NCBI RefSeq assembly: GCF_000003815.2
Contig: NC_049997.1
Coordinates: 8,391,204 to 8,455,203, forward strand
Source of the DNA: Branchiostoma floridae
Lineage: Eukaryota > Chordata > Leptocardii > Amphioxiformes > Branchiostomatidae
Direction of reading: 5' to 3'
Length of the DNA: 64,000 nucleotides
This document shows, one piece after another, positions 1 through 64,000 of the stretch (its first letter is position 1; each line of letters opens with the position of its first letter). The position numbers were made by a program, and so were the translations under genes. The notes under the pieces were generated by a model. The model searched no databases and was not told the origin of the DNA. It saw only the letters and a list, made by a program, of their open reading frames with translations.

Positions 1-84
1 AAGTTTAGTTAGTTAGCTGTTGTGATGGGACAAGGCACAACTAAGGTTACCCCTGTTATGTCAAAATCGTGTTCCTTGATTGCT

Positions 85-680
85 GTATTCTACATATATA
101 TTTTTATTTGTGTCATACGTGATAACATTCGATACAGGTGTTCTGGACCGGATGGTACTTTTCTGTATCACACAGGCTTTTTATTTGTATTACACAGGCT
201 TCCATCAATTGACTAGAGCAGAGTTCTTTGCTTGGAAGTTTTCTCGAATTGATGTTAAAGAATAGAGTTGTCGGCACAGTGCAGGTTGAAACAACGTAGC
301 GAGTTCTATCCTTTTTATGAGTAGTTTGGCAATTAAATTGGGGGTTTTCCGATGCAGAATACACCATGTTTTATTTTGTTTATGACATACCTACCTGAAA
401 AAACACGAGTTTCGATGCAAAACTCGCCAGAAGTTATAAAAACTTTGGTGTCCTCGAACAAAAACAGTTACAGCAGCAATTCTAACGTCCGAATCAGATA
501 TTCGAATTTTAGACTGTGCCACTCTAGGTGTGGGAAGAGTGCGTAAGTGTTGGACTAAAGCCTGTGTGATAAAAGTTCGAAGCCCATGTGATGCAGCTTT
601 TTATCACCTGGTCCAGAACACCTGTATCAACCATTATCGCTGCCCAGGTATGACATAAAAGTAAAATACAACACAATGAA
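85..680. mobile_element. Foldback (inverted-repeat) element
   Basis: The segment at about 132-205 (starting GATACAGGTGTTCTGGACC) returns in reverse complement at about 548-630 with high similarity, and the similarity continues outwards through a GTCATAC motif near 113 and 650. A related AT-rich motif (GAATACAC..TGTT.TATT) recurs near 352 and 755, so the region may hold nested copies. No coding potential is seen. This looks like a non-autonomous foldback or MITE. Exact ends and target duplication are not resolved. Confidence 0.55.
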
Positions 681-909
681 TTCGGTATCACCCTCAGTCC
701 CAGCCTTCCCACGGGTCGGATCACTCGACCCACTGTCTGGCTGGTACCTAGGCTGATGCGGAATACACTGTGTTGTATTCTATATTATTTTTTTATCAAT
801 CTTCAGTACACATGGGTAGTCCCTTCAGACGCAAATTTAGGTAGGCTCGATTTTCAAACATACTATGAAATAGGTTAATACTCTGTGATACTTTTGTTTT
901 ATGATGTAG

Positions 910-1030
910 GAACTGGCTCATCACACAAAGGACTCCAAACTCCTGCCAAGAAGTTCAGGATTCAGACACAGAGGAAGGCAGCCTGTGCTGGTGTGGACAC
1001 TTTGCAACAGAGGACTAGAATATAGATGAG
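910..1030 (+). CDS. Possible last coding exon of a gene entering from the left
   Basis: A pyrimidine-rich tract and AG at about 908-909 could be an acceptor. The following reading frame reads TGSSHKGLQTPAKKF and ends at a TAG near 1028; a second frame also stays open to a TGA near 1029. The basic, low-complexity C-terminal look and the long unique AT-rich DNA after it (to an AATAAA at about 2235) would fit a final exon plus 3' UTR. No family is recognised and the rest of the gene is outside the window, so this remains weak. Confidence 0.25.
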
Positions 1031-2244
1031 AATTTGGAGAGGATGTTATAAGTTTACTTACCTGTATTTAAATATTCATATTGACAACAACTTTGTTCTT
1101 ATATCTGATCGCTGTTGGCCTAAGGGCTGCTAACTGACTAAGACCTTCATAGCTTCTGAAAACTTCCAGTATGAAGCAAGTTGTGTTTCAGTGTTGTGCG
1201 ATTGTATGAACCATGTGATTATGATTTGTGATACATTTTGCATAGTTGTCACAGTCAGTACCTACCTACACAGGTCCCATTTGATAATTCCAATTGTACC
1301 TGCATATACTGGTGGTATTTTGAACCCTCACTTGCATCTGCCCCTCACCCTTCTCTAAAGAAAAAGGATTTCTTAGCCAGATCACTATAGGCTTGTTTTT
1401 AATCTGTTATTAATATAGAAATGATAGATTATGAATTCCCCAATCTGTGAAGTTAAGATAATGATGAATTATTGCTTGGATAAACATGCAGCATTACATG
1501 ATGCTGATAGGATCATGTTGGCAAAGTGTAAAACAATACAGGCCTCACTGAATGTCATATGTGATTTATGCATTGCAGTTTTTATGTCATTTTACTGTTT
1601 CTTTCATTTGTCTTGAGTATCTGATTATATAGTGGAACATTTTGATTCATACATTTGTTAACAGTGACAGCATAGTTTAGATATTGCACAGAATATGTGA
1701 TACAACTGTTTTTATAAAAAAAAGTACATATATTGCAAATTCTTGCCTGATGGCTTATTGTAGTCTCCAGGCAGACATGTCAGCTGGATGAAAAAGATAG
1801 GGACAAATAAGGTACCATGGGATTTCAGTCTTTTGCAATCTATTCAATTATCTGCCTGCCAGTCAGTTCACTCCTTGGCCAACTAACTCCTACTCAAAAT
1901 TCCCCTATTACCATTTGACCAGGCCAGAGTCTGGTAGAAACAAATAGTGTATGGCAAAAGTATTCTTGTATATAATTTCAAAAGCATGTTTGTCAGTGCA
2001 CAATCACAGAGACTGATGATAGGTTTAGATAGTGTGTGATGATAAACTGATGCTACTTTGTTGAATGTCATTCATGATGTATAGCTTGTAAACAGGACAG
2101 TTGATTAATGTCCAATCATACTATGAACATTACTTTAAACTTGAATTATAAGAAAAGGTAACAATTGTATATGGTAAAGCCAGAGCATTTATCTATTTAC
2201 CCTTTAGAAAACCTGTCAATGTTGATATGTTTATCCAATAAATA
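1031..2244 (+). other. Non-coding, AT-rich, possible 3' UTR
   Basis: No coding exon or repeat structure is seen here. The sequence is AT-rich and non-repetitive, and AATAAA occurs at about 2235-2240. It may be the 3' UTR of the possible exon at 910-1030. Confidence 0.25.
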
Positions 2245-2279
2245 TTACTGAGTTTTGCCACAAACCATGTGCTGATTCA

Positions 2280-2670
2280 AAATCATGGGTAAATTTGGGT
2301 AATTCTTGGAAGTGATCGGTAAACTTCCAGCTAAATGTGAGTAAAGGGGATAAATATGGTATTGAATATTCTGGTAAAGGTATGTATAAATCCATGGTAA
2401 ATATGGGTAAATACAGCTATATGAGAAATACTCCGCCTGGTAAATGTCGGTAAATGCGCAAAATATATGAGAAATACCACGTACGGTAAATCTCGGTAAA
2501 CGCATATTTACACGAACCTGGTAAATGTGGGTAAATCAGGCAAACATTACCCGCTTTACCATGCGGGTAAATGCCTAATATATTTGCACCTTTACCGGCA
2601 AGTAAATGTCGATAAATCCCGGGTAAATCTAAACTTTACCCACATTTACCAATGTGGTAAATTCGACTTT
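2280..2670. repeat. GGTAAAT-type degenerate minisatellite
   Basis: The words GGTAAATNTGGGTAAAT and close variants recur many times, on the plus strand up to about 2630 and in reverse complement (TTTACCCACATTTACC) near 2633-2650. Spacing is irregular, so this is a degenerate tandem array with an inverted end. It lies just downstream of the intronless ORF at 2834-3991 (minus) and may belong to the same mobile element. Confidence 0.6.
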
Positions 2671-2833
2671 TCATGCAGTGCCGGTTGACCCGTATCCACC
2701 AACACGTATTGCTGCTCATTAAACAAGAAAGCTTTTAAAAAAAGCTGGCCGGGGCGCATTTGGAAGGACTACCTCAAAATTTCATGTTGTGTTCCAGTAA
2801 AATGTGCATCATTATTAAACTAGAAGTTTATAT

Positions 2834-3991
2834 CTAAAATCTATGGGAAGTTGGCTGGAAACCTTTGTTCGCTTTATATGATGCTCTTTGCTGTGCTGCT
2901 TTTTGCTCACAGGTCTCATTTGCTTTCTTTGCTTTGTATGATGTTCTTTGTTCTGCAAGACTCTCTGTCTTCTGTTGATAGGTTTGTTTTTCTTGTTTGT
3001 CCTTGCATATTGCGCTTTGGATTGCAAGACCTTGCACTTTTTTATCATTTAAATTTGATGCTGCATTTGGTGACATTACTAATTGATTCAAGAGGCCTTC
3101 ATTCCTGTTCTCTGGCATAGCACTTGGATGTTTGCTTGTGGTGCATGGCACAATGTTTTTCCCAGTACTTTGGTTACAATGTGGTGCAAATGGAAATGCT
3201 GTGTTTGGTTGTTGTAGGTTCTCTTTCGTAGATACAAACTCTGGTTTAACCAAGGTGTATGTGTGTTGTTGTTGAACTTGAAAGCAGTTTTCTGACTCAA
3301 TCATAGAAGAAACATTGCTAGTCAGATTGATAATGTGTATACCAGTAGGTTCAACTGATAAGAAAACATTTTCTGCTTGTACTGGGACAACCTCAAAATT
3401 GCATGTTGTGTTCCAGTTAAGTTGTTGCAAGAATGAAACTAGATTGCTGTTTGAACTGTGCATGCTTAAAGTAGAAGTGCCATGGCTATCTGGCAATGCT
3501 GTTATGGGACTTCTGGCATGTGAGTCATAAACAAAATACTTGTTATCAGCGTGCAACAATGCTACTGTTGAACCAGTTATTCCATGTGCTGTTATGAAAA
3601 GACAAGTGTTGGATTCAGCAAATGCTGCTTCTAGGGCTTTCTTTAAGGTGTAATAAGGATAGACTGCTTCTGTGGCAAATATGTCTCCAGTGTAAGACTC
3701 TTTTATTGATACACGTACAGTATTGTTGTAAAGTTGCAAATAGTCTGGAATATCATCAACGGAGAGGAACTCCACACCAGATCTTAGTGATGGTTTTATG
3801 TAGGTGTATAGTGCATCTCCTTGAAAAAGTACACCATCAAGGTCTGTACTTGTCCAGGTAATTGCTTGTCTGCAAGTACTGTGGTTAACAACTGCCATTA
3901 AAGCATTTGCAGTGCATTGTTTGCCTCTATTATCTCCACTGAAAATGATGTCACCTTGGTGGTATTTTCCCGATAAAATAGATTCACACAT
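2834..3991 (-). CDS. C76-like (herpesvirus tegument-type) deubiquitinase-fold ORF, probably transposon-borne
   Basis: Single 385-codon reading frame without introns, unlike the other genes here. Residues 23-30 read GKQCTANA, with Cys26 placed like the nucleophile of C76-type cysteine proteases; residues 152-161 read YFVYDSHARS, giving an Asp156-x-His158 pair typical of the same family. From about residue 300 the protein becomes Lys/Gln-rich with a repeated (E)QR(T/A)SYKAxK element. Proteins with this fold and basic repeat tails occur in large animal DNA transposons, including some Helitron-like elements (family knowledge, remembered rather than searched). No helicase or transposase is found next to it, so it is either a remnant or a domesticated single-domain gene. 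Minisatellites lie on both sides (2280-2670 and 4028-4345). The start Met is the first in frame; an upstream exon cannot be excluded. Confidence 0.6.
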   Translation of the reverse strand: MCESILSGKYHQGDIIFSGDNRGKQCTANALMAVVNHSTCRQAITWTSTDLDGVLFQGDALYTYIKPSLRSGVEFLSVDDIPDYLQLYNNTVRVSIKESYTGDIFATEAVYPYYTLKKALEAAFAESNTCLFITAHGITGSTVALLHADNKYFVYDSHARSPITALPDSHGTSTLSMHSSNSNLVSFLQQLNWNTTCNFEVVPVQAENVFLSVEPTGIHIINLTSNVSSMIESENCFQVQQQHTYTLVKPEFVSTKENLQQPNTAFPFAPHCNQSTGKNIVPCTTSKHPSAMPENRNEGLLNQLVMSPNAASNLNDKKVQGLAIQSAICKDKQEKQTYQQKTESLAEQRTSYKAKKANETCEQKAAQQRASYKANKGFQPTSHRF

Positions 3992-4027
3992 TGTTCACAA
4001 TATATGTGTTCTTTGCTTGACTTTATT

Positions 4028-4345
4028 TGCACAATGCACAGTGCTCAGTGGCACGATTGAGTCTGGTGTGTGCAAAATGCACAGTGCTCAATGGCACGAT
4101 TGGTCTGGTGTGTGCAAAATGCACAGTGCTCAATGGCACGATTGGTCTGGTGTGTGCAAAATGCACAGTGCTCAATGGCACGATAGGTCTGGTGTGTGCA
4201 AAATGCACAGTGCTCAATGGCACGATAGGTCTGGTGTGTGCAAAATGCACAGTGCTCAGTGGCACAATTGGTCTGGTGTGTGCAAAATGCAGTGCTCAGT
4301 GGCACGATTGAGTCTGGTATGTGCAAAATGCACAGTGATCAATGA
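4028..4345. repeat. 42-bp minisatellite, about 7 copies
   Basis: A 42-bp unit containing TGCACAGTGCTCAATGGCAC is repeated about seven times in tandem; one unit is slightly shortened. Because 42 is a multiple of three, several frames stay open on both strands, which produces spurious repeat ORFs (for example ...CKMHSAQWHDWSGV...). I do not regard these as genes. It sits directly upstream (on the minus strand) of the protease-fold ORF. Confidence 0.9.
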
Positions 4346-4379
4346 TCTGTTAATAGGTCTCAAGGTCTAATTTGGTTGG

Positions 4380-5230
4380 ATCAAGGACTCTCTTTCAAAC
4401 CTCTTTGGTTGGATGCAAAATGTAATGCGTAGATTTCAGCAGAAGAAGTATAAATGTGTACTGTGTAAAATCTTATTGAGTACAGACTTTTGCTAGCTGT
4501 AAGTTTCTGTATATTACTGTGTCACTTGTATATATAGCAGAGAACAGTCTAAGGCGTCACTGAAACAGAAAGAAAATATTGTCTTGATCACATAACATCT
4601 TACTAGTACCAACAAAAAGCAAAAATCTACAAAAGTTCAGGTGTGACATCTTGCCAACTGCTTTGCTGATTGTTTAACAGTTAGCTACAATCCGTTGTTT
4701 TCTACTATTCTTTGGAAATGTATGTTTTAATGTATTAGAATCCGATCCATCTTTTCAACTTGTACGATATTTTTACAATCAAAAATGCCCTGCATAATGC
4801 CTCGCATCGGCTCAAGCACAGTGCACCATTAAACTATCTAAATTCTCGTCAATCCCCACACACTGGTTTTACTAAAAAAACTATATACCGTTCCTTGGAA
4901 ATATGTTTCAATGTGTCCGAATTCATGATCACTATCTTTTCAAATTGTACGTTACTCTTACGATCGAAAATGTCCTGCAGGACCTCCTGCAGCTGCATAT
5001 ATAGACGCACGCCCCCCTCCCACCCGCACGTAAACTGTTCCAATCGTTGCACAATAAACTTGACTGTATACCCTCCACAAAATCTTTCGTCAAATGTCGT
5101 GCTCATTTTACTCACATGACACTACGCCTTAGAATGTAATGTTATATTTTAATACATCCGAATTCCAGAAAGATAACTTTACAAACTGTACCAATTTCTG
5201 TACGATAAAAATCTCACCTCCTCCGCACCG
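4380..5230. other. Intergenic, nothing recognised
   Basis: Short random ORFs only. No domain, RNA gene or clear repeat was recognised here. Confidence 0.4.
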
Positions 5231-5237
5231 TCAACGC

Positions 5238-5462
5238 CCGTGAGGGTATTTACCGGAATAACCCGAAATGACCCGGAATAACCCGGAATAACCGTAATAT
5301 TTCTTGTTCCCATGGCCATATATACATTATTTTATGCCAAAATATTGCATTCTGCGATCTTAACTTATCAAAGCACACTGTATTTCGGTAGCTTTCATCC
5401 TTTATTAAGGTTATTCCGGGTTATTCCGGGTTATTCCGGGTTATTCCGCTAAATACCCGGAC
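5238..5462. mobile_element. Palindromic MITE with 10-bp direct repeats at its ends
   Basis: CCGTCAACGC occurs at 5228-5237 and again at 5463-5472, flanking an inverted repeat. The left arm runs GGGTATTTACCGGAATAACC and the right arm is its reverse complement (GGTTATTCCG..TAAATACCC), each containing several CCGGAATAA units. The short AT-rich centre has no coding potential. A 9-11 bp target duplication is typical of Mutator-like elements; the assignment rests on that length only. Confidence 0.6.
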
Positions 5463-5634
5463 CCGTCAACGCTATCGCAAAATGAACCGTGCGATTTAAC
5501 GACAACTCCTCAAATGTTACATGACCAGTGTTTTACTGCAAATCAAGAAACATTTTCCTTTCCTAGACTTTGCTAATGAGCGCTGCAATGTTTTCTGTAC
5601 GAGTAGAGGTCATGGATAAACAGTATTCTTACAA

Positions 5635-5750
5635 CGTTTATTTGAAGGGCTAAGAAGGGCTGAGAATTGTCGTAAAAACGCACGGTACATTGCGTTTATT
5701 TGAAGGGCTGAGAAGGGCTGAGAATTGTCGTAAAAACGCACGGTACATTT
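5635..5750. repeat. 58-bp tandem duplication
   Basis: Two nearly identical 58-bp copies (5635-5692 and 5693-5750), each containing TTTGAAGGGCT and GTAAAAACGCACGGTACAT. Confidence 0.85.
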
Positions 5751-8399
5751 TGCGACCATAGCAGACCCATCCAAGGACGAACCATTAAACCGGGGACAAA
5801 GCCGGGCGCCTTCGGCGCCCCGGCAAAAAAAAATGCATGGCTACACGACACTTGCTTTGTCCAGAATGACCAATCACTTATCTTATTTTGCTTACCAGGT
5901 GTCACATACCAATCACTCCCCCATTAATTACCGCCCCCTTTGATAAGTCTACTAGTATGTCTGACCTACTTAAAATCGCAGATAACACTTTCCTCTCAAG
6001 CCAAAGGATCTACGCTTACGAATGTTTTTTGTTTGTTTCGTCAGTTGTCTGAATGAGATACAAAGTTAGCCTTCCTAGTGGTCTGATAAAATTAACATTA
6101 AGACAATTAGGTCAAGACAGTTGAGTCAAGTTTCGTGACATTGATTGGCTAAACGCTCAACATCCGGGACATCCGCGTCCCATTGTGTACAATGCCTGAA
6201 GACAACAACGGCACAGACAACAGGAGAACTGGCATTTAAGCTGCAGGCAACCTTCTTTCTTTCAAACCGACGACAGCTCTGCCAGAGAAGGTAAGACTTT
6301 TTGTGTTCTTGAAGCCAAGAGGGTCTTCTTATTAATAACCACCTTGTTGAAACTTGTCCTGACTCTAAGAAAATTTCAAAACCATTGTTTGGGTTATAAA
6401 ACGTAACTGGAGTAAACGTAAAATATAGGGTTTGGACAGAGTCAAGGAAAGGCCACAGAACTTGTTGAACTGCTCCCTCATGCGTGGCTTCTCGTGCCAG
6501 TGCAATAATGCACACGGTGCAGGGACTAACTCTAACCAAGATATTCCTTACTCCAACTTTCTAGTGGCTTTAAAGTGATCACCAGACTAGATATACGAGG
6601 TGTGATCGTGAAAATCTCGGTCTCACCTCGAAATGTGGGGCTTAGCTCAAATTCGGGGGAATTAGAATATAGTAGGGGGCCTTTTGTCAATATCCACCTA
6701 ATTTCAGATCATTATGCCCATTAGTTTGCAGTCGACGTCCTTTGGATGATCAAAAGTGAGGGGGAAATCGTAAGTAAGGGGGATATCGTAAGTGAGGGGG
6801 AAACAAGGAAGGAAGAATCAAGGAGAAGACGGGCGTTTTAACAATGGTTCAAGCTATCCGGTGTCTTTTCGACTTTTTTTACCCCTTTCTCTGATATATA
6901 AACATGTTTTTGTGTCGGTTGTTATTCTTATTCCCTAAATCCGCACAACACGTAATGCTGGTCACAGAAAAACAACACGTAGCTTCATGATACTTTCTCT
7001 GTCAAAATGATCAAACACTCACTGTTCTTACATTTACATTCCGATGCGGGCCAAATGTTGCATTCAGTCGAAAGCTTTGATTTGTTTCTAGTTTTGCGGT
7101 CGGTTATAAGGTAACGATTAGAGCGTTTTTCTCAGAGCCAATTGGTCCCGTGTTCGATGGTCACCACGCAGAGATGCAGTGTTTGTTACTCTTCGTTTGA
7201 AAAACCCTCTTGGTTTGATTCTTTGAATGTCTGTTTGGACAGCATTTTTGTGTTTGCATTCCCTGGAGGCGTAACGCCCCCCTCCCCAACCCAATGAGCT
7301 TATCTGCCAAAAGTATGCCAAAACAAACTCAAGGATTGGTTCACAAGTGTGCCGACGACTGCTCATTTACCTCTAATTTCGTAGTCCTATTTACACAAAT
7401 GTACTGCTTCTTTATAGTGATCTTTACAACAGGTGCCTCTTTAGTGTTCAGTTTAATGTTTTTAGGGTAATTATCCCGGCACAAAACTATCGCTGAGGCT
7501 AAGAACTGGTCCAACCACTCTGTCATTCTTCTTATTGTTTTGCACGGTATCATCTCAAGACATGATTCCTTCTTACAACGTACAGACAAAGTTGAGCTAT
7601 TGTCATTCAAATATTTGATTTTGTCTTAGCGATCCCATCTTACTTGTTTGCGAGTTTTGTATCAGGACAAGTCGGCATTTGAAATAACTCGGCCCCTAGC
7701 CAATCGGGACAACTCGGTCCCAACCTTCAGACCTGACATAGATCAGCAAATAGAACAAAATTGCACATATTTTTGTGAGAGATAGAACGTGTCTGACTGT
7801 CAAACGTTTTGTGCCACTGTGATAACAACTACTGAATTTTCCCTATTTTGATTTGCAACTAGATAAAGGTGCAAAATGTTCAGAAAGCTTTGTTTTCTTT
7901 ACGAGAAAGCCAATCTTTCATCTGCCATTAACGTATTTCCTAAATTCGATGTTTTTTTTACAAGAAAGTGCTATTCACATTACGATATTAACTCTGTTGC
8001 GCAGTTTTACAACTGCGTTTAGGGCTACTTTTACAATTGTGTATGAATTAGTGCGAGTTAAGTTGAGCTGTCTCTCTGGTGAAATGCAGGGTGTCCGTGG
8101 CCATAGGAGAAGTGGGGGTGACTTGGTGGTCATTGAAAAAAGGACGTCAGTTCTCTTTTAAATAATCATAATAATAGATGATGATAATTTAACAGATATT
8201 GCAGGTAGCAGGTAAAAAAATAGGTTTTGCACTTTTCATTTCTTAAGAAAAGTGGGAGGTAGTTCTGGAACCAGTTCGTGTATATATTTTGGTGCTAAGC
8301 CACTGGGTAATTTGGAGAAGTGAACATTGTTTTCATTGTCAACCAACCTCCCCTAAGATGCTGTTGTGGTTCGTCCCTCACCCGTACAGGCCCGGATCT
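5751..8399. other. Intergenic, no supported gene
   Basis: A GC-rich hairpin lies at 5801-5825 (GGCGCC TTC GGCGCC core). The longest open frame (6126-6539, minus, 137 codons) has no recognisable motif or splice support. Nothing else was identified. Confidence 0.4.
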
Positions 8400-8960
8400 C
8401 TGACACCTGGACTGATTCGAGGAAGTCTTTAGTCTTTATTGAGAATACCGCACCAGACGTCATTGGCATACTCGATCAAGGATCGCGTCATGGCTTTGTA
8501 CAGAGTTATCCGTCGGACGAAAGACATTCTTTTCAGTAGGTTTACGCGTTTCATTGCTTTCGTCACCAGGGTTGACACATGAAGTGACCGCGATAGATTT
8601 CGAATGAGATGCAGACCAATGTGCCGATAGAAGACAACTTCTATGAGCTGAACATCTTTAAAGTAAAATGAGGCGTATAGAACTATGGTTTTCTTAGAGG
8701 GGAATATCATCAACTCTTACAGGGCCATTGATGATCTCTAGCAGTGCGGCGTCATCCGCAAAAATACACGAGTCTGTTGATACATTATCGACAATGTCAT
8801 TGATAAAGACAAGAAAGAGTAGGGGCTTAGAATGGACCACTGAGGAACACCAGCATTGATTCACAGCCATTCAGAACACACTCCATTTGTACCGACTCTC
8901 TGCTTTCGGTCATTTAAGTACGACTCGATCCAGCCCAACACATAAAGCAACATGTTAGTG
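8400..8960 (-). pseudogene. LINE reverse transcriptase fragment, frameshifted
   Basis: Reading the minus strand, the segment at about 8720-8835 encodes LFLVFINDIVDNVS followed by SCIFADDAALL, whose FADD is the (Y/F)xDD active-site box of non-LTR reverse transcriptases. Downstream at 8429-8713 another frame reads LSRSLHVSTLVTKAMKRVN and LYKAMTRSLIEYANDVW, the conserved segment that follows the catalytic core in CR1/Jockey/L2-type elements. The two parts lie in different frames, so the copy is broken. Flanking 5' and 3' parts were not recognised. Confidence 0.75.
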
Positions 8961-9084
8961 CTCAGGTCTGATTATTCTACAATACCTAAACCTAAAAAAT
9001 CGACAGAAGCGTCTCTGTAATACAACATAGATTGTTATATTTTCATGTTGCATTTTATGTTGCATGCATGCATTTGAATATGTT

Positions 9085-9285
9085 CATTATAGACTCGAAA
9101 ATATTTCCACCAGGTTGGTAGATCATAGGACATAAGAATATACACAACCAGTTTTTCTCACCTGCTGACGTTTCGATGTCTGTAAGAAGCTGTGAGGAAG
9201 ATGTCTGACAGACATCGAAACGTCAGCAGGTGAGAAAAACTGGTTGTGTAAAAGAAAATTCTCATGTCCTTCATTATAGATTGTT
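9085..9285. mobile_element. Foldback MITE (GTTTCGATGTCTG family), copy 1
   Basis: CACCTGCTGACGTTTCGATG at about 9160-9179 returns as its reverse complement near 9208-9230, and the outer parts (CGAAAATATTTCCACCAGGTTGGTAGA; TACACAACCAG / CTGGTTGTGTA) match two other copies at about 26480-26728 and 41418-43897. It has no coding capacity. It ends about 70 bp upstream of the first recognised exon sequence of the phospholipase gene. Confidence 0.8.
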
Positions 9286-9378
9286 GTGATGAATTCTTTA
9301 CTAAGGGCATGTTAGTCTCTCTGAAATAAACAATCGTTTTCTCTCCCGCTCTCAGGAAGGCGACCAGCATCTATAACC

Positions 9379-12300
9379 ATGGGACAAGAAGAATCTAAGC
9401 CAGCAGGACCCAAACTCCCGGAGACCATCGGAGGGAAGTTCTCAGGCCACGCGTTTCCGTTCGAGAACTTGGTGTTGGAAGGAGGTGGCGCTAAAGGAAT
9501 CGCTTACATAGGAACTTGTAAGGTGAATATCTCAAGTACCCCTAAATTATTGATATTTTACAAATAGAGATGCCTGTTTTTGCAGTGTAAATACAGTCAT
9601 TCGATAGTATTACCTGAAATACTGAAGGCTAGATACTATTTGGTAAACAGTTGGATAATTAACAAAACATCTGGAGCTATGCTATCACTATCACTATTGT
9701 TTACATGCCTCTTAATTAAGCCTTCCTCTTCTTAATGAAAACACATGTTTACGAACTCACATAGTTTTTGATGTACGTTTGTACACTGTTGTCTATTGCT
9801 GTCAATATACGTGTAAACTGTCCCTCTTTGGTTAACTGTTTACATTGCAAGCACTGCTTAAAGATATGCGCACATCACTGTATACAGAACACTTTATACC
9901 AAAGATGGACTTCGATTTGTATACAGTTTGAATTGAAAGAGGAATAATGGGAAGATACGTTGAAAAACAAACAGCACCCGTACGTAACTCTTATTCTGAC
10001 CCCACCCCAGGTCCTAGAGGATGCCGGGATAATGCCCCAGATCAAACGGTTCGCCGGGACCAGCGCAGGCGCAATCACTGCCGCCCTCCTCGCCATCGGG
10101 ATGACGTCACAGGAGCTGCTGGACGAGCTGAGCGCGCAGAACCTGCTGGAAGTCGTGCTAGGTATGTATACTTTGACTAATTAATCACAGGTTCAACACT
10201 CAGGTGGTTTTTCTATTACACAACAGGACTTGAAGGAGATGCTGTTACCATTACTACTAATGCACAACATGGACAGAACTTGGACAAAAGTTAATGTTGT
10301 CAGGTTTGCTGTGGTGAAGAGGCTGTGGGTGTATATATGTTTTTGATATGTAACATTAACAGTTTAACTGGAGAAGTTGTGTGTGCAATTCATAGATCTT
10401 CGTTGATAGGGGTTTTGGAGACCAAGGTCAAATTAGACAATGGGCCTCATAGTGGCTTGCTATGGTACTGCTGAGGAAAGTCCAGACTTGGAATTTCTTT
10501 CCGTGATGTGTATATACTCTGATGTATACATAGGTATACTATATCATACTTTTCTGCACATGCAATTGGAACTGAGACTTTAAGTAAATATCGACAGTAG
10601 AAGGTTGCATTATTTTTTAAATGAACGAAAATCGAAAATTGCTACCTACTAGTAGATGCCTTTTACTGGAGAGGGGTCGATATAATATTGGAGGCGTTCT
10701 AAACCGAAAGTCATTGACATGATTTCCGGTTTTCCCAGATACCCGTTGGACCAAGTCGAGCTGGATTCCCGGCATGGGGACCGTCGGGCGCCTCTGGGAC
10801 GTTCTCAACGAGCGGGGCGCATGTCCGGGGGAGAAGTTCCTGGAATGGTTCGGAGACATCTTGGAGAGGAACTTAAAGAAACGAGGTCTGCCCTTGGGCA
10901 AGGACGTCACGTTTGATCAGGTATTCACGAAATGACGCTTCATGTTGGAATAAAAGTATTTCATGGATTCATTAACGTTTCCTGGGGGTATTGCTGTTGC
11001 AAGCAATTCTCAGATGATATTATGTTTGCACTTTTATGATTTTATCATTATAGATGTATTTCATTTGTCATGGTGTTTTATGAAGTCTTGTATGATAACA
11101 GCCCACATGAGATAACTATCAAGCTATGGATCTTTATAGCTCAAACTCAAATTCAAATCCATAATAAACTTAAAATTCTGTCCCTAGATCTACCATGTTC
11201 TCGGTAAGGAGCTGTGTATTGTGGCCTACAACATGAACTACAACCGAGAATCCTACTTCCACGTCAAGACCACGCCCATCATGAGGGTCCGGGAGGCAGT
11301 GCGCATGTCCATGTCAATTCCAGGTAAGATCTCCAGCCCTTTGAACATATACTATTACTTACAGCATTAGTGTAGAAGCTTCATAAGGAGCATTCAGAAG
11401 GCATCTGCCATCTTTATTCAGTTCTGAAGGGTTTTCACGTGACCTGGGAGTCAAAGGTCACGTGACGCGAGGGTGTTGCAAACGGCGGGGGTCGGTATCG
11501 ACCTTCTTTGGGGTCTAAGGATGAGGAGCAGGATCTTCAGCCATGGTTGAATGATATTAATCGGTCGTTTCCTTAAACTTCATTATAGTAATACAGTACC
11601 GTAGCCTGTGATTGCACATGTCAATCTCTCGCTGGCAGCAGGAGGGGTTAATTAGTGACCCCCTCCCTGTAGGGACGACCGCTAGGAGCGCAATTTTGGT
11701 CAGACTAACGGTAGCCTGTGTTTACACAAGCTCTCGCTGGCTGGGCTTAATGACCCCCTCCTGGGGCGGCGGCAATCGTAGGGCCGGCCGCTAGGGTCGC
11801 GATTTTAGTCAGGCTAAGACTAACGGTGCTCTAAAAACAATTAAGGGTCAATTAACGTCTCAACGTTTCACTGTTGATAACTGGTATATACATGATAGTA
11901 AATGGGTCATTTTTCAATTCCGTTCTTTAGTGGTGTTCCAGCCATACGAACTAGAGAATCTCTTCACTTACATCGATGGTGGACTGGCGGCCAACTTTCC
12001 ACTTTACGCCTTTGACGGTAAATATGACAATCTCTTCTATATTATATCTTCTTGATCTTAAAAGTATACGCATATGAGAAATCCCTACCTTTTTCTTAAG
12101 TCAGAACATTACTTTTGAATAACAGTTTCTCAACAGTTTCTTAGAAAGAGATTTACATTGCGTCACTTTCGAAAGTTTCCATATTACAAATGTTTGGTGT
12201 ATTCAATTTAATGTCATGATGACTCATAGCCAGGTGATTTCATTTCATTCAGTAGGATACACTAATATCATATAAGCAAATAGTTATTTTTTGTAATTTC

Positions 12301-13631
12301 GTGTCTGTCTGTCTGTTTGTGTTTCCGGATTTTTGTAGTCAGCATAACTCAGGAATCTCTGGATGGATTACAATGATCTTTGGTATGTGGGTAGGTGTTT
12401 AAAAGAAAAAGGTCAAAGTCGATTTTGGGCCCCCTGGTATGTAACCTTTGTACTGCAGCAGAAATTCCATTTTTGTATCTTTTGACCTTTGATTATTTTG
12501 GTGACAGGTTGTTTGCTGTGTATGTAGTAGTCAGCATGACCGTTCAATGTTGTAATATCATAACAATAACATTCTGGAATGCATGGTGTTTAGGTTGGTA
12601 CTTGTCCATGGACAAGCAGGACACCTTCTACAAACGCCTCGAGGCGCTCAAGGAAGACGACGAAGATGTTGATCACCTGCGCAGGGTGTTCTACCCCGAG
12701 TACAGAATGGAACGGTTTGCGATCCAAGGGCAGCAGTTCCAGAAAACTCTCGGCGTTCTAATCGTAAGTTTAGAAATTGTGCTACCTGTATGAAACCCCT
12801 AGCATTTGCTTGTTGTTTTCTTTTCTTTCTTTTTCTTTTGTGCGTTTTAATGACCCGGCAAATGTCTCTTCAAAAGACATTCTACTTTACTATCTCTTGC
12901 TCTTTGTACATTATGATGTAGGGAACAGCAACTTGAGCACATGTGCAGCATATTTTTTTAAAAAGTTTTGACACCCAAGATGGCGGCATAAACAAAATCA
13001 CGTGACCTGTGACATTAAACGCACATGATCCACCTACTGAGTGGCTCAACATGCTAGAAAAGTAACAAAATTTTGTTTTTCTTCAGTTTTCTAACTCAGA
13101 CCGAGAGGTTTACCAGGATCAGTTCCAGCACAAGCTAAATGAGCTGATAAAGAGAGATCCAAGCTTCATAAAGAACAGGCCTGATACAGAGAAAGCCAGG
13201 TAACGCCATTGCTTATTTCGCATTAAGCAAAGGACTGTGTTAAGGTGCTCTCTCATTGCACTTGGGGAACGCTTGCGGCACCGAGGGGTTCGTAGATGAC
13301 TCAACGAATTTCAACGAGATAAAGGAATTTTCTTCCGTTTTGTGTATTTTGTAATCTTCTAAGTCATACTGTTACGTATCACGCAATATCTAAATTATAA
13401 ACAATCGCGAAAATAACAAAACAGTGCCGCGGTGAACGAACCCCACAGTGCTGCTCCGGTGCCCGAAGTGCAGTGAGAGTCCACCTTTCGTCATAATTTG
13501 ATTATTATACCTGTTAGAAGTCTACTGATACATGTATTTTGAATGTTATTTTTCTCAGGCGATTCCTCACCTCGCATTGAACAAGAAACGGAAATTCTGA
13601 AGTGATATCTCTCTCTCTCACTCTGTGTGTG

Positions 13632-13664
<33 letters not shown>

Positions 13665-16600
13665 ATATATAATCTGAATTCTAATTTCCAATGTTTACAG
13701 AGCTTTTGTTAAGCAGCAACAAAAGCAGCGAAACGCACGAAATGAGGGGGTAAAGTCCTTCAAGACCCTAGTGGATAGCCGAATGAGGAAACTGATTGAG
13801 CGGATTGCCGGACCTGATGTCATGGATCATATTGACGGCGGAGTTATTGATATTCCCGAAACTCCAATTGTGGGGGCAGGCGTAAGTCAATTTTTTTTAT
13901 TGAACAAACACATAAAGGCAAAATAACAGACAAGTAGCGGCCCACTGAAGTTAAGACAACTTATATCGGTGCCGCTATTAAAAGAAAATAAGAATAACAT
14001 ATGTTTGACAAGATGCAGTAAATCAGTACAAATGGAATACTAGTGTATTGACTGGTAGAAGCGCAAGTCCTGGTATCCCCCCCCCCCCCGGAAATTTTGG
14101 TAGGACACGGAAAAAAACATGGTTAGAAACGGCCAGTTTNNNNNNNNNNNNNNNNNNNNNNNNNNNNNNNNNNNNNNNNNNNNNNNNNNNNNNNNNNNNN
14201 NNNNNNNNNNNNNNNNNNNNNNNNNNNNNNNNNNNNNNNNNNNNNNNNNNNNNNNNNNNNNNNNNNNNNNNNNNNNNNNNNNNNNNNNNNNNNNNNNNNN
14301 NNNNNNNNNNNNNNNNNNNNNNNNNNNNNNNNNNNNNNNNNNNNNNNNNAGGAGTCAAGCTCAATATTACGCAACAGCGGCATTTAATGTAATAACCCGG
14401 TTTGACCATCCAGCATAGTGTAACAGTGGTGTTCAAGGACTGCTAAACCGAAGACGCCTAACGGCTTAAGCCCTTTGGCCGAACGGTTTGCACGTTCGAT
14501 TTGTGATCCGGCTGCCCGGGTTCGGCGCGGGTTCGAATCCCGGCAGTCGGGATGTTGTTTATTTCTGTTCTTACTCGCCCCTCGTATTTCTACAATGGTT
14601 CCCACGCCGGCCCTGTGAGTAACAGGCTAATATGTGCCACACAGGGATGTCGATCTCGGAGATTCGAGGACGAATCTTGAAAAGAAAAGGGGGAGTAGTG
14701 TAACAGTGGTGTTCAAGGACTGCTAAACCGAAGACGCCTAAGCCCTTTGGCCGAACGGTTTGCACGTTCGATTTGTGATCCGGCTGCCCGGGTTCGGCGC
14801 GGGTTCGAATCCCGGGAGTCGGGGTGTTGTTTCTTCAGTCTGTTCTTACTCGCCCCTCAGAATTTCTACAATAGCAGCAAATACTTATGTCATACTCTCA
14901 GATTCTAATAGCTCTTCGTGACTTGTCTTTATCTAGCTTTATTCATCTCTTCTAAAAGTTTTAGCAGGTAGTAACGTAAAAAGTGGTCAGATGTCAGATT
15001 TCTGTTGCCTTTTTTTGGTCTATTCTTGGCTTATTACTTACCCACCCTGCTATACGTATCTACCAAATGATATTGGACAATTGGACATGTAACAATGTAA
15101 ACTGATTTGTGTTTTTGAAGTCCTGACATGACTAGTGTGGGCATTAAGCCTTTCATTCAGCACTGGTTAACCGGTTAAAGGTGATTTTTATGCATGTAAC
15201 TTACAGAACAGTACAGTTGAAATGAAGAACAACATATTTGGCCCGGCTTTACATATTTATGAACGGAAGAAAAGACAAGTTTTAAGTTCTCCTTTATGGA
15301 TCTTTTTCCAGGCTGGAGGATTTTCGATAGCAACAGTTGCACCACCACCGCAGGAACCGAGGATCACAATCGAGGAAGCCAAGCAGCATTTTTTCGAGGT
15401 CTGTTACAACGCACGTTGTTCTGAATTAGTCTTTATCAAACTAACTACGCTGGCTACGTTGGAGTTTTGTCAGCGCAGGGTTTGATCGTGGACTGACTCC
15501 TGGTCAATTCTTCACCGTATCTTTGCCACATTGTACAATCCATAACTCTCTAGAGACTAGTTCTGAACAATCTTATCTAATCTGTTATCACAGAGTAGTT
15601 TCAGTTGGTGTCATCAATGTTGCTACAAAACCAAGCACTCAACAGCAACTTACCATGTAAGATGCATCACTGCTAGTCTATGCCGAGGCCTCCATTTCGT
15701 GTAAGATCACGTAAAATCTCGCCAGACTGGGCTCTCGTGAGAGAACTTTTCAAAATGGCTGCCAGAACTGGATATGATTTTATTGACAGTTGTGGAAATA
15801 CGAAACATTCTAAAGTGTGCTGCACAGTAGTGCACACAGTGAAACATTGGTTTGTTACAGTAAAAATACTTGCTATATCATCATATAGCTAATTTGTTAT
15901 CAGTACCGTTTAATATTATAACGTTTCATGTCTTTCTTAGATTGTAACCGAAGAGGACATCAAGTCCATGCAGGCACCTTCTAAGGACGTGGCATTCCAG
16001 ATGCTGTTTCTCGACGTCAATGGAAAGGTATATCTTCATGTTATCATAACGTATGTGGAAAGGGAGGTACACGTATTATTGTAATCAGTTGCGGTGGTTG
16101 TTGATTTGGCTTGTGTATCATCAGTTTTATGTTCTGAGAGGGATAGCCTGCCAAAAAGTAAAGCGGAGATAGTATAACACATGATAGGATACTTTTGATA
16201 GGCATTTTTACTCAGTAATTTTGCCTTGGTCCAATGTTGTGAACAAACGGGGTGACTCATGGTTATACCTACACAGGCTTTTCAGGGTTGCACATTTTTG
16301 GTTATGTATTTATACATCGCGCTGTTGCAGTATTATGCTTCAAATATTTTCATGGTGCAAGCTTGTATGAATACTCTGCGTTTGATAAATTCCACGGCAT
16401 AGACATACACATTGGAACTGAAGTAGAATTTGTATGAAAAAAGTGTAACGTACATGTTTGTGCATAAGGCTATAAAAATTTCATCAGTTGCACTCGCAAA
16501 TAGGCTGAACACTTGATCATTTGAAAGTAATAAAAAAGATTCTGAGCACCATATTAGGATACCAACAGATTTCTGACCATTGCTTCCCCCTGTTAAACAG

Positions 16601-18268
16601 CTGACGGTGGACAGAATGCTGAACATGTACCAGAACTACGCGCCTCTACAGGTGGCTAAGAGAAGGATCCTGGGTACCAGATCTGTTGAGACTGCCGGAC
16701 AGTACTACGGAACTCTCATGGACTTTGTGGGCAGCAAGAACTCAATCTCTGTAAGTGTATAATTATGTGTATTATATATGCCCCAACATATAAAGCTACA
16801 TATATGTAGTAAACAAACTACTATTCCGTAGAGATAGACGAGGCCATCTCAAGATCTTAGTAAATGTATCGCAACAATGAGTTTTATTTCATTCTGTTCT
16901 ATGAAGATTATGATTTGCTGACTTTTTTTACTATATAAAAACATAGAATATAGGGTTAATGACCCGCCCTGAGGTGTATACGGTGCCATATTTATGATAC
17001 ATGGCCGGTTCCTATAACCACCGAACGAAGCGACCGAGTCCGCGTACAGTTTTTGTTGCTGGCCGGGGTAGATTCTGTCTCTCACTACCTTCTGAACCTT
17101 ATAATTACCTGAGTGGCTGGGCCATAAAATCTCATCACAACATCCTGCACCTGCCGTTACGTCACTGTTTGTGATCTATTAGAGTATGTTTTGTGAACTA
17201 CACGCCATTTTGTGCTCTTGTTCCCAGCGTTGTGAGGATTCCTCTATTCATTAATTTCCGGTTGGCGCGAAGAATTGAATTTAGATTAGACGCTATTTCT
17301 CTTTTGTTTTATCTATAGATCTGATTTTCCTTCTCTGTTAAGTATACAATTATGTATACCACTGCTTTACTTGTGACTTGTGTCTGCAATTAGCTCTCGG
17401 GCATGAATTTGCGATAACGATTATCATTATTAACGGTCGAGAATATATTGGGAAGTAGACCTGTTCATTTGTTTATGAATTTTCATGAACATCCCATGAC
17501 TCTAAAGGCCAAACATTTCCGTAATTGTTAACGTTACATTTTTTAAAATTTGTTCAGGAGCAGGACATAGACCGGTGTATCGGGGTGGACGTGGACTATC
17601 TCTCTACCATGGACTTTGACATGGCTCCTACGGACATGGAGTTCCTCATGGCTGTAAGTACTATATTCATTTTCATTTCATAAATGTAGATCTGCTATTA
17701 GTGCAGTTATTCTTAAAGAAAATCTACAATCAAAATTGCATCTACATTTGCTGAATGGTTTCATGAGGCATGGGACCGATTCTTTGGTTTCAACTTGAAA
17801 TGGAAATAAAATCCAACCACATCCCTAGATAACGACCTTTGTTATAATCTCAAGGTTATCGTTCAATTATCAATTTTCATTTGACAAACGCGGATGTATC
17901 AAATCTTAGTCCTCTCGTTCAGTTGATCTGAATGTGATACTCGTGCAATAACGGCCTTACAATTTCATAGTGTTGTTTTCTGTAGCACACATACTATTTC
18001 ATGTACAATACAGTTTCTTGAAATCAAAAAGGTACTCATCTCATGCTTTGTTCATGCATCTAAATTATATAACGACGCTATTAGATAGCTACTATAATTG
18101 TAGAAAATATACAATGTTTTCAAAAGCGTAGGAGAGAATGGCAACTAAGAGTTTCCCTTATTTTATACAAATTTACAGCAAGGAGCAACTGCGGCTACTG
18201 CCTTCATCATGGAGTTTGCGGAGGATAAAGAGCTAAAGAGCAGGGACCAGCCTCCTCCTCCTCAGTGA
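9379..18268 (+). CDS. Patatin-like phospholipase, complete 13-exon gene (557 aa)
   Basis: Lipid acyl hydrolase of the patatin family (Ser-Asp dyad). Coding exons: 9379-9522, 10011-10161, 10739-10920, 11188-11323, 11931-12017, 12594-12763, 13087-13199, 13701-13881, 15312-15398, 15941-16027, 16601-16750, 17558-17653, 18179-18268; all have GT-AG borders and the phases close to 1674 nt. Residues 35-40 are the glycine-rich oxyanion loop (GGGAKG), 64-68 the nucleophile elbow GTSAG with Ser66, and the DGG motif gives Asp220; AVRMSMSIP (about 196-204) is also typical of the family. The long C-terminal half (about 250-557) has no domain I recognise. The start MGQEESKP fits an N-myristoylation signal (Gly2, Ser6, Lys7), predicting membrane attachment. 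The ATG is in a good context (AACCATGG) and follows a likely acceptor at 9354-9355, implying a 5' non-coding exon upstream. Substrate is unknown. Confidence 0.9.
11600..11825. repeat. Dispersed repeat in phospholipase intron 4, internally duplicated
   Basis: Two related halves (about 11600-11706 and 11707-11820) each contain a GTAGCCTGTG...CTCTCGCTGGC segment followed by GACCCCCTCC and a GATTTTAGTCAG-type end. The end module (CGGCGGCAATCG...AGGGCCGGCC...CGCGATTTTAGTCAGGCTA) recurs near 58690-58755, so this is an interspersed repeat family. Confidence 0.7.
12300..12420. repeat. GTCTGTCTG...TAACTCAGGAAT dispersed repeat
   Basis: The run GTCTGTCTGTCTG followed by ATAACTCAGGAATCTCTGGATGG resembles the segment at about 22680-22735 (GTCTGTCTGTC...GTAACTCAAGAATAGCTAAATGG). 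This suggests two diverged members of one interspersed family. It lies inside intron 5 of the phospholipase gene. Confidence 0.5.
13616..13670. repeat. Mixed CT/GT/CTGT microsatellite
   Basis: Simple repeats (CTCT, GTGTGTGT, CTGTCTGTCTGT, then CTCTCTATATAT) in intron 7 of the phospholipase gene. Confidence 0.9.
14140..14349. other. Assembly gap (210 Ns)
   Basis: Undetermined bases inside intron 8 of the phospholipase gene. The coding frame on both sides is continuous in phase, so no coding exon has to lie in the gap. Confidence 1.
14419..14870 (+). mobile_element. Miniature LTR retrotransposon (TRIM) with tRNA-like LTRs
   Basis: Two direct repeats, 14419-14594 and 14699-14870, each start TGTAACAG and end TTTCTACA (TG...CA). 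They are flanked outside by ATAG at 14415-14418 and 14871-14874, a 4-bp target duplication. Two bases after the first repeat, TGGTTCCCACGCCGG (from 14597) has the form of a tRNA primer-binding site (TGG start). Just before the second repeat there is a polypurine tract (AAAAGAAAAGGGGGAG, about 14680-14695). The internal part is only 104 bp, so the element is non-autonomous. Each LTR also carries a tRNA-like Pol III promoter: box A TGGCCGAACGG (14476-14486 in the left LTR) and a perfect box B GGTTCGAATCC (14530-14540). The LTRs differ by an 8-bp indel near 14459-14468 and a few substitutions. It lies in intron 8 of the phospholipase gene. Confidence 0.75.
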
Positions 18269-19030
18269 TACTCATATTCATTACACAATGACGAATCCTG
18301 TAATGCCAGAGATGGAGAGTTCCGTTCAAAACACGTTGTTACAATGAATCATGTCAAAATCTTGAGAAAATGAGATGCGCAAAATTAATTTTGTACCATT
18401 GTTTTGAATTTGTAATCATCCCTTGTCCTACATTTTCACTATAACAGTACGTAGAAGAACGACGATGTTAGCGATATGAAGAATATGGCCAGTTATGGAT
18501 CGTATTTGAGAATTTGCTGTGGTAGTGGGAGGGAGTAGGTGTGTTTTGTTCCCGTAATATTCATTCCTGCATAACTATCTATTTTCAACTTTGATAAAGG
18601 CCGCTTGTTTGATGTCGGTATTGGTAAGGCTACTCATACAGAAATGGTGGATTTGTATCTTACATCTGTCGGTTTAGTAACAAAGTACAGTCAAATTTCG
18701 TCTCAACAAATGGCCAGTGAAAATGAATGGTGACAGAGGATGGTTGTAGACAAGAGGTTCTTAACTGTGCAAGAGTGAATGGAACTGTGTGATTTTATGG
18801 CTTAGTACCAATGTTCATATCTACATGTATTTTAGAATAGCAAAAAATGTCATGTCGTAATCGGGTTCAGTTTACGTGTTGGTAGCTGTCTTTGTCAAAG
18901 TATTTTAGTCCTCTTGTTTTATCCACTTACTATTTTGTCAATGTTAAGACATAAGTTGGTAAGTTGAGGTGGTTGAGGGATGAAGGCAAATGGGTCAGCT
19001 TGGAGGGAGTAATAAATAGATTTTATGCAA
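18269..19030 (+). other. Probable 3' UTR of the phospholipase gene
   Basis: Unique, AT-rich sequence after the stop codon. AATAAA at 19011-19016 is a plausible polyadenylation signal about 740 bp downstream. Confidence 0.45.
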
Positions 19031-20560
19031 AACCAAGTCATTGTTCTGATTTACTTCTTCTATACAGATAAACCTAAAACACATTTTTTCTAAACTAGGA
19101 CAAGTGTCAGTGACTGAATTACACATTTCATGACAACAATTATAAAGTTATAGTATTATCTGTGGGATAACGAAAAAAAGTGGACAATTGAGCTGCGATC
19201 TGAAGTGTACGGGTCAAATTGTTTGATCACACTTCACCCTTCTTTTTCTCGTCACTTGCCATCTAATTTAGATAAAACGAATGCCGGGAAAGTAATGACT
19301 CCAATGATTTGTAATTTGGAGGATATTGATAAAAGACTTCATACTATGAAGTTGTGCCTCAAAATCTGAGTTGTGCTTGTTATTTCTGGATGAGGCCGAG
19401 GACTTATTGATCACCCCTCGTACTGTTATTCCGATTTCTCAAAGAAACAAGATAGTAGGTAAGAATTTTCGTTTTGTCATTGTAACAGTCACCTCTGGTG
19501 TGCACGTACTATTGGGTCACCTTTCCATTTGTATGAAGAATGGCTTTATAACCTGAACATGATTTTTGAGTGAGTAACTTGAAATGAACAAACTACACCA
19601 AATTAATGTCTTAACCAATGTTATTCCTTTGGAATACGGAGAAGATTTTTGGTTGCAAAATGTTGCCGCCCGAGTGAAAACCTAAAGGGGGCGTAACGTT
19701 GATACAAAAATTTGATACAAAATGTCATACACCATCATTTTAATTTCATTCTACAGCAAGCTTTAGTTGCTAATCAAAACACAAGAAAAAATCAGCACGT
19801 TTTTACTTATGACTTAATCATTCTAAGGCGTCCCTTGATACAAGTAGCAAACTTGAAATTCAAGAAAGTTCCAGAATGTTTATGAAGTCCCCTTGTTTTG
19901 GGAATCAGCTATATCAATCTACGTTTCATTATGTCATTGCATCCATGATACTGGAAGGAAACCGTTCAAGTTTGCTTCACGTCATTTAAAAGTAGTAGCA
20001 CACTGATTCCTACTTACTTTTCCAAACCTGCAATATTTAGACATCAATTGATGTTGCATTTAGTATCATCTTTATCGACGCAACAAAAGTACCGAGACTT
20101 TCGTAATGTCTTCCACATCAAAACATACAAACTAAACAAAACATCACAAGTAGCCGACTGACTTTAAGCAAAAATACAAGTATAATGCAAGTCTACTTTC
20201 TCTTGACTACTACTAAAACTCTCTGATTGTTTTTCTACTGTTCAAAAGTCTTTTTGTCTTTTTAAAGTCATAATACTTTTTTTTACAATTCATTACATAT
20301 TTGCAGGACAAGAAAGTATAGCTTATGTCAGTCTCTAAATATTAAAAGATGGATGAATAAACGTTCTACATGTGAAACTTGTATGGTAAGTCGTTTCGTG
20401 TAGAGAAAAGTTATAAACGCATTGTCCCAGGTACCCTCAAATGTTTTTATTTTTTACTTAATAGTCGCCACACAACAAGACCTGAAGGTCATTTCAAGTT
20501 GTGACCCGAAAGCCACTCCAAGGTTATAGGGCTACATTGAAACTGTAACAGCATCCCTTT
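19031..20560. other. Intergenic, nothing recognised
   Basis: AT-rich DNA with only short random ORFs. No gene or repeat structure was identified. Confidence 0.4.
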
Positions 20561-20566
20561 GCCTTA

Positions 20567-20807
20567 TACCCCCTTTCCACTAGGACGGCGCTCTCGCCGC
20601 GCTCTCTCTGCGACCTACAATTTGACACATCGTTAAACGAATTGTATCAGTAAACGAATCTTGTTACACTTTGTGTGTTTTGTTGTCTTCTCAATCACAC
20701 TTTTACGTTTTGTATGATATACCCAGTGTGAAAGCGAAGGTTTCACATATGTTATTTAGGTCGCAGTGAGAGCGCAGCACGATCGCCGTCCTAGTGGAAA
20801 GGGGGCC
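20567..20807. mobile_element. MITE with TTA target duplication (CCCCCTTTCCACTAGGACGG family), copy 1
   Basis: The left end CCCCCTTTCCACTAGGACGG and the right end CCGTCCTAGTGGAAAGGGGG are reverse complements. TTA flanks both ends (20564-20566, 20808-20810). The 241-bp element has no coding potential. TTA/TAA duplications are typical of PIF/Harbinger-type elements. A diverged second copy lies at 60496-60720. Confidence 0.8.
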
Positions 20808-20810
20808 TTA

Positions 20811-21350
20811 GGTCAGAAACATCATGATTGAGACCAGCTCACTGTGAGGAAGGACTAACTGACCCAATAGGCGAAGACTGCTCGGGAAATTCCCTATACC
20901 ATTTAAGCCACCAGAATGGTTTGATCCACTTACACCAGGAAGGTCCCTTACTCTCTTCGATAAGACGGTTACATATGAACAGTTCCAAAGTAAATACTGG
21001 CACTTAAAGGTTTTAAAACAACTTCCATCAAGTTTCAATATACCTGGCGTCTTATTGACTCCTCGATACTCATTTTCTATTTTCAAAAGAGTTTTATATC
21101 TCCTACGAAATAGATGAGAGATTCTACAAAAAACGTTCACCATCTTTCATTCAACTTCCAATCCAAACTAAGTTCTTATTTCACTGTACAAAACCACAAA
21201 TAGTTTCTCTGTGAAAACATCACTTGATACAAAAGACATGCAAATTATTTGAAAAGTACACCAACTTTCAACCCAACCTAAAAAAAGTATCAGAGGCCTT
21301 TGCCATCAACGAATAAGTTTGAAAATGTTAAAAGTTAGCTGAAAGTCTTT
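20811..21350. other. Intergenic, no supported gene
   Basis: An open frame of 111 codons on the minus strand (20808-21143) overlaps the MITE end and shows no family motif or splice support. Nothing else was seen. Confidence 0.35.
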
Positions 21351-21353
21351 CCT

Positions 21354-21600
21354 GCATGCACCAAATGGTGCATCGGGCGGCGCCCATAGCCATTTCTACA
21401 GTCCTTGGACTACGCAGATTTCTGCAATCACTACGGCAAGGGTCCAATGGCCTGTGTGTTCAATTACCATACTCCAAGCGTCAAGCAGGGTAAGCAACAT
21501 GTACCATTTTTTAAAGTCTTTCGTCGACCGGGGATCGAACTCACGACCTAACGAATGCAAGGCTCTCTACCCACTGCCCATTGCACCTTAGACATTCTAT
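21354..21600 (-). repeat. tRNA-derived SINE
   Basis: On the minus strand, GGGTAGAGAGCC (box A-like) is followed by GTGAGTTCGATCCCC (box B) near 21535-21585, and the tail extends to about 21354. The arrangement and the roughly 245-bp length fit a tRNA-derived SINE with its head at the right side. No intact tRNA fold is present. Confidence 0.65.
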
Positions 21601-22429
21601 ATATAAGTCCACTAACTTTTAATCCAATTAAATTTAGTTATTCAATCTATTATTGTCTTTACTATTCAACTTTGCCATCATCAAAGTGGTACTTACAGTA
21701 AGTCCACTAGCTTTTCAATCCAAACTACTTTCTTGATTCATCGAGAGAAACTGTTCTTTTCTTATTCTTAGTGTTGAAGTCAACAGTAGTCCTTATCATA
21801 ATAAAACTAGAAATAAGACGTCTAACGTTCAGTTCAACCTAATTGCTTGATTAATCTATTGACAGAAAGTCGCATTTTGTGCTTATTTTCTATTTTTGAC
21901 GCTTACAAACGTAAGGATAGTGAGACCAGCAGTGTTCGTCGTTCCACTCTCCTCTCTTTCTCTTTCTTCCAAAGATCCAATTTTTGCCGGTCTGTTGAAA
22001 AGTAAACATCAACGGATATGAGTGTTACGTTGTTGTTACTATATTGATAGTACTTATGTCTGCAGTTATTTCCAACCATACCACAGGATCCTTTCATAAA
22101 TGGAGTTTTTATTTGTAATCAAGAACATATTTCGAATATTATGTATTGCATCTCGTCATTTGAAAATGAACACAAACTGATTTTTGAATTCATACGGAAC
22201 ACTCATTTCTATGGCGAGATTGACTTACGAATGAATCACTTGTAGTGTTAATTGTTTCGCACATTTCCGTATATCACACGGTTGCTAACTTGAAAACATT
22301 GATTAACTCCTCTGTAAATTCATCTAGTTTTGTCATCTGCATTGTATACGCTGTCCTGAACTCACCCGAAATAACCCATTATCAACAGAAACACAAAGCA
22401 TGGTAAAATACAGGTATGTTCTGTTCTAT

Positions 22430-22506
22430 TTCGTCTCATTCTATTCTATTCTATTCTATTCTATTCTATTCTATTCTATTCTATTCTATACTAGTATATT
22501 CTATTC
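22430..22506. repeat. (TTCTA)n microsatellite
   Basis: About 14 copies of TTCTA (ATTCT) in tandem with minor interruptions. Confidence 0.95.
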
Positions 22507-22629
22507 TAAAGAGTTTACGTATGTGCTGGAAATTAAAAGTGCCTATTTTGGGACATATTACTAATTTCCGCGTTTTTTTACATCTGGTGTGTGGGAGGCC
22601 CATGTTTTTGGTACCAGATTATTATTTTT

Positions 22630-23030
22630 CTTTATTACCTCCATGAAATGTCATGGAGGTTATATTTTCACTAGCGTTTGTGTGTCTGTCTGTCAACAAG
22701 GTAACTCAAGAATAGCTAAATGGATTGGTTTCATACTTTCAAATTGCATAATTTCACTGTTTTCAATAACTGTTTACAATAAATGTAACACATGTAGATT
22801 GATAGATGGAACATAAGCAGATAACAAATATGCCAATGAGGAACTGATTTGCATAGTATAAGCAAAAATTGCAAAACCTCTTAATGATTGATGATGGGAA
22901 TTTTGTACTTGTTACATGTGTATGTTAGTCACTGATGAACACCATGTATAATCCATGTAAATGTGCAAGTCATTTGCATAAAATTTACAAAATCTCTGCA
23001 TATTTCATGGAGGTATGAGGTCGCCGAACT
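22630..23030. repeat. Dispersed repeat with short inverted motif CCTCCATGAAAT
   Basis: TTACCTCCATGAAATGTCATGGAGGTTATA near 22635 and ATTTCATGGAGGTATGAGG near 23003-23020 carry the same motif in opposite orientation. Between them is the GTCTGTCTGTCAACAAGGTAACTC segment related to 12300. This looks like one non-coding interspersed element of about 400 bp. Confidence 0.5.
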
Positions 23031-23405
23031 CTTGTTTGATGATGTCATTATATGTGTAGGTAGGAAGTTACATTCAATAAACGCTCTTGGACTAAATGTG
23101 TTTTTTGTTTAGTGCTGTCAAGTGCTGTAAACACAAAATTTGCCATCGTGTTGTCTTTGTGTTTCTGTTTGACAAACTTATAACTTACCGATATTGGTGT
23201 CAGGAGTAAATCTTAAATTTTAAGCGTTGCTGCGTTCTACGTTCTATTCGAGTGAACCGACCTAGCTCTTTTGCCAACACTTGTCTTGTAGTGTTCCATC
23301 AGTTATAAACACAAGCCTCGAGGCTTTGACTGCTTGGAGTATCTGACATTTCACTGTGCACTGAACTTCTTTATCAGATTGAAATAAAAGCAGCAAAACA
23401 CAAAC

Positions 23406-23560
23406 CTTGAAGTACATTCCAACACAATTTTCGCCCCATCCCGGCTCGCCCGGAGCCCAATTCGCGAAGGAAACTGATGGTGACCCATCTGACCATTTAA
23501 AGTCTTTACCGCTTTCACGTGATAGCCCAATCCAGACAAGGGGAATCTTGCCCTCCGGAG
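23406..23560 (-). CDS. C-type lectin domain, second exon
   Basis: Acceptor TTTATTGCAG and donor AAG|GTTTGT. It encodes [10 protein letters not shown], then [20 protein letters not shown] and [12 protein letters not shown]: the WIGL core, the W-SDG segment and the W-x-PGEP-x(4)-ENC region of C-type lectins. The sugar-specifying tripeptide position reads EPG instead of EPN or QPD, so classical Ca2+-dependent sugar binding is uncertain. The expected third part (WND, last two Cys) is not found downstream. Confidence 0.8.
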
Positions 23561-26500
23561 CTGCAATAAAAAATGTCTTGTTAAACTTATCGTTTATTTT
23601 ATTTTATTTCTTTCGTTTTTGTGTATTGAATTTCGTTCTGTGTGTATGCGAGTATATGTATGCGTATTTGCTTTCGTGGGGTTCATCTGAATGTACGAGC
23701 GTACTTGACGGTGCACACCCCAGTTTTTCCGGGGTAGTGAGCGACAAAAAAGTTTCGAAAGTGTTTCGAGGGTCTAGGTTTGAGTTAATGTCTGCGTTGC
23801 ATTCTGTGCCGAAAAATGGAGGAGGGGGGGGGGTTAAGTTGCAAGACCGCGCGCCCTGGATGATTCTAAAAACTGTAACACATATTAGTTTTATAATTGG
23901 CTCGATTACTCGCAAGGTTTTCATCTTTCTGCAGTCGTATTTGCCGGAAAAATCTTCTTCATGGGTTTTATCCAATGCAAAAATGCCCGATTTTGTGGAT
24001 TATTTTTGACATGTAAAAATGTTTTTCCCTATAATTTTTTCGAAATTAGAGACGTTGAAGGATCGCAACTCATTTGGTCGTGTAGCTGAAGGAATATCCT
24101 CTCACCCCGTATACAGCTTGTCTGCTTCAGGATAATTCCCTGGAAGAGATGGTAGCTGTATTTCAGGCTGTGTTGCCACCATTTGAAACGCGAAATAAAC
24201 TGGGGTGTGCCCCCTTGAATTTGCATTTGTGTGCGTGCGTGTTTGTGCGCATATGCATGTTCGTATAATGTATTCGTCTGTGTGTTCAATTGTGTGTGTA
24301 TGTATGTGCGTATATTTACGTGTAGTGCGTATACGTATAGGCGTCTTTGTTTCTGTGTGTATGTATGTGTGAGTGTTTATGCGCACGCTCGCGCGTGTGT
24401 GCATTTGTGTGCGTGTTTGTGAGTGCTAGTGGATGATGTATCCCCCGAATGAAAACTCTGCTTTGAGAATGTGTCTATCTCACCTGTAGACGCGAGTCCT
24501 TTCAGGAATTTGTTCTCCCCTGGATTCAGAACGGAAGCGAGATTTGCACGTGAGCGTTTGCACTCTGCGTTCGCTTGTTCCCACTTGACTTTTTGTTTCT
24601 CCAACTTGTAGCATTTGCCGTCATATTCAGTCCACCAATTGGGGCATGTTTTTGCTGTAATAGAAATAAATAGGATCTTACTTGCACGTTCTTTCTCACT
24701 TGGGCTTGTAATACTGTTACAGTAATTACAGCTAAAATACAATTCCTTCTAGAGTAACCAGTTAATAATTGGAGTAATAACATATTACCTAAAGTGGTTG
24801 CATGTATACTACAGCTAAATCCACTGTTTAAGGTCTCATAGATGTATTACTCCGAGTGGGTACCCTAATATTGATCTGACTCCAAAAAATAAACGGCTGC
24901 ATGGACGCGTGTTTTTAGCGGTGAGCAATTCCCTTTTAGCCAGATAAACTGATCTCAACACGTCAGTTGGATTAGCGAAAGTTTGTTTAAAACTGAAGAC
25001 ATTCGCAGGTAAAGTTTTGCAGCCGCGCGCTAGGTCGCTGGTACACAGTCCTGAGTTCTGAGTGGTGCAGTTGACGGGTTGTACACTAACACTAAAAGTG
25101 CCTCTTGCGAGGATTGACTAATTGTAGTTTGTAATTGCTATGAACAACACACGGTTTATGGTCATTGGCATTTTTTTTCTCAAGATCTAGGGAAATGTAG
25201 TCTGGGTACCATCCGGATAGTAGTTCGCTCCTATGTTCGCTTCTGCTATCCGTCTGGGGACGTGCGCATTCAAACCGTTTGATGGTGACACCAGTTGATG
25301 AGCGAATCAAGGGATGGGTTTTAGAGCGCTTGCTCGATGACAACAGGCCGGCGCCCGCATGCGCAAGGGGGCGGGGGGCTTTTCCGGTGTTGGAACACCG
25401 GTCCGAACGAGCGCTTGAACCCATTCCATAATTCGCTCATGTGTAGGGACCAATCAGCGCCTGCGTCCAAAATTTGGACGATTCCAGACGTTAAGATGGT
25501 CCGGGTTCCCAGACGGATACACAGAGAAGCGACTGTATATAGTGTATAATGAATGTCAGAGCTAGAACCTACTGTATATACATGTAGTATATAATGAACG
25601 TCTGAGTGAACTGCCTTTCGTATGGTACTCAGGCAAGGGAAAATGTGCTCAACAAAGAATAAATAATATGAGGAGGTACCATGTAGCTTCATTATGAAAG
25701 CTACCATGTAACTGACAAATATTATAACATAAAAGTCTACAGGATAGAAAAAAAGGTCATAAATGATACCTAAAATGTGTTTTGTAAATTCACAAAGTTT
25801 TCGCTGCAACATTTTTTCTGACGATGTCATTCTATATACAAATGATTGGTCCTGTGCTTCCTGTTAAGACCGTTTGCCTTCATGCAGGGGGCACGTATTT
25901 CCACACCGTAACAAACCGCTGTTCTAGTAATGAATATATTATAAATACGATATGATGAAAGTTGTGTTTGATGTCTTAGCACAAAGAAATAATTTTACTG
26001 GTAGGATTCGAAAACAGAAAAGACAATGCATGTTTCTTGCCTTCAAGTCAGTTATTGATTCTTATGATATCAAGTCACAACAACTTTGATCGGACTATTA
26101 ATTTGACGGGACTAGCATAATGTTGTTTTCTTAGTGTCAGAGAAAAACAGCTTAACGTGGCAACGCCATTTACTTTTAGGGTAACAGATCTGAATTTACG
26201 TGTCTTTTTCTTGGAATGAATTTCAACAAAGAAGCTAAGTTTTGTCATGTGACCCGCATTTCGCAAAGTAGAAAATGTCACAGGAAGAAAGATGGCAGAC
26301 AACGGAAAAGATGAGAGGATAATATCAGAGAATGGACAGACATGAAAATAACTGAAACACATAGAAAAACAGATACCGAGCAGCATGAAGAACCGGTTGA
26401 CAGATCTTTAAATGAGGTTCCCAACGGTCAAACAGTTAAAGTAAATTGAGAGGGTGAGAAGAGCGAAAACCATGACTCACATGATATAGAAGAATTCTTG

Positions 26501-29500
26501 TACACACCCAGGTTAAACTTACGTACTTACGTTTCGGCGTCTACGAGTACATATGCGCCACCTACATCCATTCGGCTACATATAGCGGTGAGAAGCAGAA
26601 CTCCAGTCAGAAGCTCTGAGGAAGGTGTCTCATAGCCACCGAAACGTAAGCAAGTAAGTTTAACCTGGTTGTGTACAAGAACTATATCCTATATTCTACC
26701 AACCTGATGAAACTATTTTCGAAAATATGACTCACGTTTCTCGCAGATGTGCCCGGTCCACCCAGGGGAACACGAGCAGGTGTATCCGGCACGTTTGTTC
26801 TTACAGGTCCCGCCGTTTCTGCAGGGTCTCTGGGTGCACTCATTGACATCTGCGAGATGGTCAAGATTAAGATATTAGTCTTCTAGACAGTCAAACTAAC
26901 TGCTATATGCAACATTTTATTATTTTCTAAATTTTTTACATATGTTACATTAGTGAAAACATATTGAAATAAAATAAAGAAATATATAGGGGGATGGCAG
27001 AGGCGGCTTTTTGTGAGTTTCCCCTAGAAACTTGATCGTTTCTGTTTTTTTTTTATAATCGTTTGCTATCAAATTAAAATAAAGCACAATAACGAAACAA
27101 GGAAAACAAACATCAGGTGAAAGTTATTCTTTGATCTTCAATAAAATCTATCTTTAGAATATTTTTAAAAAATGGGAAGTAAAAAGCAAGATTGAGGGAG
27201 TTTTAGGCATTTACCACTATGTTGTCATTTTAACTCAAAATAGCGTAAATACTCGAAAAGAAATAGGAAAGAAATAGACAAAGAAGCCATCATGTGTCTT
27301 TAAAGACAAAAATATAAGACATCGAATTACATAAGATAGCGCTTAGTAAATATTTCACCTTGCTGACAGTTCTTTCCAGTCCATCCAGGTGAGCAGGTGC
27401 ACTTATATCCGCCATGTTTGTTCACACAGCGTCCATGTTGACATGGATTCCTGGTTGTGCACTCATTTATGTCTGGGTGAAAAAAGAAAGGGATGTCATA
27501 ACCATATTGGTGACCTTTATTGTTTATCCAATCGTTGTCAACTACAAGCTCCATATTTCTATATAAACGTTAACGATATGTCTAGTTGTAGAACAACAAC
27601 AAACAACAACATTTGTACATGGTACAATTGCAAGGGAACAGTAACAAGTCAATTAATACAATGATACTCGTCTAAGTTCTATAACTACATACATATATAG
27701 TATAGAACTGTGAACATAAATGGCGTATTGACATAGTGTAATATGCAAGTTTAACAAGTTGGTCTGTTACTGTACGATAGATTCTATCTTTTTTTAGAGC
27801 ATTACAAATGTATTGGCCTAAATACATGTAAAAACGTACCACGCTGACAGTTATATCCAGCCCATCCAGGTGAGCAGGTGCATTTGTATCCGCCATTTTT
27901 GTTTAAACAGTTTCCATGTCGACATGGCTTCCTGGCGGTACACTCATCTATGTCTGTGTATAAGCAAAAATGAAATCAGTAACAAAACAAACTTTTTTTA
28001 TTCACAAATAACATTACAACACATAAACAAAAGGTGAACCATCCAAACCATATAAATCATATATACAAAGGAAAAGTAACTGTTATGTAAAACATAGATC
28101 AAACAGAAACTGATGTAGCATTTGTAACTAAAAAAACTTAACAAAACAAACTTGATTGCTAGCCACACACATTGCCAACGAAAAGCACATGTTCAGCATT
28201 GCTATTCAAACGTTACATGGCTAGACAAGGTGGGAGTAAAATGGATTGATTTAATTACTTATTAAAGCAAATGCATTTGCAACAACTACAACAACAGCCG
28301 TTGTAGCAATTGAGAAACGCATTATATCTACAAAAATACAACAAAATTGCTACATTAAATAACTGCTAAACTGCCCTGTAAACAACTCACCATGCTGACA
28401 GTTCTGTCCAGTCCATCCAGGTGAGCAGATGCATTTGTATCCGCCATATTTGTTCAAACAGTGGCCATGTCGACATGGCGTCTTGGTGGTACACTCATTT
28501 ATGTCTGAGTTTGAGCATAAATAGACCCAGTAACAAAATGAAATTTAATGTTAGCCACTCCCATTGCCAACTACACGTTCAGTATTGCTACTCAAAATGT
28601 TACATACGCTATGCATGCTGGGAGTAAAATAGATTGATGGTTTTCTTATCAAAACGGATGCCATCGTTTCCTTGTTGTTCACTCATCTATGTTTGTGTAA
28701 AACCTGATAATAATCCCGTAACCAAATGAACTTTATTGTAAGCCACACACGTTGCAAACTACATATTCTGCATTGCAATTCAAAGGTTACATATACTATA
28801 CAATCGTGGAATAAAATAGATTGAATTTTCCTATCTAAGCAGATGCATTTGCAACAACTACAACAACACTAATTGATAGCAACAGGAAAAACACATCATA
28901 TTTACAAAACATAATCAAAACAGCTTTACTACATTTAGTTACTGCTGAAGTGACTAAACATCACCTTTCCGACAGTTCAATCCAGTCCATCCAGGTGAGC
29001 AGGTACATTTGTATCCGCCATCTTTGTTCTCACAGCGTCCATGTCGACATCGATTCCTAGTTGCACACTCATTCACGTCTGAGTGAAAAAGGGAAGCAAT
29101 TCCGTAACCATATTGATGATCTTGATTGTTTCTCCAATCGTTGTCAACTATATGTTCCATATTGCTATGTAGTTTGTCTATGTCTAGTTGCAGAACAACA
29201 ACAAAACAATGTAAAGCAGCAGGAGAGTGCCATATTTTGTTCAACAAAATAATCAAATAATATCACTTTTGAAATGACATGTAAAAACGCACCTTGCTGA
29301 CAGTTCTGTCCAATCCATCCAGGTGAGCAGGTGCATGTGTATCCGCCAACTTTGTTCACACAGCGTCCATGTCGACATGGCGACCCGGTGGTACACTCAT
29401 CTATGTCTGTGTGAACCCAGATTGGATGATTGTTGACACAGATGCACGTACAAAAACAACAATGGCATCAGCAGTTGATGAAAGCTTTGCTGTCTAAACT

Positions 29501-32500
29501 ACTGAAACAACTGTAGACTAGTCTGCAGTACTGAAATGACTGTAGACGACTCACTTTTCTGGCAGTTCTGTCCGGTCCATCCGGAGTTGCAGATACATTC
29601 GTATTGTCCGGCTTTGTTCACACAGCGTCCATGTTTGCAAGGTTTCACTAAGCACTCGTCTATGTCTGTGCGACACAGGAAAAATTATCATCACCAAGTG
29701 AACTTAACTGTCATCCAACCCAACTAGTAATGAAGTAAAACGAAGGGGACGAACAAAGGCATCAGTCCTCACCCACCAAATTTTCAAGCTACGAAACAAG
29801 CCCGCCGAACATCCTGCCTAACGCCAACGTGCACTGAGCAAGTATATTAACATTCATTGCTCTTCCTACATAGATTAGTTGACTTGTTTAAAACACTTGA
29901 AGCTGACATTCGTACCATTCTGCCAGGGGTTACTGAACGTTAGACAACACACAAATGGTGGTCCGGATTAGCGCTTTCTTTCGTACACGTCCAGCACATC
30001 TCGAGATCTTCAAACTGACGTTAATATGTGTAATGAACGCTTCATTAAAGACTGGTGTTAATAGACCATCAAGCAAGATGATGCAGGGAGGGAGGGGAGA
30101 GAAACGTAAACTCGTCACTATTTGCGATGTACGGAAACTATTTGCGATGTCTCACTAAACGTTCGTCTATTTCTGTGTGACATAAGAAGGAAAAAGTCAC
30201 CAACTTGAGTGTTTGCAGACCTTTGTCAACCAATTACAAACGTTCGGTATTGCTGTAAAACCTCTTTATAACCAAGCCAATAAAGAACATAACGACGGTT
30301 TACTTTGAAGCATATACAGCAACAACAACAACAACAACAACAGTAACTAGTATGGGAGTAGAAAGACTCATTTCACCCCACACAGAATACTTCAAAAGGC
30401 TGAACCCATGTTTTCAAATACAAAGACCCTGGCTTTGATATTTAAAACAGATCCAGAAACAACAAGACAAATCATAGCAGTAGCAACAGCAGAGAAACAA
30501 ACTTTGTTCCACACAAAATACACCAAACAGTTGTCTATCTTTACTCAAATTTTCATGTAAGGATCTCACCATGCTGACAGTTTTGTCCAGTCCATCCAGG
30601 CAAGCAGGTGCATTTGTAACCGCCATCATTGTTGAGACACCGTCCGTTTTTACAGGGGTTCCTGGTACACTCGTTCACATCTTAATAATAATGGAAATGT
30701 TAATATCAATAAAAATATCATACGATAGCCACAACGACTATACTAGGACCAAGACCTGATGAACACCACGAAGGAAAAGTTATGTAATGTGTAATCAAAC
30801 TGCATACAGCTCACCTTGCTGACAATTTTTTCCAGTCCATCCACGGTTGCAGATGCATATGAATCCACCATCTTTGTTCCCACAAATCCCATGTTGACAA
30901 GGATTTCTGCCATTTGCACACTCATTTATGTCTGTGTGAACGGAGATGTTGTTGCATTACCGCGCATGAAACCATCTTTTCACCCACGTTACACCCCATA
31001 AATCCAGTACATGGATTTGTTAGCTACATAAAAGTTGATGTTCAAATCAAGCAAGCAAAATTCCTGCTTGTTTGGTATACAACTTTTTAAACAGTTCTTT
31101 TTATATAAGACACATGAAAACATGACGAAAACCTTTTGACTAAGGCTATTGCTTTTCTGACAACGATCATCTGTGATGAATCAAAATCTTTAGCCTGTGA
31201 GTGGAAAGTACTCACCTTGCTGACAGTTCTGTCCAGTCCATCCAGGGGAGCAGGTACAGTTGTATCCGCCATCTTTATTCACACAGAGTCCATGTTCGCA
31301 CGGTTTATCGTTACACTCATTAAGGTCTGCATACGAACGGAAAGGAAAACACAAAGGCACAATCAAGCTCGGTGCCATGTCAACGGATTCAAACCCAGGA
31401 CCGATGTGCATCGAGCTTTGTCTTTATCATTAACCAATGGTATAAGCTTTGAACTAGTTCTGGGGGAACTAACAGCCCATCCATGCTGTGTATTTGGTTA
31501 CCATTGAAGAATGAACTTGCCTTGCTGACGATAGTGTTTATGCGGTTTATTGTAAAAATCTTAGGCATTAACCTTGTTGACAGTTCTGTCCTGTCCATCC
31601 AGGTGAGCAGGTACAGTTGAATCCGCCATCTTTGTTCACACAGCGTCCATGTTGACATGGGCTCAATGCACATTCGTCTATGTCTGTATGAAAACAGAAA
31701 ATGTATATTGTCAATACGCAATGATACGATTTTCAGCCGAGATATGTAATATAAATGTAATGTACATTATCATCATTGCAAGGAATAACAATAACTTACC
31801 CTGTTGACAGTTTTGTCCAGTCCATCCAGGTGAGCAGGTACAGTGGTATCCACCATCTTTGTTCACACAGCTTCCATGTTCACATAACTTTTCGGCACAC
31901 TCGTCTATGTCTGTGAGAACATAAATGCGTCTTGTCAATACTTTAGCTGAGTCACAACTTGTAAATGCATTGCATGGAGTTATCATCTACACGCTAGGGA
32001 AAATTAATTGGTTAGGCTGCAACAGTTTGTATTGTTGTCATTCCAAAATTATTAAAAAAAAAAAACTCACCATGCTGACAGTTCTGTCCAGTCCATCCAT
32101 GTGAGCAGGTGCAATTGTATCCGCCATCTTTGTCCACGCAGTGTCCATGTTTACATGGTCTACTGACACACTCATTTATATCTGTGTCAAAACGGAAAAA
32201 AATATCTTTTGAATACTCATTGAGGCGATTCTTGGCCAAAATACGGACCATAAATGCTGTAAATACCGTTGTAATAGGAAGGGAAGTAAACGGGACTTGC
32301 GTTTTTGACAGTTCTTTCCAGTCCATACGGATGGGCAGGTGCAGTTGTCATCTTTACTCACACAGGTTCCATTCTCACGGAGCTTCATGGCACATTTGTC
32401 CACGTCTTGACAACAGCAGCACAATAAAATGTGTGATCAGACAAACAACATCAGTGCTTGGCAATGGCAACATTAGATTCAGTTTGCGTGAGCTTTTCTC

Positions 32501-33768
32501 GAATTAAGACACTCCCTTTCTTTATCACTGTGCATGTATTACATTGTAACAAGAAACTTAATGATATTTGTCAATATATACTTTATGTTTGATCACATAA
32601 GTCTTATAACATAAAAACCCATAAAGGAAAATGAAAGTCATACAGCTTACCTTGCTGACAGTTCTGTCCGATCCATCCAGGGTGGCAGGTACAGTTGTTT
32701 TCGTCATCTTTGCTCACACAGGTTCCATTCTCACAGGGGTCTGTAAATAGACAACAATAGAACAATAAAATTGTGTCATCAGACCAACGATGTCAGTGCA
32801 TGTCATGATGGGTTCAGTAACGTTTGTGTGAGCTTTCATAGAATAAAAACACACCTTTTTTATTTTACTACACTGTGTGGTTACAGGAAACTTAAAGTTA
32901 GATATTTGTAAATCTACGCTAGATGATCAATGAAAAAAAAAATAATGAAAAGCAGGAGAAAGTACCTTACCTTGTTGACAGTTCCGTACAGTCAATCCAG
33001 GGTGGCAGGTATAGTTGTGTCCGCCATCTTTGCTCGCACAGATTCCATTCTCACAGAGCTTCTCGACAAATTCATCCAAGTCTGAAATAGATAACAACAG
33101 CATCACAATAGTACATGTTATAAAACCAATGACATCAATACAAGCCATAGCATTGGCAGCATCGATACAGTTTTTGTGAGCTTTCTTCCAATGAAGACCC
33201 TCCCTTTCTTTATCACAACACTACGTCGTAACAATAGACTTTATATTTGTCAGTATTATATACCATTGATGATCAAATAAGAAAAACAGCAATGAAAGGA
33301 GAGAGAAAAGTCGTGTACCTTACCTTGCTGACAGTTCTGTTCGGTCCATCCAGAGCGAGAGGTACAGTTTTGTTCGCCATCTTTGCTCATACAGGTTCCA
33401 TTCTCACAGAGCTTCTTGACAAATTCATCCAAGCCTGTAAATACACAACAGCAGCACAATAATATGTGTTATAAGAAGACGAACATGGCAATGGCAACAT
33501 AGATTCGGTTTGTGTGATATTTCCTTATATAATTTAGACACTCTCTTTACTTATTATAACATTATATAGCATTACAATATACACTTGATGGTCAAATGAG
33601 AAAAGAAACAATGATATAAGGGAGAGCTTAAATGCCTTACCAGTCCACCCAGGGCAGCACGTACAGTTGTGTCCGCCATCTTTGCTCACACAAGTTCCAT
33701 TCTCACAGAGCGTCTCGACAAACTTATCCACGTCTGCAAATAGACAAAAAACAGCGGCACAATAAATA

Positions 33769-33810
<42 letters not shown>

Positions 33811-36800
33811 TATATACGCTTGATGATCAAATAAGAACAGTAAATAATGAAAGGAGGGAGAAACTTACCTTGATGAGAATTCTGTCCAGTCCATCCAGGG
33901 CAGCAGGTGCAGTTGTGTCCGCCATCTTTGCTCACACAGGTTCCATTCTCACAGAGCTTCTTGACAAATTCATCCAAGCCTGTAAATAGACAACAGCAGC
34001 ACAATAATATGTGTTATAAGAGGACCAACATGGCAATGGCAACATAGATTCAGTTCGTGTGATCTTTCCTTAGATAATTTAAAGACTCTCTTTTCTTATT
34101 ACAACACTACGTGGTTACAAGAAACGTTATCAATATACACTTGATGGTCAAATAAGAAACGCTACAATAATAGGAATGAGAGGTTAAATGCCGTACCTTG
34201 CTGAAACGTTTCTCCGGTCCATCCAGGGCGACAGGTACAGTTGTGTCCGCCATCTTTGTTCACACAGGTTCCATTCTCACAGACGTTCTCGACAAATTCA
34301 TCCAAGCCTGCAAATAGACAACAACAGCACAATGAAATGTGTTATAACAAGACCAACATGGCAATGGCAACATAGATTCAATTTGTGTTATCTTTCCGTA
34401 AATGATTTAGACACTTTCTTGTCTTATTACAACACCACGTGGTTACAAGAAACGTATATATTTGTTAATATATACTTGATGGTCAAATAAGAAACGCAAC
34501 AAGGATAGGAGGGAGAGGTTAACTAAATGCCGTACCTTGCTGACAGTTTTGTCCGGTCCATCCAGGGTAGCAGGTACAGTTGTGTCCGCCATCTTTGTTC
34601 ACACAGGTTCCATTCTCACAGAGCTTCTCGACAAATTCATCCAAGCCTGCAAATACACAACAGCAGCACAATAAAAATGTGCTATCATACAACATGAGAA
34701 CATATATGAAGTTTTATTCAGCTTTTCTCGAATGAAGACAATCCTATTCTATATCACTGCACAGAAAGTGCGTACCATTTGTATAAATCAATACTGAAGT
34801 CCAATCGTGTTGGCGTGTGTGGGTACCTCATGTCACCGAGCAAGGCGACGACCGTGGTTGACAGTGCGCTTATAGAAGTCTGAATTCTAATAGCATGGGG
34901 TTTCTATAAAACCCAAATCCAACAGCATGATTTCGTTTTGGACCACAGGCATATACTTTTGGCATATATTTTTATCCGCGACATCAACACTTTTCTTTGA
35001 GACCTGTTGATTTTAAAGTAGAGTCACTGTCGTCAACATAACATACCTGTAGTGGGTGTGGTGGTCGTTGGTGGCAAGGTCTTGTTTGTCACATTGACGG
35101 TCGACCGTTCTGTTGAAGGCGAAGTAGAAAAGACAACGGTGGAGTTGTTTCCCTCGTAAAACGTCACCGTCCGAGGAACGCTTGACATCATGAGCATCGG
35201 CGGTGGAGAAGGTGAAGTCAGGTTAGCAAGAGTCGAGCCGTTTTCCGTGTTGAATGTCATTGGCGAGGATGTGGCTGTCGTCGTGAGCTTCAGTGCCAAG
35301 GGCGTGGTCGAAAAGGGAACGGTAGAGCTGTCTTTCTTCTCAGACGTCATCACCCAAGGATTGCCTGACTTTTTCTGACTCTCTGTGTCAAACACGACAT
35401 CCTGACTCTTTGAAGCCTGTAACCAAATATTTGAGAAAGCAACATTTACCAATAGATTACGTTTGAGGCTACACTGATTTGATTTTGTGGAGAGCATCCT
35501 CTGGATAGAACTGATCCAAATCCAAACGACAGTAGAAAATTCCTTAAAGGCAACTTAAGCAATACCACATTGCTAAAAGTGGAAATATTCTGAATAAGGC
35601 AGTCTGTATAATATTGACATCTAATGCACTATCTTAGCACAATTACATCATTATTTCATAAATTGAGCCGTTAAAAACAGCGCGGGAATGAGTTGCACAA
35701 GGATTCCAGATCAAGTCCTTATTTTTTTTTGGGGGGGGGGTACAATAATAAGGAATATCCTCGTGCAACTTGTCTCAGGGCTGTTTTAAACCGCTCAAAG
35801 TATCAAATCATGATGTAAATGTGAGAATACAGTGCAGTAGATGTCAATATCATGTAGATAGCCTTATTCAGAATATTTCCACTTTGACGCTGTAATATTG
35901 CTTAGGTTGCCTTTAACCATGAAAGCACAACAGTCCTGTATGAAACAAATACAAAGGAATTTAATGTTAAGTTGCATGCATGACTGTTGTATTGTGCTGT
36001 GTTAAAGTAAGTGCAAAAAATGATACACCTATGCTATTTCTATAAATACATGACATATGTGATCCTACCTTTTTTGCCGGTATGAGATAAGATGACAAAA
36101 CTGCAGCGGCGATGACCGAGGCTATGATCAGAAGAGAGCAGCCCAGGGTGAGCCAGAAGATATCGTCCGACACCATCCGTCTGTAGGTTCCCACAACACG
36201 CTCTGAGATATGATAGAACAAGAAAAGATTGGCATACATGCCGCGACCTTAAAGATATGGACACTTACCTGTCAGTGTATGTGCACTTGTATGTTCTTGT
36301 TTAAGTTTCTTGTATTGTATGTTTTTGTTTTTGTTTATCTGAATAAAGTTTGAAAAAAAAAACAATTAAAAAAAAAGAAGATATGGACACAACCTCTAAA
36401 ACAGGCTAACGTCACATTTCCACAAAGGGCAGTTTTGGGGAACGAAAAAAAGTACGACATTGAAGAATGCAAAAACACAAAACGGACCAGAAATAATTCA
36501 CAAGCATGGCTTGTGCATATTTATCGGCACGAACTTTAATGTTTCTTTTCCGCAAACAAACCCAGCCTGGCCCCGGGTAGGAAATACGACGTACTTTTGT
36601 CGTATCATCGTCGTACGATCATTGTTCGATCGTGCGATCGTGGAACAATCATATGAAACTCTCCCTGTATACATAGTTGTCTAATAATTATGAGTAATCG
36701 AAATTGAGTTTTATCCGTGTACTGTCCTACCCTAAAGTTGAATCATCAACATCAATTTTAATTCTATTCAAAAGTCATAGGCTTGAACCAAATTTGGTTC

Positions 36801-37739
36801 TTTGTCTTGTTTTAAGTTTCTTTAACCAATCTTAAAAATAAATAATGCATTTGTCAACACAAAAGTATTTACAAGTATGTCTGCAAACTACAGTTATTGC
36901 ACAGGTGGTGGTAAAATGTACATGTGTCTTCTATCACATGGGCAATGGTAATGATACATTTGACAACCTCAAGGAGGTTGAGACTACAAAAGTAGAATCT
37001 TAGCTATCATAGATATCACACAAGGAAGACTCTTTGCACATACAAGCCTTTCTCTCATTTACATATACAGGCTATTATGTATAACCCCTATACACCACAT
37101 GATTTCCACGATTGCCATGTCTTGTTTTAAGTTGTTGCAAGACGTACCTTTGGCTTTGAAGCAAAAGCTGACTTCCTCGGGGTCGTTGTAAACATTTTCT
37201 GGGATGCTGTAGGGATCTGTGCTCGCATCTTCCGTGACATCCGCACAGGTCACCACGTGGTCTCCCATGTGAATATACCTGGTCTGGACGTGTGTGTAGG
37301 GCCCGGTAGGAGCACAGAGAGGGACGGTAGATCCCTTCCTCTTTGCGAACGAATCTTCGTAACCATCTCGGGCAGGTTTGACATCCTTGTGCTTGACTCT
37401 TGGATCTTTCTTGAGGATTTTTACTTCTTCCTTCACCTTCCGGTCTTTAGAACCACGTTTAGGAGCTGCTGTGTAGATGTTGGGCTCGGCACGGGGTGCA
37501 GTCGAGCTGACGTCTCCTACGTGCAGATCCTCCCCTTTCCGGGACTTTTCTTTCGACTTCTTAGGGCCTTTGCCTTTCATGTACTCCTCTTTTGACTTAA
37601 GGTTTGCTTCAGCCGTGTCGTCTTCTAAGTCTTCCCATTTAAGACGTTTTTCTTTCCACTCTTGCTTTCGGTCAGTGCCCACTCCCTCCCCTTTTAGGGC
37701 CGTTTCTGCCGACATTGGCTTTTTCTCGGGAGACGCCAT
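23406..37739 (-). CDS. Type II membrane receptor: cytoplasmic tail, TM, Ser/Thr stalk, EGF array, C-type lectin domain
   Basis: One gene model inferred from splice sites and phase. Coding exons: 37148-37739 (start Met at 37739), 36069-36202, 35047-35416, then about twenty symmetric phase-1 EGF exons between 34646 and 26736, then lectin exons 24484-24654 and 23406-23560. Every junction is in phase; without the doubtful exon near 32300 the joined coding length is 3627 nt (1209 codons). Residues 1-197 are a charged cytoplasmic tail, about 212-238 the only strongly hydrophobic helix, and about 243-365 a stalk. There is no signal peptide, so a type II topology (lectin domain outermost) is predicted. 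The lectin exon phase fits the last EGF exon, which is the main support for a single gene rather than two. The lectin fold lacks its last segment (WND...C); no matching exon was found before 18.3 kb. A cell-surface recognition role is inference from the domains. Confidence 0.7.
24200..24425. repeat. GT-rich low-complexity tract
   Basis: Imperfect TGTGTGCGTGT/ATGTATGTG runs in the intron between the two lectin exons. Open frames here on both strands are artefacts of the simple sequence. Confidence 0.7.
24484..24654 (-). CDS. C-type lectin domain, first exon
   Basis: Acceptor TTCTATTACAG and donor ACAG|GTGAGA, phase 1 at both ends. It encodes [19 protein letters not shown], then [20 protein letters not shown] and [10 protein letters not shown]: the CPxxW...CY..., W..A...C......LAS....E..FL pattern that opens a long-form C-type lectin domain. 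Its phase matches both the last EGF exon (26736-26849) and the lectin exon at 23406-23560. Confidence 0.85.
25199..25523. mobile_element. Foldback MITE (GTCTGGGTACC ends)
   Basis: The left arm (ending with ATGAGCGAATCAAGGGATGG...GAGCGCTTGCTCG) is matched in reverse complement by CGAACGAGCGCTTGAACCCATTCCATAATTCGCTCAT at about 25403-25440. The outer ends (GTCTGGGTACCATCCGGA; TGGTCCGGGTTCCCAGACGGA) also pair. Non-coding; in the intron between the EGF array and the lectin exons. Confidence 0.6.
26480..26728. mobile_element. Foldback MITE (GTTTCGATG family), copy 3
   Basis: GGTTAAACTTACGTACTTACGTTTCGG near 26511-26537 and CCGAAACGTAAGCAAGTAAGTTTAACC near 26638-26664 are reverse complements. The right end (GTTGTGTACAAGAA...TTCTACCAACCTGATGAAACTATTTTCGAAAATA) matches copies 1 and 2. 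It ends about 3 bp from the donor site of the neighbouring EGF exon. Confidence 0.8.
26736..34646 (-). CDS. EGF-like exon array of the lectin receptor (20 usable exons)
   Basis: Each exon is 90-117 bp, phase 1 at both ends, and encodes one EGF module. Exons: 34536-34646, 34197-34307, 33869-33979, 33641-33733, 33324-33434, 32971-33081, 32651-32740, 32071-32181, 31800-31910, 31573-31683, 31216-31326, 30815-30931, 30570-30680, 29555-29665, 29293-29406, 28965-29078, 28391-28504, 27840-27953, 27359-27472, 26736-26849. The membrane-distal thirteen fit the calcium-binding EGF pattern (D-I/V-D/N-E-C ... C-x-N-K-x-G-G-Y-x-C ... GWTGxNC). The six nearest the membrane read (G/D)xD(E/K)F, with Phe where the first Cys should be. 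The 32740 exon lacks the first-Cys segment. Introns between exons share long similar stretches, showing growth by tandem duplication. Confidence 0.85.
28655..28697 (-). pseudogene. Relic of an EGF exon (5' part)
   Basis: The minus strand reads ACATAGATGAGTGAACAACAAGG, matching the start of neighbouring EGF exons (D-I-D-E-C) but with TGA in place of the first Cys codon. Similarity then stops. A decayed exon copy. Confidence 0.6.
30136..30174 (-). pseudogene. Relic of an EGF exon (5' part)
   Basis: The minus strand reads ATAGACGAACGTTTAGTGAGAC, close to the beginning of the exon at 29555-29665 (ATAGACGAGTGCTTAGTGAAAC), but the Cys codon is changed and a stop follows soon after. A decayed duplicate. 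Confidence 0.55.
32296..32405 (-). pseudogene. Degenerate EGF exon without a donor site
   Basis: It encodes [20 protein letters not shown], then [14 protein letters not shown]. The second Cys is Arg, the GGYN segment is deleted, and the position where the other exons have AAG|GTGAG reads CGCAAGTCCCG, with no GT donor. The acceptor side (TTGTCAAG) is also poor. Probably skipped in the mRNA. Confidence 0.6.
33768..33812. repeat. (GT)n microsatellite
   Basis: About 20 GT repeats in the intron between two EGF exons. It creates a false minus-strand ORF that fuses two EGF exons through a poly-(Thr-His) stretch. Confidence 0.95.
35047..35416 (-). CDS. Ser/Thr-rich stalk exon of the lectin receptor
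   Basis: 370 bp, phase 0 at the start and phase 1 at the end, so it splices directly into the first EGF exon. About 123 residues, dominated by Ser, Thr and Pro (for example TTTTPTTG at the end) with several N-x-S/T sites (NGS, NLT, NST, NVT, NKT). It fits an O- and N-glycosylated spacer between the membrane and the EGF modules. Confidence 0.75.
35548..35912. mobile_element. Foldback MITE with TTAA ends
   Basis: AGGCAACTTAAGCAATA at the left is matched by TATTGCTTAGGTTGCCT at the right, and most of the 365 bp pairs (GTGGAAATATTCTGAATAAGGC / GCCTTATTCAGAATATTTCCAC). TTAA borders both ends (35544-35547; 35913-35916). The centre carries a T8G10 run. TTAA targets are used by Kolobok and piggyBac elements. 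Located between the stalk and transmembrane exons. Confidence 0.75.
36069..36202 (-). CDS. Transmembrane exon of the lectin receptor
   Basis: 134 bp; the first two bases complete a split Glu codon with the previous exon. It encodes [13 protein letters not shown], then a 27-residue hydrophobic helix ([11 protein letters not shown]..., ending in [10 protein letters not shown]), then PAKK. Arg and Lys lie on the N-terminal side of the helix, agreeing with a cytoplasmic N-terminus. Confidence 0.8.
36265..36380 (+). repeat. 3' end of a retroposed transcript (poly-A tail)
   Basis: AATAAAG at about 36340 is followed by A-rich tracts (A10, A9) after a T/G-rich stretch. This is the expected 3' tail of a LINE or other retroposed RNA in plus orientation, opposite to the host gene. 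Confidence 0.5.
37148..37739 (-). CDS. Cytoplasmic tail exon of the lectin receptor (start codon)
   Basis: Starts at the ATG of [10 protein letters not shown] and ends at a GTACGT donor in phase 1. 197 residues rich in Lys, Glu and Asp with no known fold, likely disordered. Near the C-terminal end, [16 protein letters not shown] contains two YxxP motifs (YSIP, YNDP), the kind bound by Crk/Nck-type SH2 domains when phosphorylated; a further PNIYTAA lies in the middle. Signalling is inferred from the motifs only. Confidence 0.75.
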
Positions 37740-38795
37740 TTCTATTCTGTGGTATATACATGTGAAAGAGCAGGCTTTACATTACAGAATAGCATTTGTA
37801 GTAGCCAATCGCGAGATATCATGTCTAGAACAAAAAGACATAGCCTGACTAAATTCGCACTCCTAGCGGCCGGCTATACAGATGCCAACACTATGGAGGG
37901 GGTCATTAATCCCAACCGACGAGAGATTGTGTGAAGACATACTAAAAAGGACAATCATCACAAAAAAACAAACTCTTCTGTAGAGCCATGGACAGCCGCC
38001 AAGAAGCCCAAAACCACGTGTAGCTGTACCAACAATAAAACCCTTGTCCACACACATATGGACACAGAGCCAACGAAAAATATTATTCTCCACCTTCACC
38101 TAAGATATAGGATTGCAAACTGCTTCCAGAGACAAGCGGCTCACAAAACGAGCAAGCGTCCTTCAACACAGATGTTACCTGGAATACATTTTGAAAATAC
38201 CCATACATTACGCGAACCTACAACTTAATTACAAACTTACCCCACACAGTAGCCCGCTATGGCAATTGACTAAACAGTCTAATTTGAAATTTTCTTTCAA
38301 GAAAAGAGCCCGACATTCATAGCAATACAGCTGGTCATTAAATTTCTGAAACCTCCGGTTTTACATATTGTAATAGTGGATCCAAACCCAGCCAGCCTTC
38401 CTTTTCTGCAAGTCTCCGGTACCTTCTTAAATATAATAAAATCTCATGCTCTGTTATACTTTGCACTCTCTCATCCATATGTAAGATTCCACCAGCATTT
38501 TCGTCGAGTTTTAAATAAACAGCAATGTGCTCAAGGTGCCCCCTGTGCGCCTGCGCATAATGGCGACCTTCGCATTACGTCCACAGAATCACAGAGCCTA
38601 CGGACTGCATGCATCTCAAAGCAACTTAAGATATTTTTCAATTCATAGACAGAAATGTATATATATCCATTTGGCCGCGGAGTTCTACATCGCTATGTTA
38701 CCGCCACCCGGGCCGTAACAGAAGGAAGACAAACTCTACAAAAGGGCAAACACTAGATTGCAAGGGGCTGAAACGCAAAATCGCAACACGTGCGC
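37740..38795. other. Upstream region of the lectin receptor gene, nothing recognised
   Basis: It should contain the promoter and 5' UTR. No TATA box or CpG-rich stretch is obvious and no repeat was recognised. Confidence 0.3.
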
Positions 38796-38798
38796 TGG

Positions 38799-39177
38799 CG
38801 TAGCCTGGAATCCAGCCTTGTTTTTGATTGATTGATTTTATTTTGCACTTTAAAAAATGATAACATACAGCAAATTAAAGAAAACAACAGAACGTGCAGT
38901 GGGGGGGGGGGCTGTGTGGCTTATACAAACTCTTCCCCCTATCAAGATTTACAAATCATAATACAATAAAATGGATATGAAGATTATACATAAAAAAATA
39001 ATAAAACAGGTGTAAATAATATAACCCAGTAATCATCATAACGCTGCAATTCATCTAACCAGGAAAAACTGAAACTAGACAAGGTACGCTTCCTGCCAAC
39101 ACGTCTGGTGTTCGTAGATGGGAAGCGTACCTTCGGGGAGCGACCAAAGCACAACACGGCTGGATTCCAGGCTACGC
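38799..39177. mobile_element. Short element with 20-bp terminal inverted repeats
   Basis: GCGTAGCCTGGAATCCAGCC (from about 38799) and its exact reverse complement (39158-39177) bound a 379-bp non-coding segment. CTGG borders both ends and may be part of a target duplication. Confidence 0.6.
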
Positions 39178-39179
39178 TG

Positions 39180-40940
39180 GCATCATCTAACCTTCCAAAT
39201 TCTTGAATTACTGTCTTAGCATAGAGGACGATCATAACAATCCAATCTAAACAAAGGTTAGATAAATATGACTCCCTTGCCATGCATGATTCAGCGCACA
39301 TGTATCTACATTAAAAACATTCCCCCTCCCCTTTGGAAAGAAATGTTATCAATTTCTGCCAAAATTTACTTAAAGCTAATCATAAACCACTGCTATACAA
39401 CCTACGCAAAGAAATGTGTGGTAAACACATAGGCATGTGATGTTGTTTGTCTCCAATATCATGTTGTTGTTTATTTGTCTAGACGACTATTGATTTGTAA
39501 TTGTGGAGTGCGCTTTAATCATGAAAACTGTATCACGTATGTCACGCTGTATTTGCGCTTGCGCATTATGCACCCATGCAACACAATAGCCTTCTGTGGC
39601 GCCTACGATAAATATAAAACTTTGTCGACTATGACTATCAGGGTTCTCCCCGGAATTTTTTAGTATAGTGGAGGGGCTGGAAAAAATAACCTGAACCAAC
39701 GCTTTGCGCTTTTATGAAAATGCATTCATTTGGCAATGACAGAGGGTGTCAAATACTACAAGTATAATATATTATAGTGATTCCTTTGTTGTGAAGTGGC
39801 AAAACAACTATTGTTTTGATCATCGCTCATTCACAGGTTTTTGCAGACAATGCCAACTGGAAAAGTGATGCCACTTGGCACAAAAATCTGTGAATTTTCA
39901 TTCATTTTAGCAAAACTAACCAAGAAAATAGGGAAGAGACATGTACTAAATTTCAAAAGTAGTATAGTGGAGCTGGCTAGGAGTATAATGGAGGGCCTCC
40001 CTTATTCCATCCTTTGGGGAGGACTCTGGCTATTCATACATACAGCCAACAAATTTAAAAAATTTTCATTTTTACCTTGTGAAAAGTACAAATAACCTCT
40101 AATAATCGTCTACGTGATAACTCAGAAACGGTCTCAAACGTTTCGCACTTTTCTTACAGGAACACAATAGATATCACCAATACCATAGAGACGAACTATA
40201 ACTTTCTTACCGTTCTGCTGTACTCCAATCCCACAAGAATTGCAACAGTTCACCAGCCAAAAATATCTTAACAACCCTAAACAATGTCCGCTGAGCCCGT
40301 ATGTATGTACCCTGGGAAACCAGCTCGAGAAGCTTCGCAAATAAGAGTTACCGATCCCCTGCCTAACGCGCGCCCTCCCGCAACTATGCACCCTCCCCAC
40401 TACCAGCTGGCCTCACTTACGCCGGCCCCCAACAACTATCGCTCGCTTCCGTAAGAGGCAAAGCGATAGTTGAGGCCAGCTTGTTTTCTGGGGGCCGGCT
40501 GGTGTTGGGCGGCGGGTGTTCCGTGCGCGCGTGTGGTGGGGATCGGTAAACTAGGTATTGCGCGCCTCGAAGGAGTCTGTGTTTTCCCAGGGTAGTATAT
40601 ACGTATGCGGAATGAACATTATGAAATGCTTGTGTGTGGGGCCAGTATCCATACGAGTTTGGGGCATTTCTCACATATATAAGGCATATATATATATACC
40701 GCATCCAAACTGCATCGACTGGGGAAGTAAATCTGCAGCAGTAGCACAAAATAGGCCAAGAATTACTAATCAGATTAATTTACAACCTTAGGGGGGTTAA
40801 CTTGTCAAAGAAATCCTCAGCAGGACAAGGCTTCATAACATGCAGTTAAAACAAAGTTCATTTGTGGATAAGTGTAAGTTAAACCTGGTCGTTCAACCAC
40901 CTGGCACAGGCAATCATGGCCACCCCTCGTCACCAGCCAC
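39180..40940. other. Intergenic; one small inverted repeat
   Basis: No gene found. GCCGGCCCCCAACAACTATCGCT near 40421-40443 is partly matched in reverse at about 40463-40500 (AGCGATAGTTGAGGCC ... GGGGGCCGGC), a possible small MITE. The remainder shows only random ORFs. Confidence 0.35.
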
Positions 40941-41044
40941 ATAAAATAGTCTCATTCACCTAAAATCTCATTCGCCTAGCCTACGGGCACCTTGTCAGGA
41001 TGTCACCCAATCGACCGGCCCTGAGAGCCTACAATACCAGAGTG

Positions 41045-41222
41045 TCAGGACCGGGCGGGCCAGAGGTCGACCACGACGCCGGTGGATCGACGGAGTGAAA
41101 GAGACCCTGAACACCCATGGACTGACACTCCAACAGGCCACACGTCAAGCACTAGACCGCCTTCTCCTCCTCCCAGCGACACCCTCGATGGTATAAGCGG
41201 ACGGATATAGATATAGATAAAT
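41045..41222 (+). pseudogene. LINE ORF2 C-terminal end with GATATA tail
   Basis: The plus-strand frame reads TGRARGRPRRRWIDGVKETL, then NTHGLTLQQATRQALDR and stops at TAA near 41199. This matches the GRPxxRWxDxVxxDL...GLT...A...A.DR terminal motif of several LINE families. It is followed by a GATATAGATATAGATA simple tail, the usual 3' end of such elements. The rest of the element is absent (5' truncation). Confidence 0.75.
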
Positions 41223-41417
41223 GGATTCACCTACATAGTGAAGTCAACTTAATCCTGCCCATGTTTTTCTTATTCCCTTCTGTGTTCCTCTAAATTCAGG
41301 TTTGACTGTATTTTGTATATTTGGTGTATTTTGATACCAATTTCAAGTTAATCTTTGTGCTGATTCTCAAGATAATGAACTAAGTACTACAGTACTAGAC
41401 AAGACGTACACTCTGCT

Positions 41418-43897
41418 TTATAGACACTTCCGAAAATAATTTCATCAGGTTGGTAGAATATAGTATATATGAGAATTCTTATACACAACCAAATTAAACT
41501 TACTTGCTGACGTTTCGATGTCTGTCATTTCGATGTCTGTCAGACAAGGAAGATGTCTGACAGACATCGAAACGTCAGCAGGTAATTTCAATTTGGTTGC
41601 ACTACACGAAAAAGCGAATATCCGGGTCGAATACTCCTGTATATAAACCCAGATATTCAAAATATGTGGCCGATAACGGGTATATGCCGTCCGCACACTT
41701 GGTATAGACGGACCTGCATATGACCCGGAGATTCACAACAATTAGTGTGCGGGACATATGGAGGCCGATAATGCCTGCATATGTGCCTGGCCATCCCGGT
41801 GCATGTCCCGCCCATGTCCGCTCATCCGACCCAAATTTCCTGCTATTCGGGACATGCACCCTTGTTAGCACCTAATTATCACCTAATTATCTCACCCAGG
41901 TCTCGGCTAGAGCGGCTTCATTTTACCCTTTGTCATTGAAAGCAGCTTTGTTTTACTACCCTGCCCTACCTAGGATCCCCCCTCCCTGTAGTGTGCTTAT
42001 TTTGCTTTTATTCTTTCTGAATGGTGAATGAATTTTCTTTATTTTTTTCAAAGTATTTCTGGACAGTAGACTGTCCTGACGATTTCATCCATATGTGCTA
42101 GGAATGACGCTCCTTTTACGTCTTGTGAAGTTCTGCATTCCCGCTATCATACATTCTGTTGTCCACCCGTCTTCTGCACAGACTTTTGTTAGTCAGGAGC
42201 ACAGCTGCAGCAAAATTTCTAAACGTGGACGTGAAGATTTGTGGTAACCATTAATCCATCGCGACACGGGTGGGCAGCCTCCACTGTCCACGGGGCCGAA
42301 GCAGAAATCACCCGAGCCAACCACCGCCTCCGGCAGCAACTTCTAAGCCAGCCCTACATGGCGACGTGTGACGTAGTCTCAAACCGTTCGCAAAATCACA
42401 ACCGGGCATGTCGGTCGTACCCCACCGTACTCTACAGAGCCTGCCCGCGCGCGAGGCTGGATACTAGCTATAAAATTACAGTTGTTTAAAACTCCAAGCA
42501 GAATCCAATCCTTCAGCGTAGGCAGTTCAAATTCCACGCGGCAAGATGTTGTTTAGTCTCGAGGTCGTATCATTCTAAATCCCTCAGTGTTCACTGACGT
42601 TGTCTGCCGTGCATGCAGATATCCAGCTATCGGGATCCGTTGCGTAAAAGCGCAACCTCACAGAAAGAAGTCTAGCTCTGAAATGCCAACTGTAAAATTT
42701 GAAAATGTTGACATGTGTGTTGATTGGTCCTTATTTTCAAACACCTACATGCTGTGTGAAATACAATTGGCTAGTTCTGATGAGTATTTGCATACAGACA
42801 GACACAATAGGTCGGGAGGTCCACTGTAGCTAAATTCAGCTTTTGTCACCTGGCTAGTTCACAGTCAAACAATACCCACAAGGAACTAGGTGAAAATGCG
42901 TTACTGTAATTGTTAATGATTTCATACATCAGTCTGGTAACAAACAAATTGTTTTTGCAACAAGCATTATCCACAAGGATAAAAACGAATGAAGGCTTCC
43001 AATGCGAGCGTGGGTATATCATATACGCCATGTTTTCTTTTGTTTCAAAAGCACAACATTGGTCTTTAGACTGAAGCGGCCGTTTCATTGATAAGCTTAG
43101 GGCGTAAAATGACTACCCCACCATAGAATGGTGGAGAATGTTATCATCAAACGTGTTAGATTTTACTTAGAATGTCCATTTCGTGTAGTTCAATCTAGGC
43201 AACAAACTGCCGCAGCAAAAAAAAAAAACGAATATTAAAATTGAGCGTGGGTAAGCCAAGTTTTTTTTGTGTCAAAAGCTTGAAAAAAATTAAAATTAGT
43301 TGATTAGCTAAAAACGTAAAACCGAAGCTTAAGAATATAATAATACCAAACGCTGGTATACGACGCCCTCAAAGTTATTTTTAGTGTTCGTTCTAGGTAA
43401 CAATTCATTGGAAAACGATGATACGCGCCATTCGTGCATAGGCCTTTCTTTGTTCTTGTAAAACATTATGCATTCGTTTATATCAGGCGTTTGTGAGTTT
43501 TGTTGACTGAAAATGCCAGACGAGTCAATACACATCCGCTTGGAGAGTACTTTTATGTAAAGCGGATGTCCTTTACCAATCTTACTCAAACCTATTCTTA
43601 TGACAAAGCATCATTACGTCTATCAATTCACACACAAGATGGTCTCTTGTTTGGCATTTACTCAAGACACGAGACGTGAGCAGGGGCCGCATATCCCCAT
43701 ACATGTCTAATTACCGGATGTGCAGGCATAAGCGGTAATATGCAGGACCCGCGCTTGTCATAACAGGATATGACTGCACATGCCCCGGATACACCAGGTT
43801 TCACGGGACATGTGCAACCCCAAAAACGACCGGATATTCAAGTTTTCGTGTAGTGTTGTGTATAAGAATTCTCATATATCCTTTATAGACACTGTTT
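41418..43897. mobile_element. Foldback MITE (GTTTCGATG family), copy 2, split by a CACTA insertion
   Basis: The left part (41418-41599) carries TTTATAGACAC, CGAAAATAATTTCATCAGGTTGGTAGA, TGCTGACGTTTCGATGTCTG and its inverted copy. The right end (43856-43897: TTGTGTATAAGAATTCTCAT...CTTTATAGACACTG) is 2256 bp further on. Removing the intervening CACTA element rejoins GGTTG with TGTATAAGAA, the sequence found uninterrupted in copies 1 and 3. Confidence 0.8.
41600..43855. mobile_element. Non-autonomous CACTA (EnSpm-type) DNA transposon, 2256 bp
   Basis: It begins CACTACACGAAAA and ends with the reverse complement TTTTCGTGTAGTG; the inverted similarity continues over GAATATCCGG. The 3-bp sequence TTG flanks both ends (41597-41599; 43856-43858), the target size known for CACTA elements. 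Both subterminal regions (about 41630-41870 and 43680-43810) are full of short repeats around CATATG, ACATGTCC and ATCCGG, in either orientation, as typical for transposase-binding zones of this superfamily. No transposase reading frame is present inside. Confidence 0.85.
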
Positions 43898-44149
43898 TTC
43901 ACACTGGAGTCAAAATCATCGTAGCAGGGGATATCGTATTGCGAAACCTGTTTTCTTCAACCGTACTCAAGGGCGTACGAAACCAAAATACAATTAGCAC
44001 CAACCAAATCCTCGAGTCTGAAAAAATGTTTTTTTGATGGCGCAATGTGCAATAACAGGAAAATGGTGTATGTTTGGTGCAAATGCGGACGTGTACGTAA
44101 TACTTTAATTGAATAATATATACTACCATCATGATGGTTGTGGAATATA

Positions 44150-44982
44150 AACAGAAAATGTTGTACTTTGGTACCGTACGCCCTTTCAGTGAAGTTGTAA
44201 TCCGCATTTACAAACGCTCGTGTGTGTACAATGGTCTTTAAACAGTTGGAAATACCTCAGTATGCCACCATGTTGACAGTCAAACGCCAAACTACAGACG
44301 ATAGCAAATGTTGTACTTTGGTGTCGTACGCCCTTTAGTTTTTAAGTGAAGTTGTAATCCGCATTTACAAACGCTCGTGTGTATACATGTGTGTGTAAAA
44401 TGGTCTTGAAACAGTTGGAAATACCTCAGTATGCCACCATGTTGACAGCCAAACGCCAAACTACAGACGATAGCAAATGTTGTACTTTGGTGTCGTACGC
44501 CCTTTAGTTTTTAAGTGAAGTTGTAATCCGCATTTCAAAACGCTCGTGTGTGTACATGTGTGTGTAAAATGGTCTTTAAACAGTTGGAAATACCTCAGTA
44601 TGCCCCCATGTTTACAGCCAAACGCCCAAACTACAGACGATAGCAAACGTTGTACTTTGGTGTCGTACGCCCTTTAGTTTTTAAGTGAAGTTGTAATCCG
44701 CATTTTAAAACGCTCGTGTGTATACATGTGTGTGTAAAATGGTCTTGAAACAGTTGGAAATACCTCAGTACGCCACCATGTTGACAGCCAAACGCCAAAC
44801 TACAGACGATAGCAAATGTTGTACTTTGGTGCCGTACGCCCTTTAGTTTTTAAGTAAAGTTGTAATCCGCATTTAAATACGCTCGTGTGTGTACATGTGT
44901 GTGTAAAATGGTCTTTAAACAGTTGGAAATACCTCAGTATGCCCCCATGTTGACAGCCAAACGCCAAACTACAGACGATAGT
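44150..44982. repeat. 169-bp satellite, about five copies
   Basis: The word ATAGCAAA(T/C)GTTGTACTTTGG starts copies at about 44300, 44470, 44640 and 44809 (spacing 169-170 bp); a shorter first copy begins near 44158. Each unit contains GTCGTACGCCCTTTAGTTTTT and GTGTGTGTAAAATGGTCTT. No conserved ORF. Confidence 0.9.
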
Positions 44983-44984
44983 GG

Positions 44985-47430
44985 TGGGATGTGTCCGTGT
45001 GGGCCCGTAGATGTAGCAACACTGAGCAGCGATCTTATGTAGTAGTTTGACTTTATTGGGCCTTAGAAAAATATTGTGTTTTGGGTTACCCAGCTGGCCA
45101 TATAAAAATGCCGACCCTAATCGATTTATTACCTACCACTAGCACTGGCAAGGGACATACAATTTTGATCCGAGTGATAAAGATGTTGTAGCATAGTTTT
45201 TCAACATTTCCTTTCTCATTTATTTTGAAATGGAAAATTCTGTCTGTATAACGTATATCTGTTTAATCAGCAAATGATGTTACAAATACGATTGTTATGA
45301 TGCATTTTTGTTTTGCAATGTCAAACTTCATTAGTTGTATTACTTCGGTCGAATGAAAAAGATAGCATAAAACAGGACTCCCTATCTATGGACCCTATAG
45401 CTTTTTTCACAACTATTATTAGAAACAAAATATTTTTTCTTCGGCCTTGTTTTATTGCGTTGCAGCAGACTAATTTTAGAGAAAAGAAAAATGGCCACCT
45501 ACGCATAATACCGCTGCTATGATGTGATACGTTCGCTTTCCAAGACAATCTACCTTTCAAAAGCAATCTTCGGAACTTTATTCCTTTGGACCACGTACGC
45601 ACATGGTGTGAATGCATTATGCATGGTCTCAAAACGTGGAACTTAACGTATTATAAATGTTTAAAATCTTGTAGGGTCGGGAACGCTATATAATTTGACA
45701 GTCTGATATAACGTCTATTGCCCGAGTGTCCAATATGCATGTAAACCATAAGCTTTGGTTTCACATGATTCAATTAAGTTGAGAGATTTTTACGTCATAT
45801 GAATCTTAAAATAAATATTTCAGATTGTGCAGGTTTTTTGCACTGTGGTGGTTTGTTAGGACGGGTATGCTAAATAATCTAATGGTTTCATATAACGTCT
45901 AATGGCCAGAGGTCACAGGTTCCTTTTCTGACCTTAGTTGGTGAGGTAAACGGCAGTAGAAGAAGAGGGAATTGGCTCTGCCTTCCAATACTGCACCATA
46001 AACACAGTGGATAAAACCCAACTGCCACCTACATCTTACATGTAAGAAAGCTTATGGGGCTAATGTAGCCTCTACCAGGCTCCGTGGTTCGGTGGTCTAA
46101 TTGTCGAAATTGGACAAATAGAGTCAATGGTACGCTAGGGGAGTCAGCCGGCCGAGTAGGACCATTATCCAAACCACGAGGTAGAGGGTAGCCTGGTAGA
46201 GGCTAGGGCTAATGTACAGCGAATACCCAGGAATATACAAGAATTTTTATTTAGGTGACATTCCGGCTTATTCCACCTCTTGTGTGAAAATGTAGTAGGT
46301 CCATTTGGAATTCCCACCCGAATGTGGCACGGATTTTGTAAATTCTTCCTTCCGGCTGGTTTGCTCGATTTCTTTGTGTGGAGGGGAGGCGTCCAGTGAG
46401 CTCAAACAACAAATCAAAACAAATCAGACAGACAGATGATTTACCATCCAATTTTATTATCACCGTAAATTCTCCAAACAAATAGATGTTGTTATTCAAG
46501 ACGCATTGTTTTAAGATTCTCGTCCAAGATACATGTAAGAGGAAAATGGCGACTAACTTCACGGTCCTTGATTGCTTAATTCGAGTAATGTGATCGAAAC
46601 CCGAAAAGTTACCATTACAATTAGCCAAAACTCAATATCCAGGACCCCAAGCAATAGAGATATGTGATCATTGTTCAAAGCGATAAAGGCATGTGGGCAG
46701 AACGTTTGAAAACAGCGCTAAACGTAATGGATATCCATTATAGATTTCTAATCAATGCCTGCTATATTATGAAAACATTATTTGACCCTTGACCCTGTTA
46801 GATATCAAAGACATTATCTAAATTTTGAAAAAAAAATGAACTTGTAAATTTATTTTGGATTTTTTTAAAATCAATTTTGTGAGTTTTGTAAGCTGTTAAG
46901 TTGTCTGTCAACGTCATCACACTTTCCAGGCTTAAGACGATAGTATGTCTCACCTAGCCTGGTTACACATTTCCTCTTTTGAGACTTTACTATGTCAATA
47001 TTCAGTCCAAGTATATCATCTTAATTAGAAATATGGAGTGTGGTGTCGTGATATTTTTAAGACATTGAATATTCTAATCAACGCCATTTTAGTGATTATA
47101 TTTTCTGCCAGCACACATTTTACTGAAAAGGTTTCAGGGCCAACACAGGTCAGCATATTTTTTTTGCACTTTGCAAAGTATCATAATCTATATATAACAT
47201 ACCATGTATCCTGGGTGCTATGATTTCACCGTATACATAAGAATGTCTTTACTTGAATCTTCCATCACTAACTCTTGCTGCGGTTTCTACCTTTAGTGAA
47301 ACACCAATTCAAAAACACAATCACCACATTCAGTATGCTATCGTTGCAACGTTTCGTTAGCTAATGTTGCGTTATATTGCTACCATTGACAAGATCTTAA
47401 CGGTTGTGCAAGATGGTAGTCAGCCAGCAG
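44985..47430. other. Intergenic; one short inverted repeat element
   Basis: TAGCCTCTACCAGGCT near 46066-46081 is matched by AGCCTGGTAGAGGCTA near 46190-46205, bounding a 140-bp foldback segment. No genes recognised in the rest. The lipoxygenase 3' UTR should occupy some sequence just below 47438 on the minus strand. Confidence 0.4.
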
Positions 47431-47437
47431 AAGCACT

Positions 47438-50400
47438 CTAGATGTCGATGCTCATGGCGACGTTCTCGGGGTCCAGGTAGGTGTAGGCGAACTTTCCTTC
47501 CGCCTTCAGACCCTCGTTACGACCCTTGATCTCCTTGGAGAGGTTCTGGAGCTGTGTGTGGAACTTCTCATGGACCTCAGGATACACTTCCTTCATGGCC
47601 TCCACCTATGCGTGACACAAAATAATGTGTTTTATTCCTTATGTTGGTATTCAAGCAAAAAAAAGATGAGGTGATAAACTACGTTTTGGGAGAGGGCTAA
47701 TTGACCTTTAATGTTCGAACACTAAATCAACAAAATTTTACCACAATGTATTCTAATGAACTGTAAATTCTTCAACCATTATAATCGATATTTGAGCATT
47801 GTCCATCTAGATATGCTATGGCTATGAAAGACAATGTTGTCATATTGATAGATATTTTGTATGTGATGAAACTTGACTTACCCCGGTGATAGCTGTCTGG
47901 GACGGCATGGACAGCATGTAGGATAGGAGGACCTGAAGAGTGGTGAACTGTGGAGGAGGCAGGGCCTCCAGTACAGCGGACTCCAACATGTCGTTCGGTC
48001 CGTCAGGCATTGGGGACGACAGCTGGGCAGGCCTGAGGAATAGTTAGAAACATTGAGCATTATTACATCCCGTGTATTGGAATTCTGCGTTACCTAATTT
48101 TTCATCATCAATCATCGGCATGTTGTCAGATCTGCCTCAGTTACTGTCTGGTTGACGATGTCTCATGTGGCAACTCAAGCCCTATCAACCTCCTTTACCG
48201 GCCTCTCTGGGGGCATTGGCGTAAGTTGCAATGTTTGGGGTGGGTGGGGTGGTCGATTCGCAATTTTTAACCGGGAAATGAAAATATGCCGTGAGATCAC
48301 GAAGAGCCCCCCCCCCAAAAAAAAAACATCTTACGCCAATGCCCCCAGAGAGGCTGGTGAAGGAGGCTAAGCCCAGGGTAGTACTGAAAAGTCTGGAACA
48401 CTGAATGTTACAGAGAAATATTTGCGGTCAACTGGTAATGAGTTCCCGAGGAACGTGGCCACACCAGCAATAACCGAAAATTCTAGAGTTCTGGCTTGAA
48501 AATAGTGGACAACTTCTTACCTGTTGGGTATGAAGGAGTAGTAGTCATACTGCGGGAAGTTGATGGCGGAGTGCTGCGCGCTCACGTTGAAGATAATGTT
48601 GGTCAGGCAGTCGATGAGCAGCTTCTTGGTGGAAATCTCGCGAGGAAATCCGCGAAGTTGTCCGGGACCTTCGGTCATCTTGCAGAATTCCTGAAGGGCT
48701 ATAAGATAGTGGCTGTTTCAAAACAGAGTACTTGGTAATTCTGAAATTACTTTACCTATGCCAGTTCAGGTTAGAAGGCTGAAGTCGAAAGAAAATATCA
48801 TCATATTTAGAATAACGATATGTTTGCTAGCGAACCTTTGTCAGCTTGCACAGCTTGGTCATCAGCGTAGGCATGGTTGACCATCCCAGTCACGTACGTC
48901 TTGTAGACGTTCCACAGTTTGAAGCCGTCATCACGGTAGAAGTAGCCTTCCAGTCCATCAGTGCCGGCCTCATCAAAACCACGGCGTTTCAGCTCTTCAG
49001 GGAAACTTGATAAAAATGATAGGATACAGATTATCGAAAAGGTTTAAATTTGGCAACAAAAAGAAATTTACTAAGGTCGACTGTATGGCAACTGTCATGG
49101 ATACATAGAATGGTAAATATGTGTCCTAGTTTTTAAGTTACAATTCTTTAAGAGTGGCAGATTGAAGCTCAGTAACAAATTGCGAAACTTACGCCATGTC
49201 CATGAAGTTGTACTTGCGCCACTCATTGAGGAACATGACGAGCCCTCCCACGGTGGAAGTAGCGAACATCGGGTCGGTGATTGGGAAGATCCTGGAGACC
49301 AGGGAGTGGCGGGCCAGGTAGTTGATGCCGATGGTGTCCTTGAAGTGTGGCAGCAGCAGGCGGTGGATGGGGTGGTCTGGAGGCAGGTGGGTGTGCATGG
49401 CGACCACTAGCGGCTCCATACCGAGATGGGTGTAGCCCAGATGGTACAGGAACTGGTGCACGTTGTTGTCAGCAGATTGGACGTGCATCTTGGCGAACAT
49501 GTACTTGTTGGGATGAGTCTTAGCACTTTCAGGGGAGTACACTTCGTTTTTGCCTATAACACAGGATTTACCTCTTGAGACAATCCGAAAATTATTTCCA
49601 TTATGATAAGGAAAATCTTATGTAAGCCTGCTTAGAAATGGAAAATAAGTTACTTCTGCCCATATGCCTTACCCTTGTCCCTGGTCAGCTGGATGCCGAG
49701 CATGTTCAGACGAGACTTGCAACAGTCCAGCTCTTCCTTGTACATCAGCACGATCGGCGCGTAGAAGAATTTGCCCGGAGTAGCAGGAACGCCGAGCATG
49801 GGGGCGTAGTCCACGATGAAGAGCCTGTTCTCTTCCATGAGCTGCAGCGTGGTCTTGCCTTGTCCTTTCAGGCCGAGCATCTCTGCTGGAATCCGGCTCT
49901 GGTCCTTACACAAAGTCACCAGCATGGGGTCGATGCCTGATGTTGAATATTAATAGGATAAAGACAAATTATTGTGCTTTCTCCTGGTTAGGCTTTTATA
50001 TGAGACAAACCAGTCCTTTTTACCAACATGTACTGAAAAAAATAAAAATCATAATCGCATTTCGATGGACATTTAAGAGAATTCTCACCGTGCCTTAAAG
50101 TTGAACTCTTTGTCGTTTATTGAGAAACTTGTGTTAGCCCCCCCCCACCCCACCCTGTAATACCCTTTTAACTTTCTTATCGGGTTTACTGTAAAAAAAC
50201 GCGAAAGCATAGAAATGTTTTCTTTTGTTGCAATTACATATTTTTGTTAGTTATAGTGGCAAGTGAATATTGTCCACGAACCCTGGAGATACTGGCGGCA
50301 GAACTCCTCGTCTTTCTGCCATTCTTCAATCAGCTTCTCGTTGGCAGGAAGGTAGCCGCTGAAGTTGGCCTTCCACGGATCCCAAATACCCTTGACTTGG

Positions 50401-51342
50401 GCCAGGCGGACAAGGATCTGACCCTATTATGAAGAGGTAATAGAAAATGACCATGATATACTTAGTGCTATTCAAGTGCAATACACTTGATGTCATAGGC
50501 AAGGTGTTAATAATTTGCATTAAACGTCAAGGACAAGTGATTTTGCTTTTGTCATTGTACAATATATGCAATACATATCTTTGTTGTACGCATCCAAACA
50601 ACAGGAAGAAAAAACCTGTGAGGCGATGAACTCCATGAGACGCTGCATGAGCCGCCCAGCTTTGTAGGGAGTGAACATCTCCTGTGTCGGCATGGGAACA
50701 CAGGAGGCAGGATACTCCTCCAGAGGCACGTCGGGGTGAGTCCGCAGGCGTTTCATGTAGCTCAGCTCGTACTTCTGGCCTGTGAAATTAAACATATAGT
50801 GTTTCATACTTAAAGCCTACCCGTTTTTATCTGTCAATTATACCTTTCATAGCAGTACGTACTCAAAGCAGTGTCGTGACGCCTGTGTATTTGATAGGGA
50901 TGACAGAAAGTAGTTACCTAGTCATATTGATAACTAGCTAATTGTGTGTAGAGCAGGTTACGTTTCTTATGTCAACGCCTCTTCTGAAAATCTTATCTAG
51001 GACATCATGTATAAAATGCTGTATGTACCTGCATTTAAACATTGATCAAGAAAGTCTCTACCTGGGCCAGCGAATGACATGATAAGGTTGGTGAACTCGT
51101 TCCTGATGGCGTCCAGCTCGCTCTGAGCGACGGGAGCCAGGAACGGGATGGCGAGTGACGTAATGAGCTTCTCTCCCTCCGGTTCCTTGGGCTTGTCGTG
51201 CATCTTCAGGTACAGCCGGACGTTCAGCGTGCCTCCCCCCTGCACGTCCAGAGTCATCTTCTTCTCCTTGCCTGACGCCAGCTCGTCCAGGTTGACGTTG
51301 GCTGTACCCATGATGTCGTCCTGTCCGACTGTGTCCCGGTCC
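47438..51342 (-). CDS. Lipoxygenase catalytic-domain exons
   Basis: Exons 51062-51342 (second half of the C2 domain, then start of the catalytic part), 50616-50779, 50282-50423, 49673-49936, 49193-49553, 48836-49005, 48521-48698, 47882-48032, 47438-47605. The exon at 49193-49553 encodes NNVHQFLYHLGYTHLGMEPL, giving the first two iron His (HxxxxH), then DHPIHRLLLPHFKDTIGIN. The exon at 48521-48698 encodes SAQHSAINFPQYDYYSFIPN, with the third His and the Asn ligand position. The protein ends MSIDI, so the C-terminal Ile carboxylate ligand is kept. The enzyme should bind iron and be active. Regio- and stereospecificity cannot be read by eye. Confidence 0.92.
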
Positions 51343-54300
51343 CTGTAGACAATGGAGGTTGGCGGAGACATAATTATCAATTAAATAGATGGCGTAGATT
51401 GATGCCAGATGGCGTAAGCAGTGTTATTTCTTTGTATACAGGCTTTTGCAGTCTTCCGATTCCACCATACAGTCTGTACTCAAGTCGGATTCTTTCAGTC
51501 GTAACACTTATTTCAAAAACCTCTGGAGAGGCTTGTACATATGGAGTACAATTCTCTAATGTGTCTATGTTGTTACGTTGTGTGGCTTGTCGTGTGTAAG
51601 CATGTATGTAAGCACGTGGACCGATGGCGATGATGTGTGTCTTGTATTTTACTATGACCAGTTAACGCCTACAGTAAAGACTAAAGAAAGAAGATTACAT
51701 TAAATGGATAGATCGACATAACAGCTAGCTAGTTAGCGAGATTACAAACCATTTCAGATAGATCTTATAAGATCTGTGATATAACATAGAAAAAGTATAA
51801 TGTGCGTAGTCCAGTGGTTAGCGGACTTGTCTCTGGAACTAAATCATAGCTATAGACGCCGTGAGTTCGATTCCGGCTGTGTCGCTCACCCGACATGCAC
51901 GCTATTAGAAAGGGTTGCAGTCCTTATACCCCCCTCACATTAGGCGCGATTCGATCGGACGACGAGTCTGCGAGCTCTAATTTACGAGGAGGCATGACCC
52001 TGATGCCGACGAAGAAATGGCAGAGTTCCTCGTTGCCGTCAGGGTCATGCCTCCTCGTAATCTAGAGCTCGCAGACTCGTCGTCCGATCGAATCGCGCCT
52101 AATGTGAGGGGGGTATTAGGACGGAACATTAAGCAGTGGTCCACTGTTTATTGTACTTGTCGTAAAGAGGTATTTCCCAGTACAATGGACCTGTAAATAC
52201 TGTACATAGTGTCTGTCCTCTCTGTCATTGCCAGTGGAAGACTAGCTCTTCACTGAGCTAAAACTGGATCGAGATCACTTTCCTTTTCTTATAACATGGA
52301 ATGATTAACCAAACTGCAGGAAATTCCTTAATAAATACATTACTGTGATATGGTATATGGCCATATCTTATGACTAAAAGAACTTACATGACGGTGAAGA
52401 CGATGGTTCTGGAACGTGACGTCACAGACATGGCGAAACGCTCGTCCCAAACAGGATTCTGGTTGGAGTAGCAGACCTTGGTCGTGACAGGCTTCCCATC
52501 ATTCAGTGCGAGTACCACATACGGGTCCGCGTCGACTTAGAGAAACAAAAAACAGAATTATACGTCAAAAGAGAAATGACTACATGGTCATTATTGAAAA
52601 AGTGTGAACAACGCAAAAGAACAAATATATCTAAAATAAGAGTGCACAATATCTCCGTTTCTAGGTTTACATGGTGATACTTTTATAGTATGGTTCACGT
52701 TTACTTGTATTTCTATTTCATGTTTTTCCTACTTCTCTTTTTTTCTAACAATTCTCTTTTATCTTACTTACTTAACTTTTCTTTTATCCTTTCTTTTAAC
52801 TTAGTACTTTGATATACAATGGATTCCAATTATTTGTATTACGCCTTTTTGGATAATTCGGGTAATTGTATAGGATTGAAAAAATCCAAAACCATTTGCC
52901 ATTCATTCTATTGTCTAAAACATTGCAGAATTGAATAACCCACCATCTCAAACTTCTGTAATTCGAATTTAACATGAATATTCTAATGGCCTCGATTATT
53001 ACTGACATGCTTCGTTTTCATACTAATGCCTTTATACACTGTCAGGTAAGTAGTATTGAAACCATACTGTATATAGTGACGAAACTAAAGATCGACACTG
53101 CAAAGCACCTACTAGAGAGTAGACAGTAGCCAAAGAAGTTCTAAAAACGCATTCATCACCTAATACAACTATATTCAACCTAATTTAAGCAACCTGGTAC
53201 TTACACCAGCCGTCAGTCCTTGCCAGGTCAGCGGCACTCCCAACAACGACCTCTAGCGTCCCGACCTCGGAGTGGAAGAGCTGCTGGAGTCCGTTGATGC
53301 ACGCCATGTAGGCTCCCTTCTGGTTGTCTTGGATACGGGACACGGCAAACGACACGCTGACGTCAAAGGTGCACTCGAACTTCACTTCAGTCTCCTTCTC
53401 ACCAACTGTTGAAAGACAGCACTTGTTGTGATGTTGACGTAATGAATAATACTATTGTATCTACATCACAAAGCATGTTATTCAAATCAATAGTATTCAT
53501 TGCGTTAAAAAATTCATCAGTAGGTAACAATAAGAATGATTCATATTTCTGACCCTTCACTAGGAAATATTCTTAAAAACCAAATAGGAAAATAAAACAT
53601 CAAACGCTATGAACGGGGTCATAAACTGGGGTGGACCATATTATGTTGAGTTATGAAATGATCTTTTCGAAGTGTATCTGTTACCATGATGGTAACGAAC
53701 GTTAAAGTGCATGTTGCCGTGGTAACAGCTAGGATGTGTCAGCTGTCATGATAACAGTGACGTGTCTGCTGCCATGATAACAGACAGTGACGTGTCTGCT
53801 GTCATGGTAACAGTGACGTGTCTGCTGCCATGGTAACAGTGACGTGTCTGCTGTCATGGCAATAGTAATGTGTCCGCGGCCATGATAACAGTAACGTGTC
53901 TGTTGCCATTGCAACTATGACGTGCCTGCTGTCATGGCAACAGTAATCTGTCAGCTGCCATGGTAACAGTGACGTGTCTGCTGTCATAGCAACAGTAATG
54001 TGTCAGTGGCCATGGTAACAGTAACGTATCTGCTGTCATGGTAACAGCAACGTGTCTGCTGCCATGGTAACAGGGAGTGTCTGCTGTCATGGTAACAATG
54101 ATGTGTCAGCTGTCATGGTAACAGTGACGTTTCTGCTGCCATGGTAACAGTGACCAGCCTGTTGCTATGGCAATGAAGTCGTACCTGCAGTCATGGTTAT
54201 GGTGGTGTAGACGTTAGTCATGGTAACTGGTGGAGGAGGAGTCATGGACAGCAAACTGTAGATCTGTAGTCATGGGTAAAAATATAAAACATTTCACAGA

Positions 54301-57300
54301 TTATTTAATGTGAAACGGGCTAGACGTACTGAGTTTGCGCTATTAAAAAAGACCTTTAGTTACTTCTTTTTCATGTAAGGTACTTATTTGTTCTATGTCA
54401 ACACCTGCACATAATATTGTACATCTATGAGAATTGTAGTCCCCATTGTCGTTTAGTCCCTTTGCGAAGGGTCATGGTCTGCATAGACTGACTGACAGTA
54501 ATAGTTGTAGTAGTAGTAGAAGTAGTGGTAGTAATAGTAGTAGTAGTAGTAATTGTATTAGTAGTTGTTCTATAACTACTGTTCTATTAACGTTGGATAA
54601 AGCATGCCTGACCTCCACGTGGTTAACATCGTCTCTCCATTCCAGGCGCTCCTTGATGTGCGATCCAGTTTTAGACGTCACGAAACTCCTCACGCAGCCC
54701 ACTACGTCCTTCCCAGGAGCTTCAATCTTCATGCTTTCATAGATTTTCCAATACTCCAGACATGGCTTGTCATAAAACAGATGAAATGAAAGTAAATGGA
54801 ATGATCTAAGTATTTGTAGTCAGAAATGAGGCAGGGAATCTTGTACGTTTGAGACTAAGTACTTAATCAAAGTTCACACGTTTGAATATCAAAATGCATA
54901 CAGCACTTGACAAGCCACTACATGTATACAGTGACAAGCCACTACATGCCTTTATTTCCAGTTATCATATCATCCAAAACACGTCACTAAGAGGAATATA
55001 GTTAAGTTATGGGGCAGCTTTTGGTAACTCATATCGTTATGTTGCTTTTTCCCCACAAATACACAAATCGATGACAAGACTGGAAACATATTGCTCTCAA
55101 AAACGTAAAGTTAAGACATGTACCTTTCCAAACGGCTTGAAGACCTTCCACACCTCCTTGACTGGTGCGGTAACCCTGCCCCGGGCCACGGTGGAGTACG
55201 CGCCCTTGGGGAAGGCCGGTGGCCCCGATGGTGGTTCACTGGTACTCGGTGTCATGTCCTCCTCGTCATCTTCGTCCTCGAACATTTTCTGCGGTAGGAA
55301 TCAGTGCATGATATTTAGATTAATACATGAAGTATTTACATGTACATGTGCAATGCTACAACATTATGCGTTTATGAAGTCGGCATAAACTTTCCTGAAA
55401 AAGGGTAGTTCCAAGAAATGCAACATTTCCGAGAAAATACAAGATGTTCCCTCCCAGTAAATTGCCTTTTTGTCAAGCTACTCGTACACACAGTACTAAT
55501 ATCATTCGGCTCGCTCCTGAGGCGTCGCCAAAAAACTTAACTTATGCAAAATTTTTGCGTTAATGAATTTGTTTTGTGCCATGTGAAACTTTTCGGCAAT
55601 GCGCAATGATATTGTTTTTGACAAAACCGGTTTCTATTTGACCATTTTCTGTGATGCAATGTAGGAATTTGTGAGAAAGGTTACAACCAAATTAGCAAGG
55701 ATTCTACTGTAGATATTGATGAGCTCCAGCGGCGTTCGCTCGCTCTTAAAGTTCAAAGTAAACGGTTAGAAATGTCGCAGACGTTTTGAGAGTGGAGTAC
55801 GCTTCCTACCGTGAGGTTCGCGACTCGGTTAGAGATGGCGGGAACAAACCACTTGTCGAACGTTTCCGCGGATTCAGCCTTGCTCGGTAAGAAGGTGCAT
55901 TCGTACGCCACTCGGGTCTTGTTCGGGCTGACGGAGAACAGCTGGATCTGAAAAGGGAATGTACATTTCCATTAGCAAGTCCAAGGTTTGAACTACGTCT
56001 GTGCAATATGGCGCAATGGAGGTATGTATTATATCATAATATTTAACCTTCAATACAACATGGAAATATACTTGTAAAGTATCATGTCGTTTAGATATAT
56101 TTCCTAATCTATGGCGGTCATCTTATTGGGTATCGTTACCTCTAGGAATTTAGTGCGTCCACCGTTATGTAAATATTGCAGAGTAACAGGGTTTAACACA
56201 CAGCTGAGCAACAAGATCGAACGTATCCAGCGCAGAGCGGTACGTATCATCATGGGACGCGACTACACCAGCTATCGAGATGCGTGTACACAGCTTGGCC
56301 TTCCATCACTCCACTCCAGGCGTTCGAATCTGACACTTCGGTTTGCTCAATCACTCTTAGTCTCTGATCAATATCGCCACTTCCTACCATCCACAAGACA
56401 GAACATTAGTTGCCGACAAACCCGCTCTGCCAACAAACTGGACATTCCCAAGTGCAGAACTGAACGCTATAGGTCTAGTGCCATTCCGCACATGGTCCGT
56501 CTACTCAACTGTAATGCCCCCATGCCTTAATCCTGCCAATATTGTATGCCTCTAATTTTCGTTTTAGATATTCGCTGGTCGATATCATGTATTATATTCG
56601 TACCTAACTGATTTTACACGTACTTTTATCTTAATGATTTGCCTTGTTGGACATTAATCAAATGCGCGCCAGGTAAACCGTTTTCGAACTTGGCATTCCT
56701 TTCGACAACCGCTACACACCTACCAAAAATCACAAAGTTCCATCCACACAAACACCTAAATGGTGGAATAGGATACTGGATGCCCGGTCGGGCTGCTTTC
56801 GGGAGCGAAAAGTATGATAAAAGATACCAAACTACAGAAGACATAAAGAGAATAGTCGTGAGCGTTATTTTTGTATATTTCACTATTTGATTTGGGCCGA
56901 AAAGCTGAGTTTGTGTGGTTATCAGGGGATATAAAGTTGGGACTTTTGTTGTCCTAGCACATGGCCTCCTCATTGGGCTGTGGTGCTGTTTTGAGGTCAA
57001 GGGTCATTTGTTTTTTTTTAGTTTCCCAGAAGTCCGTGCCGTTAAGATTCATGGCGACATGTGTCTTTTTGGACAGCTGAGATGACGGACTAGCATATGA
57101 GGGTATGTTTGTGGGCCAGTAACGTCAGAAAGTTGAGTTATTAACAGTTGCTTTCTCCTATTTTTTTTGTATAGGAAACCATTGTTAAGAGGCAGTACAT
57201 TGAATGAGTGGCAGATTCCCTAAAGATGAGATGTGTGTGAAGCTTACCTTCTCCCTGTAGAACTTTGTTTTCAGCATGGCGCCGGTGTACTCAAACACCA

Positions 57301-60300
57301 CGAGGCAATCGCTGGAGTCGTACCAGATCTGGCGGACGTGGAGGCACCGGTCTCCGTCAAAACACTTACCAGTAGGGTCGTTCGGGAAAGTGATGTCCCT
57401 AGTGTCGCCATTAACCTTGGCGTCTAGAATGGACATGGAACAAGTATGTATTATCACCTTTGAAAAAAAGGTTATGTCATGTTAGTAACTATGTTTGTTA
57501 TTTATTGATTTCACTGATCATACATCTTTTTGTATTATTATAACATATGTGTGAGTTCTTTCTTTGTTAATTATGATACATCAAGATCATACATCTTGTG
57601 TAAGCATAGAGGGAGCAGCATAAATCGTTCAGGTGTTCCCCTCCTCCTGCACATGTTTTATGTTTTATTCTTTTCTGTATTTATTATCATTTTGTTTGTG
57701 CAAAATAAATAAACAAACAAGCAAACATTGGCAATCAATCTAGTAAAAAAGGATAACGCAAGTACTATTAACTACATTGTTAAATAACATAACACAACAT
57801 AACATAACAAATGGGGTTGAAATAGAACATAAGAAATAACGTAAAACAGAAGCGGTATATCAAAGTATGTAGTAATATACAAGCTCAGAATTTGGCTTAG
57901 AAATGAAAACGGAATGTGCATCAGCTCAGTAAGCTTTAGAATCATCTTGATGATGGATCTTATTTTAATTTTGTGAATATCTATATGTGAAAAAAAATTC
58001 TGATGACTCACAGCTTGCATTTGGGATCCAGGTGACGTCATTGAAGTTACCCATAATGCCCCACAGTTTGTCGCGAGAAATGTCCACTTCCTGGTCGACC
58101 TCATGCTTCCGGCCAAGTTTCTCGGCCACCACGAAGTTTAGCACGTCTCGAATAGTAGCCCCAAGAAGGTGAACCTAAACAAAACACGCCATCTTGTCAT
58201 TGCTCATAGCAATAGATTCTTTATAAAACCTCGTTTTATGTAATCTCCAAGCAGATCTTACGGTAGAATAAGGTAGTATGTAAAGCTGGCAGAGGAGTGA
58301 AGCCGGCCTAAAAGTGTGTATGCGACAGGTGCCCGTTTGACTACCTTTGGCCGGTTATAATCCTTGCCCAGCAATGATACTATTTTATGGCACCGTAGCA
58401 TCTGCTTTGAGATTACGTTTTACGTACATTTTAAGTTATTGCTTAGCCCTCCCATGTACGTCAGAACACAGTATCTATCCGCGACCCGGTCCAATAGTAG
58501 TTCGGTTATAAAGTAGTACGTCACAGTATTTGAAAAGGCCACAATTATTTTTCTTTCGACAGCGTCGAGGTAGAAATTGCGCTGAATGGTAGAGGAACGC
58601 ACAAGTTGTGAAACGGAATAAGTTGGATTACAGTGTTTTTTCTTTCTATTGGCGGGAATTTGCGCCTTGACACTGTAATCGGGTAATTCCCCCCTCCCCG
58701 GCGGCGGCAATCGAAGGGCCGGCCACTAGGGGCGCGATTTTAGTCAGGCTAGCGCACAGAGCTGCTACTTCAAGAGAATACGCTATCCAGGATATATCCG
58801 GGCGCGGCACACAGGAAATGTATAGGTGTGCCGGATATATCCGGTTTAAGGGCTTAAAACATGAAGTGGCAGACGATAGGTGAAGTCAGAGTCACCTGCC
58901 TGCAGATGCCCTGTAGCACTACAAACCTTGTGGTATGCGATGTCGTCACGGCGGTCCTCTGCATCCTTGACGGCCGAGACGAAGCGAGCAGATATGGTCA
59001 CGCTTGCGGTGGTGCTTCCAGAAACCTGACGGAAAATCAAGTTGCGGTTAAGGGAACGTACATTGCAAGTAGCTGTCAGTCATGATCAACCGTGTAGGGA
59101 TAAACCGACAGTGCGTATGTCATGACCATGACTTTGACAGTGGACACATCTGTTACATGCTGTCTACAGTGTGACATAATATTCAGAACAACCTTTCTGT
59201 AGAATAACAGGATGAACTTTCAAAATGAAAATATAAATCTGTGTCACGTCAATGAAGGTTAGACATCCAGGTAATAAGATATGCCAAAAAGAAGATGATT
59301 TTCGAAACGGTCTGACGTTTCAACTAGCATTCACTAAATCTGTGTCAGTATTACGGTTTGTCATTACGAAGACTGCATGAACTAAATAGTCAATTCAATG
59401 ACTATTATACTCTTTTCCTACCCGTCCAATATGTACCTTGATGGTCATCTCGTAGCTCTTGTACAGGTCGTTCTTCTCTGTCTCCTGGACCCTCCAGGTC
59501 TTAGTGGAATCGTCCTTCTCCACCAGCTTCATCTCCCGCTGCCCCTCGGCCAGGTCCGTCGGGTCGTAGTAGAAAGAGACCACCGTGCCCACCTCCCCAT
59601 AGCCTGGGGAAAAGCGAGGGATTCTTCACTCAATGAGTTACATTAGCGTCTTGAAAAAAAGATATTGCAGGACTGCATACGGTCAAAGTTAGTCTGTAGG
59701 GCTTTTAGTAATAGTATGACGGCGCTTCGACTATGAGACTTGAGACTTTATTTGAAAATCCATTAGTGGCGTGCCCAGGGTACGCCACTTGCACTTTATA
59801 CAAACAATGACTATGAGCTCACTTCTCAGTTCTTCGAATATGAGTTAAGTTCTTTGTTCAACTACAAGCAGCAAAGGTTACGGAATCATAGTGGAAGTCT
59901 TTTACCTTCACGACCAAAGTCAGGAAGGTACCCATTTTTACACCTGGTGTAAGTGAGAACCGGAGAGGAGATAGGCGCGACCAGGGGACTAAAATGCCTA
60001 TATTGACACAGCATAACATGTTGTGTTGCCCCGAAGGCTGATTAAAGGCTAGGGGACGAATAAAAAGTAAGAGAGAAAGGACACACCGTCGGGAGACGGC
60101 GAGTATCGAACTCGGGACCTCTAGGATCCGAGCCCAACGCTCTACCAGATATGCCGGAACACAGGACGCCACAACTTAATCCCTTAACTTAATCTCAACC
60201 TTAACGTCGCTTGAAAAATAAAGAATACAACCGAACCACTTGCCTTTCAGCACTTTCACACCCTCGTGCCCTTCCAGATAGAGCTGCAGCTGCACGAAGT

Positions 60301-61223
60301 CCTGGAACCCTGCCCAGTAGTCGTCAGCAGACACCGGCACCTCCTCGGTGTGTTCCAGGAACACCTCGGCCCCCTCTGCTAGGAATCCTGAAGTAAGCAG
60401 TTAATGATAAATACGGGTTTTGATCATGAAAGTATTTCTATTTGGACAATACCGATAGAGTTGTGCTGCGCAAAGGAACATTACAGTTTTCTTTATACCC
60501 CCTTTCCACTAGGACGGCGCCCCCACCGCACTCTCTCTGTAACTGTAATCTAAAAATTAACAGGTCGTTCAAGGCGTTGTAAAGTAAACAAACGAATCTA
60601 TTTACGCTTTGTGTATTTTGGTGTCTTTTAAGTCACACTTTTCATTTTGAATGATATATACAGTATGAAATACAAGATAACCCACATCCGTTGCATTCGC
60701 TTTTTATAGGAAAGTGGGCCTTAGATCCTTATAAATCGATGAAGTGCATTAGGGTTTAATGTCTATTCAAGATGGGGTATTATTTATTTACGGAGATTCA
60801 TTGCATTATTTAGAATACATATCTCTAAAGAGAAACTATCTAATAATATCTTCACTTTTTGTGGGGGGTGCGGATGCGCATGCCGAGAGAGATGCACTGT
60901 GGGTAATTTTCTGAAAGAGAAGGCCCAGGATGTATATCAATTCGCATTTTATTTACAATTTGGTTCTACAACAACAACGACAACAACAAAATCAACAAAG
61001 CGCTTGCCTTCAGGTAAAATGCAGTCATCAACCAGCTTGGTCACAACGTCGCTTGTTTTCATAGACTTCATCTGAGCATGTCCAGGGCGGCATTTCGGCC
61101 TTGGAAATAACAAGAAACAGACATGAAAATAACCAAACATACATCTAAACAAGTGACATAGAAATATTACTGCACATACATACAAACACACACACACACA
61201 CACAAACAGAGAGAGAGAGAGAG

Positions 61224-61271
<48 letters not shown>

Positions 61272-64000
61272 CCCTGACGTGGCTACGGCTACTGAATATG
61301 ACTACAGGTAACGTTGCAATAGCCCATAAAAGCAAAAGTAAGAAAAGCGCATACTTTTCAACAAACGTTGCCTGAATCCACTTGAAGCGGGGTTCCATCA
61401 GTGCCTTGATGGTAGTTTTGGGGGTTGCCCCGGGTTGAGGAGTAAAGTAGGAGGTGTACTTGACCTTGGTCTTCCTCTCATCTAACTTGACCAGCTCCAG
61501 CTATGGGTACAAAATGAATTTCATGTATGAGGGTTTGCATGTTCCTGAATCGTAGCCAGGGGTGCTACAAGCTACATTAATTCCGAACAGCCTTGCCCCC
61601 AAATCATTAACGTTAAGCGTTGTCGATAAACATGGACGAATTACTGTGAAGCGTTACCATGTCCTACCCTCATATAGACCCTTTGGCAGGACATGGACAA
61701 CTCGATAGCTTTTCATTATTCCAACACACATGGTACAAAGACAGTTTGTCCATAATTTATTATTCAAATTTGGTTTCTGTGCTTACCTTGCCACGGTAAT
61801 GCAGCACGCCCATGACGTCATTCTTGCCAAACTCGTACGTCAAACTGGCTGGATGGTAGGCCGTATGGGTGATCGTCTGCACAAGGCGCTGCTCAGTAAA
61901 ATGTGGGCCGAAGAAAATTCGTCGTCGCAGGTCGTTGGTTTGGTAGTCGGGTACAACCTTCACGTCGGTCGCGTTCATCACCCAGGAGACGTTCCCCCAG
62001 TCACTCACGGTCTCCCACAGCTTCTTAAAGGAGCAGTCGACATCAAAGTCGAAGTGCAACACGTCGCCCTTCGTGTCCGCAATGACGGCCATAACCTGCA
62101 AGTACACATTATTCAGAGGGGTATTCCACTGCAGAAGGGATTGTTATTTCCAATAGATAATGTATCATAAAATGTAAATATATAATCAGCCGATATTTGG
62201 AGGAATTCCACTTGTGGTGATTTACGCAACATTTGTTTGTGAAACAATATGACACTCACTAAACCCATGCAGACCCTACGCATGCATTCCCTATGCGTGT
62301 AGACACTTCCTTTATCGTGAATATTTTCGGCATAAATGAGGGGCGCTAAGCAAACGAAGGAGGTCAAATGTTCACAAGACATCAAAGAACACATGACAAG
62401 ACGTGTTTTTCGTATCGCCCCTGAAATTAGTTTCATAACCTAACTTAAGTCAGGTGTTGAATAATTTTATTGCAAGTTCATGTCCGAAGACAAATCAAAG
62501 CAAACAAATAAAAGCAACGGTGTACATAATTGTATACTCAACAAAGAAGAAAAATGAGATTTATAGATTCATTAGAATGGAAATGATATCTATTCTAAAG
62601 CTACGTCTAATAACCGTTTTGGTAGTCTCCAAGCAGACCCTACGGTGCCTTAGAAATAGTATCAAAGCAGGCAAGGGACTTAGTATAGGTGCCTTAGAAA
62701 TAGTATCAATCAAAGCTGGCCAGGGACTTAGTATAGGTGCCTTAGAAATAGTATCAAAGCTGACCAGGGACTTAGTATAGTCTCCAAGCAGACTCTGCGG
62801 TGCCTTAGAAAAATATCAAAGCTGGCAAGGGACTTAGTATAGCGGCACCAGGTGCCCGTTTGACTCCCTTTGGCCGACTATACTCCTTTGCCAGCTTTGA
62901 TACTATCTCTTTAGGCACCGTAAGGTCTGCTCGGAGACTACTTTTTTCGTACCATACCTCATTGATGCGGTTCCTCAGCATGTACCTCGTGAAGGCAATT
63001 TGGGCCTTCCTCTTGTTGTAGTCCTTGAGGGCGAATATGCCCTTGATGCTCATGGTAACTTTTGCAGTCTCGCTTGTGTCCTCATCCACCTTTCATGTAA
63101 ACACAGTTAGATAGATCATCGGGTATTTTATAACGGTAGCGACATCTCGGAATTTGCTACATTTGCCATTTCAGAATTATATAAATTTCGTAATTGGTTT
63201 TAGTTAACCTACTTCAAAATGTTGAGAAACTTTTCTGAATGGATTAGTTAACTCTCGCCACTAGCACCGTAAGTTAGGACGCCGCCGTTATGTCAATGAG
63301 TTATGACATCATCAAGTCCCGGATGTGTTCCGCCATCTTGTTCTGAGTTAAGGTACACGCCAATAAACCGAGTTGCAATTTAGTCTCATCCGTGGCGTCC
63401 CTCGCGATCCTTGGAGTTCAATTACTGACGCTATAATTTCACACAGAGAAAACTTCCATGAGCTCGACCTAGTGACATACTGAATGCGCTTCACCTACTC
63501 ACAGGTCACCAAGTGATATAGTTCATGAAACTATGACTGTTAATCATCACTGTTTTGTGATAAGAACTATAGGTATATAGAAGATGAAGCGCACTTTCTT
63601 CTAGAATGCTCACTTTATAAAGATATACGCAATACCTTTGTTAATAGTACTTCGCTTGCAAAACAGAAATATGCACAACTAACAAAAGAAGACTTTTTCA
63701 AATATATAATGACATCAGTTAACTATGATTTGATAGAAGAACTCTGTAAGTTCGTCTTCACATGTTTTAAGAAGAGGGAAGTTTACGTCTGGGACTGTTT
63801 ACGTCTGGGGGCTTTCAACTTAGACATATTACCCAGAATTCCTTGGTAACTTGTAACTGTGAAAAGGCTTATTTTACCTTGACGGTGGCTAAATAGGAGG
63901 TGAAGAGAGGGTTGCTCCCCAGCATGGCGATGGCCCAAGTCTTAGTGGCTTCATCCTTCTGGACAAGCTCCTCCTGGGTCCTTCCGCCTAAGAAGTCAAA
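47438..64000 (-). CDS. Tandem SRPBCC modules - C2 domain - lipoxygenase (5' end beyond window)
   Basis: 25 visible exons on the minus strand; all joins agree in phase and give 4314 nt (1437 residues plus stop). From N to C terminus: at least five SRPBCC (START/Bet v1-like, polyketide-cyclase-type) modules (exons 64000 to about 53270), a C2 domain (about 53265 to 51160) and a lipoxygenase catalytic domain (about 51160 to 47438) with all five iron ligands. SRPBCC proteins bind hydrophobic ligands, C2 domains bring enzymes to membranes with Ca2+, and lipoxygenases insert O2 into polyunsaturated fatty acids. Animal lipoxygenases normally carry a PLAT domain; none is seen here. The start codon is not in the window. 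No signal peptide or membrane helix was seen, so a cytosolic, membrane-recruited enzyme is expected. Two introns use GC donors. Domain calls are by eye; those for the lipoxygenase and C2 are firm, the SRPBCC calls somewhat less so. Confidence 0.85.
48177..48374. mobile_element. MITE in a lipoxygenase intron
   Basis: GGCCTCTCTGGGGGCATTGGCGTAAG (from about 48200) is matched by CTTACGCCAATGCCCCCAGAGAGGC near 48330, and the pairing extends outward (CAAGC..AACCTCC / GGAGG..TAAGCCC). Loop about 105 bp; non-coding. Confidence 0.75.
51062..53405 (-). CDS. C2-domain exons of the SRPBCC-C2-lipoxygenase gene
   Basis: Exons 53205-53405, 52388-52535 and 51062-51342. The domain starts near VGTLEVVVGSAADLARTDGW, continues FDADPYVVLALNDGKPVTTK, VCYSNQNPVWDERFAM, and ends with VMDRDTVGQDDIMGTANVNL. 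The xDPYVxL, NPxWxExF and xxDxDxxxxDDxxG landmarks are those of C2 domains. Asp residues are present in loop 1 (TDGW, DADPY) and loop 3 (DRD, QDD), so Ca2+ binding is predicted. The first of these exons also carries the end of the last SRPBCC module. Confidence 0.85.
51800..51900 (+). repeat. tRNA-like sequence, probably a SINE head
   Basis: TAGTCCAGTGGTTAGCGG (box A-like) and GTGAGTTCGATTCCGG (box B) are correctly spaced, but the acceptor stem does not pair. A tRNA-derived SINE head or tRNA pseudogene is more likely than a functional tRNA. Confidence 0.55.
51927..52115. mobile_element. Near-perfect palindromic MITE with TTA target duplication
   Basis: The two 85-90 bp arms are almost exact reverse complements (ends TACCCCCCTCACATTAGGCG / CGCCTAATGTGAGGGGGGTA) around a very short loop. 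TTA flanks both ends (51924-51926; 52116-52118), fitting PIF/Harbinger-type insertion. The high arm identity suggests a young copy. Confidence 0.88.
53205..64000 (-). CDS. SRPBCC (START/Bet v1-like) module exons, at least five modules
   Basis: Exons 63878-64000 (cut by the window), 62958-63089, 61787-62095, 61355-61500, 61008-61099, 60244-60387, 59437-59603, 58927-59025, 58012-58174, 57248-57423, 55810-55947, 55124-55288, 54613-54765, 54185-54263, 53205-53405. Modules repeat the pattern V.v..s...VWe...dfg....W....., then strands and a C-terminal helix: examples are VTAPVKEVWKVFKPFG, DVDCSFKKLWETVSDWGNVS and DISRDKLWGIMGNFNDVTWI starts, QEELVQKDEATKTW and MKLVEKDDSTKTW middles, and ALKDYNKRKAQIAFTRYM ends. 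An acidic linker (FEDEDDEEDM) precedes the fifth module. The modules are diverged, so the duplications are old. Their ligand or activity is unknown. Confidence 0.7.
53705..54180. repeat. About 26-bp minisatellite containing RFX X-box-like and TGACGT words
   Basis: Around 18 copies of a unit like TGCCATGGTAACAGTGACGT plus GTCTGC fill the end of an intron of the lipoxygenase gene, stopping about 5 bp from the exon at 54185-54263. Many units fit the relaxed RFX X-box (RYYNYY-N2-RRNRAC), and a few are close to GTTGCC..GGTAAC; many also contain TGACGT. Whether any regulator binds is not shown. Confidence 0.85.
54490..54565. repeat. (AGT)n microsatellite
   Basis: Imperfect AGT/GTAGTAGTA repeats in an intron of the lipoxygenase gene; they create spurious poly-Ser and poly-Leu frames. 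Confidence 0.9.
56150..56640 (+). pseudogene. LINE ORF2 3' fragment in an intron of the lipoxygenase gene
   Basis: The plus-strand frame 56111-56530 reads LSNKIERIQRRAVRIIMG, LGLPSLHSRRSNLTLRFAQS and SAIPHMVRLLN before its stop. This is the typical C-terminal region after the reverse transcriptase of CR1/Jockey-like LINEs (RIQRRAxRxI...LGxxSLxxRR...L). It is 5'-truncated and antisense to the host gene. Confidence 0.8.
58231..58425. mobile_element. Diverged MITE related to the element at 62623-62945
   Basis: It shares TCTCCAAGCAGA, GGTGCCCGTTTGACTACCTTTGGCCG and GGCACCGTA..TCTGCT with 62623-62945 in the same order and inverted layout, and is more degraded. Confidence 0.6.
58675..58755. repeat. 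Second copy of the CGGCGGCAATCG dispersed repeat
   Basis: CGGCGGCAATCGAAGGGCCGGCC...CGCGATTTTAGTCAGGCTA closely matches the end of the repeat at 11600-11825. Confidence 0.7.
60060..60170 (-). repeat. tRNA-like SINE head
   Basis: The minus strand reads ATCTGGTAGAGCGTTGGGCT (box A region) and CCCGAGTTCGATACTCGCCG (box B). The acceptor stem is not complementary and non-tRNA sequence continues toward 59940, so a SINE is favoured over a tRNA gene. Confidence 0.55.
60496..60720. mobile_element. MITE with TTA target duplication, copy 2 of the 20567 family
   Basis: It starts TACCCCCTTTCCACTAGGACGG and ends GGAAAGTGGGCC, with TTA on both sides (60493-60495; 60721-60723). It is more diverged and partly deleted on its right arm compared with 20567-20807. 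Confidence 0.75.
61185..61270. repeat. (CA)n and (GA)n microsatellites
   Basis: Two CA arrays separated by a GA run. They lie in an intron of the lipoxygenase gene and explain a false 149-codon ORF. Confidence 0.95.
62623..62945. mobile_element. Foldback MITE with internal ~55-bp tandem repeats
   Basis: The ends TAGTCTCCAAGCAGACCCTACGGTGCCTTAG and CTTTAGGCACCGTAAGGTCTGCTCGGAGACTA are reverse complements. Inside, GGTGCCTTAGAAATAGTATCAAAGC...GGGACTTAGTATAG is repeated four times. Non-coding, in the intron before exon 61787-62095. Confidence 0.75.
63540..63835 (+). pseudogene. LINE ORF2 C-terminal fragment
   Basis: The plus-strand frame reads IEDEAHFLLECSLYKDIRN and later EELCKFVFTCFKKR. This is the common C-terminal end of LINE proteins (xEDExHFLLxCxLYxxxR). 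5'-truncated, antisense to the host gene, in the intron after the first visible exon. Confidence 0.7.

Follow-up and report, generated by a model that had tools for sequence, protein, structure and literature searches.

A lancelet lipoxygenase gene with five SRPBCC modules and a C2 domain, member of a rare family with bacterial relatives

The 64 000-nucleotide stretch of Branchiostoma floridae DNA analysed here (the window; contig C19, 8391204-8455203) carries a lipoxygenase (LOX) gene that, judged from its sequence, is real, keeps an intact reading frame and belongs to a rare family in which SRPBCC modules and a C2 domain precede the catalytic domain. The overall reading that we favour, and regard as rather probable, is that of an SRPBCC-C2-LOX iron lipoxygenase which chordates and bacteria share through horizontal transfer, whose a-b module pair was duplicated in lancelets, and which would be docked by calcium, give S-type products and hold lipid in its SRPBCC modules.

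The gene was modelled with a splice-aware dynamic programme using codon scores and generic splice matrices. This yielded 25 phase-consistent exons on the minus strand, from 64000 to 47438, in one open frame closed by a stop. With the acceptor of exon 6 moved 12 nt earlier (60387), the translation is identical to residues 73-1509 of P0001, a B. floridae database protein of 1509 amino acids; the 25 in-phase exons of an earlier note on this DNA, made from the letters alone, are therefore confirmed. The residues before 73 come from two further exons and the start of a third, upstream of the window in L052. Internal splice sites are AG/GT, apart from two GC donors (after 61008 and 60244). These two donors sit in consecutive introns, and the gene model agrees with P0001. 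The features are as follows (residues are those of P0001):

62066..64000, minus strand: SRPBCC module M1 (class a), residues 73-167 in the window; from module profiles, the first part lying outside the window
61363..62056, minus strand: SRPBCC module M2 (class b), residues 171-306; Pfam Polyketide_cyc2 over the gathering score
58106..60376, minus strand: SRPBCC module M3 (class a), residues 344-499; its first exon starts at 60387
55274..58105, minus strand: SRPBCC module M4 (class b), residues 500-640; from module comparison
53263..55201, minus strand: SRPBCC module M5 (class c), residues 665-815; includes the small exon 54263-54185 beside a minisatellite
51252..53262, minus strand: C2 domain, residues 816-914; Pfam 2.7e-20, five Asp and W834-F835
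50325..51251, minus strand: linker from C2 to the Pfam LOX match, residues 915-1065; its later part is in the LOX fold (model of paralog P0005)
47438..50324, minus strand: LOX catalytic domain, residues 1066-1509 and stop; Pfam 1.6e-59, PDB sequence match 5.7e-58
49441..49458, minus strand: iron ligands H1200 (49458-49456) and H1205 (49443-49441)
48559..48573, minus strand: iron ligands H1387 (48573-48571) and N1391 (48561-48559)
47441..47443, minus strand: C-terminal Ile1509, fifth iron ligand

At E <= 0.1, Pfam recognised in P0001 only Lipoxygenase (PF00305; 202.5 bits against a cut-off of 23.6), C2 and the SRPBCC family Polyketide_cyc2 (7.9e-23, in three stretches), and PLAT (PF01477) was absent. 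The order read earlier, SRPBCC modules followed by C2 and LOX in a single frame, is thus borne out, as are the profile similarity to SRPBCC and the complete set of iron ligands with terminal Ile (H1200, H1205, H1387, N1391 and I1509), and 'at least five' SRPBCC modules can be sharpened to exactly five in the whole protein on the basis of module profiles. In a scan of single modules covering M2, M3, M4 and M5, M2 alone passed the Pfam gathering score of 27.4 (31.4 bits); M3 (13.3 bits), M4 (15.3 bits) and M5 (15.4 bits, scored without one exon) fell below it. The paralog P0005 showed LOX and C2 and no SRPBCC match in Pfam at E <= 0.01, so that its SRPBCC modules rest on module profiles and a structure model.

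Module classes a, b and c were referred to P0022, a metagenomic protein falling in the cyanobacterial clade. In phmmer comparisons M1 and M3 matched its module a (best 2e-26), M2 and M4 its module b (best 2e-17) and M5 its module c (3e-35), and the layout of the window protein is therefore (ab)(ab)c-C2-LOX. In a tree built with 66 modules taken from 28 selected proteins, class a (19 rows) was supported at 100/99 and class b (19 rows) at 100/97, and class c (28 rows) had weak support (60/69). All three classes contain both lancelet and cyanobacterial rows, and by these comparisons lancelet M1/M3, M2/M4 and M5 are orthologous to cyanobacterial a, b and c, respectively. Independent domain shuffling in lancelets was rejected because of this one-to-one orthology.

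The extension peculiar to the lancelet gene would then be a duplication of the a-b pair. The five modules recur in P0006 and P0014. The duplication seems, with moderate support, to predate the split of the lancelet paralogs, because M1 and M2 of P0001, P0006 and P0014 stand outside the groups formed by the remaining a and b modules of lancelets, among which are those of P0017 and P0018, two divergent paralogs (support 89/98 and 92/70 in the module tree and 88/83 in a second tree, both of which drew a program warning of long branches meeting). The helix-grip fold was seen in models of two relatives, P0005 and the Tolypothrix array, rather than of the window protein itself, and the Tolypothrix model was matched by fold to Bet v 1, PYL and ARO/CYC. 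For the whole P0005 model the second fold search covered mainly residues 641-1177, and the array modelled on its own is that of Tolypothrix; since the overall pTM of its model was 0.53, the arrangement of the domains is unsure.

The residue at the chirality (Coffa) site of the window LOX is Ala (INYLAR), which we take to give S products. The enzyme is thus predicted to be S-type, and its site would insert oxygen into a polyunsaturated fatty acid with that chirality. Four residues tied to extra activities in PhLOX, a red algal SRPBCC-LOX enzyme, were mapped by ungapped offset: Asn575 (AOS-type activity; offset taken from the first His) corresponds to Val, Phe642 and Phe826 (lyase activity) to Ile and Met, with a possible gap in the region after the third His, and Gln777 is kept. 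Because only Gln777 of the four is retained, it is safer to predict that the LOX site of the lancelet enzyme acts as a simple dioxygenase.

The C2 domain has five Asp at canonical calcium-site spacing, D832 and D838 in loop 1 and D885, D887 and D893 in loop 3, with W834 and F835 between the first two. We assume this spacing to be that of calcium-binding C2 domains. In alignment A4 the site is complete in 7 of 10 lancelet rows and incomplete in the other 3; it is complete in none of 12 cyanobacterial-clade rows (5 of them named cyanobacteria) and in none of 21 other rows. Neither of the two lamprey rows of A4 has the complete site, and both lack all five Asp. Since complete sites occur in lancelet rows only, the predicted calcium-driven docking would be restricted to this lancelet clade, where the C2 domain may bind calcium and dock the enzyme on membranes.

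Relatives were collected by three protein searches, in which 7984, 7993 and 7987 candidates were scored and the best 52, 38 and 5, respectively, were listed; scoring is limited to the candidates with most words in common with the query, many rows lack an organism name, and the distribution given here is not exhaustive. Among the listed rows named as animals, family members come from Branchiostoma and two lampreys, and four fish rows have PLAT in place of C2 and SRPBCC. The named bacterial members include those from Coleofasciculus, Trichocoleus, Tolypothrix, Kamptonema (N-terminus cut short), Shewanella, Pendulispora and Myxococcota. Cyanobacteria possess SRPBCC(a)-(b)-(c)-C2-LOX proteins encoded by single ORFs (the L001 ORF; P0053-P0055 and P0057), and a c-C2-LOX layout is found in lampreys, Shewanella and Myxococcota. 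A c-C2-LOX match was obtained in at least 2 of 386 genomes of the cyanobacterial phylum of G001 (G001 itself and G193) and at least 1 of 377 genomes of the myxococcal phylum of G002 (G002 itself), both lower bounds since only the best candidates were scored. A scan of GTDB genome contigs returned 43 loci; the class c profile was matched by the LOX ORFs of L001, L002 and L003, and classes a and b were also matched in L001 only. The SRPBCC-C2-LOX family is therefore rare. It is already present in databases, as UniProt X5F8G5, 'Lipoxygenase 1' of B. belcheri tsingtauense (P0007), has the layout a-b-c-C2-LOX; a 2014 paper is said to have dealt with arachidonate metabolism in amphioxus.

Gene neighbourhoods were compared at a few loci. 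In G193 a separate a-b gene (307 aa) lies ~365 bp upstream of a c-C2-LOX gene (861 aa), which is followed by an aldo/keto reductase (ORF starts are mechanical); a reductase 81% identical to it follows the fused gene of Tolypothrix. In G097 (L084:3484-6631) a stand-alone class-a SRPBCC gene, whose product is 42% identical to P0022 over the module and has no Pfam match, sits beside a divergent LOX-family gene (Pfam 2.6e-8). A gene for a MIF-like tautomerase is found in the same interval. In a Prochloraceae genome the family gene is flanked on one side by a fatty acid desaturase gene and on the other by a patatin lipase gene. With three ORFs scanned, the Prochloraceae gene showed no recognisable reductase next to it and the Tolypothrix gene neither desaturase nor lipase, and no neighbour was common to all of the few loci compared. 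For these few loci, the neighbourhoods tie the SRPBCC modules to lipid oxidation. The fused and c-only states changed at least 4 times on a tree of 31 rows, a count affected by c-only rows that may have an unseen separate a-b gene.

The earlier note knew of no described enzyme with this layout. This no longer holds for the SRPBCC-LOX combination: in the accessible parts of two papers, PhLOX and PhLOX2 of the red alga Pyropia haitanensis are SRPBCC-LOX enzymes in which SRPBCC takes the place of PLAT, the LOX of Shewanella violacea, placed beside PhLOX, has the same SRPBCC N-terminus, and transfer from marine bacteria is proposed (PMC11507377, PMC4319731). Nor is the full SRPBCC-C2-LOX order unique, as it occurs in the cyanobacteria, Myxococcota, Shewanella and lampreys listed above. 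The part that stands concerns the chordate, five-module form: in the open-access papers searched, neither chordate occurrence nor the five modules, the cyanobacterial module orthology or a complete C2 calcium site was found. The layout was likewise not found in open-access literature on amphioxus, lamprey or cyanobacterial lipoxygenases, looked through mostly by listing or title, and among the titles listed on amphioxus, cyanobacteria and gene transfer none dealt with LOX. The window protein resembles the Pyropia and S. violacea enzymes in having an SRPBCC N-terminus ahead of LOX; compared by descriptions in the accessible text, PhLOX and S. violacea LOX differ from it in having one N-terminal SRPBCC region. 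Residues 1-284 of PhLOX are described in the accessible part of the paper as two perpendicular beta barrels (PMC11507377). Because Shewanella P0037, a member of the family, has SRPBCC and C2 before LOX according to Pfam, we infer by analogy that the second PhLOX barrel may be a C2 domain; the term 'C2 domain' is absent from PMC4319731.

The function that we consider most likely, on present comparisons, is that of a lipoxygenase probably recruited by Ca2+ and predicted to be S-type, whose SRPBCC array would bind fatty acid or hydroperoxide and shape the products; by holding these lipids, the pockets could govern how substrate is supplied, or how product is released or converted further. A second possibility, which we rate as unlikely, is that the SRPBCC modules form a second catalytic unit (a cyclase, isomerase or lyase) turning the LOX hydroperoxide into a defined oxylipin, the whole chain being a synthase. 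The best Foldseek matches of the cyanobacterial a-b-c array, the di-domain aromatase/cyclases BexL and StfQ, speak for it, and lachrymatory-factor synthase is among the fold matches. However, the BexL match has an rmsd of 15.6 over 311 columns, and the two modules of the pair are therefore not arranged alike; the fold fits pure receptors (PYL, Bet v 1) equally well, with single-module rmsd mostly 2-3. The array is like BexL and StfQ in its helix-grip fold and tandem pairing, and like PYR/PYL in its helix-grip fold, but identity to BexL and StfQ is 10-14%, the pair does not superpose rigidly (rmsd 15.6-16.4) and the likeness is one of fold alone. A second activity would also agree with the aldo/keto reductase after the gene in two cyanobacterial genomes and with separate a and a-b genes adjoining LOX genes in two genomes of the cyanobacterial phylum; against it, the columns identical in >=85% of rows number 15 in class b (24 rows) and 23 in class a (23 rows). 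The accessible part of the Pyropia study can be read either way: PhLOX makes lyase and AOS-type products, and deletion of its first barrel gave more volatile lyase products whereas deletion of the whole N-terminal part gave none, but the authors assign the AOS and lyase chemistry to the LOX pocket, and PhLOX2, though it has an SRPBCC part, shows no lyase activity (PMC11507377). The one-chain oxylipin factory suggested in the earlier note would gain indirect support from the PhLOX deletions, from the separate SRPBCC genes adjoining LOX genes and from the match in fold, which speaks for structure and not for function; PhLOX2 is evidence against it. A wider version, in which the complete bacterial architecture was transferred once, calcium switch and a-b duplication were then added and the array converts the hydroperoxide to a lancelet-specific oxylipin, appears to us equally doubtful.

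The origin of the chordate genes was approached with two trees. The LOX tree, made by a quick method, holds 106 rows from 121 LOX-domain matches, 15 fragments, near copies or odd rows having been left out. It separates a clade of 13 lancelet rows (99) from one of 2 lamprey rows (100) and from one of 49 further rows that are bacterial or unnamed (98). The window LOX does not group with animal PLAT-LOX, as four fish PLAT-LOX, together with plain bacterial LOX, lie beyond a branch supported at 99. The more careful core tree of 48 chosen rows gave the lancelet rows (10) 100/99, the lamprey rows (2) 100/100 and 28 bacterial or unnamed rows 100/100. The window LOX groups with the bacterial SRPBCC-C2-LOX members apart from other LOX in both (99 in the LOX tree, 100/99 in the core tree). 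The rooted order of the core tree, with lamprey first and then lancelet plus bacteria, received support of only 85/52, and its root rests on very distant, long outgroups. In the AU test, chordates as one clade were not rejected (p 0.38); lancelet and cyanobacteria as one clade were rejected (p 0.00027). In the core tree the rows from chordates fall outside the bacterial clade and so do not show a direct donation by an extant bacterial lineage. The relation between the bacterial and chordate genes is clear, and horizontal transfer between bacteria and chordates, once or more often and in either direction, is likely: a rare, mainly bacterial family would most probably have come to be present in lancelets and lampreys by this means.

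The converse, an old eukaryotic family that most animals have lost and that bacteria acquired from eukaryotes, strikes us as improbable. The position of lancelet and lamprey outside the clade of 28 bacterial or unnamed rows in the rooted tree (100/100) would suit it, but that root depends on the distant outgroups just mentioned, family members among the listed animal-named rows are confined to Branchiostoma and two lampreys (~8,000 candidates scored per search), and cyanobacteria have stand-alone a and a-b genes and a mixture of split and fused states. That an SRPBCC gene and a LOX gene were read as one by gene prediction is hardly credible and was rejected: the join is known from genomic sequence and a database protein alone, but cyanobacteria encode a-b-c-C2-LOX, in this same order, in a single unbroken ORF, and the five modules recur in two further lancelet proteins.

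A viral route was also rejected: 34 stretches in viral_contigs matched a pattern and none encoded a relative, and the phage collection gave no match. Eight plasmid records matched, none over more than 80% of the query, seven in the LOX part and one in the SRPBCC part. Giant-virus lipoxygenases are remote fold matches; one of them, BFVD A0A3G5AHN6 (Sylvanvirus), aligned over 877 columns, longer than C2 plus LOX, with an rmsd of 17.7. Some further proteins deserve mention. P0043 (metagenome, 899 aa) is a family relative, possibly algal, whose N-terminus looks by eye like a signal peptide or a transit peptide for plastids. P0044 (eukprot, 1430 aa) and P0045, the nearest outgroup to the family, are LOX with long hydrophobic N-terminal parts; the middle of P0044 recalls by eye a catalase-type AOS, and Pfam at E <= 0.1 shows LOX only. 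P0050 (1248 aa) is listed as combining C2, PLAT and LOX domains.

The closest systems in layout are those of Coleofasciculus P0053, Trichocoleus P0054/P0055 and Tolypothrix P0057, which have the domains of the window protein in the same order, with orthologous modules; they differ in having three modules instead of five, an intronless ORF and an incomplete C2 calcium site. Lampetra P0028, 40% identical to the window protein over the C2-LOX query, and Petromyzon P0079 are likewise chordate SRPBCC-C2-LOX proteins, but with one SRPBCC module and none of the calcium-site Asp. Animal PLAT-LOX (5-LOX, coral 8R-LOX) have a calcium-type domain ahead of LOX. They have the catalytic fold and ligands in common with the window LOX; unlike it, they carry PLAT rather than C2 and no SRPBCC, and the four fish representatives are on a separate branch. 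The coral AOS-LOX fusion (3dy5 among the matches) is, like the window protein, an animal LOX joined to an oxylipin-pathway partner, which in the coral is a catalase-type AOS (PMC8124189, accessible part) instead of SRPBCC.

Chordates thereby gain a non-PLAT type of lipoxygenase, linked to a bacterial and algal oxylipin enzyme by modules that can be traced individually. The role of the SRPBCC module has been an open point since the Pyropia work, and since split (ab + c-C2-LOX), fused (abc) and duplicated (ababc) forms exist, it can be tested directly by module swap or removal. The gene also bears on exchange between bacteria and chordates and on how C2 takes the place of PLAT.

Introns were compared over the LOX region. 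Of the 7 internal joins of the window gene there, 6 coincide, in alignment column as well as in phase, with those modelled for L057, a paralog on C5 whose ligand exon is 61% identical to that of P0001; the other gene models were predicted here, and that of L057 is without one stretch present in P0017. Neither of two conventional LOX genes, one on C12 and one on C11, has a join agreeing with any of the 7, and 2 of the 7 are within 5 columns of their joins in the same phase; both genes match fish PLAT-LOX, have lost iron ligands and are not the best comparators. At E < 2e-16 the ligand exon was found at nine genome loci including the window gene, five of which, the window gene again included, lie in C19:8.44-8.54 Mb; the copy number is one of ligand-exon loci, with the SRPBCC parts outside the count. 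For eight of the nine, tblastn against P0001 gave a ligand exon 88-100% identical at six (window gene, 100%), 61% at the C5 locus and, within a longer joined piece, 75% at L046. Five conventional LOX loci, L054 (C12), L058 (C11), L068, L062 and L063, look catalytically dead because at least one iron-ligand residue is lost in each (e.g. second His to Tyr, third His to Asn or Arg). Conventional loci L059, L066 and L069 keep all four His/Asn ligands seen.

An Rfam scan of window positions 44000-64000 gave 0 matches. The intron adjoining the small M5 exon contains a 26-bp minisatellite of 16.7 copies (window 53715-54154). That this exon (54263-54185) is minisatellite noise was rejected, and it was retained because it fills, by eye, the expected SRPBCC strands and belongs to P0001. 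Downstream of the gene, a 169-bp unit is repeated in tandem 4.5 times with 95% matches (window 44220-44981).
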